Source: Conexibacter woesei Iso977N (GTDB lineage: Bacteria > Actinomycetota > Thermoleophilia > Solirubrobacterales > Solirubrobacteraceae). From it: 64,000 bases of DNA. The position numbers and the translations under genes are program-made. The notes beneath the pieces are model-generated. The model was not told where the DNA came from and did not search any database. It saw nothing but the letters and a program-made list of their open reading frames with translations. The stretch spans positions 1 to 64,000 of the forward strand of contig NZ_AUKG01000005.1 of NCBI RefSeq assembly GCF_000424625.1. Reading direction: 5' to 3'. Below, in pieces: positions 1 through 64,000 of the stretch (position 1 is its first letter; every line of letters starts with the position of its first letter).

Positions 1-1
1 C

Positions 2-3000
2 GGCTACTCCGCCGCCACCAAAACCACCAACCCCGACGGCACCGCCACCTACCGCACCTTCACCACCACCCCAACCACCACCCGCATCCAACCGCTGGGC
101 GGCCGGTTCCTGGCGAAGTCGGTGTCGATCCCTGCCATCGACGGAGATCGAGATCTCTCCGTCCGCTTCACGGACGACGACCTCGATCCCGATCCCGGCA
201 GCGCGCCGCCCGATCTTCCGCGCGGCGTCAGCGGGCGTGTCACGGGCCGCTCGCTCCTCGGCACCACGCTCCCGCTGAGCGGGGTCCGTGTCGACGTGCG
301 CCAGGACGGGACGACGGTCGCCAGCACCACCACCGACGCATCGGGCAACTACGTCGTGCCGGTCGTCGACGGCACCTACGACGTCCGGTTCTCGCCGACC
401 GAAGCGAGCCTGTACGCACCCCTCACGCAGCACGACGTCACCGTCGCCCGAGCGTTCCGCGCCGACGTCGTGTTGACCCCCAACAACGCCCTTCGCGTCG
501 ACGGGACCGCCCGTGCGGCGGATGGCACGCCGCTCGGCGGCGTCAGGATCACGCTGTCGGGCGACACGGACGCAACGGTCACGACGGCCGACGACGGATC
601 GTTTGCTGCCGCCGTGTCGCCAGGGACGTACGCCTTGAAGCTCGCCTCCGGCACGACGACGCAGCCGGGGATGCCGACGAGCTGGAGGCTGGACGTCGCA
701 GCGTTCCCCATCACCGGCAACACCACGTTGCCGCTGACGCTTCCCGCGGGTCGAGCGCTCACGCTCGCCGTCCTCAAGGCCGACGACACCCCCCTCGCCG
801 GAGCGCAGGTGACCGGCCTATCACTCCCGGTGGCGCGCGTCGAGCTGGCGCCGGGGATGTTCACGGCCTCGTCCTCGCAATCGGGCCCGGCGAGCGCGCG
901 CACCGACTCCGCCGGCCGCTCCACGATCTCGGTCTTCGCAAGCACGCCCGCGCCCGCGCAGGTCGAGGCGAGCGCCGACAACCCGCTCACGCTCTTCCAG
1001 ATCCCGTCGGTCGCCGCCGACACGACGCTCACCGTCCGCGCCGGCGGCGCCTCGCGCGTGCACGTCGCCGGAACGGTGCGCCTGTCCGGAGGCCGTGAGC
1101 TCGCAGGCTCGTCGGTGACGATCGACGGCCCTGAACATTCGCAGCAGCAGACCGCGCGAGACGGCACCTACTCGGCCTCCGTCTCGCCCGGCGCCTACCA
1201 GCTCACGGTCACGGGTAGCGATGGCGGCATCGGGCTTCCGCAGCAGTGGTCGCTCCCGCTGGAGACGACGAGCATCCAGCTCGATCGTACGTTCGACATC
1301 GGCTTGCCCGCCGTGCACACCGTCACGCTCGCGGTCCACGACGAGGACGATCATCCGCTCGCCGGCGCGCGTGTCACAGGGCTGTCCCTTCCCGTCGCCG
1401 CCTACGACGTGGCGCCCGGGGTCCGGTCCGCGGCCGCCGCGCGTTCAGGCCCTGGGACGGTGGTCACCGGGTCAGACGGCACCGTCAGCTTCCAGGCGTT
1501 CACCAGCACGCCGACGGCGGCTGAGATCGCCGCGGGAGACCACAACCCGACAACGCGGTTCGAGGTTCCCTCGATCACCCACGACACCCGAATCACCGTG
1601 CGGGCCGATGGCTTGACGCGCGTCAAGCTCAACGGCAGGGTCACGACCAGCGGCGGTGCTCCGGTTCGCGACGTGCGCGCCGAGCTGGCGGGGCCGGACG
1701 CCACCGCCGTCAGCACGGGGTCAGATGGCGCGTTCGCCGCAGCGCTCACGCCGGGTGTGTACCAGCTGCAGCTCAGCGCGCCGACGGTCGCACCGACAGG
1801 TCTGCCCGCGCAGTGGTCGCTCCCGTCGTCGGCGACCAGTGTTCAGACAGACCGCGACGTGTCGCTCGCTCTGCCACCGGTGCATCACCTCCGCATCAAG
1901 GTCCTCGGGGCGGACAACCAGCCTCTGGCCGGCGCGAGGCTCACGGGTCTCCAGCTCCCGGTCGCGGTCCAGCAGGTCGCACCTGGGATCAGGACGACCT
2001 CCGCCGCGACCTCCGGATCGTCGGAGGTGACGACCGATGACGATGGCGAAGTGGACGTGCTGGTCTTTCCCAGCGACGCCGGTAGGGCCGAGCTCGCCGC
2101 CGGACCCGCGAACCCACGGGTGTCCTTTGACGTCCCGGCGGTGACGGACGACGCTTCGGTCATCGTCCGGGTCTCCGACCACGTCGATGTCGTCGCGCCG
2201 CACATCGTGTGCGCTGCGCACGACTCCGACTGGCACGCCGACGACGTCTCGGTGCCGTGCACTGCGGAGGACGGCGGGTCCGGGCTCGCCCAGCCTGCAG
2301 AGGCGAGCTTCGTGCTCCACACCAACGTCCCTGCCGGGTCCGAGTCGGCCTCCGCGGCGACCGACACCAAGAGCATCTGCGACGTTGCCGGCAACTGCGC
2401 GACGGCAGGACCGATCACGCACCTGAAGGTCGATCGCCAAGCACCCAATGCAGCGTGCGCTGCGCCCAGCGATGTCTGGTCAGCCTCCGACGTCTCGATC
2501 GTCTGCACCCCGAGGGACGGGGGAGCCGGCCTGTCGCCGGACACGCCGAGCAGCCTGGTCCTCACGACGTCCGCCGCTGCGGGTGTCGAAAGCGCTGCCG
2601 CGGTGACGAGCTCTCGGGCGGTCTGCGATGCCGTCGGCAACTGCCGCAGCGCTGGCCCCCTGAGCGCACGCGTCGACCGTCGTCCGCCGACGATCGACTG
2701 CTCATCGGCTCCGAGGCCGAGCACGACGAACGTCCACGTCACGTGCCACGCCAGCGATGGTGGTGCCGGGCTGGCGAACACGAGCGACGCGACGTTCGAG
2801 CTGACTACGGCGGTCGGTTCCGGGAAGAGCGACCACGGAGCCATGACGGGCACGCACGAGGTCTGTGACGGCGTGGGCAACTGCGTCACCGCCGGCCCGC
2901 TCGGGCCGTTCGATGTCAGCGTCTCCGCCCAGTCGTCGGCGGACGCAGATCACGATGGAACGCCTGACAGCGCCGACTTCTGCCCGACGCGCGCCGGCGC

Positions 3001-4024
3001 CTGCGTCCCTGAGGTACCGGGCGCAAACGCACAGGACCGTGCTAGGACAGCGGAGATGGCGACACGGGCGATCGCCGCCGGATGCGCAGCCGGGACCTCA
3101 GCCCCGGGTGCCTGGGCGAGCGTGAACGCATCCGTCCGTCGCCGCAGCGGCGCATCGGCCGCCACGGCCGTGCGGCGCTCCGGCGATGCCCTGTGCGACA
3201 ACGGGGTGATGGGCTTCGCGGTCGCCCAGGCCGACCTTCGCCCTGACCCGCATACGAACGACGCCTACGTGTTCAAGACGTCCAGGAGCCTCGCGGCGGC
3301 AAACGGGTCATGCCGGTCCGACAAGCATTGCACCGGACTGGTCACCGCCGCCAACGGTCTCGCCACCGCAGCCGCGACCTTCGGGGCCGCGTCGCTCGAT
3401 CTGACCGTGGCCCGCAACCGCCTCGCCACCGCGCTGGTCGACGGCAGGAAGAACGACGCCGCGCTCCAAGAGGCGATGGTGCTCCTCGGCGAAGGGAACC
3501 TCGCCGACGCGCAGCGCGACGCAGCCGCCGCAGGGCGCAAGCTGGAGCAGGCGCTGAAGAGCGCGGGCGTCGACGAGCGCCTCCCGTCGTCGGTATCTGG
3601 ACCGGTCCTGGCCGCCATGCGGGTGGGCAGCGGCATGCCGAGCGGGAGCGTCGCTTCCGTCCAGGAGGCCGGCATCGACGCGGCGGCGCTATCAACGCGC
3701 TTCGGCGCGCTCCCGACCTTCAGCGGCGACCTGCACGTCGGGCAGGTCTGGACGACGTCCGGCGTCAGCAGTCGCCGTGCGACACGGCGGAAGCTGACCC
3801 TCACGGATCTCCAGACGATCGTGCCCAACCTGCTCGCCCCGCTGGGCACGACGACGACGAGGCGTCTCATCGCAGCGCTCGAAGCGGTCTCGTCGGCGTG
3901 TACGGCTCGCAGCCGGGACAACGCGCTTCAGCGGTTCCGGCGTCTCGCCGGCAGCGTCGCTGCCACGCGGCTGCTCGCCTCCGCGACCGATCCGCTCATC
4001 ATGAGGCGACACCACTGCGGCTGA
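2..4024 (+). CDS. Large modular secreted/surface protein, 5' end outside window
   Basis: The frame is open from the first codon of the window, so the gene starts upstream; the GTG at 122 is only an internal possibility. In order the product shows carboxypeptidase-regulatory-like beta-sandwich segments (about nt 220-720, with DGTYDVRF and DGSFAAAVSPGTY motifs), a tandem repeat of about 188 residues (752-2190), three cysteine-containing Ig-like modules of about 81 residues ending in a C-D-x-x-G-N-C motif (2186-2920), and a thrombospondin-type-3-like acidic stretch DADHDGTPDSADFCP (about 2940-2985). A helical, unrecognised tail follows to the stop at 4022. The domain types suggest an extracellular adhesive or carbohydrate-associated protein. 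No catalytic domain, sortase motif or membrane anchor is visible in this part, so the function is unknown. Confidence 0.85.
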   Translation, partial: GYSAATKTTNPDGTATYRTFTTTPTTTRIQPLGGRFLAKSVSIPAIDGDRDLSVRFTDDDLDPDPGSAPPDLPRGVSGRVTGRSLLGTTLPLSGVRVDVRQDGTTVASTTTDASGNYVVPVVDGTYDVRFSPTEASLYAPLTQHDVTVARAFRADVVLTPNNALRVDGTARAADGTPLGGVRITLSGDTDATVTTADDGSFAAAVSPGTYALKLASGTTTQPGMPTSWRLDVAAFPITGNTTLPLTLPAGRALTLAVLKADDTPLAGAQVTGLSLPVARVELAPGMFTASSSQSGPASARTDSAGRSTISVFASTPAPAQVEASADNPLTLFQIPSVAADTTLTVRAGGASRVHVAGTVRLSGGRELAGSSVTIDGPEHSQQQTARDGTYSASVSPGAYQLTVTGSDGGIGLPQQWSLPLETTSIQLDRTFDIGLPAVHTVTLAVHDEDDHPLAGARVTGLSLPVAAYDVAPGVRSAAAARSGPGTVVTGSDGTVSFQAFTSTPTAAEIAAGDHNPTTRFEVPSITHDTRITVRADGLTRVKLNGRVTTSGGAPVRDVRAELAGPDATAVSTGSDGAFAAALTPGVYQLQLSAPTVAPTGLPAQWSLPSSATSVQTDRDVSLALPPVHHLRIKVLGADNQPLAGARLTGLQLPVAVQQVAPGIRTTSAATSGSSEVTTDDDGEVDVLVFPSDAGRAELAAGPANPRVSFDVPAVTDDASVIVRVSDHVDVVAPHIVCAAHDSDWHADDVSVPCTAEDGGSGLAQPAEASFVLHTNVPAGSESASAATDTKSICDVAGNCATAGPITHLKVDRQAPNAACAAPSDVWSASDVSIVCTPRDGGAGLSPDTPSSLVLTTSAAAGVESAAAVTSSRAVCDAVGNCRSAGPLSARVDRRPPTIDCSSAPRPSTTNVHVTCHASDGGAGLANTSDATFELTTAVGSGKSDHGAMTGTHEVCDGVGNCVTAGPLGPFDVSVSAQSSADADHDGTPDSADFCPTRAGACVPEVPGANAQDRARTAEMATRAIAAGCAAGTSAPGAWASVNASVRRRSGASAATAVRRSGDALCDNGVMGFAVAQADLRPDPHTNDAYVFKTSRSLAAANGSCRSDKHCTGLVTAANGLATAAATFGAASLDLTVARNRLATALVDGRKNDAALQEAMVLLGEGNLADAQRDAAAAGRKLEQALKSAGVDERLPSSVSGPVLAAMRVGSGMPSGSVASVQEAGIDAAALSTRFGALPTFSGDLHVGQVWTTSGVSSRRATRRKLTLTDLQTIVPNLLAPLGTTTTRRLIAALEAVSSACTARSRDNALQRFRRLAGSVAATRLLASATDPLIMRRHHCG
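752..2190 (+). repeat. Protein-level tandem repeat, two full units and one partial
   Basis: Units start at about 752, 1316 and 1883, with periods of 564 and 567 bp (188-189 codons). Each unit begins with a beta-rich stretch containing PLAGARVTGLSLPVA or a close variant, followed by an APG motif, an NP...F-x-VPS motif and a carboxypeptidase-regulatory-like segment ending GLPxQWSLP. The third unit stops after about 100 codons, where the Ig-like modules begin. DNA identity is moderate, so the duplication looks old. Confidence 0.8.
2186..2920 (+). repeat. Three tandem cysteine-containing Ig-like modules
   Basis: Modules start at about 2186, 2432 and 2675 (246- and 243-bp periods). Each carries a C near the start, a DGGxGL motif and a closing C-D-x-x-G-N-C motif. 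The cysteines probably form disulfides in an exported protein (inference). Confidence 0.75.
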
Positions 4025-4032
4025 GCGGACCG

Positions 4033-4089
4033 GCAGGACCACCCCATCCCGATGACGCTTCCTGATCTGGAGCGTCCCGATGGTCCTGC
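4033..4089. terminator. Bidirectional terminator between convergent genes
   Basis: A 9-bp inverted repeat (GCAGGACCA at 4033-4041, TGGTCCTGC at 4081-4089) encloses a second hairpin with GACGCT at 4054-4059 and AGCGTC at 4071-4076. It sits exactly in the gap between the convergent stops at 4024 and 4096. No long T-run follows, which is usual in GC-rich actinobacteria. Confidence 0.55.
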
Positions 4090-4095
4090 GCCTGA

Positions 4096-5976
4096 TCAGG
4101 CCCCGTTCGCGTTGTCCGCGACCGACTGCCAGATCATGCGCGCCATCGCGGCGTAGTCGTCGCCGTCGGCCAGTTGCTGGTTCGCCTCTCCGTTGAGGTG
4201 GTTGCCCAAGGTCTCGAACGGCACCCTCTCCATCCGCGCCCTCTGGACGAGCTCGGCAGCACGCCCGCCCGTTGCGCCGAGGAGATGGACCGGCAGCCGG
4301 GCGGCGCGGGCCAGGCCGATCTCCTCGTCGATGCCCGGCACGTGCTTGCCGCCTTCCGCTGTTCTGCCACCGACGGCCACGACCGCATCCGCGCTGCCGT
4401 GGTGGATCATCGCCATCCGCATGGCGGTGAGGGACGTGGCTCGGTCATGCCCCTCGTTGATGGCTCGCACGGTCACCTTCGACTCGAGGTCCTCGAGCAC
4501 CGCGGGCGAGCTGTACCACTTGGACTGGAACATGGTGACGTGCTCCAGTCCGTGTCCCGATTCCGAGAGACGAGCCGCTTCCAGGATCAGCGGCGTGAAG
4601 GTCGGGTGTCCGCCGAAGACCAGCGCGCCTCCCAGATCGAGCCAGGTGGTGGTCAGCACCTGGATCGCGGTCGTCACTTCGAATGCGCCGAGGTCCCCGC
4701 TCGGGAACGCGCCGAGTATGAGCAACCGGGGCGCCGGTGCCGACGCCGGACGCTTCGTGGGATGCCCGACCCGCAGCGTCGCCAAGAACCGCTCCGGATG
4801 CTCCACGACCGACCAGTCGCCGACCACCCGATGCCCGGTGGCCGTCGGGTCCAACAGCACCGCGGCGTCGAACGCACGGCAGTTGCGCCGGTGCGGACCC
4901 ATCTCCTCTTTCGTGAGGTACTGCTCGAGGGAGGCCAGGTCCTCATCAGTTGGATGCCGCGCGAACACCTGGACAACATCCACGGCGGCCCGCGTGGGAT
5001 ACGGACGCTCCACCACGGGGCGGGTCAGCTCGTAGACCATCAACCTCGCGTCGAGCGCTTCGACCCGGCCATGATGCTCCGCGGCCCAGTCCTGCAGGGC
5101 CCGGATCGCGGCGTAGCTCGCGCGCACGTGCGCGCGCGAGAGATCGAAGGCCTGCTCCAGGATCGTGTCCGCGAGACGGCCGAGCCGTTCGTCATCGAGA
5201 TCCTCAGCTGCGACACGCACGTGCGGTTCGGGGACTCCCGGCACCACCGGCAGCGGTGTGCGCTCCTTTTCGCTCTCGATGTAGACCCATACGATCGGGA
5301 TGTTGCGTCCCAGCGCGCCGGACAGCTCCTTGGCGATCCACCATGACTCCCCGGCCAAGGGTGTGTCGAAGAAGACGAGCACGTCGGCCCGGGCGAGTTC
5401 CTCATCGATGCGCTCCTGCGCCCGCTCCCCCGCCTGGACTTCGACGAGGTCGCGGAACACGAGACCCCCGTGCCGGTCGTTCAGCCTCGCGCCGATGCTC
5501 GCCACCAGCCCCTCGCCGTCCTCGCGGCGATGGCAGAGGAAGACCCGGAGGTGGTCCTTCGTGTAGGTCGGCAGGATCTTGCTGAGCGCTTCACGCGAGA
5601 ACGCCCGGGCCACCACCCCGTCCTGATCCGCCGTCAACCCACGCCGGCGATGGTGGTCGGCCACGTCGAAGCTCTGGCGATCGCCCACCACGTCCGGAGG
5701 ACGCCGGCCCGCCGCGTCCAGCGCCACTGGAAGGACGACCGCGCCAGCCTTCGCCGCGCGGCGCAACATCCCCTCGATCTCATCCTTCAGGTCGCTGCGC
5801 GGAGGGTTGACGAAGACCACGGCGTCGGCAGCGTCGAAGTCGACCGCCACGATGCTCTCGACCGTTCTGAGCTCCGAGACCGGCGCGATCTCGAGGTCGG
5901 CGCGAGCGGTGTCCAGGAACGCCCTGGCGGTCGCCCCATCGGCCTCGGAGAGAGAGCTGTCAACGATGTAGATCAT
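4096..5976 (-). CDS. TIR domain-SLOG (STALD-like) fusion protein, candidate defence effector
   Basis: 626 residues with no signal peptide. Residues about 142-232 look like a TIR domain: LRVFLCHR opening strand, ADVLVFFDTPL, then SWWIAKEL, where E217 fits the catalytic glutamate of TIR NADases. Residues about 416-575 form a Rossmann-like SLOG domain: LLILGAFPSGD, GGALVFGGHP and VVAVGGRTAEGG. SLOG domains of this kind associate with SIR2 and TIR; in Thoeris ThsA the SLOG domain binds a TIR-made cyclic ADP-ribose isomer. Residues 1-130 may be a degenerate second TIR-like fold. Residues 240-415 are unassigned. No partner gene lies on either side, so it may work alone, with SLOG as ligand sensor and TIR as NAD+-cleaving effector (inference). 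The role in immunity is not demonstrated by sequence alone. Confidence 0.8.
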   Translation of the reverse strand: MIYIVDSSLSEADGATARAFLDTARADLEIAPVSELRTVESIVAVDFDAADAVVFVNPPRSDLKDEIEGMLRRAAKAGAVVLPVALDAAGRRPPDVVGDRQSFDVADHHRRRGLTADQDGVVARAFSREALSKILPTYTKDHLRVFLCHRREDGEGLVASIGARLNDRHGGLVFRDLVEVQAGERAQERIDEELARADVLVFFDTPLAGESWWIAKELSGALGRNIPIVWVYIESEKERTPLPVVPGVPEPHVRVAAEDLDDERLGRLADTILEQAFDLSRAHVRASYAAIRALQDWAAEHHGRVEALDARLMVYELTRPVVERPYPTRAAVDVVQVFARHPTDEDLASLEQYLTKEEMGPHRRNCRAFDAAVLLDPTATGHRVVGDWSVVEHPERFLATLRVGHPTKRPASAPAPRLLILGAFPSGDLGAFEVTTAIQVLTTTWLDLGGALVFGGHPTFTPLILEAARLSESGHGLEHVTMFQSKWYSSPAVLEDLESKVTVRAINEGHDRATSLTAMRMAMIHHGSADAVVAVGGRTAEGGKHVPGIDEEIGLARAARLPVHLLGATGGRAAELVQRARMERVPFETLGNHLNGEANQQLADGDDYAAMARMIWQSVADNANGA

Positions 5977-6063
5977 GAGATCGGCGAAGGCATGGGGAGG
6001 ACGGTCGACCAGCGACGCGCTGATCGTATCCGCTCATGAACACCTTGGTTTACGATGGTCCCG

Positions 6064-7266
6064 CTACAGCTGGCTGTGGTTCGGCGGCAGCACGCCGGCC
6101 AGCTCGTAGGCGCCCAAGTGGTGGTACTTCCAGTCGGCCGGGTCGTGGACCGAGTGGGTGCGGGCGTTGCGCCAGTGGCGGTCGAGGTCGTACTTGGCCT
6201 GCGCGGAGCTGGTGCCGCAGAGCGCGAACAGCTCGCTCGACACCCGGACCGCGACGTCGGAGGCGAACGCCTTCGCCGCCGCGACGGCCAGCGAGCCGCG
6301 TGCGGCGGCCTCCGCGTCGGCCGGGACCAACCCGATGTCCTCGAGCTCCCGCGCCGCGTCGAGCAGCAGCGCCTCGGCGGCGCGCACGTCCACGGCGGCG
6401 CGGCCGTAGCGGTGCAGGACGTGCGGGTCCTCGACCGCGCGCGCCGCGCCCGCCCGGACCGCCTCGGTCGACGGGCGCGCCTTGTCCATCAGGTACGTGC
6501 GGGCGTCGTCCAACGCGCCCCGCGCGATCCCCGCCTCGATCGCCGCATGGACCAGCTGGGCCCGCGCGCCGAGCTGCTGCGGGACCTCGAACGCGTGCGC
6601 GAAGTCCAGCGCCAGAGCATCTTCTACAACAACGTCCTCGAAGGTCACGGTCCCGGACACCGTGGCGCGCTGGCCGATCACGTCCCAGTCGGTCTCGACC
6701 CCTACACCTTGCGCCTCGCGCTCGACGAACACCAGCTTGAGCCGGCCGTCGTCGTCCAGCGCCGACACGCCGATCCAGCGCGCGCTCAGCGCGCCCGTGC
6801 AGTAGTGCTTGGCACCGTCGAGCCGCCAGCGCCCGTCGGCCGGCGCGCGCGCCAGCCTCGTCTTGAGGTCCTGGGCGTGCTGCCCACCCCGCTCGGCCAG
6901 CGCGTTGCCGATCCGGACGCCACCGCCCGCGACCTCGCCGCGCAGCCGCGCCCGCACGTCCTCCCCGCCCCAGACGGTCAGCACGTCGAGCAGCAGGAAG
7001 TGCGCCTGCGGGACCTGCGCGATCGCAGGGTCGGCGGCGGCGAGCCGCGCGACGACCTGCGCCAGCAGCACCGGCCCCGCGTCGAGGCCACCAACATCCG
7101 CAGGCAAGGTGATGGACAACAGCCCGGACGCGTCGAGCAGCTCCAGCGCGTCCCACGGCACGGTCCCGGCCGGCGCGCGATCGCGCTCGGCCGCACCGGA
7201 GCGCAGCGCTGCCGCCAGCCCATCGGCGGCGGCGAGCGCCTCGCTCTCGTTGACGATCGGGCTCAC
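6064..7266 (-). CDS. SfnB/DszC-like acyl-CoA dehydrogenase-fold monooxygenase
   Basis: 400 residues from a GTG start. It has the acyl-CoA dehydrogenase fold but not the acyl-CoA catalytic signature. The segments PQAHFLLLDVLTVWG in the N-terminal half and LFALCGTSSAQAKYDLDRHW plus NARTHSVHDP near the C-terminus match the SfnB/DszC group of flavin-dependent oxidoreductases, which act in organosulfur scavenging using reduced flavin. The start is 11 bp downstream of the stop of the neighbouring acyl-CoA dehydrogenase gene, so the two are probably co-transcribed. The substrate cannot be read from the sequence; no flavin reductase or sulfonate transporter is adjacent. Confidence 0.75.
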   Translation of the reverse strand: MSPIVNESEALAAADGLAAALRSGAAERDRAPAGTVPWDALELLDASGLLSITLPADVGGLDAGPVLLAQVVARLAAADPAIAQVPQAHFLLLDVLTVWGGEDVRARLRGEVAGGGVRIGNALAERGGQHAQDLKTRLARAPADGRWRLDGAKHYCTGALSARWIGVSALDDDGRLKLVFVEREAQGVGVETDWDVIGQRATVSGTVTFEDVVVEDALALDFAHAFEVPQQLGARAQLVHAAIEAGIARGALDDARTYLMDKARPSTEAVRAGAARAVEDPHVLHRYGRAAVDVRAAEALLLDAARELEDIGLVPADAEAAARGSLAVAAAKAFASDVAVRVSSELFALCGTSSAQAKYDLDRHWRNARTHSVHDPADWKYHHLGAYELAGVLPPNHSQL

Positions 7267-7277
7267 GCCCGCGAACG

Positions 7278-8447
7278 CTACAGGCCCATCGAGCGGCCGA
7301 CGAGCTCCTTCATGATCTCGTTCGTGCCCGCGTAGATCCGGTTGACGCGCGCGTCGGCCCAGATCTCGGAGATCCTGTACTCCGTGGTGTAGCCGTAGCC
7401 GCCGAACAGCTGCACGCAGGCGTCGGAGACCTCGGACAGCAGGTCGGTCGTCCAGTACTTCGCCATCGCGGCCTCCTGCACCGTGCAGGTCCCGTCGACG
7501 TAGCGCTGGATCGTGCGGTCCATCCAGCAGCGCGTGATGTCGACCTTCGTCTGCAGCTCGGCGAGCACGAAGCGCGAGTTCTGGAACGTGCCGATCGGCC
7601 GCCCGAACGCCTTGCGCTCCCTGACGTAGGTCAGCGTCATCTCCAGCGCGGCCTCGGCGCCGGCCATCGAGGACACCGCGAGGCCGAGGCGCTCCGGGAT
7701 CAGGTGCGCCATCAGCTGCGCGAAGCCGGTGCCCTCCTCGCCGAGGAGGTTCTCGGCCGGGACGCGGCAGTCGTTGAAGAACAGCTCGGCCGTGTCGTTG
7801 GCGTGCTGGCCGCGCTTGTGGATCTGCCTGCCGCGCTCGAAGCCCTCGAAGCCGCGCTCGATGACGAACATCGAGAGGCCGCGGTGCGGGTCGTCGCCGG
7901 TGCGGACCGCGGTCACCACGAGGTCCGCGTTGATGCCGTTCGAGATGAAGGTCTTGGCGCCGTTGATGATGTAGTCGTCGCCGTCCTTCTTGGCGCGCGC
8001 GGCGATGCCGGCGAGGTCGGAGCCGGTGCCCGGCTCGGTCATCGCCAGCGCGAGGATCTGCTCGCCGGAGGCGACGCCCGGGAACCAGCGCTGCTTCTGC
8101 TCCTCGTTGGCGGCGGCGCGCAGGTACGGGAGGCCGAGGTCGTTGTGGACGTTCGGGCCCATCCAGGACGAGCCGACGACCGCGTAGGCGGCCTCCTCGG
8201 CCAGGACGGCGTTGAAGCGCCAGTCATCGACGCCGGATCCGCCGTACTCCTCCTCGACGGCCATGGCCAGGAAGCCGTGCTCGGCCGCCTTCGTGAAGAG
8301 GTCGCGGGAGACGATGTGCGCCTCCTGCCACTCCTCGTGGTGCGGGACGACCTCGGCCTGCAGGAAGCGGCGGAAGCTCTCGCGGTAGTCGTCGTGGACG
8401 TCTTCGAACAGCGGGCGGCGCGAGCCGGGTGCAACGGTGACAGACAT
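7278..8447 (-). CDS. Acyl-CoA dehydrogenase
   Basis: 389 residues, a normal length for the family. Visible signatures are the central FAD-contacting MTEPGTGSDLAGI, a KTFISNGINADL segment, FGRPIGTFQ, QLFGGYGYTTEY and the C-terminal YAGTNEIMKELVGRSMGL, which is typical of long-chain/FadE-like enzymes of actinobacteria. The catalytic base is expected in the helix near ISEIWADARVNRIYAG. The enzyme introduces the alpha-beta double bond of acyl-CoA in the cytoplasm and passes electrons to ETF. It is first in a two-gene operon with the SfnB-like gene. A TetR-type palindrome lies about 75 bp upstream of its start, so repression lifted by an acyl-CoA or related ligand is plausible. Confidence 0.92.
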   Translation of the reverse strand: MSVTVAPGSRRPLFEDVHDDYRESFRRFLQAEVVPHHEEWQEAHIVSRDLFTKAAEHGFLAMAVEEEYGGSGVDDWRFNAVLAEEAAYAVVGSSWMGPNVHNDLGLPYLRAAANEEQKQRWFPGVASGEQILALAMTEPGTGSDLAGIAARAKKDGDDYIINGAKTFISNGINADLVVTAVRTGDDPHRGLSMFVIERGFEGFERGRQIHKRGQHANDTAELFFNDCRVPAENLLGEEGTGFAQLMAHLIPERLGLAVSSMAGAEAALEMTLTYVRERKAFGRPIGTFQNSRFVLAELQTKVDITRCWMDRTIQRYVDGTCTVQEAAMAKYWTTDLLSEVSDACVQLFGGYGYTTEYRISEIWADARVNRIYAGTNEIMKELVGRSMGL

Positions 8448-8522
8448 TCGGGACCTTGGTCAGGGGGGTCGGGAAGGCCGCACTTGATACCGCATCTGCC
8501 GCACGCGCGGGCCCCCAGCCCC

Positions 8523-8538
8523 CTGACCATGCGGTCAG
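8523..8538. promoter_or_regulatory. TetR-type operator candidate
   Basis: CTGACC-ATGC-GGTCAG is a perfect 6-bp inverted repeat with a 4-bp spacer, upstream of the acyl-CoA dehydrogenase gene. TetR-family regulators of fatty-acid and acyl-CoA genes in actinobacteria often bind GACC...GGTC palindromes. No TetR gene is adjacent. Confidence 0.45.
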
Positions 8539-8652
8539 CTAGGCCACCGGCGCCGCAGGATCCGCGACCTCGCGGACGTGCCGACCGTCCGCCGCGTCAC
8601 CATCCGCGACGTGTGCTCGCGCGCGGCTCGACGGCGGCCGCGCCTCCCGCGC

Positions 8653-10059
8653 CTAGCTCGTCGTGACCTCGGGGTCGGACATCGGGCCGGTCCCGAGGCG
8701 CAGGCCCGCCGGGACCGCGCCGTAGCCGACGAGCTCCGGCGCGGGGATGAACTGCTCCGGGTAGCCGTACATGCCGTGCTCGGAGATGTCGAGGCCGGCG
8801 TTCTCGTCCTGGGCCGAGACGCGCAACCCGTAGGTCTTGCCGATCACCAGGAACACGGCGTAGGACACCGTGAACGTGAAGGCGATGACCACCACAACGC
8901 CGACGATCTGCGAGCCGAGCTGCGTGAAGTCGCCGGTGGTCAGCAGGCCTCCGTGGCTGCCGGGCAGGTTGTGGTGCGCGAGGCGCGGGACGGCGAACAG
9001 GCCGCAGGCCAGCGCGCCCCAGATGCCCGCCAGCCCATGCGCGGCAAGGGCTCCGACGGGATCATCCACATGTTGGTCGATCCACAGCACGCCGTAGACC
9101 ACCAGGATCCCCGCGACGCCGCCGATGATCGGCGCGGCCCACGGCTCGACGTAGCCCGCGGGGCCGGTGATCGCGACCAGGCCGGCGATCGCGCCGTTGC
9201 CGGCCATGCCGATGTCGAAGGTCCTGGTCTTCCAATACATGATGATCATCGCGGTCGTCACCCCCGCGCTGCCGGCCAGCTGGGTGATCATCGCGATCTC
9301 GGGGAAGCGGCCGTCGAGGGCGCTCAGCGTCGAGCCCGGGTTGAAGCCGAACCAGCCGAGCCACAGGATCAGCACGCCGAGCCCGAACAGCGGCATGTTG
9401 TGGCCGGGGATCGCGCGCGGCGCGCCGTTGGACGCGTACTTGCCACGGCGCGGGCCAAGTTGCAGCAGGATCGCCAGCGCGGCCGACGCGCCGCAGACGT
9501 CGACGACGATCGAGCCCGCGAAGTCCTGGACGTGGATCGTGTGCGCCAGCCAGCCGCCGCCGAAGATCCAGTGCGCGACGACCGGGTAGATCAGCGCCGA
9601 GAAGACGAGCGCGAAGATGATGTACACGCCGAACTTGATGCGCTCCAGGGTCGTGCCCCAGACGATCGCCAGCGCGACCGCGCAGAACACGAACTCGAAG
9701 AACCACAGGGTCTCGGCGGTGACGCCGTGCCGGCTCGACGGAAACGCGAGCGGGAAGCTCGACGCGTGCGCGACGAACCAGCCGTGGTCGCCGAGCAGCC
9801 AGCCGGTCCCGCCGAAGGCGAGCGCGAAGCCGATCGCCCAGAAGCCCAGCGCCGCCAGCGCGAAGTTGATGAGGATCTTGGCGACGACCGAGCCGGCGTT
9901 CTTGCCGCGCACGAAGCCGATCTCGAGCATCGCGAACCCCGCCTGCATGAACATCACCATCATCGCGGCGACCATCACCCAGGCGGAGTTGATGCCTACA
10001 TCTTCGCCAAGCCTCCCCGCGAAGCCGAGGTTGTCCGTGACGCTGTCAGCCAGGATCAT
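8653..10059 (-). CDS. amt: Ammonium transporter (Amt family)
   Basis: 468 residues from the ATG at 10057-10059. The frame is open 50 codons further upstream, but that extension is hydrophilic and runs into the divergent gene's upstream region. The product has about 11 membrane segments and Amt signatures: WVMVAAMMVMFMQAGFAMLE in TM1, KNAGSVVAK, DFAGSIVVDVCGASAALAIL, and LGWFGFNPGS followed by a typical GxVAITGPAGYVEPWAA stretch. It moves ammonium/ammonia across the cytoplasmic membrane. The C-terminal tail holds GLDISEHGMYGYPEQF, the conserved cytoplasmic gating tail, so the protein is complete. No glnK (PII) gene follows, although amt-glnK pairing is common. Confidence 0.95.
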   Translation of the reverse strand: MILADSVTDNLGFAGRLGEDVGINSAWVMVAAMMVMFMQAGFAMLEIGFVRGKNAGSVVAKILINFALAALGFWAIGFALAFGGTGWLLGDHGWFVAHASSFPLAFPSSRHGVTAETLWFFEFVFCAVALAIVWGTTLERIKFGVYIIFALVFSALIYPVVAHWIFGGGWLAHTIHVQDFAGSIVVDVCGASAALAILLQLGPRRGKYASNGAPRAIPGHNMPLFGLGVLILWLGWFGFNPGSTLSALDGRFPEIAMITQLAGSAGVTTAMIIMYWKTRTFDIGMAGNGAIAGLVAITGPAGYVEPWAAPIIGGVAGILVVYGVLWIDQHVDDPVGALAAHGLAGIWGALACGLFAVPRLAHHNLPGSHGGLLTTGDFTQLGSQIVGVVVVIAFTFTVSYAVFLVIGKTYGLRVSAQDENAGLDISEHGMYGYPEQFIPAPELVGYGAVPAGLRLGTGPMSDPEVTTS

Positions 10060-10177
10060 GCGGCGCAGAACCCTGCCGTTCCTGGGCACGGCGGTCTTTG
10101 TACGTCTGGACAACATTCCGGCGCACCAGTGCTCCATCGGTGCAACTTCGCGCCGCCTGCCCCGTTGGGACCAGGTG

Positions 10178-11101
10178 ATGCGGCCGATGTGGCTCCCTGC
10201 CCTGCTCACGCTCCTGCTGACCGCCGCGGCCCCGGCTTCCGCGCCGGCGAGCCTCCGCGAGCGCTACGCGCTCAAGCTCACCGACGTCACCTGGCACCCG
10301 GACCAGCGCGAGTTCCGGATGACGATCCGCTGCGACGGCACGGCACGGCAGTGCTCCGGGCGGCTGTCGTTCGCGCTCGACGTCGCCCCGGACGATCCGC
10401 TCGGCGTCGCGCGCTCCGTCCGCCTCCGGCCCCGGGCCGCGCAGCGCGTGACGTTCCGGCAGACCGCCCGCGCTCCGCGCCTGCTCGCGCACGAGGAGGA
10501 ACGGCTCGTCGAGGTGTCGCTCGGACGCCTTCACGGTGAGAACGGCGTCACCCCGCAGCCTTCCTGCGCATCCGGGACCACGGTGGCGACCGACGGCCTC
10601 GCGCGGGCGTTCCGGCTCGTCGGCTCCGGCCTGTACGCCTGCACCCCGGGCGGCGGCCGCCCGCTCCTGCTCCTCGAGGAGAACGACGGCCTCGACGCGA
10701 CCACGGCGAGCGCGGTCCACCTGGCGGGCTCCTACGCGAGCTTCGCCTTGACCGCGTCGTTCCCCTGCGGCCAGGTCGTGCTCTTCATCGACAACTTGAC
10801 GACACGCCGCGAGGTGCGCCGCGTTTCCGGCGACGCCCTCGATCCCGTCCACCCGGACTACCCGTGCGACCCGAGCGCCGACGTCGAACGCTCCGTCCTC
10901 ACGCCCGCCGGCTCGCTGGCCTGGATCAGCGGCCCCCACGCCGACGGCACCCACACCGTCCGGACCGTCGACCCGCTCGGGACGATCGCGACCGTGGATG
11001 ACAGCAGCTCGATCGCCTCTTCCTCGCTGGCCCTCACGGTGCCGGCCGGCTCCGTGACCTGGCTGCGCGACGGCGCGCTGCAGACGGCGCCGCTGCCCTA
11101 G
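10178..11101 (+). CDS. Exported protein of unknown function
   Basis: 307 residues from the ATG at 10178. The N-terminus MRPMWLPALLTLLLTAAAPASA is a clear Sec signal peptide with an AxA cleavage site. The mature part is beta-rich with scattered cysteines and no recognised catalytic motif. It contains segments such as FRMTIRCDG and SFALTASFPCGQVVLFIDNL that suggest a lectin-like or propeller-like repeat, but I cannot assign a family. It is divergent from amt across a gap of about 118 bp that should hold both promoters. Confidence 0.75.
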   Translation: MRPMWLPALLTLLLTAAAPASAPASLRERYALKLTDVTWHPDQREFRMTIRCDGTARQCSGRLSFALDVAPDDPLGVARSVRLRPRAAQRVTFRQTARAPRLLAHEEERLVEVSLGRLHGENGVTPQPSCASGTTVATDGLARAFRLVGSGLYACTPGGGRPLLLLEENDGLDATTASAVHLAGSYASFALTASFPCGQVVLFIDNLTTRREVRRVSGDALDPVHPDYPCDPSADVERSVLTPAGSLAWISGPHADGTHTVRTVDPLGTIATVDDSSSIASSSLALTVPAGSVTWLRDGALQTAPLP

Positions 11102-11169
11102 GCGACGATCTGAGTCTCGCCCGAACCGGGTGATGCGGTGCCACCCTCCGCGCGCGCACACTCGCGGGC

Positions 11170-11697
11170 ATGGGTCTTCTCGTCACCGTGATCGATCCGC
11201 TCGGCGTCGGGCGCCGGGCCGTGGGCGCGGCGGGTCGCGCGGGGACCGCGGTGGTCGAAGCCGCGACCGCGCGGATCGTCGACGAGCTGCTGGCCGATGG
11301 CGTGGTCGAGCAGATCGCCGACCGGATGCTGTCCGGGCCGGAGCTGGAGCGGATCGTCGACAGCGAGGCGATGGAGCGCTTCGCCGAACGGGTCCTGGAC
11401 AGCCCGGGCGCCGACCGGCTCGTCGAGCAGCTGCTGAACAGCAAGCTGCTGGACGCCGCGGTCACGCGCGTGCTGGCCAGCGCGCAGCTGTGGCACGTGG
11501 TCGAGGAGGTCGCCGCGTCGCCCGCCGTCACCGACGCGATCAGCCGCCAGGGCTACGGCTTCGCCGACCAGGTCGTCGAAGAGGTCGGCGCACGCTCGCG
11601 CCGCGCCGACGCGCTGCTGGAGCGTGCCGCGCAGCGGATCCTGCGCCGGCCCGCCGCGGGCGCCGGGCCCGTGGGTCCCGCTCCCGCGATGCCATGA
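11170..11697 (+). CDS. Helical hypothetical protein preceding an RDD gene
   Basis: 175 residues, almost entirely amphipathic helix, with internally similar segments (VVEQIADRMLSGPELERIVD, FAERVLDSPGADRLVEQLL, LLDAAVTRVLASAQLWHVVE) that look like a degenerate helical repeat of about 25-30 residues. There is no signal peptide or membrane segment. It overlaps the downstream RDD gene by ATGA, so the two are translationally coupled and probably cooperate. Function unknown. Confidence 0.75.
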   Translation: MGLLVTVIDPLGVGRRAVGAAGRAGTAVVEAATARIVDELLADGVVEQIADRMLSGPELERIVDSEAMERFAERVLDSPGADRLVEQLLNSKLLDAAVTRVLASAQLWHVVEEVAASPAVTDAISRQGYGFADQVVEEVGARSRRADALLERAAQRILRRPAAGAGPVGPAPAMP

Positions 11698-12146
11698 GCC
11701 CACGGCCCGCGTACGCCGGGCTCGTGACACGCGCGCTCGCGTTCGGGATCGACGCGGCGATCATCAACGCGGCGGCGCTGATCGTCGCCGCGATCGTGGC
11801 GCTGACCTTCTCGGTGATCGACCTGCCGGGCTGGCTGAAGACGATCGGGCTGGCGATCGGCGCCGGGGCCTACACCCTGTGGCTGGTCGGCTACTTCACG
11901 GTGTTCTGGACGACGACCGGCCAGACCCCGGGCGACCGCATGCTGAGGATCTGCGTCCGCACCCGCGACGGCTCGCGCCTGAAGCCCCGCCGCGCGCTGC
12001 TGCGCTTCTTCTCGCTCACCCTCGCGGCGCTGCCGCTGTTCGCCGGCTTCCTGATGATCTTGGTCGACGCCGACCGCCGCGGCCTGCACGACTGGATCGC
12101 CCGGACGATCGTCACCGACGAGACCGGCGTCGCGCTGCCGCGCTGA
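11694..12146 (+). CDS. RDD-family membrane protein
   Basis: 150 residues. Hydrophobic segments lie at about 20-45, 50-75 and 105-125. The family's conserved charged positions are visible as an early TRALAFGIDAA (R and D in the first helix), TTGQTPGDRMLRI and DADRRGLHDWIARTIV near the end. RDD proteins are small integral membrane proteins of mostly unknown role; a few have been linked to ion transport. The start overlaps the preceding stop (ATGA). Confidence 0.85.
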   Translation: MSPRPAYAGLVTRALAFGIDAAIINAAALIVAAIVALTFSVIDLPGWLKTIGLAIGAGAYTLWLVGYFTVFWTTTGQTPGDRMLRICVRTRDGSRLKPRRALLRFFSLTLAALPLFAGFLMILVDADRRGLHDWIARTIVTDETGVALPR

Positions 12147-12242
12147 GAGCGATAGCGTCGCGCCATCAGGGTTCCCGCGCCTGCGCTCTTCCTCCTCGCC
12201 GCCGCGCTGGCGTCGGACGCCTTCCCGAGGCTGTACGACCTG

Positions 12243-13229
12243 GTGTCGGTGCACACCGCCGAGCAGGTGGCGATCGTCGCGCTGGTCGTGATCCTGTTCG
12301 ACGGCGGGATCGACATCGGCTGGGCGCGGATCCGCGGCGCGCTGGCGCCGATCCTGTCGATCGGGCTGATCGGGACGTTCCTGACCGCGGGCGCGCTGGC
12401 GCTGTTCTGCCACGCCGGGCTCGGGCTCGACTGGACGATGTCGGGGCTGATCGGCGCGGCGCTGGCGGCGACCGACCCGGCGGTCACGTTCTCGGTGCTC
12501 GGAGGGCGCGAGATCGAGGGCCGCAGCGGGACGGTCCTGGAGGGCGAGGCGGGGTTCAACGACCCGGCCGGGATCGCGCTGATGGCGGGGATGATCGAGC
12601 TGGCCACGCACGACGACGCGACCGGCTGGGTGATCGGCCGCGAGTTCTTGGTGCAGATGGTCGTCGGGGTCGCGTTCGGCGTGCTCGGGATCCGGCTGCT
12701 CGGCCCCGCGCTGCGGCGCGCGCCGGTCCTCGCGCTGCCGGCCGCGGGCGTGTTGTACGTGTTGACCGACCTCGTCGGCGGCTCCGGGTTCCTGGCGGTG
12801 TTCCTGCTCGGGCTGGTGCTGGCCGACCAGGGGCTGGCGGTGCCGCGCGTGCAGACGCACCTGGCCGGCGCCGCCGAGGTGGTGGTCTTCGTCGCGCTCG
12901 GCCTGACGATCCACCTGGACGCGTTGAGCTTCCGCGACTGGTGGCAGGGCCTTGCGATCTTCGCTGTGCTCGCGTTCGTCGTGCGCCCGCTCGTCGTCGC
13001 CGCGACGCTCGGCCGCGCGGACATGGCGCGGACCGAGAAGGCGTTCATCGCCTGGAGCGGGCTCAAGGGCGCGGTCCCGATCCTGTTGGCCGCGATGGCG
13101 CTGCTGCACCACGCCGGCGCCGGGCCGCGGATCTACAGCCTCGTGTTCGTGGTCGTGCTGGCGTCGGTCGTCGGCCAGGGCACGCCGGTCCCGTGGATCG
13201 CCGCGCGCCTGCGGATCCCGATGCATTGA
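12243..13229 (+). CDS. CPA1/NhaP-type cation:proton antiporter, true start probably further upstream
   Basis: 328 residues from GTG 12243, with about 10 membrane segments. Family signatures include VVILFDGGIDIGW, AALAATDPAVTFSVLGGREI (TDP ion-binding region), EGEAGFNDPAGIALM (the ND motif) and AWSGLKGAVPILLA near the C-terminus. It exchanges Na+ or K+ for H+ at the cytoplasmic membrane. In-frame codons before 12243 encode a further hydrophobic helix (LFLLAAALASDAFPRLYDL) back to a TAG at 12153, yet no ATG, GTG or TTG occurs there. A leaderless-type -10 (TAGCGT, 12153-12158) followed by ATC at 12165 points to ATC initiation or a mutated or miscalled ATG. Starting at 12243 would delete the first membrane segment. 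Confidence 0.85.
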   Translation: MSVHTAEQVAIVALVVILFDGGIDIGWARIRGALAPILSIGLIGTFLTAGALALFCHAGLGLDWTMSGLIGAALAATDPAVTFSVLGGREIEGRSGTVLEGEAGFNDPAGIALMAGMIELATHDDATGWVIGREFLVQMVVGVAFGVLGIRLLGPALRRAPVLALPAAGVLYVLTDLVGGSGFLAVFLLGLVLADQGLAVPRVQTHLAGAAEVVVFVALGLTIHLDALSFRDWWQGLAIFAVLAFVVRPLVVAATLGRADMARTEKAFIAWSGLKGAVPILLAAMALLHHAGAGPRIYSLVFVVVLASVVGQGTPVPWIAARLRIPMH

Positions 13230-13310
13230 GCGCGCCCGGGCCCGTGTGCCGTCGGCGACCAGGGTGCCGCACGGGTGCGACGGCTTGCACGCGGCGAGAG
13301 ACTTGCTCCC

Positions 13311-13763
13311 ATGTCGACCATCCACTTCACCAAGACCACCACGGCGACCCCCGCGCAGTTCGTCGCCGCGCTCACCGACTTCGGGCCCGGCCGCAAGGAG
13401 GTGTTCCCGAACTCGTCCGACAAGGACATGAAGGTGCACAGCCAGGGACCGGCGACCGCCGACGTCACCGAGGGCAACGGCGGGATCTGGGAGCGCCTGA
13501 CCTACGACTGGTCCGACCCCCGGAGGATCGTCCTGACGACCACCGACTCCAACACCTGGGGCGGCGCGTCGGGCCACACCTACACGTTGACCGAGAACCC
13601 CGACGGGACGACGAACATCGACGTCGTCGTCGTGCGCGACGGCAAGAACCTCAAGGGCAAGGTGCTCGGCGCGGTCCTCGGCACCGTCGGCAGGGGCCAG
13701 CTGAGCAAGGCGTTCGACACCACCATCAAGGCGGTCGAGACCCGTCAGACCCCGGCGGTCTGA
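13311..13763 (+). CDS. SRPBCC-family (START-like) protein
   Basis: 150 residues from the ATG at 13311. The profile is that of a small polyketide-cyclase/START-like helix-grip protein: a beta-strand TIHFTKTTTATPAQFVAAL, a W-containing central sheet (IWERLTYDWSDPRRIVLTTT, GGASGHTYTLTENPDGTTNI) and a long C-terminal helix (GQLSKAFDTTIKAVETR). Such proteins bind hydrophobic ligands; nothing identifies which one. It stands alone, convergent with the sigma-factor gene 7 bp away. Confidence 0.75.
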   Translation: MSTIHFTKTTTATPAQFVAALTDFGPGRKEVFPNSSDKDMKVHSQGPATADVTEGNGGIWERLTYDWSDPRRIVLTTTDSNTWGGASGHTYTLTENPDGTTNIDVVVVRDGKNLKGKVLGAVLGTVGRGQLSKAFDTTIKAVETRQTPAV

Positions 13764-13770
13764 GGCGCGC

Positions 13771-14550
13771 TCAGGCGGCCGCCGCCAGCCGCAGGGCGGA
13801 CAGCGCGTCGCGCAGGATCCGCGAGACGTGCATCTGCGAGAGGCCGACGCGGTCGCCGATCTCGCGCTGGGTGAGGTCCTCCTCCAGCCGCAGGCGGACG
13901 ATCTCGCGGTCGCGGAGGCTGAGCACGCGGGTCAGCGACGTCACCGTCGCGCGGTCCTCGACGTGCGCGTAGCCGGTGTCGTCGGAGCCGAGGCGCGTGC
14001 CGAGCTCGACGGCGTCCCCGTCGCCGTCGCCGACCGGCGCCGACAGCGACGTCGCGGTGTGCGCGACCGCCGCCTCGCGGGCGTCCAGGACCTGCTCGCA
14101 GCTCAGCCCGGTGTGCGCGGCGACCTCGTCGACCGCGGGCGAGCGGCCGAGCACCTCGGTCAGCGTCGTCGTCGCCCGTTCGACCTGGAGCGCGTGCTCC
14201 AGCAGCGTGCGCGGCGGGCGCACCGCCCAGCTGTGGTCGCGGAAGTGGCGGCGCAGCTCCCCGAACATCGTCGGGAGCGCGTAGCTCGGGAACGACGCGC
14301 CGTTCTCGGGATCGAAGCGGTCGATCGCCTTGAGCAGCCCGACGCTGGCGACCTGCATCAGGTCGTCGAAGGCGTCGGCGTCGCGCGCGTAGTGGTTGGC
14401 CGCGTAGCGCGCCAGCGGCAGGTAGCGGTGCACGAGCCGCTCGCGGTCGGGCGCCGCGCGGGTGGCCGCGAACCGGGACAGCAACCGTTGATCGGCGGGC
14501 GGGTCGCCGGGATGCGCGCTGACGCGCGCGGGCGGGACGGCAATCGACAT
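13771..14550 (-). CDS. SigB/SigF-family RNA polymerase sigma factor (copy 1)
   Basis: 259 residues from the ATG at 14548-14550, preceded by a strong GGAGGAGG ribosome-binding site. Region 2 is clear (DLMQVASVGLLKAIDRFDP, YALPTMFGELRRHFRDHSW), then region 3, then region 4 with a helix-turn-helix LTQREIGDRVGLSQMHVSRI. Group-3 sigma factors of this type control general stress or sporulation-like regulons and are normally held by an anti-sigma factor. No anti-sigma or anti-anti-sigma gene lies nearby, so control is either in trans or transcriptional. It is closely similar to the second copy at 22393-23169. Confidence 0.92.
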   Translation of the reverse strand: MSIAVPPARVSAHPGDPPADQRLLSRFAATRAAPDRERLVHRYLPLARYAANHYARDADAFDDLMQVASVGLLKAIDRFDPENGASFPSYALPTMFGELRRHFRDHSWAVRPPRTLLEHALQVERATTTLTEVLGRSPAVDEVAAHTGLSCEQVLDAREAAVAHTATSLSAPVGDGDGDAVELGTRLGSDDTGYAHVEDRATVTSLTRVLSLRDREIVRLRLEEDLTQREIGDRVGLSQMHVSRILRDALSALRLAAAA

Positions 14551-14693
14551 CGGGTGCCTCCTCCAGCGTTGCGGAACCTTCCGGTGCTGACGTGACCGGG
14601 TCGCTGGGGTTGCGCCAGACCTCCCACTCTCCTCCTTTGCCGGCATTTCCGAGGCCGCATCGTCAGGAGGGTGACGCCACAACGCGCCAGGCT

Positions 14694-17144
14694 TCAGCCC
14701 GCGCAGGCCGCCGCGCCGCCGTAGGAGGGCGGGACGGCGTCCGCGCCGGTGCCCCAGGACTGCGCCGCGCTGCCCGACAGCGAGAACGCGATCCTGGTGT
14801 GCCTGCTCGCCGTGAGGCGGTCGAACGGCAGCCAGGTGTTGTTGTAGGGCTTGCCGTCGACGGTCACCGCGTTGATGTAGGGGTTGCCGCGGGCGGCGGC
14901 CGGCGCGTCGAGCTGCACGGTCCTGCCGCCCGCCAGCGTCAGCGTCGCGTGCGGGAACAGCGGACCGGACAGCGCGAGCACGCCGGTCCCGGGCACGGCC
15001 GGCGAGAGCCCGAGCGCGCCGAGGACGTACCACGCCGACATCTGCCCGCCGTCGTCGTTGCCCGGGAAGCCGCCGGGCTCCGGGTGGTAGAGCCCCAACA
15101 ACGCCTTGCGGACGATGCCCGCGCCCGCCGCCGGGCGGCCGAGCCAGTCGTACAACAACGGCGTCAGCAGCGTGGGCTCGTTGCCCAGGAACGCGTGGTC
15201 GCTGGCCGCGCCCGCGTTCAGCTCGGTGAAGAACGCGTCGAGCCGCGCGCGGGCCGTGTCGGCGCCGCCGAGCGCCGCGGTCAGCCCCGCGACGTCCTGC
15301 GGCACGAACCACGTGTACTGCGCCGCGGTGCCCTCGACGAACCCGTCGCCGCCGGTCGCAGCGACCGGCACGAACGCGCCGGTCGACGCGTCGCGCGGCT
15401 GCATCAGCCCGGTCGCCGGGTCGAAGACGTTGCGCCAGTTCCCGGCGCGCCCGGCGAACGTCGCGCAGGTCGTGCCGTCGCCGGCCGCCGCCGCGAGCCG
15501 CGCGATCCCGAAGTCCGCCAGCGCGTACTCGAGCGTCGTCGCCGCCGTCCCCCAGACCCTCGACGGCGTGACCGTCTGCCCCGGGCTGTCGGTGTTCTGC
15601 TCATGGCCGACGTAGCCGAGTCGCAGGTAGTCCTCCAGCCCCGCGCGCTCGACGTAGCCGCCGTTGGCAATGACCTTGGGTTGCGTCGCCCCCGCGACCA
15701 TCGCCCGCAGCGCCGCGGCCCTGTCGAACCCGCGCGCCCCGAACGCGTAGGCGCCCGCGATCAGCAGGTCGGCCGGGTCGCCGACCATCACGTTGGTCTG
15801 CCCCGAGAGCGCCGCCCACTTCGGCAGGCTGCCGCCGTCCTGCTGGTCGGCGACCATCGAGCGCACGAGGTCCGACGCCTCGCGCGGCGCGACCATCGCC
15901 ATCAGCGGCAGCTGCGAGCGGTACGTGTCCCAGCCGGAGATGTTGGAGTACTTGCTGAACCCGGCCGCGCGATGGGCCCTGCCGTCCTCCCCCATGTACC
16001 TGCCGTCCACGTCGGAGACGACGTTCGGCATCACCTGTGCGTGGTAGAGCGACGTGTCGAACATCGTCCGGTCGGCCGCCGTGCCGCCGCTGACGCGCAG
16101 GCGCCCGAGGCGCTCGGCCCACGCCCGCGTCGCCGCCGCGCGCATCGCGGCGAACGAGCCGCCGCCGTCGGCCGCGAGGTTGCGCCGCGCGCCGTCGACC
16201 GACACGAGCGAGATCGCCACCTTCGCGGTCACGGCCCGCGCGTGGCCGAGCGCGAACGTCGCGTACGCGCCCGCCTGCGTGCCCTTGGTCGGGTTGCCCT
16301 TGACCGCCTTCGGCCCGCCGCCGATCCGCTTGTACTGCAACAACAGCGGGCCGGGCCTGTCGGCGACCGCGTCGTGGACCGAGCGCGCGCCGCGGTGCAG
16401 CGTCGTGCCCTTCCAGGTCCCGGACGCCGCGAACGGCCGGTCGAAGCGGACGGCGAAGTGCAGGGTGTAGCGGTCGCGGGCGTAGCAGAAGCCCCCGCTG
16501 GCGACGGTCCCGCTGATCTCGCGCCGCTGCGCGTCCACCTGCAGGTCCGACAGCGTGTTGCCCATCGCGCTGCCGCCCGCGTTGACGACGATCGACGCCC
16601 GCCGCGCGCTTGCCGGGAACGTCGCGCGCAGCGTGCCCGCGCGCGTGCGGGCGGTGAGCTCGGTCCGGATCGCCGACCGCCCCGGGTTCAGCGTCACGCG
16701 GTAGTCGCCCGGCCGCGCGATCTCGCCCTTGTGCGTGTACTTGGCGACGTAGCGCGGGTTGAGGTCGTAGGAGCCCTTCAGCGACGGCGCCGCGTCGATC
16801 GCGTGCGTCGTCGGCAGCAGCGGCACGTCGCCGAGCCCCGCGCAGCCCGCGCCGGAGAGGTGCGTGAGGCTGAAGCCCTTGATCTGGTGGTCGACGTAGG
16901 AGTAGCCGCCCGCCGGGTTGTCGATCCCCGGCGCCGTGTCGGGGCTGAGCTGGACCATCCCGAACGGCGCGACCGCGCCCGGGTAGGTCGCGCCCGCGCC
17001 GCCGCCGGTCCCGAAGTCCGGCGCGCCCTCCTGCGTGCCGATCCGCGTGTCGACGCTCGCGGGCTCCGCGGCTGCGGCGACCCCCGCCGCGGACAACGAC
17101 GCACAAGCAAGTGCGACAACAACGACCGTCCTGGACCCGAGCAT
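14694..17144 (-). CDS. Secreted GH92-family glycoside hydrolase (putative alpha-mannosidase)
   Basis: 816 residues with a signal peptide ending AGVAAAAEPA. The N-terminal beta-sandwich (about 30-270: VDTRIGT, GGAGATYPGAVAPFGMVQLSPDT, GFSLTHLSGAGC) and the C-terminal (alpha/alpha)6 barrel (about 290-770: YRSQLPLMAM, PGNDDGGQMSAWYVLGALGL) are those of GH92. The family consists of Ca2+-dependent exo-alpha-mannosidases that invert configuration; NDDGGQMSAWY corresponds to its EDDGQxSAWY-like catalytic motif. It should trim alpha-mannosides outside the cell. It is alone in its strand block, divergent from the small membrane gene at 17186. Confidence 0.92.
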   Translation of the reverse strand: MLGSRTVVVVALACASLSAAGVAAAAEPASVDTRIGTQEGAPDFGTGGGAGATYPGAVAPFGMVQLSPDTAPGIDNPAGGYSYVDHQIKGFSLTHLSGAGCAGLGDVPLLPTTHAIDAAPSLKGSYDLNPRYVAKYTHKGEIARPGDYRVTLNPGRSAIRTELTARTRAGTLRATFPASARRASIVVNAGGSAMGNTLSDLQVDAQRREISGTVASGGFCYARDRYTLHFAVRFDRPFAASGTWKGTTLHRGARSVHDAVADRPGPLLLQYKRIGGGPKAVKGNPTKGTQAGAYATFALGHARAVTAKVAISLVSVDGARRNLAADGGGSFAAMRAAATRAWAERLGRLRVSGGTAADRTMFDTSLYHAQVMPNVVSDVDGRYMGEDGRAHRAAGFSKYSNISGWDTYRSQLPLMAMVAPREASDLVRSMVADQQDGGSLPKWAALSGQTNVMVGDPADLLIAGAYAFGARGFDRAAALRAMVAGATQPKVIANGGYVERAGLEDYLRLGYVGHEQNTDSPGQTVTPSRVWGTAATTLEYALADFGIARLAAAAGDGTTCATFAGRAGNWRNVFDPATGLMQPRDASTGAFVPVAATGGDGFVEGTAAQYTWFVPQDVAGLTAALGGADTARARLDAFFTELNAGAASDHAFLGNEPTLLTPLLYDWLGRPAAGAGIVRKALLGLYHPEPGGFPGNDDGGQMSAWYVLGALGLSPAVPGTGVLALSGPLFPHATLTLAGGRTVQLDAPAAARGNPYINAVTVDGKPYNNTWLPFDRLTASRHTRIAFSLSGSAAQSWGTGADAVPPSYGGAAACAG

Positions 17145-17171
17145 CCGCGGACCTTACGCCGTCCGGCGGCG

Positions 17172-17177
17172 TAGGAT
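17172..17177 (+). promoter_or_regulatory. -10 element of a leaderless gene
   Basis: TAGGAT ends 8 nt before the ATG at 17186, and no ribosome-binding site is present. The spacing makes the first transcribed base fall at or next to the start codon. Confidence 0.55.
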
Positions 17178-17185
17178 GCGACGCG

Positions 17186-17509
17186 ATGGCCCGGCACGCC
17201 CGCACGCTGCTCCTCGTCGCCGCCGTCGCGGCCGCGTGGGCCGTGTCGCACCTGGCGTTCCCGGAGCTCGACGCGGCCTGGCTGTCGGTCCTGCCCGTGC
17301 TGGCGCTCGTCGCGTTCCTGCTCGACGGCCGCTACGTCGGCGAGGCGCGCCTGGACGCGGCGCGCCGCCGCCGTCCGGTGCCGGCGCGGCGCCCCCGGAT
17401 CGTCCGCAGCGCCCCGCCGGTCCGGCGCCGCGCCGCCTCGCGCCGCCGCCACGGCGGCCTGCTGCTGGCCCGCCGCCTCGCGGGCCGGGCGCCGCCGCAC
17501 GCCGCCTGA
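17186..17509 (+). CDS. Small membrane protein with an arginine-rich tail
   Basis: 107 residues. Two hydrophobic segments (about 5-25 LLLVAAVAAAWAVSHLAF and 30-48 AWLSVLPVLALVAFLL) are followed by a cytoplasmic-type tail of about 55 residues very rich in Arg, Pro and Ala. No family is recognised. The start is set by the leaderless -10 at 17172; the frame is open upstream but lies in the divergent promoter region. Confidence 0.6.
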   Translation: MARHARTLLLVAAVAAAWAVSHLAFPELDAAWLSVLPVLALVAFLLDGRYVGEARLDAARRRRPVPARRPRIVRSAPPVRRRAASRRRHGGLLLARRLAGRAPPHAA

Positions 17510-17589
17510 GCGCCGCCGCACGCGTCACGCCTCGCCCGCGCCCGCGCGGGTGACCGACCGACACCATCACCTTCAGGAAGGGAGCCTCG

Positions 17590-18096
17590 ATGCTCCACCG
17601 ATCCCGCATCGCGCGCGCCGCACTGGCCGCGCTGGCGCTGCCCCTGCTGCTCGGCGGCCTGCTGGCCGTCGGCGCGTTCACCGACGACCGCAGCGCCGCC
17701 GGCGACGAGCTGCGCGCCAGGGCCGACGCCGTCTGCCTGCGTGCCCACGACCGGCTCGCGGGCCTCGACCCGCTCGACAGCCCGGACACCGTCGCCCGCT
17801 CCGGGCCGCAGGTCGTCGCCGCGACGCTCGACGCGGCCCGCCGCCTGCTCGCGCTGCGCGTGAACGACGACATCCGCCGCTACGCCCAGCACCTGATCCG
17901 CCAGGCCGACCTCGCCGGCCGCCTGCAGGACGCCGCGCGCGCCGGCGACCGCGCCCGCGCCGTCGCGCTGATCCGGGCGCTCGCGGCCAACAGCCGCGCC
18001 GGCAAGGCGATCGGCGCCCGCATCTCCCCCGGCTGCGGCGGCTCGACCCGCCCGGCCGCGCCCGCAGCCACCCCCGACCCCACCACCTCGATCTAG
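17590..18096 (+). CDS. Exported hypothetical protein upstream of cytochrome c
   Basis: 168 residues with a ribosome-binding site (GAAGGGAG) before the ATG. An N-terminal hydrophobic segment (ALAALALPLLLGGLLAVGAF, about 12-31) acts as a signal or anchor. The rest is helical and Arg/Ala-rich with two cysteines (CLRAHDRL, SPGCGGS), ending in a Pro/Thr tail. The stop TAG is directly abutted by the ATG of the cytochrome gene, so they form an operon. The helical Cys/His pattern may indicate a partner of the cytochrome, but no family is recognised. Confidence 0.7.
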   Translation: MLHRSRIARAALAALALPLLLGGLLAVGAFTDDRSAAGDELRARADAVCLRAHDRLAGLDPLDSPDTVARSGPQVVAATLDAARRLLALRVNDDIRRYAQHLIRQADLAGRLQDAARAGDRARAVALIRALAANSRAGKAIGARISPGCGGSTRPAAPAATPDPTTSI

Positions 18097-18447
18097 ATGA
18101 CCAAGACCACCACCTTGCTCACGGCGCTCGCCGCCACCACCGCCCTCGCCACCGCGGGCTGCGGCGGCGGGTCGCACGCCCAAGCGCCCCTGACGACGAA
18201 GACCACCGCCGCCGTCGACGGCCACCAGATCTTCACGACCGTCGGCTGCTCGAACTGCCACACGCTCGCCGCCGCGGGCGCCAAGGGCCAGGTCGGGCCC
18301 GACCTCGACCACGTCAGGCCCACGTTCGCCAAGGCCGTCCGCCAGGTCACGCACGGCGGCGGCGCGATGCCGCCGTTCGCCGGCCAGCTGTCGGACGCGG
18401 AGATCCGGGCGGTCGCCCGCTACGTCTCCGCCAACGCGGGCCGCTGA
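18097..18447 (+). CDS. Class I cytochrome c lipoprotein
   Basis: 116 residues. The signal peptide ends in a lipobox (LATAGC, C22), so the protein should be lipid-anchored outside the membrane. The heme c motif CSNCH lies at 51-55 and the probable sixth ligand is M91 in GGAMPPF; GPDLDHV between them is typical of small class I cytochromes. The protein carries one electron at moderately positive potential. Translation follows directly on the preceding stop codon. No oxidase or dehydrogenase subunit lies nearby, so its redox partner is unknown. Confidence 0.88.
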   Translation: MTKTTTLLTALAATTALATAGCGGGSHAQAPLTTKTTAAVDGHQIFTTVGCSNCHTLAAAGAKGQVGPDLDHVRPTFAKAVRQVTHGGGAMPPFAGQLSDAEIRAVARYVSANAGR

Positions 18448-18467
18448 CGCCTGCGATCCTGCGTCGC

Positions 18468-19169
18468 ATGCACGTCGCGATCGTCACCGGGGCGTCGTCG
18501 GGCATCGGCGCCGGGATCGCCGCCGCCTACCGCGCGGCCGGCCACGCCGTCGTCGGCGTCGCCCGCGCCATGCCGCCGTCCCAAGATGATGGCCTTGCCG
18601 CGGTCTCCGGCGACGTCGCCGACCCGGCGACCGCGCAGCGCGCCGTCGCCACCGCGCTGGAGCGCTTCGGCCGCGTCGACACGCTGGTCAACAACGCCGG
18701 GATCTTCATCGGCAAGCCGTTCCTGGAGTGCACGCGCGAGGACTACGACCGCATGTCCACCATCAACGTCGGCGGCTTCTTCGAGATGACCCGCCACGCG
18801 GTCTCGGCGATGCTCGCCCACGGCGACGGCGGCCACGTCGTGAGCATCACCACCGCCTTGGTCGAGCAGCCCGACGTCAAGGATCCCGCGGTCCTCGCGG
18901 CGCTGACCAAGGGCGGGATCGCCGCGGCGACGCGCTCGCTGGCGACCGAGCTGGCGCCCCAGCGGATCCGCGTCAACGCGGTCGCGCCCGGCGTGATCCG
19001 GACGCCGCTGAGCGCCGGCGGCGACCAGGACGCGATCGCCGCCATGCACCCGCTCGGCCGGATCGGCGAGGTCGCCGACGTCACCCAGGCGATCATGTAC
19101 CTGGAGTCCGCGTCGTTCGTGACCGGCGTGATCCTCCACGTGGACGGCGGCCGCGCCGCGGGGCGCTGA
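18468..19169 (+). CDS. SDR-family oxidoreductase with atypical active site
   Basis: 233 residues, a classical SDR length. The cofactor motif TGASSGIGAGIAAAY is at the N-terminus and the NNAG motif is in VNNAGIFIGKP. The usual S-(x12)-YxxxK triad is not intact: after VSITTAL the sequence reads VLAALTKGG, so the lysine is present but alanine stands where the catalytic tyrosine should be. The C-terminal VAPGVIRTPLS and LHVDGGRAAG are normal. It may be a divergent SDR subfamily using another acid, or non-catalytic. The start is placed by a GATCCT element 7 nt upstream with no Shine-Dalgarno. Confidence 0.85.
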   Translation: MHVAIVTGASSGIGAGIAAAYRAAGHAVVGVARAMPPSQDDGLAAVSGDVADPATAQRAVATALERFGRVDTLVNNAGIFIGKPFLECTREDYDRMSTINVGGFFEMTRHAVSAMLAHGDGGHVVSITTALVEQPDVKDPAVLAALTKGGIAAATRSLATELAPQRIRVNAVAPGVIRTPLSAGGDQDAIAAMHPLGRIGEVADVTQAIMYLESASFVTGVILHVDGGRAAGR

Positions 19170-19173
19170 AGAC

Positions 19174-20196
19174 CTACACCTTGGTCAGCGCGGCGTCCAG
19201 CTGCGGGACGACCCTGTCCAAGGCGTACGGGATGCTCAGCACCGTCGAGGACGAGATCGCCATGTTGAGCTCGAGGTCGTTGGTGACGATCGCGCGCCCC
19301 TCCTTGACGACCTTCAACGCCTGGAACTGCGGCGACCTCTCCAGCGCCGCGCCGGCCTTGGCGTCGTCGGTCATGACGAGCAGCGCGTCGACGTCGAGCA
19401 GGTCGTAGCGCTCCTCGGAGATGTCGGCGTAGAAGCTCCTGCCGGTGAGCTTCTCGATCGCGGCGGGCTGCGAGAAGCCGAGCGAGGTCGCGAAGCGCCC
19501 GCGGGTGTCGGTCGGCGCGAACACCGCCATCTTGCCGTTGGTGTCCGGCGCGACGATCAACACGTCCTTGCCCGCGAAGTGCGGGTGGTCGCTCTTGGCC
19601 CTGGTGAACTCGGCCTCGGCGTCGGCGACGAGCTGCTTGGCCTGCTCGGGCCTGCCGAGCGCTGCGCCGAGCTGCTTGGTCGCGACCTGCCACGGCGTGC
19701 CCCAGTCCGGGTAGCCGGCGGGCGTGGTGACGACCGGCGCGATCTTCGAGAGCTTCTCGTAGTCGCTCTTCCTGAAGGAGTAGGTCACGGCCAGGATCAG
19801 GTCCGGGCGCGACTTCGCGACGCCCTCGAAGTCGATCTCGCTGCCCGCGTAGAGCTCCGGCGTCGCGCCCTTCAGCGCGGGCTCGGCCCAGACGCCGACG
19901 CCGCGCTTCCACTGCGGGATCCACTGCAGCAGCCCGACCGGGACCGCGCCGAGTGCGAGCATCGGGTCGGCGTCGGTGTAGCCGTAGGTCACGATGCGCT
20001 TGGGCGCGCTGTCGATCGCGACCGTGCCGAACGCGTCGGTGACCTTCAGCGGGTACTGCCCGCCCGCGGCGCCGGCGGCGCCCGCGGTCGTCCCGGAGTT
20101 CTTGTCGTCGTTGCTGGAGCCGCACCCGACGGCGGTCAGGGCGGCGGCGCCGGCAGCGGAGATCAGCAGCTGGCGGCGGGTCGAACGTGAAGCCAT
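19174..20196 (-). CDS. Iron-siderophore-type ABC transporter substrate-binding lipoprotein
   Basis: 340 residues. The N-terminus has both a twin-arginine (STRRQLLIS) and a lipobox (TAVGC, C25), suggesting Tat export as a lipoprotein. The mature part is of the FecB/FhuD/BtuF class III binding-protein type: RIVTYGYTDADPMLALGAVP, SRPDLILAVTYSFR and a helical backbone linking two lobes (LGAALGRPEQAKQLVADAEA). Family members bind ferric siderophores or heme outside the membrane. No permease or ATPase gene is adjacent, so it is an orphan component. A 27-bp palindrome directly abuts its start codon. Confidence 0.9.
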   Translation of the reverse strand: MASRSTRRQLLISAAGAAALTAVGCGSSNDDKNSGTTAGAAGAAGGQYPLKVTDAFGTVAIDSAPKRIVTYGYTDADPMLALGAVPVGLLQWIPQWKRGVGVWAEPALKGATPELYAGSEIDFEGVAKSRPDLILAVTYSFRKSDYEKLSKIAPVVTTPAGYPDWGTPWQVATKQLGAALGRPEQAKQLVADAEAEFTRAKSDHPHFAGKDVLIVAPDTNGKMAVFAPTDTRGRFATSLGFSQPAAIEKLTGRSFYADISEERYDLLDVDALLVMTDDAKAGAALERSPQFQALKVVKEGRAIVTNDLELNMAISSSTVLSIPYALDRVVPQLDAALTKV

Positions 20197-20223
20197 TAGG
20201 GCAACCTACATTAGGGTGCCCTA
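20197..20223. promoter_or_regulatory. Metal-regulator (DtxR/IdeR-like) operator candidate
   Basis: Two 12-nt arms, TAGGGCAACCTA (20197-20208) and TAGGGTGCCCTA (20212-20223), are inverted repeats matching at 11 of 12 positions around a 3-nt centre. TAGG/CCTA half-sites recall iron-dependent DtxR/IdeR boxes. The position against the start codon of an iron-uptake-type lipoprotein gene suggests iron repression of a leaderless transcript (inference). Confidence 0.55.
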
Positions 20224-20253
20224 CGGATGCCACGCGGTGGGGCGCGGGCCTGG

Positions 20254-20907
20254 TCAGGCGGGCGGCGTCGTCTCGCCCCAGCGGTTCCAGGAGACCTGAT
20301 CGCGGATCGCCTCGCGCCGCGCGGGCCTGAAGTCGGTGCCCTTCGTGTAGGCGACCGGCAGCAGCGCGGCCTGCGTGACGCCGGCCGGGATCCCGAGCAG
20401 CTCGGCGGCCGCGTTCTCGGAGCCGAGGTGCAGCGTCGTCCACGCCGAGCCCAGGCCGCGCGAGCGCAGCGCGAGCTGGAAGCTCCAGACGCCCGGCATG
20501 ACCGAGCCGTAGGTCGGGGCCGCGCTGGCGTTGAGCGACAGGTCGATCGGCGACGTCAGGCACGCGATCACGAGGACCGGGACGCGCTCCAGGTTGTGGG
20601 CCAGGAACAGCGCGCTGTCGCCGACGCGTTCTTGGACAACATCGTCGGTGCCCGCCGCCTGCTTGGCCTCGAGGTAGGGCAGCGCGTGCTCGCGGTACAT
20701 GTCGGCGAGCGCCTTCTTGAGGCCCGGCTCGGTGACGACGACCCACTTGCGGACCTCGACGTTGCCGCCGATCGGCGCCTGGTGGGCGAGCTCGAGGCAC
20801 TCCAGCAGCACCTCGGGCTCGACCGGGCGGTCGAGGTCGAGCCGCTTGCGGACCGCGCGCGTGGTCGACAGCAGCAGGTCGGTCTGTTCCGTGTCGAAGG
20901 TCGTCAT
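20254..20907 (-). CDS. Nitroreductase-family protein
   Basis: 217 residues from the ATG at 20905-20907. Nitroreductase features include STTRAVRKRLDLDRPV near the N-terminus (the RxSxRxF-like FMN-phosphate region), LELAHQAPIGGN, VWSFQLALRSRGLGSAWTT and LLGIPAGVTQAALLPVAYTKG. The family binds FMN and reduces nitro groups, quinones or flavins with NAD(P)H in the cytoplasm. The substrate is not predictable. It is divergent from the LysE gene; only 40 bp separate the start codons. Confidence 0.88.
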   Translation of the reverse strand: MTTFDTEQTDLLLSTTRAVRKRLDLDRPVEPEVLLECLELAHQAPIGGNVEVRKWVVVTEPGLKKALADMYREHALPYLEAKQAAGTDDVVQERVGDSALFLAHNLERVPVLVIACLTSPIDLSLNASAAPTYGSVMPGVWSFQLALRSRGLGSAWTTLHLGSENAAAELLGIPAGVTQAALLPVAYTKGTDFRPARREAIRDQVSWNRWGETTPPA

Positions 20908-20933
20908 GGCTCCACCCTGGCACGTCGCGCCGG

Positions 20934-20939
20934 TAGCGT
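20934..20939 (+). promoter_or_regulatory. -10 element of a leaderless gene
   Basis: TAGCGT lies 8 nt before the GTG start at 20948, with no Shine-Dalgarno. Confidence 0.5.
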
Positions 20940-20947
20940 GTCCCGCC

Positions 20948-21577
20948 GTGGCCTCGCTCTGGTCGTTCCTGCTCGCCGCGCTCGTCCTCGTCGCCCTGCC
21001 CGGGCCCGCGACGACGCTGGTGATGAAGAACGCGCTGACGCGCGGCCCGCGCAGCGCGCTGGTCACCAGCGCGGGCGTGTTCAGCGCCGACCTGGTGTGG
21101 ATGGCCGCGAGCGTCGTGGGGCTGACCGCGGTGCTGGTCGCCTCGGCGCCCGCGTTCACCGCGATCCGCCTGATCGGCGCGGCGTACCTGGTGTTCATCG
21201 GCGTCCGGCTGCTGCTCGCGCGCGGCGCGTTCGGCGAGGAGCCGGCGGCGGGCGAGTCTCGCGCCGCGGTCGTCCCCGTCCCCGCCCGCCGTGCGTTCCG
21301 CGAGGGGTTGCTCTGCGACCTCTCCAACCCCAAGACGCTGCTGGTCTTCACGAGCGTGATCCCGCAGTTCCTCGGCCACGACGCGAGCCCGCTGGACCTC
21401 GCGGCCTTCGGCCTCGTCTTCGCGACCGCGGGCCTCGCCTCGCTCGTCGCCTACACCATCATCTTCTCCCGCGCGCGCCGCGCGACCCGCCACCCGCGCG
21501 TGAGGACCACGCTCCTGCGCCTCGGCGGCGCGATCCTGATCGCCTTCGGGATCCGGGTGGCGGTCGAGTCCCCGTAG
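20948..21577 (+). CDS. LysE/RhtB-family amino-acid exporter
   Basis: 209 residues with about 5-6 membrane segments. The family motif near the start is visible as LVLVALPGPATTLVMKNALTRGPRSALVTSAGVFSAD (the PGP...G signature, given here only in outline), followed by AYLVFIGVRLLL and CDLSNPKTLLVFTSVIPQF, which is the second conserved loop (NPK). Such proteins export basic or neutral amino acids or homoserine lactones. The GTG start is fixed by the leaderless promoter. No regulator gene (LysG) is adjacent. Confidence 0.9.
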   Translation: MASLWSFLLAALVLVALPGPATTLVMKNALTRGPRSALVTSAGVFSADLVWMAASVVGLTAVLVASAPAFTAIRLIGAAYLVFIGVRLLLARGAFGEEPAAGESRAAVVPVPARRAFREGLLCDLSNPKTLLVFTSVIPQFLGHDASPLDLAAFGLVFATAGLASLVAYTIIFSRARRATRHPRVRTTLLRLGGAILIAFGIRVAVESP

Positions 21578-21661
21578 AACGGCGGGGCCGGACGACGCGC
21601 CGCGGGGCGCTGCCGATAGCGTCCCGCGCCGCCGTATCCGTTGAAGACAGGGAGCAGGAAC

Positions 21662-22267
21662 ATGAACTACGCAGTTGCTCACCCGAGCGCGGGCCGTCGT
21701 GCCGTGCTCACCGACGCGATCCCGGGGGCCAAGGCCCGGGACGCCGCGCTGGTGCTCGCGGGCGCCGCGCTGACCGCGCTGCTCGCGCAGGTCGCCGTCC
21801 ACGTGCCGGGGTCGCCGGTCCCGGTCACCGGTCAGACGCTGGCCGTCGGCCTCGTCGGCGCGACGCTCGGCGCCCGCCGCGGCGGTGCCGCGCTGCTGCT
21901 GTACGTCCTGGCCGGCCTCGCGCTGCCGGTCTACGCCGACGGCGCGTCCGGCTGGTCGACGGTCTGGGGCCCGACCGGCGGCTACCTCGTCGGCTTCGTG
22001 ATCGCCGCCTGGGCGATCGGCGCGATGGCCGAGCGCGGCGGCGACCGCAAGGTCGTCACGGCGTTCGCGGCGTTCACCGCCGAGCAGCTGATCGTGTTCG
22101 CCTTCGGCCTCGTCGGCCTGAAGCTCGCGACCGACCAGGACTGGGGCTGGGTCGTGCACAACGGCTTCACGATCTTCATCCTCGGCGGCCTGATCAAGGC
22201 CGCGGTCGGCGCGGCGGTGCTGCCGTCGGCCTGGCGCATCGTGCGCTCCGTCCGCAAGGACGGCTAG
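21662..22267 (+). CDS. bioY: Biotin transporter BioY
   Basis: 201 residues from the ATG at 21662, preceded by AGGGAGCAGG. About six membrane segments occur, with the BioY signatures VPVTGQTLAVGLVGATLGARRG and GPTGGYLVGFVIAAW, and LGGLIKAAVGAAVLPSAW at the end. BioY is the substrate-specific (S) component of an energy-coupling-factor transporter that binds biotin in the membrane; it needs EcfA and EcfT, which are not nearby. A hairpin terminator follows the stop. Confidence 0.93.
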   Translation: MNYAVAHPSAGRRAVLTDAIPGAKARDAALVLAGAALTALLAQVAVHVPGSPVPVTGQTLAVGLVGATLGARRGGAALLLYVLAGLALPVYADGASGWSTVWGPTGGYLVGFVIAAWAIGAMAERGGDRKVVTAFAAFTAEQLIVFAFGLVGLKLATDQDWGWVVHNGFTIFILGGLIKAAVGAAVLPSAWRIVRSVRKDG

Positions 22268-22281
22268 AGCGGCGCGACCTC

Positions 22282-22323
22282 CCCGCCTCGCCCGCGGTCG
22301 CATGCGCGATCCGGCGAGGCGGG
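22282..22323 (+). terminator. Terminator after bioY
   Basis: An 11-bp perfect inverted repeat, CCCGCCTCGCC (22282-22292) and GGCGAGGCGGG (22313-22323), begins 15 bp after the bioY stop and ends before the sigma-factor promoter region. Confidence 0.6.
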
Positions 22324-22392
22324 CGGCGCGGCGCCCTGACCGGCGGCAGCAGGCCGTGTTTCCCGGCGGACAGATCCGGTGATGGTGCTTGG

Positions 22393-23169
22393 GTGACCAG
22401 CACGACGATCGCCCCGGCCGCCCTCGGCGACGAGGCGCTGCTGCGCCGGTACGCCGAGACGCGCGACCCCGTGCTGCGCGAGGCGCTCGTCGAGCGGTAT
22501 CTCCCGCTGGCCCGCCACGCGGTCGGGCGCTTCGGCCGCCGCCAGGAGTCGTTCGACGACCTCCTGCAGGTCGCGTCCGTCGGGCTGTTGAAGGCGATCG
22601 ACCGCTTCGATCCGTCGAACGGCGCCGCGTTCTCCAGCTACGCGCTGCCGACGATGCTCGGCGAGGTCCGCCGCCACTTCCGCGACCACAGCTGGACGGT
22701 CCGCCCGCCGCGCGACCTCCAGGAGCAGGCGCTGGCCGTCAGCCGCACCGCCGATCGGCTCACCGCCCAGCACGGCACGCCGCCGTCGGTCGGCGAGATC
22801 GCCGCGGCGATCGGCCTGACCGAGGAGGACGTCCTGGAGGCGCGCATGGCGCTCGACGGCCGCTCCTACACGTCGCTGACGCCGGTCGGGATCGACGACG
22901 ACGGCCAGGACCGTGACCGCGCGGCGGAGCGCCGCCTGGCGGTCACCGACGACGGCTACGCGCGCGCCGAGGACCGGCGCTTCCTCGGCGACCTGACGCG
23001 CCGGCTGCCGCCGCGCGACCGCGAGATCGTCCGGCTGCGGTTCGCCGAGGACCTCACGCAGGCCGAGATCGGCCAGCGCGTCGGGCTGTCGCAGATGCAC
23101 GTCTCGCGCATCCTGCGCGACGCGCTGGCGGCGATGCGCGCCGCAGCCGCCGAGGGCCCGCAGCCCTAG
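22393..23169 (+). CDS. SigB/SigF-family RNA polymerase sigma factor (copy 2)
   Basis: 258 residues from the GTG at 22393. Region 2 reads DLLQVASVGLLKAIDRFDP and YALPTMLGEVRRHFRDHSW; region 4 reads LPPRDREIVRLRFAEDLTQ then AEIGQRVGLSQMHVSRIL. The two copies in this window are nearly identical in regions 2.4 and 4.2, so they may recognise overlapping promoters, but they diverge in region 3 and at the termini. No anti-sigma gene is adjacent. Its TAG stop lies inside a CTAG shared with the convergent XRE gene. Confidence 0.92.
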   Translation: MTSTTIAPAALGDEALLRRYAETRDPVLREALVERYLPLARHAVGRFGRRQESFDDLLQVASVGLLKAIDRFDPSNGAAFSSYALPTMLGEVRRHFRDHSWTVRPPRDLQEQALAVSRTADRLTAQHGTPPSVGEIAAAIGLTEEDVLEARMALDGRSYTSLTPVGIDDDGQDRDRAAERRLAVTDDGYARAEDRRFLGDLTRRLPPRDREIVRLRFAEDLTQAEIGQRVGLSQMHVSRILRDALAAMRAAAAEGPQP

Positions 23170-23468
23170 GCGTCGGGCCTGACGCGCGGCAGCCCCTGGG
23201 CCTTCACACGCCGCTCGGTCTCGCCGATCAGCCCGTCGCACGTCGTCTGCAGCGCCCGGCAGATCTCCACCAGCGTGCTGATCCGCATCGCGCTGCGCCC
23301 ACGCTCGATCGAGCCGATGACGTTGACGTGCACGCCCGCCCGCTCGGCGAGCTCCCGCTGCGTCCAGCCGTGCTCGTTGCGCAGCTCACGCACCTGGATC
23401 CCGAGGGTCGTGAGGATCGCTGCTGCGTATTCGTCGAGGTCGAGCGTCTCTGACGAGTGGCGTGTCAC
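23166..23468 (-). CDS. XRE-family helix-turn-helix regulator
   Basis: 100 residues from GTG 23466-23468, chosen because GAAGGG lies a suitable distance upstream; the frame is open to an alternative start at 23534. The helix-turn-helix covers about 25-77 (QVRELRNEHGWTQRELAERA, GVHVNVIGSIERGRSAMRIS). The C-terminal part after the domain is short and has no ligand domain. It overlaps the sigma-factor gene tail to tail by four bases. Target unknown; no toxin gene is next to it. Confidence 0.85.
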   Translation of the reverse strand: MTRHSSETLDLDEYAAAILTTLGIQVRELRNEHGWTQRELAERAGVHVNVIGSIERGRSAMRISTLVEICRALQTTCDGLIGETERRVKAQGLPRVRPDA

Positions 23469-23575
23469 CGCTGCATGGCCCTTCGAACAAGATGTCGCAC
23501 GGGGTCGGATCCCGGCCGAACGTGGGGCTCTCACCCTACTGCGCCCGCGAGACCCGCCCGTGCGTCACCTCCGGC

Positions 23576-24433
23576 TCAGAGCACCGGCGCGGCCGCCTGC
23601 TCCGGGTAGTCGGTCGAGAGCGCCAGCTCACGGCCGGCGTCGTACTCGGCGCGCAGCAGGCCGAGCTTGACGCCGATGCGCCGGTGCGCGTCGCTGCCGA
23701 GGATCACCCAGTGGCGGCGCTCGTCGCTGCCGACGACCTCCCGGATCGCCGCCGCCACCCGCGCCGGGTCGCCCGGGAAGTTCTCGGGCGCGACGTTGCC
23801 GACCGCCTCCCGGAACGCGCCCGCGGTCTCCGCGTAGTCGGCGATCGGCGTGCCCGACGCCCGGGTGCGCTGCTCGATCCCGGTGCGCAGCGACCCGGCC
23901 TCGACCAGCAACGCCCGCAGGCCGATCGGCTCGACCTCCTGCCACAGCGCCTCGGTCAGCCCCTCGAGGGCGAACTTGCTGGCCGAGTAGTAGCCGTTGG
24001 CCGGCAGGCTCGCGATGCCGTCCATCGACGACACGTTGACGATCGTCCCGCTGCGCCGGGCGCGCATGCCGGGCAGGACCAACCGCATCAACTCGATCGC
24101 GCCGAACAGGTTGACCTCGAAGGTCATCCGGTAGTCGGCCTCGTCCTGCTCCTCGATCGCGCCGATGAAGTCCACCGCCGCGTTGTTGACGAGGACGTCG
24201 ATCGCGCCGAAGCGCCCCAGCGCCGCCGCGACCGCGGCGCGCCGCTGCGGGCCGTCGGTCACGTCCAGCGCGACGGGCAGCGCGGTGTCCGGGTAGCGGG
24301 CGGCAAGCTCCTCGAGCGCCGGGACCGTGCGCGCCGCGAGGACCGCGTTGTCACCATGTTCCAGCACTTCCTCGGCGATCGCGCGGCCGAGGCCGTACGA
24401 CGCGCCCGTGATCAACCACGTGGTGTTGGTCAT
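23576..24433 (-). CDS. SDR-family oxidoreductase
   Basis: 285 residues from the ATG at 24431-24433. The motifs are intact: ITGASYGLGRAIAEE for the nucleotide, VNNAAVDFIG, VNVSSMDG with the catalytic serine, and YYSASKFALEGL with YxxxK. The C-terminal extension (DPARVAAAIREVVGSDERRH) is typical of the classical SDR subgroup near COG0300/DltE. It starts 2 bp after the stop of the next SDR gene, so the two tandem paralogues form an operon with the VOC gene. Substrate unknown. Confidence 0.9.
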   Translation of the reverse strand: MTNTTWLITGASYGLGRAIAEEVLEHGDNAVLAARTVPALEELAARYPDTALPVALDVTDGPQRRAAVAAALGRFGAIDVLVNNAAVDFIGAIEEQDEADYRMTFEVNLFGAIELMRLVLPGMRARRSGTIVNVSSMDGIASLPANGYYSASKFALEGLTEALWQEVEPIGLRALLVEAGSLRTGIEQRTRASGTPIADYAETAGAFREAVGNVAPENFPGDPARVAAAIREVVGSDERRHWVILGSDAHRRIGVKLGLLRAEYDAGRELALSTDYPEQAAAPVL

Positions 24434-24435
24434 GA

Positions 24436-25290
24436 TCACGCCACCGTCGCGTAGTCGGCCGACGCGCTCGTGCCCGCCCAGCGCTCGAGCTCGGCGGCGC
24501 GCGCCTCGCCGGCCGCGCGGGCCTGGTCGACGGCGGCGGCGCCGAGCAGCAGGCGCCGCGGCGGGTCGGGGTCGCCGACCACCTCGGCGATGATCTCCGC
24601 CGCGCGCTCGGGGTCGCCGGGCTGGGTGCCGTCGGTCGCGTCGCGCATCGCGTGCACGGCGCCGACGCTGGCCTCGTAGTCGGCGCCGACCGGCGCGCGC
24701 TCCATCGAGGCGCCCTGCCAGTCGGTCCGGAACGCGCCCGGCTCGACGATCACGACGTCGACGCCGAACGGCGCGACCTCGGCGGCGAGGACCTCGGAGA
24801 AGCCCTCGACCGCGAACTTCGCCGCCTGGTAGGCGCCCATGCCGGGCGTCCCGCCGACGCGGCCGCCGACCGACGAGACCTGCACGAACGTGCCGGAGCG
24901 CTGCTCGCGCAGGACCGGCAGCGCCGCGCGCGTCACGTTGACGACGCCGTAGAAGTTGGCGTCGACCTGCGCGCGGAAGTCGTCCGGGTCCATCTCCTCG
25001 ATCGGGGCGGAGTTGGCGTAGCCGGCGTTGTTGACGACGACGTCGATCCGGCCGAACGCGGCGACGGCCGCCTTTAGGCTGAGGTTCGCGGCCTCCGGGT
25101 CGGTGACGTCCAGCGCGATGGCGCGGACGCGGTCCGGCGCCTGCGCGACGAGGCCGGCGAGATCCTGCGGGTTGCGGGCCGTGGCGACGACGTTGTCGCC
25201 ACGGTCGATGGCCGCCTGGGCGATCGCGCGGCCGAGGCCGCGCGAGCTGCCGGTGACGAACCAGGTGCGGGGAGTGGAGGAGGAGGTCAT
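24436..25290 (-). CDS. SDR-family oxidoreductase (paralogue of the next gene)
   Basis: 284 residues. Motifs: VTGSSRGLGRAIAQAAI, VNNAGYANSAPIEEMD, VQVSSVGGRVGGTPG with the serine, and YQAAKFAVEGFSE with YxxxK. The same C-terminal arrangement (GDPERAAEIIAEVVGDPD) as in the downstream SDR shows the two arose by duplication and diverged strongly. It starts 7 bp after the VOC gene stop. NAD(P)-dependent alcohol/ketone chemistry is expected; the substrate cannot be read. Confidence 0.9.
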   Translation of the reverse strand: MTSSSTPRTWFVTGSSRGLGRAIAQAAIDRGDNVVATARNPQDLAGLVAQAPDRVRAIALDVTDPEAANLSLKAAVAAFGRIDVVVNNAGYANSAPIEEMDPDDFRAQVDANFYGVVNVTRAALPVLREQRSGTFVQVSSVGGRVGGTPGMGAYQAAKFAVEGFSEVLAAEVAPFGVDVVIVEPGAFRTDWQGASMERAPVGADYEASVGAVHAMRDATDGTQPGDPERAAEIIAEVVGDPDPPRRLLLGAAAVDQARAAGEARAAELERWAGTSASADYATVA

Positions 25291-25297
25291 GGCGCTG

Positions 25298-25753
25298 TTA
25301 CCACTCGCGCCCGGGGATGCGCTGCTTGATCTCCTGCAACATGTAGCGGTTGCCGTCCGGGTCCTCGAAGGCGGCGAAGGAGCCGTAGGAGCTGCCGTCG
25401 GGATCGCGGCCGGGCTCGTGGCCCTCGGCGCCGAAGCCGCGGCCGTGCCAGACGTCGGTGACGTCCGCGCCGCGCTCGCGCAGCTCGGCGACGGCGGCCT
25501 CGATGTCGTCGACGACGAGCACCAGCGACTCCTGCGAGCCGGGGGTCATGCGCGTCTGGACGTTGGTGCCGAAGTGGATCGACGCCGGCGACTGCGGCGG
25601 CGTGAACTGGACGATGCGGGTGTGGTCGTCGAGGTCGAAGTCGGCGTCGAGGCGCCAGCCGAGGCCTTCGTAGAACGCCTTCGTGCGGTCGACGTCGCTG
25701 ACGCCGAGCATGACGGCCTCGAGCTTCAACGGGATGTTGGCAGGGGTGCTCAT
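25298..25753 (-). CDS. Glyoxalase/bleomycin-resistance (VOC) superfamily protein
   Basis: 151 residues from the ATG at 25751-25753 with AAGGAG upstream. Two beta-alpha-beta-beta-beta modules are visible: KLEAVMLGVSDVDRTKAFYE with GWRLDADF, and LVLVVDDIEAAVAELRERGA with FAAFEDPDGNRYMLQEI. The latter carries the usual DPDGN and metal-site glutamate. Family roles range from lactoylglutathione lyase to extradiol dioxygenase; no specific one is indicated. It is first in the VOC-SDR-SDR operon. Confidence 0.88.
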   Translation of the reverse strand: MSTPANIPLKLEAVMLGVSDVDRTKAFYEGLGWRLDADFDLDDHTRIVQFTPPQSPASIHFGTNVQTRMTPGSQESLVLVVDDIEAAVAELRERGADVTDVWHGRGFGAEGHEPGRDPDGSSYGSFAAFEDPDGNRYMLQEIKQRIPGREW

Positions 25754-25846
25754 CGGTGATGCGCTCCTTGGGGTTGTTGGTTGCTCGGACAGCCTCCCGT
25801 GCAGAGCGCACCATCGCACCCGTGAGGCCCCGGGTCGAGCCCCGGG

Positions 25847-26980
25847 TCACACGCGGGCGGTGACCTCCAGGCCCGCCAGGTAGGGCGCGAGGCGACGGGT
25901 CGCGACCGCGGTCGGCGGCCACCACAGTGGCTCCGGCGAGAACGTCGAGGTCGCGTCGGGATCGTCGAGCGCGGCGCGCAGGAAGCGCGGGCCGGAGCGC
26001 GTGTCGAGGATCCCGCGCAGGACCATCGGCTCGGGGTCGTGCGCGGGCGCGGGTGCGCCGCAGCGCCGGGCGATCCGCGCGACGACGGCGTCGGCCTGCT
26101 GGGCGGCCAGGCCGCCCTGCTTGATCGCGGTGGCACAGCCGGCGTCGCCCGCGACGTGCACGTCCGGGATGTTGGTGGTGTCGAGGAAGCCGTGCGCGTC
26201 GTGCGGGAGGCCGAGCAGGCGCGGGCCCTGCAGGAGCGGCAGCGCGACGATCCGGTCGGCGCCGAGCCAGCGCCCGCCGGCGCGCAGCGCGGTGGCGGTC
26301 ACGACGTCCGGGTGCACGCCGGTCCGGACGACGATGCGCTCGGCCTCCAGGAGGTCGGCGACCTCGAGCGAGACGGTCTCGCCGAAGGCCTCCAGCGGCT
26401 TGCGCTCGGGCGTGAGCAGCGTGACGACGCTGGCGCTCGCGTGGTGGGAGCGGCCCCAGGCCGCGATCTGCAGGGCCAGCTGGTAGGCGGGCAGCGTCCA
26501 GGTCACGCCGTCGGGGACGACGATCGCGACGTGCGGCGCGAGCCCGGCGCCGAGGTCGGCGAGCGCCTCGTCGAAGTCCTCCGGGCTGGTCTCGCGATCG
26601 AACGCGATGCCGTCCTGGAAGGCCGGGTAGGCGCGCGCGCCGGTCGCGACGATCAGGACGTCGTAGGGCACGAGCGCGTCGCCCGCGGTCCGGACCGCGT
26701 GCATGTCGGGCATGACCTCGACGACGTCGTCGGCGATCAGCTCCGCGCCGTGGTCGGCGGCGATCCCGTCCAGCGGGTAGGCGCGCGGCGCGCCGTGGCC
26801 GAACGGCTCGCCGAGCAGCAGCGGGCGGTAGCGGAAGTTGATGGTCTTGGTGATCAGAACCGGCGTGACCCGGCACGGGACCACCGCGCCCAGGGCGGCG
26901 AGCGCCTCCAGCGCGGCGACCCCACCGCCGGCGATCACGACGCGGAGCGGATCCGGGAGGGTGCGGCCTTCGCTGGGCAT
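25847..26980 (-). CDS. FAD-dependent pyridine-nucleotide oxidoreductase (NDH-2/SQR-like, copy 1)
   Basis: 377 residues from the ATG at 26978-26980. The FAD motif VVIAGGGVAALEALAALG is at residues about 13-30, LIVATGARAYP is the internal motif, and VHVAGDAGCATAIKQGGLAA is the C-terminal FAD-ribityl motif. There is no CxxC redox disulfide, so it is not a disulfide reductase; it resembles sulfide:quinone reductase or NDH-2-type proteins. The second copy at 33804-35018 shares the IKQGGLAAQQAD block. It faces the divergent HEAT-repeat gene. Confidence 0.85.
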   Translation of the reverse strand: MPSEGRTLPDPLRVVIAGGGVAALEALAALGAVVPCRVTPVLITKTINFRYRPLLLGEPFGHGAPRAYPLDGIAADHGAELIADDVVEVMPDMHAVRTAGDALVPYDVLIVATGARAYPAFQDGIAFDRETSPEDFDEALADLGAGLAPHVAIVVPDGVTWTLPAYQLALQIAAWGRSHHASASVVTLLTPERKPLEAFGETVSLEVADLLEAERIVVRTGVHPDVVTATALRAGGRWLGADRIVALPLLQGPRLLGLPHDAHGFLDTTNIPDVHVAGDAGCATAIKQGGLAAQQADAVVARIARRCGAPAPAHDPEPMVLRGILDTRSGPRFLRAALDDPDATSTFSPEPLWWPPTAVATRRLAPYLAGLEVTARV

Positions 26981-27095
26981 GGCCTCCACGGTGCCAGCGC
27001 GCGGGCGCCGTGCCATCCGTGGCGCGCGGCCGAGTCGGTCCGTGGTTTCCCGCAGGTCCGCGCGACGCGACCGCGGGAGATCCTGTAGCAATCGG

Positions 27096-27983
27096 ATGAT
27101 CATGGACGACGATCGGATCGAGGCGCTGCTGGCCGAGGGCATCGCCACCGACGACCCGGAACGGCGGTGCGAGATCGCCTCCGAGCTGACGCAGGGCGAC
27201 CCGCAGGTCGCGTTCCCGCTCGCCGTGCGGATGCTGCGCAGCCGGGAGGAGGGCGGCGTCGCGCTGGGCGGCGAGCTGATCGAGTCGACCCCGAAGGGCA
27301 GGTTCGTCGAGCGCGACGACGGGACCGGGTACCTCGTCGAGGACGGGCCGACGTTCGACGACGCGCAGCGCGCCGTGCTGATCGGGCTGGTCGCCGAGCG
27401 GATGGCCGCGGCCGGTGAGCCGGCGGCGGTCGCGCTGTTGCGCGCCTCCTGGAGGCTGGTCGACGCGGCGCTGCTGGGGCCGGTCCTGGCGCTGGCCGGG
27501 CACCCGTCGGCCGAGGTGCGGCACATGGTCGCCGTCACGCTGCCGGGCTTCGCGGTCGAGTTCGAGGACGCCCCGGCGATCGACGCCACGCTGCTGGCGC
27601 TGGCCCGGGACGAGGACGACGACGTGGTCGACTGGGCGATCTTCGGCCTGGGGCTCAACCACGGCGACGGCCCGCTCGACACGCCCGAGGCCCGCGCGCT
27701 GTTCGCGGCCAACGTCGACCACGAGCACGTGGGCGTCCGCGACGAGGCGCGCGTCGCGCTCGCGCTGCTGGGCGACGTCGGGTACCTGGAGGACTGCCTC
27801 TACGCCGAGGACGAGGACGACGCGCGCAGGACGCACGACGCCTTCGTGACCGCCGCCGGCCGGACCGGCGACCCGCGGCTGCACGCGTCGCTGGTCACGC
27901 TGCGCGACCTCGGGTACGCGAGCAACCCGTTCCTCGAGGCGGAGCTCGCCGCCGCGCTGGAGGCGACGCGCCCCGCTACCTGA
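27096..27983 (+). CDS. HEAT-repeat-like protein
   Basis: 295 residues from the ATG at 27096; an ATG two codons later is equally possible. The protein is acidic and built of helical pairs such as LLGPVLALAGHPSAEVRHMV, LLALARDEDDDVVDWAIFGL and HVGVRDEARVALALL, which follow the HEAT/PBS-lyase-like repeat pattern. Such repeats are protein-binding scaffolds. There is no signal peptide. The stop overlaps the convergent phosphoesterase gene by 8 bp. Confidence 0.8.
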   Translation: MIMDDDRIEALLAEGIATDDPERRCEIASELTQGDPQVAFPLAVRMLRSREEGGVALGGELIESTPKGRFVERDDGTGYLVEDGPTFDDAQRAVLIGLVAERMAAAGEPAAVALLRASWRLVDAALLGPVLALAGHPSAEVRHMVAVTLPGFAVEFEDAPAIDATLLALARDEDDDVVDWAIFGLGLNHGDGPLDTPEARALFAANVDHEHVGVRDEARVALALLGDVGYLEDCLYAEDEDDARRTHDAFVTAAGRTGDPRLHASLVTLRDLGYASNPFLEAELAAALEATRPAT

Positions 27984-29982
27984 TGGTGATGGCCTTGGTG
28001 GTGATCGTTGCCGTCAGCCTGCCCTGCCTGAACCTCAAGGTGAAGGTGTACCTGCCCTTCTTGATGGCCTTCCTGGCCCTGAGGATCAGCGCGGCCCTGC
28101 CCGACCTGATGGTCTTGGTCGCCGCGGTGGCGACAGTCCTCCTGTTGAGCATGGCCTTGGCCGAGACCGTGAGCCTGCCCTTGGACGCGGTCACGCCCTT
28201 GTAGGTGAAGGTGAGCGTCAGCTTCTTGCCGGAGCGCCTGGCCCTGTAGGACGCCGGCCTGACGCCGAGCCTCGCGGACGACCTCGACGGCGTGCCGGGC
28301 CTCGCCGGGGTCGTGGCCGGCGGCGCCGGCGTCGTCGCGGTGGTCGTCGTCGTCCCGGGCGGCGGCGTCGTCCCGGTCGTCGTGGTCGTCGTGGTCGTTG
28401 TCGTCGCCGGGACGTCGGCGCCGTTGGGCGACGTCACCGCCGACGGCGGCGTGCTCACGACCTGGCCGGTCGCCGGGTCGAGGTAGACCTTCGGCGCGCG
28501 GGTCCCGCCCGCGAAGTCGAACAGCGCGTTGAGCCCGGCCGGCGCCGCGCGCGCGTCGAAGGACGGGTTGTTCAGGCTGCTGAGACGCCCGAGGTTCCAG
28601 TTGTCCTCGATGAACCGGGTGACCGACGCCTGCTCGAGCTGCGCGGACTCGACGTCGTTGGTCTTCGCCCACGGCGACACCACCAACAACGGCAGCCGCG
28701 GACCGGGACCGCAGCGGCCCGCGTAGTCCGGGTCGCCTGCGCCGGCCGCGCCCCTGCAGATCGCCTGGTCGCTGCCGTCGGAGAGGTTGGAGCCCTTGGA
28801 GACGGCGTTGACGTGGTCGTACCAGCCGTCGGAGTCGTCGTAGGTGATGACGATCGCGGTCGACGCCCAGTCCGGCGACTGCTCGACCTCGTTGACGACG
28901 CGCGCGATCCAGTTCTGCTCGTCCAGCGGGTCGCTGTAGCCCGGGTGCCCGTCCTCGAACGCCGCGGCCTTCAGGAACGAGACCTGAGGCAGGTTGTCCG
29001 CCCTGACCGCGTTGTCGAAGTCGGCCAGGTCGTACTGGTGGTTGGCCTGGTCGCTGTGGCCGATGTTCGCGACCGACGTCGGCGGCAGGTGGTGCTGGTT
29101 GGCGGTCGAGGCGTAGTACATGAACGGCTCGTGATGGGCCGAGTAGTCCGCGACGCTCGCGCCGCCGATGTTCCTGTGCGCTGAGCCGCACGAGGCGACG
29201 CCGGCGCTGCTGCGCGAGGTCGGCCGGAAGCCGCCCTGGAACCAGCCCCACGTCACGCCCCTGTCGTTGAGCAGGTCGCCGACGTTCCTGCCGCTCATCG
29301 TCGCCGACCCGTTGGCGCAGTCGTCGAGCGCCGGGTCGGGGTCGGCGATCATCGTGCCGTCGACGATCGAGTTGCCGATGGCCGGGCTGGCGCCGTGGGT
29401 GCTGCCGGCGATCAGGTTCAGCGCGCCCGGCGTCGACGGCCCGAAGCTCGACCCGAAGTAGTTGTCGCTCATCGAGAAGTTCTGGGCGAGGTTCCACAGC
29501 CCGGTGACGGTGTTGCCGTCGAAGTAGTCCATCACCAGGTTGCCGCCCGGGACGCTGCACGCGCCGCCGGTGTTCTCCACGAACTTGTCCATCGCGCCGT
29601 TGTTGAACGCGGCCTGCTCGGGCGAGTAGGCGTGGTTCGCGTCGCACGTCAGGGCCCTGGAGGGCGGGAGCCGCGCCGGGTCGTACCTGTTCGGGTTGGC
29701 GGTGAGCAGCGCCGGGGTGAGGCCGTCGACCGACGGCGTCCCGCCCCTGGCGGTGAACGGATGCTCGCCTGCCCTGTTCTCCGCGTTCGGGTAGGTCCCG
29801 AAGTAGTGGTCGAACGACTCGTTCTCGTCGAAGATCACGACCACGTGCTTGATCTGCGTCGTCGAGTCCACCGCGGGCGAGGACCCGTGCGCGAGCGTCA
29901 GCCAGCCCACCAACGCGGCGGCGAGCGTCGACAGGGCCGCCGCGGTCAACACGCGCGGCGAGAGGCGAAGGCGACCGGTCAC
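27976..29982 (-). CDS. Secreted phosphoesterase (phospholipase C/acid phosphatase AcpA superfamily)
   Basis: 668 residues. The signal segment is about 12-32 (LTAAALSTLAAALVGWLTLA). The phosphoesterase core spans about 40-510: VVVIFDENESFDHYFGTYP (metal ligands), FGPSTPGALNLIAGSTHG (nucleophile region), and VITYDDSDGWYDHV plus LPLLVVSPWAKTNDV at the end of the core. A threonine run of about ten residues and a Pro/Thr linker lead to a basic beta-sandwich tail of about 100 residues that may bind the cell surface. The family hydrolyses phosphate mono- or diesters outside the cell. It is divergent from efeO. Confidence 0.92.
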   Translation of the reverse strand: MTGRLRLSPRVLTAAALSTLAAALVGWLTLAHGSSPAVDSTTQIKHVVVIFDENESFDHYFGTYPNAENRAGEHPFTARGGTPSVDGLTPALLTANPNRYDPARLPPSRALTCDANHAYSPEQAAFNNGAMDKFVENTGGACSVPGGNLVMDYFDGNTVTGLWNLAQNFSMSDNYFGSSFGPSTPGALNLIAGSTHGASPAIGNSIVDGTMIADPDPALDDCANGSATMSGRNVGDLLNDRGVTWGWFQGGFRPTSRSSAGVASCGSAHRNIGGASVADYSAHHEPFMYYASTANQHHLPPTSVANIGHSDQANHQYDLADFDNAVRADNLPQVSFLKAAAFEDGHPGYSDPLDEQNWIARVVNEVEQSPDWASTAIVITYDDSDGWYDHVNAVSKGSNLSDGSDQAICRGAAGAGDPDYAGRCGPGPRLPLLVVSPWAKTNDVESAQLEQASVTRFIEDNWNLGRLSSLNNPSFDARAAPAGLNALFDFAGGTRAPKVYLDPATGQVVSTPPSAVTSPNGADVPATTTTTTTTTTGTTPPPGTTTTTATTPAPPATTPARPGTPSRSSARLGVRPASYRARRSGKKLTLTFTYKGVTASKGRLTVSAKAMLNRRTVATAATKTIRSGRAALILRARKAIKKGRYTFTLRFRQGRLTATITTKAITIR

Positions 29983-30017
29983 GGGCGCGAACCTATACGA
30001 AGCCCACCTGCACTTCT

Positions 30018-31034
30018 ATGATCGGTGGCGACTTGGCCTCGTGGCGTGCATCGAACGGCCTGCGAGCGGCCGCGTTCGTGACCCTCGCGGTCGCGTTGAC
30101 GCTTGCGATCCAGCTGGCGCTCCACCACCGCGGCGGCGACGGGCCGGCCGTCCCGAACATCGCCGGCGCGGGCGCGGCACCGGCGGCGACCTCGAGCGCC
30201 GGTGCGCAGGCGCACGTCTACGGGACCGGCGCGGACGCGCAGGACGTCGCGTCGCTGGCCTCCGGCGCGGCCGGCGTCGCGATCGCGCCGCTGAGGCCCA
30301 GTGCCTTCACGCACCCTATCGCCGAGTACCGCGCCTACGCGCGCGCCAGCGCCCGGACGCTCGCAGCCCGCGCCGCGGCGCTGGAGCGCGCGCTGGCGAC
30401 CGGCGACACCGGCACGTCCCGCGCGGCCTGGGCGCGCGCCGACTCGTCGTGGCGCCGGGTGGGCGCCGCCTACGGCGCGCTCGGCGCGCTGGGCGACGCG
30501 ATCGGCGGCGACGCCGGCGGCCTGGCGCGCATCGAGCACGGGCTGTGGCCCGGCGCCGCGCCGCGCCACCTCCTCCCGGCGGCCCGCCGCCTGCGCACCG
30601 ACGTCGCGCGCCTGCGCGCGGTCCTCGCCGGCTCGGCGATCACGCCGCTCGACTACGCCACGCGCGCCCACGAGATCCTGGAGGACGTCCAGCGCGACGA
30701 CTTCGGCTCGACCGTCCCGAGCGACTCCGGCGTCCGCGCGACCGCCGACGGGATCGCGGCCACGCGCGTGGTTCTGCGGACGCTGGCGCCGGTGCTCGCC
30801 GGGCGCGGCGACGCGCTCGCCGTGTCGCGTGCCTCCCTGGACCGTCTCGCGGCGACCGTCGCGAAGATCCGCCGCGCCCACGGCGGCGCCTACCCGCGCG
30901 TCGCCACGCTGTCGCGCACGGAGCGCGAGCACCTGCTCGGCGAGCTCGGCGCGGCGCTGCAGGGGCTGAGCGGCGTCCCCGACGAGCTGGAGACGGCGGT
31001 CCCGCCGAGGCCGGCGAGGATCCCCGCGCGATGA
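30018..31034 (+). CDS. efeO: EfeO-type iron-uptake lipo/periplasmic protein (M75/imelysin-like)
   Basis: 338 residues. An N-terminal hydrophobic segment (AAAFVTLAVALTLAIQLAL, about 17-36) exports or anchors it. The M75 domain is recognised by HPIAEYRAYARASARTLAAR, WRRVGAAYGALGALGDAIGG, ARIEHGLWPG (HxxE-like metal site) and ITPLDYATRAHEILEDVQRD. EfeO binds ferrous or ferric iron and hands it to the EfeU permease with help from the EfeB peroxidase. It overlaps efeB by ATGA. An EfeU gene is not seen next to it. Confidence 0.88.
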   Translation: MIGGDLASWRASNGLRAAAFVTLAVALTLAIQLALHHRGGDGPAVPNIAGAGAAPAATSSAGAQAHVYGTGADAQDVASLASGAAGVAIAPLRPSAFTHPIAEYRAYARASARTLAARAAALERALATGDTGTSRAAWARADSSWRRVGAAYGALGALGDAIGGDAGGLARIEHGLWPGAAPRHLLPAARRLRTDVARLRAVLAGSAITPLDYATRAHEILEDVQRDDFGSTVPSDSGVRATADGIAATRVVLRTLAPVLAGRGDALAVSRASLDRLAATVAKIRRAHGGAYPRVATLSRTEREHLLGELGAALQGLSGVPDELETAVPPRPARIPAR

Positions 31035-32236
31035 GCCTCGACCGCCGCACGTTCCTGCGCCGCTCCGCCGCCCTCGGCGCCGCGTCGCTGGCGGGCGCGG
31101 GCGCGGCGACCGAGGCGACCGCCGACGACGCACCGACCGACACCACCAACAACCCGCTCGACGCGCCGGTCGCCTTCGACGGCGCGCACCAGGCCGGGAT
31201 CCTCACCGCCCCGGGCGCGCAGGCGACGCTGGTCGCCCTCGACGCGATCGCGAACGATCGCGAAGCTCTGCTCACCGGCCTGGCGACGCTCAGCAGCCAG
31301 GCCCGGCATCTCGCCAAGGGCTACAGCTTCGCCGTCCGCGAGCCCTCCGAGCCGCCGCCGGACTCCGGGATGCTTGGCACGACGATCGCGCCTGACCGCC
31401 TGACGACGACGATCGCGTTCGGCGCGTCGCTGTTCGACGACCGCTACGGGCTGGCGTCCAGGCAGCCGGACGGCCTGACGCGGATGCCGCGCTTCGCCGA
31501 CGACGCGATCGATCCCGACCGCGCGCACGGCGACGTCCTGCTGACGATCGAGGCCCAGCAGCGCGACACGGTCGTCCACGCGGTCCGGGAGCTGCTGCGG
31601 CCGCTGCGCGGGCGGTTCGTGGTCCGCTGGACGATCGACGGCTTCACCGCCGCCGACCGCGGCCCGACCCCGCAGAGCGCGCGCCGCAACCTGTTCGGCT
31701 TCCGCGACGGGACCGCCAACCCGGCGGGCGGCGATCGCGAGCAGCTCCTATGGGATGCGTCCGGTGGCACGTTCCAGGTCGCCCGGACGATCCGGATGCA
31801 CACCGAGTTCTGGGACCGCGTCGGGCTGCTGGAGCAGGAGAACATGATCGGCCGCACGCGGGACAGCGGCGCGCCGATCGGCGGCGACCAAGAACGACAA
31901 GATCCCCGCTACGATCTCGATCCCAGGGGCGCGCGGATCCCGCTCGACGCGCACATCCGCCTGGCGAACCCGCGCACGCCGCAGACCGAGGCCCAGCGGA
32001 TCCTGCGCAAGTCCTTCAACTACCACCGCGGGATCGACGCGGCCGGCCAGCTCGACCAGGGGCTGCTGTTCCTGGCCTACAACAGGTCGATCCAGCAGCA
32101 GTTCGAGGTCATCCAGCGGCGGCTGGCGGGCGAGCCGATGACCGACTACGTGACGCCCGTCGGCGGCGGCTACTTCTACGCCCCGCGCGGGACCCGCGGC
32201 GCGACCGACTGGGTCGGCGCGGCGCTGCTGACCTGA
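31031..32236 (+). CDS. efeB: EfeB, Dyp-type heme peroxidase/deferrochelatase
   Basis: 401 residues with a twin-arginine signal (DRRTFLRRSAALGAASLAGA). Dyp signatures are GFRDGTANP at about 223-231 (distal GxxDG with the catalytic aspartate) and LDAHIRLANPRTP (H as proximal heme ligand); ILRKSFNYHRG and GQLDQGLLFLAYNRSIQQQF are also diagnostic of EfeB. It is exported folded with heme by Tat and oxidises Fe2+ or removes iron from heme for uptake. It is translationally coupled to efeO. Confidence 0.93.
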   Translation: MSLDRRTFLRRSAALGAASLAGAGAATEATADDAPTDTTNNPLDAPVAFDGAHQAGILTAPGAQATLVALDAIANDREALLTGLATLSSQARHLAKGYSFAVREPSEPPPDSGMLGTTIAPDRLTTTIAFGASLFDDRYGLASRQPDGLTRMPRFADDAIDPDRAHGDVLLTIEAQQRDTVVHAVRELLRPLRGRFVVRWTIDGFTAADRGPTPQSARRNLFGFRDGTANPAGGDREQLLWDASGGTFQVARTIRMHTEFWDRVGLLEQENMIGRTRDSGAPIGGDQERQDPRYDLDPRGARIPLDAHIRLANPRTPQTEAQRILRKSFNYHRGIDAAGQLDQGLLFLAYNRSIQQQFEVIQRRLAGEPMTDYVTPVGGGYFYAPRGTRGATDWVGAALLT

Positions 32237-32284
32237 TCGCACGGGCAGGGCGCGCGGGCGCCGCGCCTGCGATCCTGAGGGGCG

Positions 32285-33511
32285 ATGAGCGGCACGGAGC
32301 GGATTGGCGTCGTCGGCGCCGGGATCGTCGGGCTGGCGGTCGCGCGGCGGCTGGCCGAGGCCGATCCGGGCGCGCGCGTGACCGTGCTCGACAAGGAGCC
32401 GGCGATCGCCCAGCACCAGACGGGGCACAACTCCGGGGTCGCGCACGCGGGGCTCTACTACGCGCCGGGGTCGCTGAAGGCGCGGCTGTGCCGGCGCGGG
32501 ATGGGGCTGTTGAAGGAGCTGTGCGAGGCGCGTGGGCTGCCGTACGAGGAGTGCGGGAAGCTCGTCGTGGCGCGCGACGCGGGCGAGATCGGGCGGCTGC
32601 GGGAGATCGAGCGGCGCGCGACGGAGAACGGCGTGCCGGACCTGGCGTGGCTGGAGGGGCTCGACGCGCTGCAGGCGGTCGAGCCTCATGTCGTCGGCGT
32701 CGCCGCGGTGCACTCGCCGCGGACGGCGATCGTGGACTTCAAGGCGGTCGCGGCCGCGCTGGCCGACGACGTCCGCTCTGGCGGCGGGGAGATCCTGCTC
32801 GGGCGCGAGGTGCGCGCGATCGAGAACACCAACAACGAGGTCCGCGTCACGACCGGCGATGGCGAGACGTACGCCTTCGACCGGCTGTTCCTCTGCGCGG
32901 GGCTGCAGTCCGACCGCGTCGCGCAGCTGGCGGGCGACGAGGCCGGGCCGGCGATCGTCCCGTTCCGGGGCGAGTACATGCGGTTGAAGGCCGACCACAC
33001 CAACCTGGTCCGTGGGCTGATCTACCCGGTGCCCGATCCGGCGTTCCCGTTCCTGGGCGTGCACTTCACGCGGCGCGTGGACGGTGGCGTGGACATCGGG
33101 CCCAACGCGGTGCTGGCGTTCGCGCGCGAGGGCTACACCTTGGGGCGCGTCGTGCCGCGCGACCTGGCGGCGACGCTGCGCTGGCCGGGGTTCCGGAGGC
33201 TCGCGATGAGGCACTGGAGGATGGGGCTGAGGGAGATGCGCGGGTCGGTCAACGGGCGCGCGTTCGTCGCCGAGGCGCAGACGTTCGTCCCGGCCCTGGG
33301 GCGCGGCGACGTCGAGCGCGCGCCCGCGGGCGTGCGGGCCCAGGCGATCGACCGCGACGGCTCGCTGGTCGACGACTTCCGCATCAACACGCTCGGGCGC
33401 GTGGTCGCGGTGCGCAACGCGCCGTCGCCGGCGGCGACGTCCTCGCTGGCGATCGCCGAGCATGTTGTGGATCTTGCCCGCGGCGCCGTGCCTGGCGTCG
33501 CCGCGGCCTGA
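32285..33511 (+). CDS. lhgO: L-2-hydroxyglutarate oxidase/dehydrogenase
   Basis: 408 residues. The FAD motif GVVGAGIVGLAVARRLAE lies at the start, and HNSGVAHAGLYYAPGSLKA, PYEECGKLVVA, GLIYPVPDPAFPFLGVHFTR and DIGPNAVLAFAREGY are characteristic of the LhgO/L2HGDH group in the DAO superfamily. It oxidises L-2-hydroxyglutarate to 2-oxoglutarate, passing electrons to O2 or quinone. It stands alone with a GATCCT promoter element 8 nt before the ATG. Confidence 0.93.
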   Translation: MSGTERIGVVGAGIVGLAVARRLAEADPGARVTVLDKEPAIAQHQTGHNSGVAHAGLYYAPGSLKARLCRRGMGLLKELCEARGLPYEECGKLVVARDAGEIGRLREIERRATENGVPDLAWLEGLDALQAVEPHVVGVAAVHSPRTAIVDFKAVAAALADDVRSGGGEILLGREVRAIENTNNEVRVTTGDGETYAFDRLFLCAGLQSDRVAQLAGDEAGPAIVPFRGEYMRLKADHTNLVRGLIYPVPDPAFPFLGVHFTRRVDGGVDIGPNAVLAFAREGYTLGRVVPRDLAATLRWPGFRRLAMRHWRMGLREMRGSVNGRAFVAEAQTFVPALGRGDVERAPAGVRAQAIDRDGSLVDDFRINTLGRVVAVRNAPSPAATSSLAIAEHVVDLARGAVPGVAAA

Positions 33512-33790
33512 GCGCCGCGCCGCGAGGGTGGCGGCGCCGCCGGTCATCCACGACGCCGCCACCGCACGCGGTGGGAGTCGGACGGGCTGAGCACCCCGTC
33601 GACCTTCGGCGACGACGTGGCAGCGTGTCGCCGGGATGCGCTTTGCGCTTGTGACCAATATGCATGTCGGAGCGGGCGCCGTCAAGGGTGGACCGGAAAC
33701 GGACCGGTGCCCGGACAGCGAGTCGGTCCGGGGCAGGAGACGGGGCTCCTACGCGGACGGTCTGCGGCCTTCTACGGACGGGGCCCGGCG

Positions 33791-33796
33791 TAGGAT
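33791..33796 (+). promoter_or_regulatory. -10 element of a leaderless gene
   Basis: TAGGAT ends 7 nt before the ATG at 33804. The rest of the gap from 33512 contains no convincing gene. The frame of the downstream gene is open back to 33636, but that extension would place this promoter inside the coding region and lacks a nucleotide-binding fold at its start. Confidence 0.55.
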
Positions 33797-33803
33797 CGAG
33801 CCC

Positions 33804-35018
33804 ATGAACGTCTTGATCGCAGGAGGCGGCGTCGCGGGGCTGGAGGCCGCGCTGGCGCTGCGCGACCTCGCGGGCGATCGCGTCGACGTCACGCTGATCA
33901 GCCCGGAGGAGCACTTCGTCTACCGGCCGATGTCGACCGCGACGCCGTTCGGACGCGGGCACGCGAAGACGCACAGGCTGGCGGATCTCGCGCCGCAGCT
34001 GGGCGTTCGCGTGGTGCACGACGCGCTGATGCACGTGCACACGCAGGCGCGGGAGATCGAGACGCGCGGCGGCGCGCGGCTGTCGTACGACGCGTTGTTG
34101 GTGGCCATCGGCGCGGAGAGCGTTCGCGCCTATGACCGGCCCGCGACGTGGACGCCCGACAGCGACCCGGAGGTCTTCGGCGGGCTGCTGCGCGACATCG
34201 AGGAGGGCTACACCAAGTCGGTGGCCTTCGTGGTGCCGCCGGGGAGCTCGTGGCCGTTGCCCGCGTACGAGCTGGCGCTGATGACCGCGTGGGACGCGCG
34301 CGGGATGGGGATGGACGACGTCAAGATCACCATCTACACGCCCGAGGACGCGCCGCTGGGGATGTTCGGGCCGAAGGCGAGCGCGGCGCTGCGCGAGGAC
34401 TTGGAGGCCGTCGGCATCGCGGTGGAGACCGCGACGATCGTCACCGAGCAGGACGGCGAGCTGCGCAAGATCCCGGGCAACCGCCCGCTGGAGGCGCAGC
34501 GCACCGTGGCCCTCCCGACCGCCGCCGGCCCGGCGATCCCCGGCCTCCCAGCCGACCAGCTCGGCTTCATCCTCGCCGACCGCAACGGCCGCGTCGTGTC
34601 GAGCCCCAGCGTCTGGGCCGCGGGCGACGCCGTGTCGTTCCCGATCAAGCAGGGCGGCCTCGCCGCCCAGCAGGCCGACGCGGCCGCCCACTCGATCGCG
34701 AAGCTCGCCGGCGCGCCGGTCGAGGAGCAGCCCTTCCACCCCATCCTCCGCGGCGTGATCCTCACCGGCCGTGGGCAGCGCTGGGTCCGCTACGCCAGGG
34801 ACGCCGCGCCCGAAGGCGAGACCGAACGCCGCGCCCTCTTCTGGCCGCCGACGAAGGTCGCCGGCACCTACCTCTCGCCGTTCCTCTACGCCCTCGACAG
34901 CCCCTCGCCCGGCGACGACACCCCACCCACCGGCGCCCCCATCGACCTCGACCTCACCACCGCCATCCCCGCCACCGCCGACGCCCTCCGCGCCGCCGAC
35001 CGGCGCACGCAGTCATAG
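33804..35018 (+). CDS. FAD-dependent pyridine-nucleotide oxidoreductase (NDH-2/SQR-like, copy 2)
   Basis: 404 residues. MNVLIAGGGVAGLEAALAL is the FAD motif; YDALLVAIGAESV and VWAAGDAVSFPIKQGGLAAQ are the internal and C-terminal motifs. No CxxC is present in the active-site region, so it is not a disulfide reductase. It is a diverged paralogue of the gene at 25847-26980, sharing IKQGGLAAQQADA and the same C-terminal WPPTKVAGTYLSPFL/WPPTAVATRRLAPYL block. Reduction of quinone or oxidation of a sulfur compound is possible; the substrate is unknown. Confidence 0.88.
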   Translation: MNVLIAGGGVAGLEAALALRDLAGDRVDVTLISPEEHFVYRPMSTATPFGRGHAKTHRLADLAPQLGVRVVHDALMHVHTQAREIETRGGARLSYDALLVAIGAESVRAYDRPATWTPDSDPEVFGGLLRDIEEGYTKSVAFVVPPGSSWPLPAYELALMTAWDARGMGMDDVKITIYTPEDAPLGMFGPKASAALREDLEAVGIAVETATIVTEQDGELRKIPGNRPLEAQRTVALPTAAGPAIPGLPADQLGFILADRNGRVVSSPSVWAAGDAVSFPIKQGGLAAQQADAAAHSIAKLAGAPVEEQPFHPILRGVILTGRGQRWVRYARDAAPEGETERRALFWPPTKVAGTYLSPFLYALDSPSPGDDTPPTGAPIDLDLTTAIPATADALRAADRRTQS

Positions 35019-35021
35019 AGC

Positions 35022-35873
35022 TCAGCCCGCGCCGGCGATGGTGCAGGCGGCGGAGGCCGCGGCGACGGCGGCCTCGGTGGCGACGGTTGGGTTGGAGAGG
35101 TCGTGGGTCAGGAGGGCGCCCATGAAGGCGTCGCCGGCGCCGATGGTGTCGATGATGTCGACCGGGGGCGCCGGGATGTGCGTGACCTCTCCGGAGGGTG
35201 GGATGATCAGCGCGCCGTCGGAACCGAGGGTGACGAAGCCGGTCGCGCCCGGTGCGAGGAGGGTGCGCATCGCGTCGGCGGGCGCGGCTCCGGGGGCGAG
35301 CCAGGAGAGGTCGTCGGAGGAGGCCTTGACGATGTCGGCGCGGGTGAAGATGCGTCCCAGGCGCGCGCGGTAGGCGCGCTCGTCGGGGATCGCCGCGGGG
35401 CGGATGTTGGGGTCGACCGCTATGACCTGCTTGCGCGGCGCGCTCAGCACCAGCGCCTCGAGGGTCGAGGCTGTCGGGTCATACAACAACCCGAGCGTGC
35501 CGACGCAGAGGACGCGCGCACGCGAGACCGCGTCGGGCGCCGACTGCAGCCCGGGTGCCGACGTGCCCTCCACGTAGAACGCGTAGGACGCGGCACCGTG
35601 CTCGTCGACCGAGGCCAGCGCGAGGGTCGTCGGGTCGGGCGTCGAGACCGCGAGCGACAGGTCCACCCCGTCGCCGGCCAGCGCCGCCCGGAGCCGCGTG
35701 CCGAAGTGGTCGGTCGACAGGCGGCCCAGGTAGGCGACCGCGCCGCCGGACCGGCCGACGGCGCGCGCCACGTTGAAGGGTCCGCCGCCCAGGTGGGCGG
35801 CCAGCACGTCGCCGTCGCCGGGAACGAGGTCGACGAGCGCCTCGCCGGCGACGACGATCGTGCCGTCCACCAT
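35022..35873 (-). CDS. PfkB-family sugar kinase (fructokinase-like)
   Basis: 283 residues. The N-terminal GEALVDLVPGDGD, the substrate-site GGGPFNVARAVGRSGG and the C-terminal anion-hole/catalytic IDTIGAGDAFMGALL (catalytic D in GAGD) are all present. The family phosphorylates sugars with ATP; similarity to the fructokinase branch and the operon context suggest fructose, mannose or a related hexose. Its ATG shares one base with the TGA of the binding-protein gene (TGATG), so it is the last gene of the LacI-controlled operon. Confidence 0.9.
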   Translation of the reverse strand: MVDGTIVVAGEALVDLVPGDGDVLAAHLGGGPFNVARAVGRSGGAVAYLGRLSTDHFGTRLRAALAGDGVDLSLAVSTPDPTTLALASVDEHGAASYAFYVEGTSAPGLQSAPDAVSRARVLCVGTLGLLYDPTASTLEALVLSAPRKQVIAVDPNIRPAAIPDERAYRARLGRIFTRADIVKASSDDLSWLAPGAAPADAMRTLLAPGATGFVTLGSDGALIIPPSGEVTHIPAPPVDIIDTIGAGDAFMGALLTHDLSNPTVATEAAVAAASAACTIAGAG

Positions 35874-36883
35874 CAGCAGCTCGCCTTGTACAAGGCGCCC
35901 TGCGCCTCGGGGGAGGAGAGGTTGTCCTTCGTGACGGTCACGAAGCCGGTGGTGATCCTCTTGGTGGTCGGCTGGCCCTTGAGCGCGGCGACCGCCTGGT
36001 CGATGCCCTGCTTGCCGATGTCCGCCGGCTTCTGGGCGATCAGGCCCTGGATGAGCCCGGACTTCAGGTCCTCCACGTTCTTCGGGCCGGCGTCGAAGGT
36101 CACGACCTTCACGCCCTTCTTGCCCGCCTCACGCAGACCGGACGCCACACCCTCAGCGGTCAGGACGTTGGTGGCGAAGATCCCCTTCAAGTCAGGGTTC
36201 TTGGCCAGCAGAGACTTCGTGATCGACGCCGCCTTCGCGGGGTCGTCGTTGTCGAACTGCTGCCCGACGTACTGCAGCGACGTCCCCTTCACGCCCGCCG
36301 AGAACCCCTGCGCGCGCTGGTCCGTCGTCGAGATGCCCGGCTTGACGTTGACAACCGCGACCTTGCCGCCGCCGGAGCCGATCAGCTGCACCAGCGCCTT
36401 GGCCGCCTGCGTGCCGCCCGCGACGTTGTCGGACGAGATCTGCGAGACCGCCATGTCGGGCTGGTCGAGCGTCGTGTCCACCAGGACGATCTTGGCACCG
36501 CCGGTCGACAGCTGCTGGATCGGCGCGAACAGCGCCTTGGAGTCGGTCGGCGCGATCAGCACCGCGTCCGGCCTCTTGGCCGCCACCGCGTTGACGATCG
36601 GCGTCTGCTGCGAGGCGTCGAACTCGTCCGGGCCCTGGATGTTGAGCTTGACCCCCATCCTGGCCGCCTCGGCCTGCGCCCCGCAACCCATGGTGATGTA
36701 GAACTCATCGCCCTTCACGCCGGTGATGAGCGTCATGTCGTACCTCTTGCCGCCGGATGACCCGGACGACGCCGACGACCCCGTGGACGACCCGGAGTTG
36801 TCATCGCTGCTGCCGCACGCGCTGAGCCCGAAGGCCCCAACGGCCGCGGACAGCCCGATCGCGATCCACCTCTTCCCCATCAT
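35873..36883 (-). CDS. Sugar ABC transporter substrate-binding lipoprotein (RbsB/FrcB type)
   Basis: 336 residues with a lipobox (LSACGSS) and a Ser/Gly/Asp-rich linker. The mature protein has the two-lobed periplasmic-binding-protein type I fold: KRYDMTLITGVKGDEFYITM, RPDAVLIAPTDSKALFAPIQ, VDTTLDQPD and GKVAVVNVKPGISTTDQRAQ. It captures a monosaccharide outside the membrane for the RbsC-like permease. It lies 50 bp downstream of the permease gene with AGGAGGAG before its ATG. Confidence 0.93.
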   Translation of the reverse strand: MMGKRWIAIGLSAAVGAFGLSACGSSDDNSGSSTGSSASSGSSGGKRYDMTLITGVKGDEFYITMGCGAQAEAARMGVKLNIQGPDEFDASQQTPIVNAVAAKRPDAVLIAPTDSKALFAPIQQLSTGGAKIVLVDTTLDQPDMAVSQISSDNVAGGTQAAKALVQLIGSGGGKVAVVNVKPGISTTDQRAQGFSAGVKGTSLQYVGQQFDNDDPAKAASITKSLLAKNPDLKGIFATNVLTAEGVASGLREAGKKGVKVVTFDAGPKNVEDLKSGLIQGLIAQKPADIGKQGIDQAVAALKGQPTTKRITTGFVTVTKDNLSSPEAQGALYKASC

Positions 36884-36933
36884 GATGTGCCTGCTCCTCC
36901 TGGTTGTTGATGCCTATGTGATGCCGCGCGCCG

Positions 36934-37992
36934 TCAGCGCGAGGCCAGCGAACGCCGTCGCAGCTGGTCGAGGTAGACGGCGCCGATCAGCACCGCGCCC
37001 ACGGCCACCTGCTGCCAGAACGGCTGCACGCCCGCGATGACGAACCCGTTCTGCAGGACCGCCGGGATGAAGACGCCGATGACCGTCCCCGCGATCACGC
37101 CGACGCCCCCGAACAGGGACGTCCCGCCGATGACGACGGCCGCGATCGCGTTGAGGTTGTCGGTGTCGTGCCCGCCGACGGTCGTGGTCCCGAACCGCGC
37201 CAGCGAGAGGTAGCCGGCCAGCCCGGCCAGCAGCCCGGCGAACCCATACACCTTGATCAGGTGCCAGTTGACCGAGATGCCGGCCCGGCGCGCCGCCTCC
37301 TCGTTGGACCCGATGGCGTACGTGTAGCGCCCGAAGCGGGTCAGCGCCAGCACGATCCCGCCCACCAGGGCGACCGCCACCGCGATGATCACCAGCCACG
37401 GGACCTGCCCGCCGAGGCGGCCGGTCCCGACGTCGGTGATCAACTTGTAGGGGACGCTCCGCTCGTCCACCCCGCCCGTGATCAGCAGCGCCGCGCCGAG
37501 CGACATGCCCAGCGTGCCCAGCGTCACGATCAAGGCGGGGATCTTGGCCACCGCGACCAAGAACCCGTTCAACATGCCCCATGCCAGGCCCGCCGCGAGG
37601 CAGACCGCCAAGCCCAGCAGCAACGTCCCCCAGCCGTTGCCGCCCACGCCGTTCATCGCCTTCGCGCCCACGACGCCCGCGAAGACCAGGACGCCGCCGA
37701 CGCTGAGGTCGATGCCGGCCGTGATGATCACGTAGGTCATCCCGACCGAGATCACCAACAACACCGCGGCGTCGGTCGCGATGTTGCGCGCGTTGTCGGC
37801 CGAGGTGAACTCGCTCGGGTGCAGCACGCTGAAGACCACCACCAACGCGACGAGCACGAGCCCGATCTGCATCGTCGGCCACGCCAGCACCTTGCGCCAG
37901 AGAGGCAGCGGCCCCTCGTCCGGGAACAGCGCGTCGTCGGGGACGGCCGCGGTCGGGTCGCCCTGGATCGCCGGATCGCTCGCCATGGTCAT
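36934..37992 (-). CDS. Sugar ABC transporter permease (RbsC/FrcC type)
   Basis: 352 residues with about 9-10 membrane helices. The BPD_transp_2 signatures are AGIDLSVGGVLVFAGVVGA, PALIVTLGTLGMSLGAALL, AIGSNEEAARRAGI (the EAA-like ATPase contact loop) and IAAVVIGGTSLFGG. It forms the pore of a CUT2-class monosaccharide importer. It overlaps the ATPase gene by ATGA. Confidence 0.94.
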   Translation of the reverse strand: MTMASDPAIQGDPTAAVPDDALFPDEGPLPLWRKVLAWPTMQIGLVLVALVVVFSVLHPSEFTSADNARNIATDAAVLLVISVGMTYVIITAGIDLSVGGVLVFAGVVGAKAMNGVGGNGWGTLLLGLAVCLAAGLAWGMLNGFLVAVAKIPALIVTLGTLGMSLGAALLITGGVDERSVPYKLITDVGTGRLGGQVPWLVIIAVAVALVGGIVLALTRFGRYTYAIGSNEEAARRAGISVNWHLIKVYGFAGLLAGLAGYLSLARFGTTTVGGHDTDNLNAIAAVVIGGTSLFGGVGVIAGTVIGVFIPAVLQNGFVIAGVQPFWQQVAVGAVLIGAVYLDQLRRRSLASR

Positions 37993-38759
37993 GCCGCCTC
38001 CTGGGTGAGCGCGCCGGTCATCGCGCCGACGATCTGCTCCATCGTGGTGTCGGCCGCCTGGAACCTGGCGACCCGCTGGCCGAGGCGCAGGACCTCGATC
38101 CGGTCCGAGACCTCGAGCACCTCCGGCATGTTGTGGGAGATCAGGACGACCGAGACGCCGCGGTCGCGCACGCGCCGGATCAGGTCCAGGACCGCGCGCG
38201 TCTGGACGACGCCGAGCGCCGCGGTCGGCTCGTCCATGAACACCACCTTGCTCGCCCAGGTGACCGCGCGAGCAACAGCTACACCTTGGCGCTGACCGCC
38301 GGACATCGTGGCGACCGGCGCCGCGACGTCCTGGATCGAGACGCCGAGCGAGTCGAACGACTCGCGGCTCTGGCGCTTCATCGCGCCCTTGTCCAAGAAC
38401 CCCAACCTGCCGAGCGGCCCGGGGCGCATGATCTCGCGTCCGAGGTAGAGGTTCGACGCGGGGTCCAGCTCGGGCGCGAGCGCGAGGTCCTGGTAGACGG
38501 TCTCGATCCCGAGCCGGCGTGCGCCGACCGGCGACTCGACGTGGACGGGCGCGCCCTCGAACAGGATCTCGCCCGCGTCGGGCTGGTGGACGCCGGACAG
38601 CGTCTTGACGAGCGTCGACTTCCCGGCGCCGTTGTCGCCGACCAGCGCGACGACCTCGCCCGGGTAGACGGTGAAGCTCGCGCCGCGCAGCGCCCGCACG
38701 CGGCCGAAGCTCTTGACGATCTGCCGCGCTTCGAGCAGCGGCTGCTTCTCGGTGTTCAT
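37989..38759 (-). CDS. Sugar ABC transporter ATP-binding protein (FrcA type, single NBD)
   Basis: 256 residues from the ATG at 38757-38759, with GGAGGAGAG upstream. Walker A is GDNGAGKST, the Q-loop YQDLALAPE, the signature MSGGQRQGVAVARA, Walker B VVFMDEPTAALG and the switch histidine ISHNMPE. Most CUT2 sugar importers carry a double-domain RbsA; this one is half-length like FrcA of fructose/mannose importers, so it works as a homodimer. It overlaps manA by ATGA. Confidence 0.94.
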   Translation of the reverse strand: MNTEKQPLLEARQIVKSFGRVRALRGASFTVYPGEVVALVGDNGAGKSTLVKTLSGVHQPDAGEILFEGAPVHVESPVGARRLGIETVYQDLALAPELDPASNLYLGREIMRPGPLGRLGFLDKGAMKRQSRESFDSLGVSIQDVAAPVATMSGGQRQGVAVARAVTWASKVVFMDEPTAALGVVQTRAVLDLIRRVRDRGVSVVLISHNMPEVLEVSDRIEVLRLGQRVARFQAADTTMEQIVGAMTGALTQEAA

Positions 38760-39781
38760 GCTCTCTCCTCCGTTGGATCGGCGGGCCGGCACGCGAGCGC
38801 CCGGACCTCGCCGGTCAGCCGCGAAACCCCTGCGGCATCAGGGATGACAACGTTGTCACCGCGGGCGACGGACAACACCGCGCCGTCCGCGCTCTCCAGC
38901 CTCCCGGCGCCTTCGAGCACCAGCAGGACCGTGAAGCCCCGCGCCAGCTCGGCACCACCGCGCAGCCAGTCGGCGCGGAAGTACGCGTCGGCGGCCGGCG
39001 GCAGCGCGCGGCGCTCGCCGCGCGGCCCGCGCAGCGCGGCGGCGTCGCGGGCGGTCGTCTCGACGCAGGACAGGGCGGTCGGCCAGCCGAGGCCGAGGGT
39101 CGCCTCGGTCTCGCCGGAGATGCCGTGGCCGTCCCACTCGAGCATGACGGACATGTCGCTCGGCTCCTGCAGCTCGGCGATCAGCAGGCCCTCGCCGATC
39201 GCGTGCGGGACGCCCGCGGGGACGAAGGCCGCGTCGCCGACGCCCAGCTCCAGCGGGTGCAAGGCCTCCAACATCGCGGGCGCGTCCTGCGCGTCGACCC
39301 AGGCCCGGATCTGATCGAGGCCCACATCTCGCCTCCACCCCAGGTGCACGACGCCGGACCCGCCGACGACGACCCACGCCTCGGTCTTGCCGAACCTCGT
39401 GCCGAGGTGCTCCCGGGCGAACGGCCCGTCCGGATGCACGTGCACCGGCAGGCGCTCGCCCGCGTCGAGCAGCTTCACCAACAACGCGGGATCGGCGCCC
39501 CAGCGCGCGACGTGCGCCGCACCCAGCCAGGCCTCCGGATCATCCCCTACAACAGCGCGCAGCAGCCTCCCGTCTGCCAGCGCGCTGAGCCCGACGCCCG
39601 GCTCGCCGAACGCCTCGGTCGTCGAGCCGACCCAGTCCTCGGGCTCGCGCAGCGCGTCCGGATCGCCCGGCGGCGCCTCGCCGCGCAGCGCGGCGATCGC
39701 GGGCCCACCCCTGTAGAAGCGCCGCACGCCGTTGGGCGGCAGCAGCGTCGGCTTGACCATCATGTCGGTCGTCTCGCTCAT
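38756..39781 (-). CDS. manA: Mannose-6-phosphate isomerase, class I
   Basis: 341 residues from the ATG at 39779-39781. The zinc-binding motif LPVHVHPD and the following KTEAWVVVGGSG, plus VGDAAFVPAGVPHAIGEG and ELQEPSDMSVMLEW, are those of class I phosphomannose isomerases. It interconverts mannose 6-phosphate and fructose 6-phosphate. With the adjacent kinase and importer it would feed mannose into glycolysis. Its 3' end contains a perfect LacI-type operator (38845-38858), encoding RGDNVV. Both ends overlap neighbours by ATGA. Confidence 0.93.
   Translation of the reverse strand: MSETTDMMVKPTLLPPNGVRRFYRGGPAIAALRGEAPPGDPDALREPEDWVGSTTEAFGEPGVGLSALADGRLLRAVVGDDPEAWLGAAHVARWGADPALLVKLLDAGERLPVHVHPDGPFAREHLGTRFGKTEAWVVVGGSGVVHLGWRRDVGLDQIRAWVDAQDAPAMLEALHPLELGVGDAAFVPAGVPHAIGEGLLIAELQEPSDMSVMLEWDGHGISGETEATLGLGWPTALSCVETTARDAAALRGPRGERRALPPAADAYFRADWLRGGAELARGFTVLLVLEGAGRLESADGAVLSVARGDNVVIPDAAGVSRLTGEVRALACRPADPTEERA
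38845..38858. promoter_or_regulatory. LacI operator copy inside manA
   Basis: TGACAACGTTGTCA, a perfect 14-bp palindrome, is identical to the core of the site in front of lacI. It lies 86-99 bp upstream of the ATPase start. It could act as an auxiliary operator for DNA looping or control an internal promoter for the transport genes. Confidence 0.65.
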
Positions 39782-40779
39782 CTCGGCACCCGCTCCCCGG
39801 ACCCGCGCGCGACCAGCTCGCACGGCACGACCATCCGGCGCGGCGCCTGCTCGTCGCCGTCGAGGCGCGCGTAGGCGGCCTCGGCGGCCAGCCGCGCCAT
39901 CTCGGCCGGTGCCTGGCGCACGACGCTCACGGGCGTGGCGAGCATGTCCGCCAGCTCGAAGTCGTCGAAGCCGACGAGCGCGGGCTGCTCATCCGGGTCG
40001 AGATCCCGCAGCGCGCGCACGGCGCCGACGGTGATCCGGTTGTTGGCGGTGAAGAGGGCGGTCGGCCGGCGCTCGGCGGGCAGCGCGAGCACGCGCCGGA
40101 CGGCGGCCTCGGCGTCGCCGGCGGCGTGCGCGCCCGGCACGATCAGCTCGGGGTCGACGTCCAGGCCCGCGTCGCGCAGCGCGTCGGCGGCGCCCGCGAC
40201 GCGCTCGCGCGCGGTCCAGACCCGGTCGGAGTCCGTGATCACTGCGATCCTGCGATGGCCGTGGGCGACCAAGTGCTCGACGGCCGTGCGCGCGCCGCCG
40301 CGCGAGTCGCCGAGGACCGTGTCGACGTCGATCCCGACCGGCGGGCGGTCCAGGAAGACGATCGGCGCGTGGCCGGGCTGGGTCAGCTCGCCGCGCAGGT
40401 AGGTGTGGTCCTCGCCGGCCGGGACCATCAGGACCGCGTCGACCGCGCGGCGCAGGAAGCGCAGGACCAGCTCCTGCTCGCGCGCCGGGTCCTCGCCGCA
40501 GGAGCCGGTCAGCAGCAGGTGGCCCTGGGCGTGGGCGAGCTCCTCGACGGTCCGGGCCAGCTGCGAGTAGAACGGGTTGGCGACGTCCTCGATCACGAGG
40601 CCGAGCGCGCCCGCCCGGCCGTGGCGCAGGCTGCGCGCCAGCTCGTTGCGGGTGAAGCCGAGCGTCTCGATGGCCGCGGTGACGCGGGCGGCGGTCTCCC
40701 GCGCCACACCCGGCTCCGCGTTGACGACGCGCGAGACCGTCTTCAGGCTCACGCCCGCGGTGCTCGCGACATCGCGCAT
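39778..40779 (-). CDS. LacI-family transcriptional repressor of the sugar operon
   Basis: 333 residues. The N-terminal helix-turn-helix MRDVASTAGVSLKTVSRVVN is typical, with a hinge helix RNELARSLRHG, then a periplasmic-binding-like sugar-sensing domain (ALGLVIEDVANPFYSQLART, GHRRIAVITDSDRVWTARER, PALVGFDDFELADMLATPVS). It is the first gene of the operon and overlaps manA by ATGA. Two operator-like palindromes precede it and a third lies in manA, so it should repress itself and the transport genes until a sugar or sugar phosphate binds. An upstream ATG at 40873-40875 would put the operator inside the coding region and is rejected. Confidence 0.93.
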   Translation of the reverse strand: MRDVASTAGVSLKTVSRVVNAEPGVARETAARVTAAIETLGFTRNELARSLRHGRAGALGLVIEDVANPFYSQLARTVEELAHAQGHLLLTGSCGEDPAREQELVLRFLRRAVDAVLMVPAGEDHTYLRGELTQPGHAPIVFLDRPPVGIDVDTVLGDSRGGARTAVEHLVAHGHRRIAVITDSDRVWTARERVAGAADALRDAGLDVDPELIVPGAHAAGDAEAAVRRVLALPAERRPTALFTANNRITVGAVRALRDLDPDEQPALVGFDDFELADMLATPVSVVRQAPAEMARLAAEAAYARLDGDEQAPRRMVVPCELVARGSGERVPR

Positions 40780-40823
40780 CGTTGGTCGACCCGACAACCC
40801 AGTCTCTCCTGACCGATCGGCGG

Positions 40824-40839
40824 CTGACAACGTTGTCAG
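40824..40839. promoter_or_regulatory. LacI operator O1
   Basis: CTGACAACGTTGTCAG is a perfect 16-bp palindrome with the central CG typical of LacI-family sites, 45 bp before the lacI start codon. Confidence 0.8.
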
Positions 40840-40870
40840 CGCCTCGTCGCTGCGACCGTACCCGGGGACC

Positions 40871-40882
40871 GACATCGTTGTC
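40871..40882. promoter_or_regulatory. LacI operator O2 (imperfect)
   Basis: GACATCGTTGTC matches the core of O1 at 11 of 12 positions; the centres are 45 bp apart, about four helical turns. Confidence 0.6.
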
Positions 40883-40938
40883 AAGCACAGAGCGAACGAC
40901 CGTGTTGCATTTCCACGCGTTCGCGGAGAGAGTGCGCC

Positions 40939-42108
40939 ATGGCGATCGACCCCCAGGCCCCGCCGCGGCCCTGGCACGCGCTGCCGGACGACCTCGGCGC
41001 GCTGGTCTGCGCGGCGATCCCGGCGATCGCCGACGAGCTGGTCGACGTGCTCGGCCCGGCGATCCCGGTCTACCGGACGCTCGAGGGACCGTTCGGCCGC
41101 GACGTCGTCAAGGCGGTCGCCGACGCGCTGCACGACTTCGCGGGCGTGATCGAGCAGCGCCCGCCGACGGTCGGCGCCGACCGCGCGCTGTACGTCGCGG
41201 TCGGCGAGCGCTGGTTCCGGTCCGGGCACTCGCTCGACGAGCTGCAGGCCGGCTACCACCTCGGCGCGCGCGTCGTGTGGAGGCGGATCGCAGCGGTCGC
41301 GACCGCGGCCAGGGCCGAGGCGGCGACGATCGGTGTCCTCGCCGACGCGCTGTTCGCCTACCTGGACGAGATCGCCGCGGTGACGGTCGAGGGCTTCGTC
41401 GCCGCCCAGGCCGCCGCCGCGGGCGAGGTCGAGCGCCGGCGCGCGCGGTTGTTGGGGTGCTTGGTCAGCGACCCGCAGCCGGAGCGCGCGGTGCTGGAGC
41501 GCGCCGCGCTGGAGGCCGGCTGGCCGCTGCCCCGCGCGCTGGCGATCGTCGCGCTCGGGACCGATGCCGCGCCCCGCCGATTGCCGAGCGACGTCCTGGC
41601 CGGCGTCGTCGACGGCGTCGCCTGCCTGGTCGTCCCCGACCCCGACGGCCCCGGCCGCCGCGCACCGCTCGAAGCGGCGCTGGCCGGCCACGCCGCCGCC
41701 CTCGGCCCGACGACCCCACCCGAGCACGCCGCCCGCAGCTGGACCCGCGCCCGCGCGCTGCACGCGCTGCTGCCCGACCCCGGGCTGCACGTCGCGGACG
41801 ACCACCTGCTGGAGCTCCTCCTGGCGGAGGATCCGTCACTGGTGGACGACCTCGCGCGGCTGCGGCTGGCACCGCTCGCGGGCCTCCCGCCCCGCTCGCG
41901 CCAGACGCTGCACGAGACGCTGCTGGCCTACCTCAGACATCGTGGGAACGGCCCGCGGATGGCCGCCGACCTGCACGTCCACCCGCAGACCGTCCGCTAC
42001 CGGCTCGCTCGCCTGCGCGAGCTGCTCGGCGACGCGTTGGACGACCCCGAAGCCCGCTTCGAGCTCGAGGTCGTCCTCCGCGCCCGCGCCGTCCGCGCGA
42101 GTCCCTAG
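40939..42108 (+). CDS. PucR/CdaR-type transcriptional regulator
   Basis: 389 residues. The C-terminal helix-turn-helix HRGNGPRMAADLHVHPQTVRYRLARLRELLG is diagnostic of the PucR family (given in outline: RMAADLHVHPQTVRYRLARL). The N-terminal part (SLDELQAGYHLGARVVWRRI) matches the DUF-type sensory region found before the GGDEF-like middle in actinobacterial members. Such proteins activate catabolic genes in response to a metabolite. It is divergent from the lacI operon; its target is unknown. Its TAG stop is shared in a CTAG with the SGNH gene. Confidence 0.88.
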   Translation: MAIDPQAPPRPWHALPDDLGALVCAAIPAIADELVDVLGPAIPVYRTLEGPFGRDVVKAVADALHDFAGVIEQRPPTVGADRALYVAVGERWFRSGHSLDELQAGYHLGARVVWRRIAAVATAARAEAATIGVLADALFAYLDEIAAVTVEGFVAAQAAAAGEVERRRARLLGCLVSDPQPERAVLERAALEAGWPLPRALAIVALGTDAAPRRLPSDVLAGVVDGVACLVVPDPDGPGRRAPLEAALAGHAAALGPTTPPEHAARSWTRARALHALLPDPGLHVADDHLLELLLAEDPSLVDDLARLRLAPLAGLPPRSRQTLHETLLAYLRHRGNGPRMAADLHVHPQTVRYRLARLRELLGDALDDPEARFELEVVLRARAVRASP

Positions 42109-42899
42109 CCGATGACGCTCCGTACGAGCGCCTCGTAGCCGAGGCGATGACCATCCCGGTTGGGGTGGTAGGAGTCGCTGATCGGGTTGGAGAGACCGTT
42201 CAGCCACTCGCTCGACGAGCAGACGGCATGCCCCGTGAACGCCGGGATCGCGTCCTTGAACGTGAACCCGTAGGCGGCCGCACGCCCCGCGATCGTCGTC
42301 TTCATCAGGTCGGCCGTCGCGTTGAGCCTCGTCATCTCGTCGCTCGAGAAGAACGTGCCCGCGTTGCAGTCGACGTTCATGAACAGGCGCGGGTAGCCGA
42401 GCACGATGACCCTCGCGTTGGGCGCCCGCGTCCTGATCTGCGAGTACACGCTGTTGAGGTTGCCCGGCAACGTGTTCCTGATGTAGTTGTTCGCGTTGGT
42501 GACGTCGCTGCTGCACGACACCAGCGGCTCCGCGCACCTCGTGATGACGCTCGAGAACCCGGCGTCGTTGCCGCCGATCGTGATCGTCACGATGTTGGTG
42601 GACGTGCTCAGCGACTGCACCTGGTTGGCCAGGACGTCGCTCGTCTTCGCGCCGGAGCACGCGACGAACGCGGTCAGCGTCGTGTTCGGCCGATCCCTCC
42701 TGATCAGCTCCGGATAGGCGTACGGACCCCGGTTGCAACTCGAGTTGATCGAGTAGTCACGGGTTCCCGTGCCCGCCGAGTAGCTGTCGCCGAGCGCGAC
42801 GTAGTTGTCCGCCAACGCCGATGCGGCGACCCAGCCGCCCAGCGCGCAGACCATGATGACGGCAGCGACCAGCCGCCGCCCAGCGTGCGTGGAACGCAT
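42105..42899 (-). CDS. Secreted SGNH/GDSL hydrolase (lipase/esterase)
   Basis: 264 residues from the ATG at 42897-42899, with GGAGGAGGAG upstream. A signal peptide ends at about ALA-DNY. Catalytic blocks follow: block I ALGDSYSAGTGT (Ser), block II around VACSGAKTSD, block III TITIGGNDAGFS (G and N of the oxyanion hole), and block V SDSYHPNRDGH with the Asp-His pair. Six cysteines suggest disulfides, as in streptomycete SGNH lipases. It hydrolyses ester bonds outside the cell. Confidence 0.94.
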   Translation of the reverse strand: MRSTHAGRRLVAAVIMVCALGGWVAASALADNYVALGDSYSAGTGTRDYSINSSCNRGPYAYPELIRRDRPNTTLTAFVACSGAKTSDVLANQVQSLSTSTNIVTITIGGNDAGFSSVITRCAEPLVSCSSDVTNANNYIRNTLPGNLNSVYSQIRTRAPNARVIVLGYPRLFMNVDCNAGTFFSSDEMTRLNATADLMKTTIAGRAAAYGFTFKDAIPAFTGHAVCSSSEWLNGLSNPISDSYHPNRDGHRLGYEALVRSVIG

Positions 42900-43036
42900 G
42901 TGCTCCTCCTCCTGTTGGACCCAGTACCGGTGACCGACACTAAGCGGCGGCGCCACGCACGGTCTTGGCCTGCGCGGCGCCAATCAGGAGGCAGAAGTTG
43001 TCACCGCGACCACAAACGGCCGCGGCGTCCGGACCG
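42900..43036. other. Gene-free stretch before the inverted-repeat element
   Basis: Together with 43037-43199 this makes 300 bp without a gene. It carries the promoter and ribosome-binding site of the SGNH gene on the minus strand. ORFs crossing it in other frames look like shadows. Apart from the inverted-repeat element listed next, nothing else is recognised. Confidence 0.5.
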
Positions 43037-43200
43037 GGTGGGTTGTTCGGCGAGGCGGTCCGGTCGATCGGCGGTTCGGGCGGATGGCTGACGCCGCGCG
43101 ATCTCGCAGCCGATCCTGGTTGGATCGGGAAGGGATCGGGTGGGGTCAGGCGCCGGCCGGGCCGTCGAGCGAAAGCAGCGGATCCGCCGAACAACCCACC
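43037..43200. repeat. 164-bp element bounded by 16-bp perfect inverted repeats
   Basis: GGTGGGTTGTTCGGCG at 43037-43052 is the exact reverse complement of 43185-43200. The 132-bp interior is GC-rich with no coding signal. The right end coincides with the first base of the rsfS stop triplet. There is no obvious target-site duplication. Options are a MITE-like remnant, a long terminator stem for the rsfS operon, or a structured RNA. Confidence 0.6.
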
Positions 43201-43595
43201 TAGCGCTGCGGGACGTCCTCCAGCTCGACGTCCAGGCGCGGCACGTCGCCCCAGAGCTGCTCGAGGCGGTAGAACTCGCGGACCTCGGGCACGAAGACGT
43301 GGACCACGATGTCGAAGTAGTCCATCAGGATCCAGCGGGCCTCGCCGGTGCCCTCGACGCGGCGCGGCAGCTGGCCGTGGTCCTTCTTCAGGCCCTCGTG
43401 GATCGCGTCGTGGATCGCCTTCGTCTGGCGGTCGGTGTTGCCCGAGCACACGACGAAGAAGTCCGTGTAGGACGACACGCCGCGCAGGTCGAGCACGGTC
43501 AGGTCGATCGCCTTCTTGTCGGCCGCATAGCTGGCGGCGAGCTGGGCGAGGCGCTCCGGGGTCATCGCTTCTGGTGTCTGATCGGTCTGCTGCAT
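43200..43595 (-). CDS. rsfS: Ribosomal silencing factor RsfS
   Basis: 131 residues from the ATG at 43593-43595. The conserved core is KAIDLTVLDLRGVSSYTDFF, VVCSGNTDRQTKAIHDAI and ARWILMDYFDIVVHVFVPE, followed by a short acidic tail. RsfS binds ribosomal protein uL14 on the large subunit and blocks subunit joining when nutrients fall. It follows nadD by 37 bp, the usual nadD-rsfS pairing, and is the last gene of the housekeeping cluster. Confidence 0.95.
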   Translation of the reverse strand: MQQTDQTPEAMTPERLAQLAASYAADKKAIDLTVLDLRGVSSYTDFFVVCSGNTDRQTKAIHDAIHEGLKKDHGQLPRRVEGTGEARWILMDYFDIVVHVFVPEVREFYRLEQLWGDVPRLDVELEDVPQR

Positions 43596-43632
43596 GGGGG
43601 TCTGGCTGGGCAAGACGACGCTTCCTCCGAGG

Positions 43633-44256
43633 TCATGCTGATGATGGGATACCCGCCGGGCTCCGGTAGAGCCCGTGCTGCGCGATGTACTCGGCCACCG
43701 GATCGGGGACCAAGTACCGGATCGGATGTCCGGCGGCCACACGCCGCCGAACCAGCGAGGACGAGATGTCCATGCGGGGCAGATCGAAGAAATCGACCCG
43801 CTCGACGGCGCCGGGGATCGTCGCCAGCCGTTCCAGGATATCGGCCCGCGGAGTGCCTTCGCGCTCCGCAACGGCCAGTCGTGCCAGCCGCACGACCTCG
43901 GCAGGTTCATGCCAGGTGGGGAAGCTCGTGGCCATGTCCCCTCCCACGATGAACGTCAGCTCCGCTCCTGGACTCGTCTCATGGAGTGCGCGCAGCGTAT
44001 CGGCCGTGTAGGACGGTCCCTCGCGGGCGACCTCCAGCTCGCTGACCTCGAAGCGCTCGTCGTCCCCGATCGCCAGCCGGCACAAGGCGAGACGCGCCGC
44101 GGGACCGGGGTCGCCGACGACCTGCTTGTGCGGCGGGTTGGCGTTCGGGATCAGCAGGACGCGATCCAGGCCGAGCTGGTCGTGCGCCTCCTGCGCGGCC
44201 AGCAGATGGGCGAGGTGCGGCGGGTTGAACGTGCCGCCGAGGAGGCCCAGGCGCAT
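43633..44256 (-). CDS. nadD: Nicotinate-nucleotide adenylyltransferase
   Basis: 207 residues. GGTFNPPHLAHLLAAQ carries the nucleotidyltransferase HxxH-like motif (HLAH), and MDISSSLVRRRVAAGHPIRYLVPD is the ISSTxIR-like C-terminal motif. It makes deamido-NAD+ from nicotinate mononucleotide and ATP. It starts 4 bp after the proA stop, so it is cotranscribed with proA. Confidence 0.95.
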   Translation of the reverse strand: MRLGLLGGTFNPPHLAHLLAAQEAHDQLGLDRVLLIPNANPPHKQVVGDPGPAARLALCRLAIGDDERFEVSELEVAREGPSYTADTLRALHETSPGAELTFIVGGDMATSFPTWHEPAEVVRLARLAVAEREGTPRADILERLATIPGAVERVDFFDLPRMDISSSLVRRRVAAGHPIRYLVPDPVAEYIAQHGLYRSPAGIPSSA

Positions 44257-44260
44257 GGGG

Positions 44261-45502
44261 CTAGCGGACGTGGCCGGCGCCCCGCACGACGTACTTGAAC
44301 GAGCACAGCTCGCGCAGCCCGATCGGTCCGCGCGCGTGGAGCTTCTGGGTCGAGTTGCCGATCTCGGCGCCGAAGCCGAACTCGCCGCCGTCGGTGAAGC
44401 GCGTGGACGCGTTGACGTAGACGCAGGCGGCGTCCACGCCGAGCTCGAACGCGCGGGCGCTCGCGTAGGAGCGCGTGACGATCGCCTCGGAGTGGCCGGA
44501 GCCGTGGCGGTTGACGTGGTCGATCGCCTCGTCGACGGAGTCGACGACGCCGACCGCGAGGACGAGCGCGAGGAACTCGGTGTCCCAGTCCTCCTGGGAG
44601 GCGGGCGCGACGGTGTTGTCGATCTCCCGGACGCCGTCGTCGCCGCGCAGCTCGACGCCCGCGCCGCGCAGCGCCTCCAGCGCGGCGGGCAGGAAGTCCG
44701 GCGCGACGTCGCGGTGGACGAGCAGCGTCTCGGCCGCGTTGCAGACGCCGGGGCGCTGGGTCTTGGCGTTGACGATGATGTCGCGCGCCATGTCGAGGTC
44801 CGCGCCGGCGTCCACGTAGACATGGCAGTTGCCGGACGCGGCGAAGATCATCGGGACCGTCGCGACCGCGGTCAGCGCCCTCTTCAGGCCCTCGCCCCCG
44901 CGCGGGATGATCAGGTCGACGTAGTCGTCCTGCGTGGCGAGGTCGGCCAGCTCCTCGCGGCCACCGCCGGCGACGAGGCCGATCGCGCCCTCCGGCGCGT
45001 GCTCGGCGGCGATCGACGCGAGGATCGCGTTGGAGTGCTGCGCGGATGACGACCCGCGCAGGACGATCGCGTTGCCCGACTTCAGGCACAGCGCGGCGGC
45101 GTCGATCGTGACGTTCGGGCGCGCCTCGTAGACGACCGCGACGACGCCGAGCGGCGTGCGCGTCTTGGCGACGTCGAGGCCGTTCGGGAGGCGGAAGCCG
45201 TCGATGACCTCGCCGACCGGGTCGGGCAGCGCGGCGATGTCCCGGACCTGCGCGGCGATCGCGGCGATCCGCGCGTCGTCGAGCATCAGGCGGTCGAGCA
45301 GCGCGGCGGAGAGGTCGTTCTCGCGCCCGGCCTCGAGGTCGCGCGCGTTGGCCTCGACGATCTCCGGCGTCCGGGCCAGGAGCGCGTCGGCGATCGCGTG
45401 CAGCGCCGCGTCCTTCTCGTTGGTCGGCAGCGTCGCCAGGCGGCGCGAAGCGGTCCGCGCGGCGCGGCAGATGTCGGTGACCGAAGGCGTGGCGATGGCC
45501 AT
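44261..45502 (-). CDS. proA: Glutamate-5-semialdehyde dehydrogenase (gamma-glutamyl phosphate reductase)
   Basis: 413 residues, full length. Diagnostic stretches are KTRTPLGVVAVVYEARPNVT, GNAIVLRGSSSAQHSNA, IIPRGGEGLKRAL and NAKTQRPGVCNAAETLL, with the catalytic cysteine in GVCN. It reduces gamma-glutamyl phosphate with NADPH in proline synthesis. proB, normally adjacent, lies 2.2 kb upstream on the same strand beyond an oppositely oriented glucoamylase gene, so proA needs its own promoter in the short gap before 45575. Confidence 0.97.
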   Translation of the reverse strand: MAIATPSVTDICRAARTASRRLATLPTNEKDAALHAIADALLARTPEIVEANARDLEAGRENDLSAALLDRLMLDDARIAAIAAQVRDIAALPDPVGEVIDGFRLPNGLDVAKTRTPLGVVAVVYEARPNVTIDAAALCLKSGNAIVLRGSSSAQHSNAILASIAAEHAPEGAIGLVAGGGREELADLATQDDYVDLIIPRGGEGLKRALTAVATVPMIFAASGNCHVYVDAGADLDMARDIIVNAKTQRPGVCNAAETLLVHRDVAPDFLPAALEALRGAGVELRGDDGVREIDNTVAPASQEDWDTEFLALVLAVGVVDSVDEAIDHVNRHGSGHSEAIVTRSYASARAFELGVDAACVYVNASTRFTDGGEFGFGAEIGNSTQKLHARGPIGLRELCSFKYVVRGAGHVR

Positions 45503-45574
45503 GTCCTAAGGGTACCGGCCGTTCTGCTGACTGCCCATGGTTTCGGTGACGGAGCGGCGTGGCAAGCGGCGTGC

Positions 45575-47704
45575 ATGTCCGGCCTGTCCCGCCTGCTCGC
45601 TGCCCTGTTGCTCGCCATGACGATCGCCTCGACCGCGGCCGCGGCGCCCGCGCCCGGAGGGCCGGGCAGGGACGATGGGTACCTCGGCTCCGACAAGACC
45701 GGCGTCGTGACCGCGACCGGGACGCAGAGCAAGGTCTGGGCGACGGTCCAGAGGAACGGCGGGCTCGGCGAGGTCTACTGGCCGGACCTCGCGACGCCGG
45801 CGTCGCGGTCGCTGCGCTTCGTCGTGCGCGATGTCAGGACCGGCGCGGTCGCCGGCGGCAGCGCCGAGACGCGGCAGGTCGACCCGAAGTCCTTGACGTT
45901 CGCCCAGACCCAGACCGGCGACGGCTGGAGGCTCACGACGACCTACACCACCGACGCGACGCGCGACGCGGTGCTCGCGGCGGTGCACTTCAGCACGCGG
46001 CAGGCCAAGCGCTTCGAGGTGTACGCCATCTACGAGCCGGCGCTGAACGACACCAGGACCGACGACTCCGCGCGCTCGGCCGGCGCCGACCTGGTCGCGA
46101 CCGACGCGCAGACGGGCGCCTCTGACCTCACCGCGCAGCCCGCGTTCACCAAGACCACCAACAACTTCCGCCCCACCGCCGACGGCGACATCATCAACAA
46201 CGCCTACGACTCCGCCGGGCCGGGCGCGGTCGTCCAGGCGGGGCGGCTGAGCTTCGGCCGCCTCGGCGTCGCGACGCTCGCGCTCGGCTTCGGCGCCGAC
46301 GCGTCCGCCGCCCAGCAGACCGCCCACGCGGCGCTGCGCACGCCGTTCCTGCTGACGCTCGCGCGCTACGCCGCGGGCTGGCGCGCCTACCTCAACCACC
46401 TCAAGAACCCGCCCGCGTCGTTGAGGACGGCGCAGGAGCGGCAGTTGTACACCACCTCGATCATGGTCCTCGCCGCCTCCGAGGACAAGACGCACCGTGG
46501 CGCCTACGTCGCCTCCCCCACGATGCCGTGGAGGTGGGCCGCGCTCGTCCCGTCCGGCCCGTACCACCTGGTCTGGTCGCGCGACCTCTACCAGATCGCC
46601 ACCGGCCTGATCGCGGCCGGCGACACCGCGGGCGCCAACCGCGCGCTGGACTGGCTGTTCAACACCCAGCAGAAGCCCGACGGCTCGTTCCCGCAGAACT
46701 CCAAGCCCGATGGGACGCCGGTCTGGACCGGCCTGCAGATGGACGAGGTCGCGTTCCCGATGATCCTCGCCCACCAGCTCGGCCGCACCGACGCGGGCAC
46801 GTGGGCGCACGTCCGGCGCGCCGCGGACTTCCTCATCAACTACAGGGATCCCACGACCGGCCACACCGCGCCGTGGTCGCCGATGGAGCGCTGGGAGAAC
46901 CAGGACGGCTACTCGCCGGCGACGATCGCGTCGGAGATCGCGGGCCTCGTCTGCGCCGCGCAGCTCGCGAGGGCCAACGGCGACGAGGACAGCGCGACCA
47001 AGTACCTCAACACGGCCGACGCCTGGCAGGCCAGGGTCAAGGCCTGGACGTTGACAACCACCGGCCCCTACAGCACGCAGCCGTACTTCCTGCGGTTGAC
47101 CAAGGACGGCAACCCTGACGCCGGGACGACCTACTCGACCGGCGACGGCGGCCCGTCCGCGGCCGATCAGCGCACGGTCGTCGACCCGTCGTTCCTGGAC
47201 CTCGTCCGCCTCGGCGTCCTGCCCGCGACCGACCCCGACATCGTCAACACCGAGCAAGTTGTGGATCAACAGCTCGGCTTCCAGACCGCGCGCGGGTTCT
47301 TCTGGCACCGCGCGAAGTTCGACGGCTACGGCGAGTTCCGCGACGGCTCGCCGTGGGACTTCGACCAGAGGCCGGACTCCCGGACGACGATCGGCCGCGC
47401 GTGGCCGCTGCTCAACGGCGAGCGCGGCGAGGCGCAGATCGCGGCCGGCGACCCGGCGGGCGCGGCGTCGCAGCTGACCGCGATGACCAACGCGGCGTCG
47501 CCGTCCGGGATGCTCCCCGAGCAGGTCTGGGACGACAACCCGCCCTCGGGCCAGCCCGGCTTCGAGCCCGGGACGCCGACGCTGTCGGCCACCCCGCTGG
47601 CCTGGACCCACGCGCAGTACCTGCGCCTGGCGTGGGACCTCCAGGACGGCCGCGTCAGCGAGACGCCGGACGTCGTCGCGGCGCGTTACGCCAGGACGAA
47701 GTAG
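45575..47704 (+). CDS. Secreted GH15 glucoamylase-type glycosidase
   Basis: 709 residues from the ATG at 45575, with a signal peptide ending TAAAAPAPG. The N-terminal beta-sandwich (about 35-270, YLGSDKTGVVTATGTQSKVW and LGEVYWPDL) and the catalytic (alpha/alpha)6 barrel (about 290-690, PYHLVWSRDLYQIATGL, PDGSFPQNSKPDG, PMERWENQDGYSPATIASEI with the probable general acid, GMLPEQVWD with the probable base) match bacterial glucoamylase/glucodextranase enzymes. It releases glucose from alpha-glucans outside the cell. It is inserted between proB and proA on the opposite strand and overlaps the end of proB by 19 bp. Confidence 0.93.
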   Translation: MSGLSRLLAALLLAMTIASTAAAAPAPGGPGRDDGYLGSDKTGVVTATGTQSKVWATVQRNGGLGEVYWPDLATPASRSLRFVVRDVRTGAVAGGSAETRQVDPKSLTFAQTQTGDGWRLTTTYTTDATRDAVLAAVHFSTRQAKRFEVYAIYEPALNDTRTDDSARSAGADLVATDAQTGASDLTAQPAFTKTTNNFRPTADGDIINNAYDSAGPGAVVQAGRLSFGRLGVATLALGFGADASAAQQTAHAALRTPFLLTLARYAAGWRAYLNHLKNPPASLRTAQERQLYTTSIMVLAASEDKTHRGAYVASPTMPWRWAALVPSGPYHLVWSRDLYQIATGLIAAGDTAGANRALDWLFNTQQKPDGSFPQNSKPDGTPVWTGLQMDEVAFPMILAHQLGRTDAGTWAHVRRAADFLINYRDPTTGHTAPWSPMERWENQDGYSPATIASEIAGLVCAAQLARANGDEDSATKYLNTADAWQARVKAWTLTTTGPYSTQPYFLRLTKDGNPDAGTTYSTGDGGPSAADQRTVVDPSFLDLVRLGVLPATDPDIVNTEQVVDQQLGFQTARGFFWHRAKFDGYGEFRDGSPWDFDQRPDSRTTIGRAWPLLNGERGEAQIAAGDPAGAASQLTAMTNAASPSGMLPEQVWDDNPPSGQPGFEPGTPTLSATPLAWTHAQYLRLAWDLQDGRVSETPDVVAARYARTK

Positions 47705-48819
47705 TCGCGGTGCACAGCCTCTTCGGCGGCGCGCGGGAGCACTTCGCGCGCCGCCGGGGACTGCATGCCCTGCACGCGCCGCAGCTCGGCGGCGCTCAGA
47801 TTGGCAATGCCCTTGCCCAGGAGGCGCCCGCCGGACGGCGCGCCCGCAACGTGCACCGTCGCGATCGCCTCGCGCACCTCGACCGCGTCGCCCGCGGCGA
47901 ACGACCCAATCACATCGACAACGCCGACCGGCAGCAGCGACGTCCCGCCGTCGCGCAGCGCGCGTGCGGCGCCCGCGTCGACCACGACGGTCCCGTGCGC
48001 GGGCTTGGCGTAGCGCAGCCACAGCTTGAACGAGGAGATCCCGAGGTCGCGCGCCGGGAAGTGCGTGCCCTCGTCGGCCGAGCCGCCCAGCACCGCGCCG
48101 AGCGCGTGCTCGCGCAGGCCGTTGACGATCGCCGCCGGGATCCCCGCCGCGGTCGCCATCTCGGCCGCGACGACCTTCGAGCGCATGCCGCCGGAGCCCA
48201 GCGTCGAGGTGGAGTCCCCGATCGCCGCCTGCTCCTCGAGCGACTCGAAGTCCGTGATCTCGCGCACGATCCGCGCGTCCGGCGTCGTGCGCGGGTCGGC
48301 GGTGTAGACCCCGTCGACCCCGGTCAACAACACCAACTTGTCGGCCTCGACGAGGATCGCGACCTGCGCCGCGAGGAAGTCGTTGTCGCCGAAGGTGATC
48401 TCGTCGGTCGCGGTCGTGTCGTTCTCGTTGACGATCGGGACCACGCCCCACTCCAGCAGCCGCCGCAGCGCCTGGCGCGCGTTGAGGTAGTGGGTCCGGT
48501 GGCTGAGGTCGAAGAACGTCAGCAGCACCTGCGCGGCGGTCGTGCCGCGCGCCGCGAGCAGCTCGTCGTAGAACCGGAACAGCCGGCCCTGGCCGATCGC
48601 GCTCGCCGCCTGCAGGTCCTCGATCGCGCTCGGTCGCCCGGCGATCCCCATCGTGTCCAGGCCGCGGACGATCGCGCCCGAAGACACCACCACCACGTCA
48701 TCGCCCGCCCGTCGCCGCGCGGCGACCTCGTCGCAGATCGCGGCGAGCACGTCGGCACGCAGCGCGCCGTCGTCGGACGCGGTGATGCCGGAGCCGAGCT
48801 TGATCACATAGCGGGCCAT
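47686..48819 (-). CDS. proB: Glutamate 5-kinase with C-terminal PUA domain
   Basis: 377 residues. The amino-acid-kinase domain spans about 1-255 (VIKLGSGITASDDGALR, VVSSGAIVRGLDTMGI, PIVNENDTTATDEITFGDND, GGMRSKVVAAEMATAAGIP). A PUA domain follows at about 280-355 (GTVVVDAGAARALRDGGTSL). It phosphorylates glutamate as the first, proline-inhibited step of proline synthesis. It starts 15 bp after obgE. Its 3' end overlaps the convergent glucoamylase gene. Confidence 0.97.
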   Translation of the reverse strand: MARYVIKLGSGITASDDGALRADVLAAICDEVAARRRAGDDVVVVSSGAIVRGLDTMGIAGRPSAIEDLQAASAIGQGRLFRFYDELLAARGTTAAQVLLTFFDLSHRTHYLNARQALRRLLEWGVVPIVNENDTTATDEITFGDNDFLAAQVAILVEADKLVLLTGVDGVYTADPRTTPDARIVREITDFESLEEQAAIGDSTSTLGSGGMRSKVVAAEMATAAGIPAAIVNGLREHALGAVLGGSADEGTHFPARDLGISSFKLWLRYAKPAHGTVVVDAGAARALRDGGTSLLPVGVVDVIGSFAAGDAVEVREAIATVHVAGAPSGGRLLGKGIANLSAAELRRVQGMQSPAAREVLPRAAEEAVHRDYFVLA

Positions 48820-48834
48820 GAACGGCCGCGGACT

Positions 48835-50184
48835 CTACGAGGGATCGAGCTCGAACACGACGCCGCCGATTTCCACATCGTCGCCTGGCTCGAACCCATG
48901 CGCCTCCAGCGCGCGGATCACGCCCATGCGGTGCAGGCGCCGCTCGACGTGCGCGAGCGCGTCGAGGTTCTCCATGTCGTGGCGGGCGATCAGGCGGTCG
49001 ACCGACTCGCCCTCGACGCGCCACAGGCCCTCCTCGACCTGCTCGACCTGGAAGTCCCTGCCGGCGCGGCCGCGCGCGGGGCGCGGGCGGAACGTGCGGT
49101 GCTCCTCGAGCTCCTCGTCCTCGAGGCCCGGCGCGACGACCGGCTCCTCGACCTTCGGGACGCGGCGCAGCAGCTCGGCGGCCAGCTCGTCGAGGCCGAG
49201 CTTCGTCGCGCTGGAGGTGATCAGCACCGGCGTGACGTCCGGCGCCTCCTCCCACTCCTCGCGCGCGGGCAGCGCGGCGGCGAAGCGCTCGCGCCACAGC
49301 TCGGCGGTGATCTCCGCCTCCTCGGGCGAGACGAGGTCGGCCTTCGACAGCGCGAGGATCCGCGGCAGGCGCGAGAGGCGCTCGTCGTAGTCGGCCAGCT
49401 CGCGCTCGATCGTCTCGAAGTTCGTCTCCGGGTCGCTGCCGTCGAGCGGCGCGAGGTCCAGGACGTGGACGAGCAGGCGCGTGCGCTCGACGTGGGCGAG
49501 GAAGTCGTGGCCCAGCCCGGCGCCGCCCGCGGCGCCCTCGATCAGGCCCGGGATGTCGGCCAGGACGAGCTGGCGGTCGTCGCCGTCGAGCGTGCCGAGG
49601 ATCGGCTCCAGCGTCGTGAACGGGTAGTTGGCGACCTTCGGCGCGGCGCGCGTCATCACGCTCAGCAGCGAGGACTTGCCCGCGTTGGGCAGGCCGACGA
49701 GGCCGACGTCGGCCAGCAGCTTGAGGCGCAGGTCGAGCCAGAACTCCTGGCCGGCGAGGCCCTTCTCGGCGAAGCGCGGCGCCTGGCGGGTGGAGCCCGC
49801 GAACTTCTTGTTGCCCTTGCCGCCGGAGCCGCCGCGGGCGACGGTGATGCGCGTGCCGGGGATGACGAGGTCGTGCGTGTCGCCTGTCTCCTCGACCGTG
49901 ACCTGGGTCCCGGGCGGGACGCGCACGACCAGCTCGTCGCCGTCGGCCCCGTGGCGCAGCGCGCCCTCGCCGTGGCGGCCGCGGTCGGCCTTGTAATGGG
50001 CCTTGCGCTTGAACGACTGCAGGTCGCGGTAGGAGTCGTCGCAGAGCAGCACGACGTGGCCGCCGTGCCCGCCGTCGCCCCCGTCCGGGCCGCCCTTGGG
50101 AACGTGCGCCTCGCGACGGAACGACATGCAGCCGTTGCCGCCGCCGCCCGCCTGGACGTTGATGCGCGCCTTGTCGTACAGCAT
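48835..50184 (-). CDS. obgE: GTPase ObgE/CgtA
   Basis: 449 residues. The glycine-rich Obg domain covers about 1-158 (GGGGNGCMSFRREAHVPKGG, GGDGGHGGHVV), the G domain about 159-335 (GLVGLPNAGKSSLLS, PFTTLEPILGTL, ADIPGLIEGAAGGAGLGHDF, ALSKADLV), and the C-terminal OCT domain about 360-445, ending DDVEIGGVVFELDPS. It is an essential GTPase in 50S assembly and stringent control. In most bacteria it follows rplU-rpmA directly; here 8.5 kb of other genes lie in between. Confidence 0.97.
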   Translation of the reverse strand: MLYDKARINVQAGGGGNGCMSFRREAHVPKGGPDGGDGGHGGHVVLLCDDSYRDLQSFKRKAHYKADRGRHGEGALRHGADGDELVVRVPPGTQVTVEETGDTHDLVIPGTRITVARGGSGGKGNKKFAGSTRQAPRFAEKGLAGQEFWLDLRLKLLADVGLVGLPNAGKSSLLSVMTRAAPKVANYPFTTLEPILGTLDGDDRQLVLADIPGLIEGAAGGAGLGHDFLAHVERTRLLVHVLDLAPLDGSDPETNFETIERELADYDERLSRLPRILALSKADLVSPEEAEITAELWRERFAAALPAREEWEEAPDVTPVLITSSATKLGLDELAAELLRRVPKVEEPVVAPGLEDEELEEHRTFRPRPARGRAGRDFQVEQVEEGLWRVEGESVDRLIARHDMENLDALAHVERRLHRMGVIRALEAHGFEPGDDVEIGGVVFELDPS

Positions 50185-50200
50185 GTTGTGGGACCAAAGG

Positions 50201-50206
50201 TAGCGT
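50201..50206 (+). promoter_or_regulatory. -10 element of a leaderless gene
   Basis: TAGCGT ends 7 nt before the ATG at 50214 in the 29-bp gap divergent from obgE. Confidence 0.55.
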
Positions 50207-50213
50207 TGCGGAC

Positions 50214-50897
50214 ATGGATCCTGTCTTCCTGATCACGGGCGCCAGCACGGGCATCGGCGCCGCAACGGCTCGGGCCGCGGTTGATGCGGGGTATCGCGTC
50301 GTGCTCGGCGCGCGCTCGCTGGACAAGCTGGAGGCGCTCTCGGCGGAGCTGGGCGGGCCGGAACGCGCGCTCGCGGTCGAGTGCGACGTGACCGAGTGGG
50401 CCGACAACGAGCGGCTCGTGCGCGGCGCTTTGGACGCCTTCGGTCGGCTCGACGTGGTCTACGCCAACGCCGGGTTCGGCGCCAAGCGTGGGTGGCTGGA
50501 GGAGACGCCGGAGCACTGGAAGGCGATGGTGCTGACCAACGTGCTCGGCGCCGCGTACACGGTCCGGGCGGCGATCCCGGCGCTGAAGGAGTCGCGCGGG
50601 CACGTGCTGCTGACGGGGTCGGTCGCGGGGCGGCGTGCGCTGCCGGGGTCGCTGTACAGCGCGACGAAGTGGGCGGTCACCGCGATGGGCGAGGCGATCC
50701 GGGCCGACCTCAACGACACGGGGATCCGGACGACGGTGATCGAGCCGGGGATGGTCGACACGCCGTTCTTCGACGACCCGGGCGAGGGCCGGCTGCACCC
50801 CGACGACATCGCGCGCGCCGTGATGTACGCGGTGTCGCAGCCGCCGCACGTGGACGTCAACGAGATCCTCGTGCGGCCGACGGCGCAGCCGACGTGA
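50214..50897 (+). CDS. SDR-family oxidoreductase
   Basis: 227 residues. Motifs: LITGASTGIGAATARAA, YANAGFGAKRGW, LLTGSVAGRR with the serine, and YSATKWAVTAMGE with YxxxK; VIEPGMVDTPFF and the end VNEILVRPTAQ resemble the YdfG/serine dehydrogenase-like group. NADP+ is likely (RS after the second strand, GARSLDKLEAL). It overlaps the NUDIX gene by GTGA. First gene of the accessory block between rpmA and obgE. Confidence 0.92.
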   Translation: MDPVFLITGASTGIGAATARAAVDAGYRVVLGARSLDKLEALSAELGGPERALAVECDVTEWADNERLVRGALDAFGRLDVVYANAGFGAKRGWLEETPEHWKAMVLTNVLGAAYTVRAAIPALKESRGHVLLTGSVAGRRALPGSLYSATKWAVTAMGEAIRADLNDTGIRTTVIEPGMVDTPFFDDPGEGRLHPDDIARAVMYAVSQPPHVDVNEILVRPTAQPT

Positions 50898-51379
50898 TCG
50901 AGCTGCGCCGCGCGGTGCGGGTGCTGCTCGTCACGCCCGACGAGCGGGTCCTGCTGCTGGCGGCGGAGGATCCGGACGCTGACGGTCGCACGCGCTTCTG
51001 GTTCCCGCCGGGCGGCGGGATCGAGGAGGGCGAGGACCCGCGCGCGGCGCTCGCGCGCGAGGTCGCCGAGGAGACCGGCTACGCGTTGCCAGGTGTAGGG
51101 GTCGACGAGGTCTGGCACCGCTGCCACCGGTTCCGCTGGGGCGGCGTGCGCATCGACCAGCGCGAGCGCTGGTTCCTGGCCCGCGTCCCGTCGGCGTTCG
51201 CGATCGACCGCTCCGGCTGGACGCCCGGCGAGCAGGCCGACCTGCGCGACGCCCGCTGGTTCACGCTCGCCGAGCTGGACGCCTGCCCCGACCGCCTGGT
51301 CCCGGCCGACCTGGCGGCCCGGTTGCGTGAGCTCCTGCGCGACGGGCCGCCGGACGAACCGGTCGACGTCGGGGTCTAG
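50894..51379 (+). CDS. NUDIX hydrolase
   Basis: 161 residues from a GTG that overlaps the preceding TGA. The Nudix box is intact: G in GGGIEEG, then E, then REVAEETGY (G-x5-E-x7-REVAEETGY). Such enzymes hydrolyse nucleoside diphosphates linked to other groups; the substrate is open (nucleotide sugars, oxidised nucleotides or NADH). It is translationally coupled with the SDR. Its stop is shared in CTAG with the TetR gene. Confidence 0.92.
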   Translation: MIELRRAVRVLLVTPDERVLLLAAEDPDADGRTRFWFPPGGGIEEGEDPRAALAREVAEETGYALPGVGVDEVWHRCHRFRWGGVRIDQRERWFLARVPSAFAIDRSGWTPGEQADLRDARWFTLAELDACPDRLVPADLAARLRELLRDGPPDEPVDVGV

Positions 51380-51963
51380 CCCGCCGCGGGCGGCGGCGGG
51401 AACATCGTGCGCAGCGCGGCGGCGAGGTCGTCGCCGCTCGGCGCCTGCGCCGGGTCGACGAGCATCTGGCCCATGAGGCCGATCAGCATCGCCTGCAGCA
51501 GCTGGCCGACGCGGACGTGGTCGGGGTCGGTGACCTCGATCTCGTCGGGCGTGCCGAACCAGAGGCGGCTGATCTCGCGGTGGGCCATGCCCTGGACGTC
51601 GGCGAAGAACGCCCGGACCGCGTCGGCGTGGTCGAGCTGGGAGAGCGACTCGAAGGTCGCGCTCCAGAGCGGGCGGAAGGCGCCGAAGGACTCGAGGATC
51701 CGGGCGAAGATCGCGCCGAAGCGCTCGTAGGGGTCGGCGCTCTGGGGCGCGGCGTCCACGGCGGCGCCGATCGCCTCGGCCCAGTCCTCGGTCGCGCTCA
51801 TCAGCGCGGCGTTGAGGAGGTTCTCCTTGGACCCGTAGTGGTAGCCGATCGAGGCGAGGTTGGTCCCGGACGCGGCGACGATGTCGCGCGCGGTCGTCCG
51901 GGCGTAGCCCTTCTCGTAGAGGCAGCGCTTGGCGCCGTCCAGGAGGTCGTCCTTGTGGCCCAT
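51376..51963 (-). CDS. TetR-family repressor, divergent from MFS exporter
   Basis: 195 residues. The N-terminal helix-turn-helix is ARTTARDIVAASGTNLASIG followed by YHYGSKENLLNAAL, the classical TetR signature. The C-terminal ligand domain is helical. It faces an MFS exporter across an 80-bp gap containing a CATAC/GTATG palindrome, the standard arrangement in which the regulator represses both genes until a drug-like ligand binds. Confidence 0.94.
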   Translation of the reverse strand: MGHKDDLLDGAKRCLYEKGYARTTARDIVAASGTNLASIGYHYGSKENLLNAALMSATEDWAEAIGAAVDAAPQSADPYERFGAIFARILESFGAFRPLWSATFESLSQLDHADAVRAFFADVQGMAHREISRLWFGTPDEIEVTDPDHVRVGQLLQAMLIGLMGQMLVDPAQAPSGDDLAAALRTMFPPPPAAG

Positions 51964-51986
51964 CGGCCGGGGATCCTACCGTGTCG

Positions 51987-52023
51987 ATCCATTCATACGT
52001 ACGTTCTATACAAATGTATGGAT
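51987..52023. promoter_or_regulatory. TetR operator candidate in a divergent promoter
   Basis: CATAC (51994-51998) and GTATG (52016-52020) are inverted repeats inside a locally AT-rich island, extended by ATCCAT on the left and GGAT on the right. It lies between the TetR and MFS starts. Confidence 0.6.
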
Positions 52024-52029
52024 CTCGTG

Positions 52030-52035
52030 TACGGT
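52030..52035 (+). promoter_or_regulatory. -10 element of the MFS gene
   Basis: TACGGT ends 8 nt before the ATG at 52044, leaderless-type spacing, adjacent to the TetR operator. Confidence 0.5.
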
Positions 52036-52043
52036 GCCGCGCC

Positions 52044-53567
52044 ATGACCCCTCTCCCCCTCCGTTCCAAGTGGCTCGGGCTCGGCGTGCTCCTGCTCGCC
52101 GTGCTGCTCGTGGCCATGGACGTCACGATCCTGTACTTCGCCGCGCCCTACATCAGCGCCGACCTCGCGCCGTCCGGAACCCAGCAGCTGTGGATGCTCG
52201 ACGTGTACGGGTTCGTCCTCGCCGGCCTGCTGATCACGATGGGCGCGCTGGCCGACCGCTACGGCCGGCGGCGCGTGCTCGTCCTCGGCGCCGCCGCGTT
52301 CGGCACGGCGAGCGCCGCGGCCGCGTTCGCCCAGGACGCCGACCAGCTGATCGCCTGCCGCGCGCTGATGGGCGTCGGCGGCGCGACGCTGATGCCGTCG
52401 TCGCTGGCGCTGCTGCGCAACCTGTTCCCCGACGACGCCGAGCGCCGCCGCGCGGTCGCGATCTGGACCGGTGTGGTCAGCGGCGGCTCGGCGCTCGGCC
52501 CGCTGCTCGGCGGCGTGTTGTTGGAGCACTTCTCGTGGGGCTCGGTGTTCCTGGTCAACGTCCCGGTGATGGTGTTGTTGGTGGTGTTGGCGCCGCGGCT
52601 GCTGCCGGAGTCGCGCGAGCCCTCGCGCGCCCGGATCGACGCGACCAGCGCCGTGCTGTCGTTGTGCACCATGTTGCCGTTGGTGTACGGGTTGCAGCGC
52701 GCGGCGGTCGACGGGATCGGCGTGCTGTCGGCCGCGTGCCTGGCCGGCGGCGTTCTTGTAGGAGTCGTGTTCGTCGCGCGCCAGCGGCGTCTGACGGTCC
52801 CGCTGATCGACCTCGCGCTGTTCCGCAACGTGCGCTTCAGCGGCGCGGTCGCGGTCAACCTGATGGCCATGCTCGCGCTCGTCGGCTACGCGCTGTTCAC
52901 GACGCAGTACCTGCAGTCGGTGCTCGGCCTCTCCCCCTTGCACGCCGCGCTCTGGACGCTCCCGGCGCCGCTGAGCGTCGGCGTCGTCGCGCCGCTGGCG
53001 ATGGTCGCCGCGCAGCGGGTCCGGCCGGCGGCCGTGGTCGCCGCGTGCTTCCTGCTGGCGTTGTGCGGGTTCTTGGTGATGACGCGCGTCCCGGCACACC
53101 ACGGGTTGTTGGTGGCGTTGATCGGGACCGTCGTCTGCACGATGGGCCTGGCGGGCGCGATGACGCTGCTGACCGACCTGATCCTCGGCGCGGCGCCGGC
53201 CGAGCGCGCGGGTGCGGCGAGCGCGGTGGCCGAGACCGGACAGGAGCTCGGCGGCGCGATCGGCGTCGCGGTGCTGGGGTCGATCGGCGCGGCGGTCTAC
53301 CGCCACGACGTCGGCGCGGGCGTGCCGCGCGCGGCGCACGAGACGCTCGGCGGCGCGATCGAGGTCGCGCGCGGGCTGCCGGGCCGGTCCGGCGACGCGC
53401 TCCTGGAAGGCGCGCGGGTCGCGTTCACCCATGGGCTGCACGCCGCGGCGCTGGGCGGCGCCGTTGTGATGGTGGTCGGTGCGGCGACCGCGTGGTGGAC
53501 GCTGCGCGGCGTCGCGCCGCACGGCGCGGAGGAGCCGGCGGAGCCGCGCGAGCTGGCGCTGGCCTAG
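52044..53567 (+). CDS. MFS drug exporter, DHA2 family (14 TM)
   Basis: 507 residues with about 14 hydrophobic segments. Motif A is GALADRYGRRRVLVLGA after TM2; the antiporter motif C is WTGVVSGGSALGPLLGGVLL; VAMDVTILYFAAPYISADL is motif D1 of DHA2 (SmvA/QacA/LfrA type). It exports cationic drugs or dyes using proton entry. A longer frame upstream covers the operator and is rejected. Controlled by the divergent TetR. Its TAG stop is shared in CTAG with the convergent TfoX-like gene. Confidence 0.94.
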   Translation: MTPLPLRSKWLGLGVLLLAVLLVAMDVTILYFAAPYISADLAPSGTQQLWMLDVYGFVLAGLLITMGALADRYGRRRVLVLGAAAFGTASAAAAFAQDADQLIACRALMGVGGATLMPSSLALLRNLFPDDAERRRAVAIWTGVVSGGSALGPLLGGVLLEHFSWGSVFLVNVPVMVLLVVLAPRLLPESREPSRARIDATSAVLSLCTMLPLVYGLQRAAVDGIGVLSAACLAGGVLVGVVFVARQRRLTVPLIDLALFRNVRFSGAVAVNLMAMLALVGYALFTTQYLQSVLGLSPLHAALWTLPAPLSVGVVAPLAMVAAQRVRPAAVVAACFLLALCGFLVMTRVPAHHGLLVALIGTVVCTMGLAGAMTLLTDLILGAAPAERAGAASAVAETGQELGGAIGVAVLGSIGAAVYRHDVGAGVPRAAHETLGGAIEVARGLPGRSGDALLEGARVAFTHGLHAAALGGAVVMVVGAATAWWTLRGVAPHGAEEPAEPRELALA

Positions 53568-53848
53568 GCGGTCGCGGCGGGGCGCTCGGCGTCGAGCACC
53601 GCGCGCATCGCAGCGCAGCAGGCGTCGCGTTCTTCCGGGGCGATCTGCATCCAGCGGACGCCCCGGACCGCGCCCTCGAGCGCCAGGAACGACGAGAGGC
53701 AGTCGCGCGAGCCGACCTCGTAGAGGCGCAGCCAGGCGGCCTGGGCGCCGACCGCGCGCAGGTCGTCCTCGGTGCTCACGCCGATCGCGCGCAGGTCGTG
53801 CGCGAGGGCGGGACCGATGTTGACGACGTCCTCCAGGCGGTCGGCCAT
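53564..53848 (-). CDS. TfoX C-terminal domain protein
   Basis: 94 residues: NIGPALAHDLRAIGVSTEDDL is a helix-hairpin-helix-like start, followed by VGAQAAWLRLYEVGSRDCLS and LGALEGAVRG-like helices, as in the C-terminal domain of TfoX/Sxy proteins. The N-terminal TfoX domain is absent, as in many free-standing members. The role is not established; full-length TfoX acts in competence regulation. It ends in a CTAG shared with the MFS gene. Confidence 0.85.
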   Translation of the reverse strand: MADRLEDVVNIGPALAHDLRAIGVSTEDDLRAVGAQAAWLRLYEVGSRDCLSSFLALEGAVRGVRWMQIAPEERDACCAAMRAVLDAERPAATA

Positions 53849-53858
53849 GTGGCAGATG

Positions 53859-55319
53859 CTACGCGGATTCGGCGCTCGCCGCGCGCGCCGCGGCGGCCGC
53901 CTCGCGCCTGCCCGCGAGGACCAGCACGACGTAGGAGATCACCGCGCCCAGCAGCGCGAACCCGGCGCCGATCACGAACGCGTGGCGGAAGCCCTCGGTC
54001 AGCGCGACCTTGATGTCGGCGTGCTTGACGACGTCGTTGGTCTTCTGCGTCGCGACGGTCGCCAGCAGCGCGAGGCCGATCGAGCCGCCGACCTGGCGGA
54101 ACGTGTTGACGAGGCCGGACGCGAGGCCCGCCTCGGGGCCCCTGACGCCCTGCGTCGCGGCGATCGTCACGGGGACGAAGCTGAAGCCGATCCCGGCGGC
54201 GGTGATCACCGAGGGGACGAGGACGTCGGCCCAGTAGTTGCCGTCGTGCGACACGCGTGAGAGGCCGAGCATGCCGATCCCGATCAGGACCATCCCGAAG
54301 GTCAGGACGATCCCGGGGCCGAAGCGGCCGACGCCGCGGCTCGCGAACTGCGACGTGGCCACGATCGCCAGCGTCATCGGCAGGAACGCGAGGCCGGCTT
54401 CGATCGGGTCGTAGCCGAGCACCTCCTGCAGGTAGAGCGACAGGAAGTACCACATGGCGAACGCGCTCGCGCCCATGCAGAAGACGACGATGTCGGCGCC
54501 GACGACGGGGCGGTTCTTGAAGATGCGCAGCGGGACGAGCGGGGCCTTGGCGAGGCGGCCCTCGATCAGGACGAACGTCGCCAGCAGCGCCACGCCGATC
54601 GCGAGCGTGATCAGCGTCCGGGCCGAGCCCCAGCCGTGCTTGTCGGTCTCGACGATCCCGTAGGTCAGGACGACGAGGCCACCGGTGACGGTCAGGGCGC
54701 CCATGAGGTCGAAGGAGCTCGCGGCCCTCTGATCCCGGCGGCCCTTCGTGACGATGCGCAGCGCGGCGAGCGCGGCGACGATCCCGATCGGGACGTTGAT
54801 CAGCAGGATCCAGCGCCAGGAGAGGGTCTGCGTGAGGATGCCGCCGAGCAGCGCGCCCGTCGCGCCGCCAACGCCGCCCATCGCGCCCCAGAGGCCGAGC
54901 GCGCGGTTGCGCTCTGAGCCTTCCGTGAAGGTGGTGGCGAGGATGCTCAGCGTGGCGGGCGCGACCACCGCGCCGCCGAGCCCCTGCGCGGCGCGGGCGC
55001 CGATCAGCATCGCGTCGGACTGCGCGACGCCACCGAGCAGCGAGGCGAACGCGAACAGCAGCAGCCCACCCGCGAAGACCTCCCGCCGCCCGATCAGGTC
55101 CGCGGCACGCCCGCCGAGCAGCAGGAAGCCGGCGAAGGTCAACGTGTACGCGTTGACGACCCACTGCAGGCCGGTGGCGGAGAAGCCCAGGTCACCGCGG
55201 ATCGACGGCAGCGCGACGTTCACGATCGAGACATCCAGGATCACCATGAACTGCGCGAGACAGCAGAGGACCAGGATCAGCGTCTTGCGGCGTGCATCGA
55301 GGGGAGAGGGAGCGGACAC
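53859..55319 (-). CDS. MFS drug exporter, DHA2/EmrB-QacA family (14 TM)
   Basis: 486 residues from the GTG at 55317-55319. MVILDVSIVNVALPSIRGDL is motif D1, GGRAADLIGRREVFAGG is motif A, and LWGAMGGVGGATGALLGGIL is motif C. About 14 membrane segments. The frame is open 18 codons upstream but would cover the palindrome at 55330-55343, so GTG is preferred. It probably exports a hydrophobic drug or metabolite. No regulator is adjacent, though an operator-like palindrome abuts the start. Confidence 0.93.
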   Translation of the reverse strand: MSAPSPLDARRKTLILVLCCLAQFMVILDVSIVNVALPSIRGDLGFSATGLQWVVNAYTLTFAGFLLLGGRAADLIGRREVFAGGLLLFAFASLLGGVAQSDAMLIGARAAQGLGGAVVAPATLSILATTFTEGSERNRALGLWGAMGGVGGATGALLGGILTQTLSWRWILLINVPIGIVAALAALRIVTKGRRDQRAASSFDLMGALTVTGGLVVLTYGIVETDKHGWGSARTLITLAIGVALLATFVLIEGRLAKAPLVPLRIFKNRPVVGADIVVFCMGASAFAMWYFLSLYLQEVLGYDPIEAGLAFLPMTLAIVATSQFASRGVGRFGPGIVLTFGMVLIGIGMLGLSRVSHDGNYWADVLVPSVITAAGIGFSFVPVTIAATQGVRGPEAGLASGLVNTFRQVGGSIGLALLATVATQKTNDVVKHADIKVALTEGFRHAFVIGAGFALLGAVISYVVLVLAGRREAAAAARAASAESA

Positions 55320-55329
55320 CCTGCCAATT

Positions 55330-55343
55330 GTTGCACACGCAAC
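55330..55343. promoter_or_regulatory. Operator-like palindrome before the MFS gene
   Basis: GTTGC-ACAC-GCAAC, with AATT and ATT flanks extending the symmetry, lies 11-24 bp upstream of the GTG start. It fits a TetR or MarR site; the regulator is not in this window. Confidence 0.5.
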
Positions 55344-55408
55344 ATTTGACCACTTGGGGCGGTGTCTGCGCAAACGCCGGCGCGTCTCCGGACAACGAGC
55401 CCTGACCG

Positions 55409-55437
55409 TTGACGCATCCAGAGCGTGGTCGTAGCAT
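55409..55437 (+). promoter_or_regulatory. Sigma-70-like promoter of the small-ORF operon
   Basis: TTGACG (55409-55414) and TAGCAT (55432-55437) are separated by exactly 17 bp. Transcription would begin near 55444, just before the ribosome-binding site AAGGAGG at 55451-55457. Confidence 0.7.
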
Positions 55438-55465
55438 CGCGTCGTCTCCCAAGGAGGTCGTGACC

Positions 55466-55513
55466 GTGATGCCCAGCATCGCCTGGCGCCACGGCGGCTT
55501 CTTCACGAGGTAA
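55466..55513 (+). CDS. 15-residue small ORF with perfect Shine-Dalgarno
   Basis: GTG at 55466 lies 8 nt after AAGGAGG. The peptide is MMPSIAWRHGGFFTR, ending TAA. In-frame GTG 55460 and ATG 55469 are alternative starts. The stop overlaps the ribosome-binding site of the next small ORF, so translation of the two should be coupled. It could be a leader (regulatory) peptide or a functional microprotein. No known leader-peptide signature, such as a run of one regulatory amino acid, is seen. Confidence 0.5.
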   Translation: MMPSIAWRHGGFFTR

Positions 55514-55524
55514 AGGGGTTGTTG

Positions 55525-55659
55525 ATGATGTTCCGCCGGCTGATCGGCCGTATGAGGGACCGTCGCGCCGCGAGGCGGAAGCGCAGGCTGGCCACCGCCC
55601 ACCGGCGCTCTGCCGAGGGCTACGACGAACCGCCGATGGGCTTCGGGTCCGCCTCGTAG
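55525..55659 (+). CDS. 44-residue basic small protein
   Basis: Starts ATGATG at 55525 with AAAGGGG overlapping the stop of the preceding small ORF. The N-terminal 30 residues are extremely basic (MMFRRLIGRMRDRRAARRKR, then RLATAHRR), and the end is acidic/aromatic (EGYDEPPMGFGSAS). This looks like a nucleic-acid- or membrane-surface-binding microprotein. The good promoter, ribosome-binding site and codon pattern argue that it is real, but no family is recognised. It is convergent with the RES toxin gene 4 bp away. Confidence 0.55.
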   Translation: MMFRRLIGRMRDRRAARRKRRLATAHRRSAEGYDEPPMGFGSAS

Positions 55660-55662
55660 GGC

Positions 55663-56340
55663 TCAGCGCAGCGTCAGGCCGAGGGTCGCGAGCGCGGACT
55701 GGAGGTCCGGATCGTCGGCGCGCAGCTTCTGCGCGCGAGTGATGACGCGCTGCAGCGGAGCCGGCTCGAAGAGCGCCCAGTTGACGATGTCGTCGCCGAG
55801 GCGGGACGGGTATCTGAGGCCCGCGAAGCCCTGGTCGTAGACGTAGCGCGAGATCTCCTGGGTCAGCGCGCGCGGGGCGCGGGTGCGGAGGTCACCCGCG
55901 TCGAAGTCGTCGAGGCCGTAGTGCACGAGGCGCTTGGCCAGCGCGGTTCTCAGGTGCGCGATCGAATCCGAGTGCGCGACGTCGGCGAACCTCGCCTGCG
56001 CCACGCTCGCGACGCCGATGCAGCGGTTGGTGAGCCATCCGCTCGGCACCACGCCCGCGGGGATGGTCGGCGCGTCGCCCTCGCTCCCCGCGATCGCCGC
56101 CAGCTCGGCGACCACCGCGAGGTCCGGCCGGAACCGCGCAAGCGTCTCGACGAACGTGCCGAATCTCTGACCGCTCGCGTAGACCACGCGGTACAGCCCG
56201 AGCGGGTCGTCGTAGCGGTTGTCGAACGTCCCGTCCGGCCCCGCGAACTCCCACGGCGGCAGCGCCCACGCATCCGGCGGCCGGCCCAGCCGGTAGAGCA
56301 GCTCCGGTGCCCCGACCGCGCGCAGCTCCGGGACGCTCAC
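55663..56340 (-). CDS. RES-domain toxin (NAD+ phosphorylase/glycohydrolase family)
   Basis: 225 residues from a GTG that overlaps the antitoxin TGA (GTGA). The RES fold is visible as PELLYRLGRPPDAW, GTFDNRYDDPLGLYRVVYAS and GTFVETLARFRPDL. Candidate catalytic residues are R17, Y54 and E65; the Y-to-E spacing of 11 is the same as in mycobacterial MbcT. Enzymes of this family destroy NAD+ and stop growth until neutralised. It is longer than MbcT, with a C-terminal helical extension of about 60 residues. Confidence 0.88.
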   Translation of the reverse strand: MSVPELRAVGAPELLYRLGRPPDAWALPPWEFAGPDGTFDNRYDDPLGLYRVVYASGQRFGTFVETLARFRPDLAVVAELAAIAGSEGDAPTIPAGVVPSGWLTNRCIGVASVAQARFADVAHSDSIAHLRTALAKRLVHYGLDDFDAGDLRTRAPRALTQEISRYVYDQGFAGLRYPSRLGDDIVNWALFEPAPLQRVITRAQKLRADDPDLQSALATLGLTLR

Positions 56341-56741
56341 CCGCCAACCAGGAACGCCCGCTGCGCCGCCACGATCATCGGCCCCACCTCGTCGAGCGCA
56401 CCCTCGCGCAGCAACCGCGCCGGCGACCGGTCCTCCAACTGCGGGTTCAACCCCTGGAACCACGCCTGCGCGATCTCCGGCGAGTCCGCCGCGACGATCG
56501 GGATCGTGATCCGCAACGCGAACCGCAGCCGCTGCTGCGTCTCATCGCCCGGCGTCCGCTTCCCCTCAACCCACTCGTTCACCGCCCGCGTCTCCCCGAC
56601 TCCCGCGAGGTACGCGACCAACCGGGCCCCCAGCCCCTCCCGCAACTCCCCAACGACCTCCGGGAACGCCGCCCGCGTCGCACGAGCATGCGCATCAAGG
56701 TCCGGCCGACTGCGTTCGATTGTTGCCATGGTGATTGACAT
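56337..56741 (-). CDS. Xre/MbcA/ParS-type antitoxin
   Basis: 134 residues from the ATG at 56739-56741; ATG 56729 is also possible. An N-terminal helix-turn-helix-like part (ARLVAYLAGVGETRAVNEWV) precedes the MbcA/ParS/Xre toxin-binding domain, recognised by AQAWFQGLNPQLEDRSPARL. It neutralises the RES toxin by covering its active site and probably represses its own promoter, where CAATCAC repeats occur. It is upstream of the toxin and overlaps it, the usual antitoxin-toxin order. Confidence 0.88.
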   Translation of the reverse strand: MSITMATIERSRPDLDAHARATRAAFPEVVGELREGLGARLVAYLAGVGETRAVNEWVEGKRTPGDETQQRLRFALRITIPIVAADSPEIAQAWFQGLNPQLEDRSPARLLREGALDEVGPMIVAAQRAFLVGG

Positions 56742-56773
56742 GCTAGTACCACCGCCAATCACAGTCCAATCAC
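56731..56773. promoter_or_regulatory. Repeated operator half-sites at the RES-Xre promoter
   Basis: CAATCAC occurs at 56756-56762 and 56767-56773, 11 bp apart, and its inverse GTGATTG at 56731-56737. One-turn spacing on one face of the helix is typical of autoregulating antitoxins. Confidence 0.55.
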
Positions 56774-56798
56774 ACAACAGATCACAGAGCTACCACAC

Positions 56799-56817
56799 AC
56801 GACGATTCTCTCGTCGT
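56799..56817. promoter_or_regulatory. Palindrome between the divergent toxin-antitoxin units
   Basis: ACGACGA-TTCTC-TCGTCGT, a perfect 7-bp inverted repeat, lies between the Xre gene and the PIN-partner gene. It could be the operator of the rightward unit or a short hairpin. Confidence 0.45.
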
Positions 56818-56901
56818 TTGCCACGAAAGGCATGAGGCTTGTCGCCAGATGGCCTGCATCTGCCCACTCGCCACTGACGAGGCCGTACCGTTCGCTTGGC
56901 G

Positions 56902-57792
56902 ATGGCAGAACTCGTTCTCGATCTCCACGGAACACGGGCACGCGAAGGCGTCGACATCGACGCGTTCGAAGCGTTCCTCGTGCATTTCCGGTCGGCGCTG
57001 CGCGAGTTCGACAGAGCCAGCCAAGGGAAGATCGCACGGAAGAGCGGCCGGCCCGCAGCGCGCGACAACGCCGCTTCGGCGTTTCGCATGGTGGCGTTCA
57101 GGACCGGAAGCGGGATCGCGACCCTGGAACCCAGCCTCGCTGCCACGGAAGACGACGACCTGGCGCTCGACGCCGGCGAACCGCTGGCCGTCACGACACT
57201 CAGCCGGATGCTCGACGACATCGAGGCGGGCCGCAGGCTTGCCGGACCCGTTGTCGAAGCTCTCGGCAGCGCTCGTCGTGCTCTTGGGGAGGACGGCAGC
57301 TTCGGCGTCGAGCTGTCCAGGGGCGGCGCGCGCCCACGCGTGATGATCGACCGTGAACGCATCGAGCAGATGAGCCAGGCGACACCGGCCGGCCCCGAGG
57401 CGCCGTTGACGGTCACCGGCCGCCTGCACCTGATCGAGGCGGATCCGCCGAACCGACGGGTGCAGGTCCGCGGCCAGGACGGAACAGACTGGACCGGCAC
57501 CTATCCAGATCACCTTCACGATCTCGTCCTCGGACTGATCGAGCGAGTGGTCCGCGTGACCGGCATCGGGCGTCGCATGTCGCCCGCGACGGGCCGGCTG
57601 CAGATCGACGAGATCGATCCGATCGCGGAGCCGACGCAGGACTCGCTGTTCAGCATCGAGATCGTCCCGGCCGCGCATCTGCGGGAGGACCAGCACGTCG
57701 ACGGGCCTCAGGGACTCGCCGCCATGGCCGGCCGCTGGCCGACCGATGACGAGGAGGCCGCGCGTTTCCTCGAGACGATCCTCGGCGAGTAG
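56902..57792 (+). CDS. Large unknown partner (candidate antitoxin) of the PIN toxin
   Basis: 296 residues from the ATG at 56902; a TTG two codons earlier is an alternative. No known antitoxin DNA-binding domain (ribbon-helix-helix, AbrB, Phd, HTH) is visible. Residues about 1-45 form a helical start (MAELVLDLHGTRAREGVDID, then AFEAFLVHFRSAL), about 165-240 a beta-rich possibly OB-like part (VTGRLHLIEADPPNRRVQVR, RVVRVTGIGRRM), and 274-296 an acidic tail (MAGRWPTDDEEAARFLETIL) like those that wrap VapC toxins. Its stop directly abuts the ATG of the PIN gene, so they are translationally coupled. I cannot name a family. Confidence 0.7.
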   Translation: MAELVLDLHGTRAREGVDIDAFEAFLVHFRSALREFDRASQGKIARKSGRPAARDNAASAFRMVAFRTGSGIATLEPSLAATEDDDLALDAGEPLAVTTLSRMLDDIEAGRRLAGPVVEALGSARRALGEDGSFGVELSRGGARPRVMIDRERIEQMSQATPAGPEAPLTVTGRLHLIEADPPNRRVQVRGQDGTDWTGTYPDHLHDLVLGLIERVVRVTGIGRRMSPATGRLQIDEIDPIAEPTQDSLFSIEIVPAAHLREDQHVDGPQGLAAMAGRWPTDDEEAARFLETILGE

Positions 57793-58269
57793 ATGGGCGG
57801 CAACGAGGCGGCGGCGGCCGCCGAGAACATCCTCTGCGACACGTCGTTCGTCAGCGTCGTGCAGGTCAAGGGTCCGCTGGAAGGCTGGCCCGCCAAGACG
57901 CGCGAGCGTCTGACCGCGGCGATCCTCGGCATCAGCGTCATCACGCTCGCCGAGCTTCGTGACGGGCACATCTCCGCCGGTTGGGGCACAGCGCGGCGAG
58001 CCGATGCAGAGCAGCTGATGGCCGCGTACCTCTGGGTGCCGCTCGACCTCGCCGTGATCGACGAGTGCGCTCAGCTCCGCGCGTCCTGTCGTGCCAGCGG
58101 CGTCGCCGTCCCCGACAACGATCTCTGGATCGCCGCCACCGCGAACGTCCGCAGGTGGCCGTTGGTGTCATGCGACAGGCACTTCGACGTCATTCCGGGC
58201 GTCGATCACATCTACCTCGATCCTCCGCCGAAGCGTCACAGGACACCTCCGCATCGGCGCGACGGCTAG
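57793..58269 (+). CDS. PIN-domain (VapC-like) ribonuclease toxin
   Basis: 158 residues. The four acidic metal ligands of the PIN fold fit D16 (ILCDTSF), E54 (TLAELRDG), D110 (VPDNDLWIAA) and D128 (VSCDRHFD). NDLWIAATA is the diagnostic VapC helix. Such Mg2+-dependent endoribonucleases cut tRNA or rRNA. The C-terminal 17 residues are Pro/Arg-rich and atypical. Its start immediately follows the TAG of the partner gene. Confidence 0.9.
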   Translation: MGGNEAAAAAENILCDTSFVSVVQVKGPLEGWPAKTRERLTAAILGISVITLAELRDGHISAGWGTARRADAEQLMAAYLWVPLDLAVIDECAQLRASCRASGVAVPDNDLWIAATANVRRWPLVSCDRHFDVIPGVDHIYLDPPPKRHRTPPHRRDG

Positions 58270-58342
58270 ACCAGAGCCGCGAGCCCGGCCGCGGCCGGTG
58301 ACGGGCATCATCGGACGGGTGACGATGCGCGCGTTGCGAGTT
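58270..58342. other. Start of a gene-free stretch (58270-58690)
   Basis: About 420 bp between the PIN toxin and rpmA hold no convincing gene. ORFs on both strands have low-complexity Gly/Arg or Pro/Ala composition caused by the repeat that follows. The stretch contains the 143-bp repeat pair and the rpmA terminator. Confidence 0.5.
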
Positions 58343-58621
58343 GGCGGCGATGGCGGACGCTAGGTACAGCCACGAAGTGCCGCGGGGGTTCGATACCGAT
58401 AGGCAGGCCGGTGGCGGCGCCGCTGAGGAAGGTCGCGGCCAGGAGCGGTGGTGGCGCCGCGGCAGTGGAGGCGCGTGTGCCGAGAGGCGGCGATGGCGGA
58501 CGCTGTGCGCAGCCTCGAAGTGCCATGGGGGTTCGATACCGGTAGGCAGGGCGATGGCGGTGTCGCTGACGACGACCGCGGCCAGCGGCGGTGGTGGTGC
58601 CACGGCAGTGGAGGCGCGTGT
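58343..58621. repeat. Tandem direct repeat, two copies with a 143-bp period
   Basis: Copy 1 (58343-58478) and copy 2 (58486-58621) align without net gaps. Shared blocks include GGCGGCGATGGCGGACGCT, GAAGTGCC, GGGGGTTCGATACCG, TAGGCAGG and GCAGTGGAGGCGCGTGT. The strong core GGTTCGATACC recalls a tRNA T-arm, but no tRNA can be folded. A diverged duplication of an intergenic element is likely. Confidence 0.75.
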
Positions 58622-58639
58622 AGCGACGGCGGTTAACGA

Positions 58640-58671
58640 CGAACGGCCGGCGCAGAAGCGCCGGCCGTTCG
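58640..58671 (-). terminator. Terminator of the rplU-rpmA unit
   Basis: A perfect 14-bp stem, CGAACGGCCGGCGC with its complement, loops over AGAA and begins 19 bp after the rpmA stop. It is the strongest hairpin seen in the window. Confidence 0.85.
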
Positions 58672-58690
58672 GAAACTCGGTGCGGAGAGG

Positions 58691-58951
58691 CTAGGCCGCT
58701 TCGTCCGGCAGGACCGACACCACGCGGCCGCGGCGGCCGGTGCGGAAGTCGACGGTGCCCGGCGCCTTCGCGAACAGCGTGTCGTCCTTGCCCATGCCGA
58801 CGCCCTCGCCGGCCTTGAACCTGGAGCCGCGCTGGCGGACGAGGATCTCGCCGCCGGTCACGACCTGGCCGGCGAAGATCTTGACCCCGAGGAACTGGGG
58901 GTTCGAATCGCGGCCGTTCTTGGAGGAGCCGAGGCCCTTCTTATGTGCCAT
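58691..58951 (-). CDS. rpmA: 50S ribosomal protein bL27
   Basis: 86 residues, full length. [20 protein letters not shown] is the universal N-terminus that reaches the peptidyl-transferase centre, followed by [20 protein letters not shown] and [17 protein letters not shown]. It starts 12 bp after rplU and is followed by a strong terminator instead of obgE. Confidence 0.98.
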
Positions 58952-58963
58952 GCCTTGTCTCCC

Positions 58964-59269
58964 CTAGCCCTTCGTGATCTTGGTCACCCGGATGCGGGTG
59001 AGCTCCTGGCGGTGACCGGCCCTACGCCGGTAGCCGCGCTTCGGCTTGAACTTGTTCACCCGCAGCTTGGGGCCGCGCAGGTGCTCGACGACCTCGGCGG
59101 ACACGGCGGACTTGCCGAGCCTGTCGCCGAACAGGACGTCGTCACCCACGAGGGTGAGGGGCTCGAGGTCGAGCTTGGCTCCGGCTTCGCCAGGCAGTCG
59201 CTCCACGAGAAGGGTCTGGCCCTCCTCGACGCGGTACTGCTTGCCGCCGGTCTTGACGATCGCGTACAT
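58964..59269 (-). CDS. rplU: 50S ribosomal protein bL21
   Basis: 101 residues from the ATG at 59267-59269. MYAIVKTGGKQYRVEEGQTL and KFKPKRGYRRRAGHRQELTR are the conserved N- and C-terminal signatures. It binds 23S rRNA. It lies 8 bp downstream of the RNase E/G gene, the usual actinobacterial arrangement. Confidence 0.98.
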   Translation of the reverse strand: MYAIVKTGGKQYRVEEGQTLLVERLPGEAGAKLDLEPLTLVGDDVLFGDRLGKSAVSAEVVEHLRGPKLRVNKFKPKRGYRRRAGHRQELTRIRVTKITKG

Positions 59270-59277
59270 GGTTTCCG

Positions 59278-61212
59278 TTACTCCGAAGAAGTCTCTGCGG
59301 CTGTCTTGACAGCCGAACGGCGCCGTCCGCCTCTGCGGCCGCGGCGCCGAGGCCTCGATTCTAGCGACTCGTCGCCGGAACCGCTGTCCGGGTTCTCGTC
59401 GTCGTCCACATCCAGGAGCACGGCGGTCGCTGCGGTGCGCCCCGCCTCCTCGATCCGGACCAGCTTCTTGGACCCCACGAAGCGCCCGCCGTTGACCACC
59501 GAGATGATGTAGCCGTCGATCTTGGCGACCGCGTCGTCGACCTCGTACATGTGCGGCTCGATGATGTTGACCATCACCTCGTCGCCCTCCTTGAACGGGA
59601 TCGCGCGCTCCTCGATGTCGTCGTTGGAGCCCTCCTGCGTGATCGCGAAGTGGTCCAGCGGCAGGCCCTCGGAGCCCTCGAAGTGGAAGATCTTCCCGGT
59701 CTCCTGCTCGAGCGCGTGCAGGACGCGCGCGCCCTCGCCGGTGAACTTGGCCGAGACCCTCGGGTTCACCTGGACGAGGAACGCCTCGGTCCCGCGCTTG
59801 GCCCGGGAGGCGAGCTCGCGCAGCTGGCGCTCGAACTCGATCGCGATCGTGTCCTCGGACTTGATGACGCCCTCGCCGTGGCACGTCGGGCACGGCCGGG
59901 ACATGATCTCCCGGACGCCCTCGGTCACGTTCTGGCGCGTCATCTCGACCAGGCCGAGCTTCGAGATCTCGGCCGTGAACGTCTTGGTTCGATCCTCGTC
60001 GAGCGCCTTGCGCAGCGTCTTCAGCACGGCGTCGCGGTTCTTCGCGCGCGCCATGTCGATGAAGTCGATGACGATGATCCCGCCGATGTCGCGCAGCCGC
60101 AGCTGGCGGACGACCTCGTCGGCCGCCTCCAGGTTCGTGCGCGTGATCGTGTCCTCCAGGCGCGCCTGCCTGCCGCGCCCGACGAACGACCCGGAGTTGA
60201 CGTCGATGACCGTCAGCGCCTCGGCGTAGTCGATCAGCAGGTAGCCGCCCGACGGGAGATCCACGCGCTTGCTCATCAGCCCGTCGATGACCTTCTCGAC
60301 GTTCCAGGCCTCGAACAGCGGCTTGGACTCCTGCCACAGCTCGACCCGGTCGACCAGCTCCGGCGCCGTGCGCGAGAAGAACGACACCAGCCGGTGGTGC
60401 TGCTGCTCGTCGTCGACGATCGCCTTCTCGAAGTCCGCGCTGAAGATGTCGCGCACGACGCGGACGCTCAGGTCCGCCTCCTGGAAGACCATCGCCGGCG
60501 CCACGGTGTCGGCGACGCGCTTCTCCAGCACCTCGTGCAGCTTGAAGAGGTACTGCAGCTCGCGCTCGAAGTCCTGGCGCCTGGCGCCGTGCGCCGCGGT
60601 CCGGACGATCGCGCCGCCGCCGTGCAGGTCGAGGCCCTTGGCCTCGCGCCGCAGGCGGTCGCGCTCCCTGTCATCCAGGCGCTTGGAGACGCCGACGCCC
60701 TCGCCGGTGGGCGTGTACACCATGTACCGCCCGGCGATCGTCAGGTCCATCGACAGCCGCGCGCCCTTGGTCTTCAAGGGATCCTTGACGACCTGGACGA
60801 CGACCTCCTGGCCCGGCCTCAGCAGCTCGCTGATCGACTTGCCCTTGGAGTTGACCCGCCCACGGCGCGCCACCTCCACGCCCGGGATGACGATCTCATC
60901 CACGTGCAGGAAGCCGTTCTTGTCGAGCCCGATGTCGACGAACGCCGCCTCGAGCCCGGGCAGGACGTTGTCGACCTTGCCCTTGTAGATGTTGCCGACG
61001 ATCGAGCGGTTGCCGCGGCGCTCCAGGTAGAGCTCCGCGACGCGCCAGCCGTCCTTCTCGGACGCGCCGGCCCTCGCCCTGGTGGAGCGGCTCCGGCTCG
61101 ACGACGCGCCGCTGCTCTTGGCAGCGGTGGTCGCGCTGGGCGCTCCCGTGGCTTCCATCAGCGCCACGCGGGTCTCCCCGCGGTCCACGCTGACGAGCAC
61201 TTGCTTTCTCAC
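59278..61212 (-). CDS. RNase E/G-family endoribonuclease
   Basis: 644 residues. After a Ser/Arg-rich N-terminal insert (about 28-50), the S1-like domain spans about 65-150 (SIVGNIYKGKVDNVLPGLEA, AFVDIGLDKNGFLHVDEI). The catalytic DNase I-like part has DVNSGSFVG and IIVIDFIDMARAKNRD, which hold the metal-binding aspartates. A single CPTCHGEG is the zinc-link that joins two protomers. The tail is short and basic, lacking the long degradosome scaffold of E. coli RNase E, so it resembles RNase G in length. It processes rRNA and mRNA. Confidence 0.95.
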   Translation of the reverse strand: MRKQVLVSVDRGETRVALMEATGAPSATTAAKSSGASSSRSRSTRARAGASEKDGWRVAELYLERRGNRSIVGNIYKGKVDNVLPGLEAAFVDIGLDKNGFLHVDEIVIPGVEVARRGRVNSKGKSISELLRPGQEVVVQVVKDPLKTKGARLSMDLTIAGRYMVYTPTGEGVGVSKRLDDRERDRLRREAKGLDLHGGGAIVRTAAHGARRQDFERELQYLFKLHEVLEKRVADTVAPAMVFQEADLSVRVVRDIFSADFEKAIVDDEQQHHRLVSFFSRTAPELVDRVELWQESKPLFEAWNVEKVIDGLMSKRVDLPSGGYLLIDYAEALTVIDVNSGSFVGRGRQARLEDTITRTNLEAADEVVRQLRLRDIGGIIVIDFIDMARAKNRDAVLKTLRKALDEDRTKTFTAEISKLGLVEMTRQNVTEGVREIMSRPCPTCHGEGVIKSEDTIAIEFERQLRELASRAKRGTEAFLVQVNPRVSAKFTGEGARVLHALEQETGKIFHFEGSEGLPLDHFAITQEGSNDDIEERAIPFKEGDEVMVNIIEPHMYEVDDAVAKIDGYIISVVNGGRFVGSKKLVRIEEAGRTAATAVLLDVDDDENPDSGSGDESLESRPRRRGRRGGRRRSAVKTAAETSSE

Positions 61213-61233
61213 GATGTACTGGTCCTTACCAAA

Positions 61234-62439
61234 TCAGTGGCTCATGATGCGGCCCTTCGTCGAAGCCGACATACGTCCTTGGACGTAGATCGCCTGCAAA
61301 AGGCCGATCGCCAAGAGGGTTGAGACCACCGACGACCCGCCATAGCTCATGAGCGGAAGGGGGATGCCGGTGATGGGCATGATCCCGAGGGTCATGCCGA
61401 CGTTCACGAAGACCTGGAACAGCAGCATCGCAACGATGCCGCCCGCCATGACGGCGCCGAACAGGTCCTTCGCCATGGTCAAGATGCGCAGCCCGCGCCA
61501 TATCAGCAGCGCGTAGAGGCTCAGCACGAGCGCTGCGCCGACGAAGCCCCAGCGTTCACCCACGACCGCGTTGATGAAGTCGGTGTGGTGCTCGGGCAGG
61601 AAGTTGTCCTTCGTCTGCGTCGCGTGGGTCCCGCGCCCGGTCTTGCGGCCGGAACCGATCGCGATCAGAGACTGGTGCTGCTGGTAGCCCGCCTTGTTGG
61701 TGTCGGCGGACGGATGCAGGAACGACGTCAGTCGGTCCTTCTGGTACCCGTGGAGGACCTCCACCCCCGCGGCGGGCGCGATCACCAGCACCATGCTGAT
61801 GGCCACGGCGCCGAGCGCCAGAAGCGCGAGGAAGTGGCGGACCGGAGTACCGGCGAAGAAGAGGGTGGCCAGCGAGATCGCCCCGTAGACGAGCGCCGAG
61901 CCGAGGTCCGGCTGGACCATCACGAACGCGGCCGGGATCAGGGCCAGCAGCATGATGCGGGCCGTGGTGTCCCACTCGTTGAGGCGCCTGGCGCGATCGG
62001 CCGCGAACGACGCGAGCGCGATCACGATCAGCACCTTGCCCAGCTCGGAGGCCTGGAACTGGAACGGGCCGAGCGCGATCGAGCGCTGCGCGCCCTTGGC
62101 GACCGACCCGAGGATCTTGACCGCGAAGATCGAGGCCATCAGGAAACCGTAGATCCACCAGCGCGCGCGCCGCAGCAGCGCGTAGTCGAAGCGGATCAGC
62201 GCCAGCGAGAGGATGCCGCCGACGACGAAGAAGATCGCCTGGCGCTTGAAGTAGTAGGTCGGGTCGCCGGTGATGTCGTCGACCGTCGAGTACTTGATCG
62301 CCGTCAGCGAGCAGCCCGCCAGGCCGAGGATGGCCAGCACGAGGACGAGGTCGAACGGCAGGGCGGCGCCCTGGACCCTGACGCGATCGCGCGGGGGCGC
62401 GTCGTCGATGTCGCGCAGCGGTGTGGAGGCGGCGCTCAC
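61234..62439 (-). CDS. rodA: RodA, SEDS peptidoglycan polymerase
   Basis: 401 residues from a GTG overlapping the mrdA stop (GTGA). About 10 membrane segments. SEDS signatures are KGAQRSIALGPFQFQASELG, DNFLPEHHTDFINAVVGERW (catalytic-loop region) and GIMPITGIPLPLMSYGGSS near the end. It polymerises lipid II during side-wall growth together with PBP2. The gene precedes the RNase gene by 21 bp. Confidence 0.96.
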   Translation of the reverse strand: MSAASTPLRDIDDAPPRDRVRVQGAALPFDLVLVLAILGLAGCSLTAIKYSTVDDITGDPTYYFKRQAIFFVVGGILSLALIRFDYALLRRARWWIYGFLMASIFAVKILGSVAKGAQRSIALGPFQFQASELGKVLIVIALASFAADRARRLNEWDTTARIMLLALIPAAFVMVQPDLGSALVYGAISLATLFFAGTPVRHFLALLALGAVAISMVLVIAPAAGVEVLHGYQKDRLTSFLHPSADTNKAGYQQHQSLIAIGSGRKTGRGTHATQTKDNFLPEHHTDFINAVVGERWGFVGAALVLSLYALLIWRGLRILTMAKDLFGAVMAGGIVAMLLFQVFVNVGMTLGIMPITGIPLPLMSYGGSSVVSTLLAIGLLQAIYVQGRMSASTKGRIMSH

Positions 62440-64000
62440 CTGTCGCTGCTCTCCCCGCGGACCAGCTTCGGCGACACGCCGAACCACTTGGACATGATCA
62501 GCCGGACGATCGGCGCGGCGGTCGCGGCGCCGAAGCCGCCCTTCTCGACGGTGCAGACAACGAGGATCGGCTTGTGCTTGGGGTTGCCGGCGTAGGAGTA
62601 GCCGACGTACCAGGACTGGTCGAGCTCGACCGCCGCCGGGCCGTAGAAGCGCTCGGCGGTGCCGGTCTTGCCGAAGATCGGGTACCTGCTGCGCGGCCAG
62701 CCCTGGTCCCAGACCGCCTTGGACGTGCCGCCGTCCTTGTTGGCGGCCTCCGACAGGCCCTGCATGATGGCGGCGCGGTAGGCCGGGTCGATCCTGACCG
62801 AGCGCTTGGTCGGGTGGTCGATCTTCTGGACGTAGCCGCGGCTGTTCTCGGCCTCGAGGCCGAGGTGCGGCGTCGGGACCAGCCCGCCGTTGATGATCGT
62901 CGAGTAGGCGACGGCCATCTGCAGCGGCGTGGCCTGCAGGCCGCCCTGACCGACGGCGAAGTTCGACTCGTCGCCCGGGTTCCAGGAGCTGTCGAGGAAC
63001 GCGATCCCGCAGAACGCCTTGTGCGTCCTCTTGCGGCACTTGCGCTCCTCGTTCTGGAGCTCCTTGACCTTCTCCGGGCTCGGGATCGCCCCGGCCTGCT
63101 CGTTGGGCAGGTCGACGCCGGTCTTGCGCGCGACGCCGAGCTTGTGCGCCCACTGCTGCAGCGGCTGGCTCGGCAGCTTGTCGTACAGCCGCTTGCCGAG
63201 GTCGTAGAAGTAGGTGTCGGACGAGACGCGCAGCGCGTCGATCAGGTTGATCGAGCCGTAGGACTGCCTGCCGGCGTTGCACGCCTTGTCCTGCTCGCGC
63301 GCACCGGTCCTGTAGCAGCCGGTGTCGTCGAAGATGCGCCCGACCGTCGTCGCGCCCGAGCTCAGGCCCGCCAGCGACGTGATCGGCTTGAAGATGGAAC
63401 CGGTCGGATACGCGGACTCGTCAGCGCGGTTGACCAGCGGGTGGTCGGTGCCTGCGTCGAGGAACTTCTGGGCGTAGGCCCTGTCGGTCGAGTAGCGCCC
63501 CGGCGCGGCGTCGCGCGGGTTGTAGCTGGGGTTGGACCCCATCGCGTAGATCGACCCGTCCTCCGGGTTGAGCGCGACGAACGCGCCCGGCCTGCCGCCG
63601 CCGACCTCGTTGAGGTACCTCTCCCCCGCCTGCTGGAGCTCGAGCTTGAGCGACAGGTGCAGCGTCTCGCCCTGCTTGGGCTCGGTCGAGACCGTGGCGT
63701 TGCGGCGCTCGCCGGCGGCGTTGACGTCGATCCGGTACTTGCCGTCGGTGCCGCGCAGGTACTTGTCGTACTGGGCCTCGAGCCCGGTCTGCCCGATGTC
63801 GGTCCCGGCCACGGTGCCCCTGAAGGCCCTCGACCTCAGCTGGTCCCTGTTGATCTGCCCGATCGTGCCCAGGATCTGGGCGGCCAGCGTCCTCTGCGGG
63901 TACTGGCGCAGGTAGACCGACTCGACCACGACGCCGGGGAAGCGGTTCTGGCGCTCCTGGATGAACGTGCGCTGCGGCACCGGGATGTCGGTGCGGATCC
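62436..64000 (-). CDS. mrdA: Penicillin-binding protein 2 (transpeptidase), 5' end outside window
   Basis: Partial: the frame runs to the right edge, where residues IRTDIPVPQRTFIQERQ are still coding. Visible are part of the N-terminal pedestal and the transpeptidase domain with the three active-site motifs: SIFK in YPTGSIFKPITS (catalytic serine), SSD in RVSSDTYFYDLG (SxN position occupied by D) and KTG in IFGKTGTAERFY. GVDLPNEQAGAIPSPEKVKE is typical of elongasome PBP2. It cross-links the glycan made by RodA, whose gene it overlaps. Confidence 0.96.
   Translation of the reverse strand, partial: IRTDIPVPQRTFIQERQNRFPGVVVESVYLRQYPQRTLAAQILGTIGQINRDQLRSRAFRGTVAGTDIGQTGLEAQYDKYLRGTDGKYRIDVNAAGERRNATVSTEPKQGETLHLSLKLELQQAGERYLNEVGGGRPGAFVALNPEDGSIYAMGSNPSYNPRDAAPGRYSTDRAYAQKFLDAGTDHPLVNRADESAYPTGSIFKPITSLAGLSSGATTVGRIFDDTGCYRTGAREQDKACNAGRQSYGSINLIDALRVSSDTYFYDLGKRLYDKLPSQPLQQWAHKLGVARKTGVDLPNEQAGAIPSPEKVKELQNEERKCRKRTHKAFCGIAFLDSSWNPGDESNFAVGQGGLQATPLQMAVAYSTIINGGLVPTPHLGLEAENSRGYVQKIDHPTKRSVRIDPAYRAAIMQGLSEAANKDGGTSKAVWDQGWPRSRYPIFGKTGTAERFYGPAAVELDQSWYVGYSYAGNPKHKPILVVCTVEKGGFGAATAAPIVRLIMSKWFGVSPKLVRGESSDR

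What the first reader, a model, noticed from the sequence alone, without database searches (positions are those of the whole stretch)
56902..58269. PIN toxin paired with a 296-residue partner of unknown family
VapB antitoxins are usually 70-100 residues with a small DNA-binding domain. This partner is three times larger, has no recognised DNA-binding fold, shows a beta-rich middle and an acidic tail that resembles toxin-wrapping segments, and is stop-to-start coupled to an intact PIN protein (D16, E54, D110, D128). It may be a new antitoxin class, or a sensor that couples PIN activity to another signal.
Basis: partly seen in the sequence, partly recalled or inferred. Interest (0 to 1): 0.7.

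Follow-up and report, generated by a model that had tools for sequence, protein, structure and literature searches.

The report
PIN toxin with three-part OB-fold antitoxin
Next to an ordinary-looking bacterial RNA-cutting toxin gene sits an unusually large putative antitoxin that couples a toxin-gripping type of tail to a nucleic-acid-binding type of (OB) domain, which suggests, but does not show, that the toxin is released in response to a nucleic-acid signal.

Summary
In this Solirubrobacterales genome a 296-aa ORF abuts (TAG|ATG) a PIN-domain gene whose D16, E54, D110 and D128 are invariant in relatives. The partner has no credible Pfam, NCBIfam, PADLOC or PDB-sequence match, but it is a true gene family: 9 of 232 genomes of the order carry it, each with a PIN gene or a damaged PIN gene directly downstream, usually overlapping by 4 bp, under purifying selection. 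It has three parts: an N-domain of unresolved fold, a confident OB fold (residues 165-242; best matches SSB, PriB, RPA, IF-1), and an acidic tail. Tail-only proteins of 56-66 aa occupy the same position before other PIN genes, so the tail is the likely neutraliser and the rest an add-on. Profile comparison links the partner to distant large PIN partners (279-313 aa) in other actinobacterial families. The closest characterised precedent is M. tuberculosis VapB52, a large ssDNA-responsive VapB, but this partner lacks its HEXXH motif. Most likely this is a VapBC-type toxin-antitoxin variant whose antitoxin carries an OB domain. Neutralisation and ligand sensing are inferred; toxicity is untested. 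New variant of a known kind.

The parts
56902..57792 (+). Large putative antitoxin (partner), 296 aa
   Evidence: family of PIN-linked relatives; no credible Pfam/NCBIfam/PADLOC match
56902..57381 (+). N-domain of partner (residues 1-160), fold unresolved
   Evidence: AF2 pLDDT about 28-55; collinear with N-domains of L070/L077/L078 proteins; L077 and L078 N-domains match PADLOC candidates PDC-M32A and PDC-M63B, the window protein itself does not
57394..57627 (+). OB-fold domain of partner (residues 165-242): strands 1-3, helix, strands 4-5
   Evidence: AF2 pLDDT about 77-91; Foldseek IF-1/RPA/SSB, E from 3e-3; VIA-align Z 8-9 to SSB, PriB, RPA
57670..57786 (+). Acidic toxin-binding-type tail of partner (residues 257-295), with conserved L, Q, PQGL, W, D positions
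   Evidence: Conserved in all relatives; shared with tail-only small proteins in L039, L008/L066, L069 and L079
57793..58269 (+). PIN-domain (VapC-type) putative toxin, 158 aa
   Evidence: PF01850 E 1.8e-8; nearest solved relative 3dbo_B (VapC5 of M. tuberculosis), E 2.3e-13 with the family profile; acidic residues invariant
56796..56820 (.). Inverted repeat CACACGACGA-5 nt-TCGTCGTTTG in the divergent intergenic region; possible operator, unproven
   Evidence: not compared with relatives

Best explanation
The two genes form a type II (VapBC-like) toxin-antitoxin module in which the antitoxin is unusually large and modular. Shown by sequence and prediction: an intact PIN nuclease domain, a tightly coupled upstream partner conserved as a pair, an OB fold in the partner's middle, and a partner tail shared with short tail-only partners of other PIN genes. 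Inferred: the acidic C-terminal tail wraps the PIN active-site face and keeps the RNase off (about 0.75). Inferred with less certainty: the OB domain, with the N-domain, binds a nucleic acid (ssDNA or RNA; about 0.55) and so acts as a sensor or localiser that loosens the tail and releases the toxin (about 0.3), in place of the small DNA-binding domain of a classical VapB.
For: Strict linkage: every large partner found in the order is followed by PIN or a damaged PIN, as are L070 and L077 outside the order; junctions are 0, -4 or +11 nt. Purifying selection on both genes and on all three partner regions. Tail-only proteins upstream of PIN: L039 (56 aa) and L079 (66 aa, 4-bp overlap, hhalign 95% to the tail profile). 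OB fold. Homology to L070: hhalign score 54 against a maximum of 6.5 in 60 shuffles, collinear over 223-268 columns. Precedent: VapB52, a large VapB that responds to ssDNA (PMC13273310). Genes near relatives include an integrase-like ORF (L006, by reading) and a type III restriction-like protein (L018).
Against: No toxicity, binding or neutralisation data. AF2 of tail plus PIN did not place the tail (pLDDT below 50). The N-domain fold is unresolved. OB folds also mediate protein contacts. Two tail-only proteins (L008/L066 and L069) have no PIN next door, so the tail does not always mean a PIN partner. No transcription data.
Confidence: 0.68

Rival explanations
1. A plain VapBC module: the tail does all the work, and the N-domain plus OB only give dimerisation or operator binding (autoregulation), with no signal sensing.
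For: Tail-only partners accompany other PIN genes. A palindrome lies upstream. OB domains can act as structural or protein-binding modules (general knowledge).
Against: The N-domain and OB are under purifying selection and kept over large divergence. No canonical operator-binding domain was found.
Confidence: 0.35
2. Not a toxin-antitoxin pair but a two-subunit nuclease: the partner recruits the PIN RNase to a nucleic-acid target through its OB domain (RNA processing or defence effector).
For: OB fold close to SSB/PriB/RPA; strict pairing; N-domains of distant relatives match candidate phage-defence models.
Against: The tail is shared with short tail-only proteins in the antitoxin position. 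Patchy distribution and decayed copies (G238, G035, G005) fit a dispensable mobile module.
Confidence: 0.15
3. A decaying or non-functional remnant pair.
For: Copies in other genomes are broken by frameshifts or truncated beside transposase-like ORFs.
Against: The window copy is intact in both genes with all four acidic residues; close pairs elsewhere show purifying selection.
Confidence: 0.05

Closest known systems
VapBC type II toxin-antitoxin (VapBC5 of M. tuberculosis, PDB 3dbo; FitAB, PDB 2h1o/2bsq)
   Same: PIN toxin downstream of and coupled to its partner; PIN family profile matches VapC5 (E 2.3e-13) and FitB; acidic C-terminal tail on the partner
   Different: Partner about three times larger; no HTH, RHH, AbrB or Phd domain detected; OB fold in the middle
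VapB52-VapC52 of M. tuberculosis (PMC13273310)
   Same: Large three-part antitoxin for a PIN toxin whose C-terminal domain covers the active site; the middle part of VapB52 responds to ssDNA
   Different: VapB52 is 415 aa with an HEXXH peptidase and HTH; this partner has no HEXXH and has an OB fold instead; no sequence link was shown
PADLOC candidates PDC-M32A and PDC-M63B
   Same: N-domains of distant large partners L077 and L078 match them (E 6.4e-6 and 3.2e-6)
   Different: The window protein and its close relatives do not match; PDC-M63AB showed no detected defence activity in one native-host test (PMC12409345); the composition of these candidates was not examined

Membership tests
VapBC (PIN-based type II toxin-antitoxin) | PIN-domain protein with the conserved acidic residues | tested here: met
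   PF01850 E 1.8e-8; D16, E54, D110, D128 invariant
VapBC (PIN-based type II toxin-antitoxin) | Partner gene immediately upstream, translationally coupled | tested here: met
   Gap 0 in the window, -4 in the intact close relatives examined
VapBC (PIN-based type II toxin-antitoxin) | Small antitoxin (about 70-100 aa) with N-terminal DNA-binding domain (AbrB, RHH, Phd, HTH) | tested here: not met
   296 aa; no Pfam/NCBIfam match; predicted OB fold instead
VapBC (PIN-based type II toxin-antitoxin) | C-terminal toxin-binding tail | tested here: inconclusive
   Tail motif shared with tail-only PIN partners, but predicted docking had low confidence
VapBC (PIN-based type II toxin-antitoxin) | Toxin inhibits growth and the partner neutralises it | not testable with these tools
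   Needs expression experiments
VapB52-type large antitoxin | HEXXH peptidase plus HTH middle domain | tested here: not met
   No HEXXH in the partner or the relatives checked; no HTH match
OB-fold proteins | Topology strand-strand-strand-helix-strand-strand closing a small barrel | tested here: met
   AF2 pLDDT about 77-91 with that order; VIA-align Z 9.0 to S. coelicolor SSB, rmsd 2.9 over 78 residues. Predicted model only
PADLOC PDC-M32 / PDC-M63 | Match to the family models | tested here: not met
   No match for the window protein or its relatives in A3; only distant L077 and L078 match

The most novel reading that the evidence does not exclude
An uncharacterised class of nucleic-acid-sensing antitoxins: the OB domain binds ssDNA or RNA produced in stress or phage infection, which pulls the tail off the PIN RNase, making the pair a one-step sensor-effector switch used as defence by an actinobacterial family of modules.
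Probability: 0.25. Interest if true: 0.8.

Novelty: new variant of a known kind. Interest (0 to 1): 0.5.

Why it matters
It gives an unnamed family of large PIN partners a defined architecture (N-domain, OB, tail) and a testable idea of what the extra domains do. If the OB domain controls toxin release, it would be a second, peptidase-free route besides VapB52 by which a VapBC-type module could read a nucleic-acid signal, bearing on the open question of what activates chromosomal toxin-antitoxin systems.

Tried and rejected
1) Library searches with the partner (Pfam, NCBIfam, PADLOC, PHROGs, PDB sequences): nothing credible. 2) Plasmid, phage and viral-contig searches with the partner or its distant relatives: no match; this shows only absence at tblastn or degenerate-pattern sensitivity. 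3) Alignments of the fused partner-PIN read-through with relatives were misaligned by MAFFT and not used; the tail-PIN read-through model left the tail unplaced. 4) A chance ORF was rejected on conservation and pN/pS. 5) A VapB52-like peptidase was rejected (no HEXXH). 6) L077 alone gives no direct hhalign signal to the window family (score 4.7); it is linked through L078 and L070 and by its adjacent PIN. 7) Profile A10 does not recover the window partner in its own genome, so the wider kinship rests on profile-profile scores. 8) Phyla outside Actinomycetota could not be reached with the genome search; distribution there is unknown. 9) PADLOC models PDC-M63B and PDC-M32A found nothing in this genome or the control genomes.

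Full report
What is there. The window belongs to a 5.7-Mb genome whose relatives carrying this gene are Solirubrobacterales, class Thermoleophilia. At 56902-57792 (+) an ORF of 296 aa ends in TAG, and the next base begins the ATG of a 158-aa PIN-domain ORF, 57793-58269. PIN is recognised by Pfam (E 1.8e-8); the partner by nothing credible in Pfam, NCBIfam, PADLOC, PHROGs or PDB sequences.

The pair is conserved. Searching the order, 9 of 232 genomes in 6 of 54 genera have the partner. Intact copies in L002, L003, L004, L006 and L018 (36-40% identical to the window copy) are followed by the PIN gene with a 4-base overlap. The others are damaged: in L005 the PIN reading frame is shifted, in G238 both genes are broken into pieces, and in G035 only the end of the partner remains, beside ORFs that read like an IS21-type transposase pair, and PIN is frameshifted. 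In no case in the order was the partner found without PIN sequence. Close pairs show pN/pS of 0.12-0.22 (partner) and 0.10-0.14 (PIN); N-domain, OB and tail are each constrained. D16, E54, D110 and D128 of PIN are invariant among the five sequences aligned. The nearest solved relative is 3dbo_B, VapC5 of M. tuberculosis (E 2.3e-13 with the family profile; the name VapC5 is from general knowledge).

The partner has three parts. AlphaFold2 with eight sequences models residues 165-242 well (block means about 77-91) with the order strand-strand-strand-helix-strand-strand, and the rest poorly (overall pLDDT 50). Foldseek gives IF-1, RPA, SSB and lysyl-tRNA synthetase OB domains first (E from 3e-3), and VIA-align gives S. 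coelicolor SSB (Z 9.0, rmsd 2.9, 78 residues), PriB, RPA and AspRS OB domains. The middle is therefore very probably an OB fold. That OB folds commonly bind ssDNA or RNA is established knowledge; that this one does is inference. The fold of residues 1-160 is unresolved.

The tail. Residues 257-295 carry conserved L, Q, PQGL, W, D and (F/Y)L positions and the last 50 aa are acidic (net -8). The same tail occurs in short proteins: 56 aa directly before a related PIN in L039, 66 aa overlapping a PIN gene by 4 bp in L079 (hhalign 95% to the tail profile), and proteins of 85 and 73 aa in L008/L066 and L069, which have no PIN next door (their neighbours read like Fic, DUF488 and an HTH protein). Other relatives of this PIN are preceded by further short acidic proteins (L037, L043-L046) or by proteins that read like Phd/YefM antitoxins (L047, L053, L054, L056). 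Short tail-only proteins in the antitoxin position are the main argument that the tail is the neutralising part and the N-domain and OB are additions.

Wider family. The tail profile found L070, a 279-aa protein 11 bases before a PIN gene in another family of the class. hhalign aligns it collinearly with the window family over N-domain, OB and tail (E 1e-7; score 54 against a maximum of 6.5 in 60 shuffles and 4 for the reversed sequence). A profile including L070 found L077 (311 aa, overlapping a PIN gene by 4 bp) and L078 (313 aa, tail frame broken, no intact PIN) in other families of the phylum. L077-L078 and L070-L078 are similar by BLASTP (E 1e-16 and 2e-7), and the three together align with the window family at 96% probability. 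L077 alone does not, and the A10 profile does not recover the window partner in its own genome, so the kinship is distant. The N-domains of L077 and L078 match PADLOC candidate models PDC-M32A and PDC-M63B. PDC-M63AB was tested in one native host without detectable defence (PMC12409345).

Mechanism. The best reading is a VapBC-type module with a modular antitoxin: the tail neutralises, and the OB domain (with the N-domain) binds something, most simply a nucleic acid. VapB52 of M. tuberculosis is the precedent for a large VapB whose middle domain reads ssDNA by self-cleavage (PMC13273310), but the present partner has no HEXXH motif, so any release must work differently. The tail-PIN model did not place the tail, hence docking is not shown. 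A 2009 survey of type II systems lists AbrB, RHH, PHD, Xre and several COG families as PIN partners (PMC2701414); the passages read mention no OB-containing partner, though the supplementary data were not examined.

Verdict. The pair is a new variant of a known kind, with a clear architecture and a testable but unproven sensing role.

Noticed in passing
55663-56777 (-): RES-domain protein (PF08808 E 1.8e-11) with an upstream protein weakly matching the Xre/MbcA/ParS antitoxin C-terminus (E 0.013, below cutoff): a probable second toxin-antitoxin module, divergent from the PIN pair.
   Followed up: partly
58343-58655: Tandem array of a 143-base G+C-rich unit, about 2 copies, 80-85% matching, between the PIN gene and a gene that reads like rpmA.
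   Followed up: no
L066 1357-1671 and L069 1450-1671 (reverse strand, as printed): Tail-only proteins without an adjacent PIN, beside genes that read like Fic, DUF488 and an HTH protein; their toxin partner, if any, is unknown.
   Followed up: partly
L070 784-2048, L077 1375-2627, L078 1348-2289: Large PIN partners in other actinobacterial families; N-domains of L077 and L078 match phage-defence candidate models PDC-M32A and PDC-M63B.
   Followed up: partly
L037, L043-L046: Short acidic proteins of other types directly upstream of related PIN genes; those scanned have no Pfam match above cutoff: possible further minimal antitoxins.
   Followed up: no
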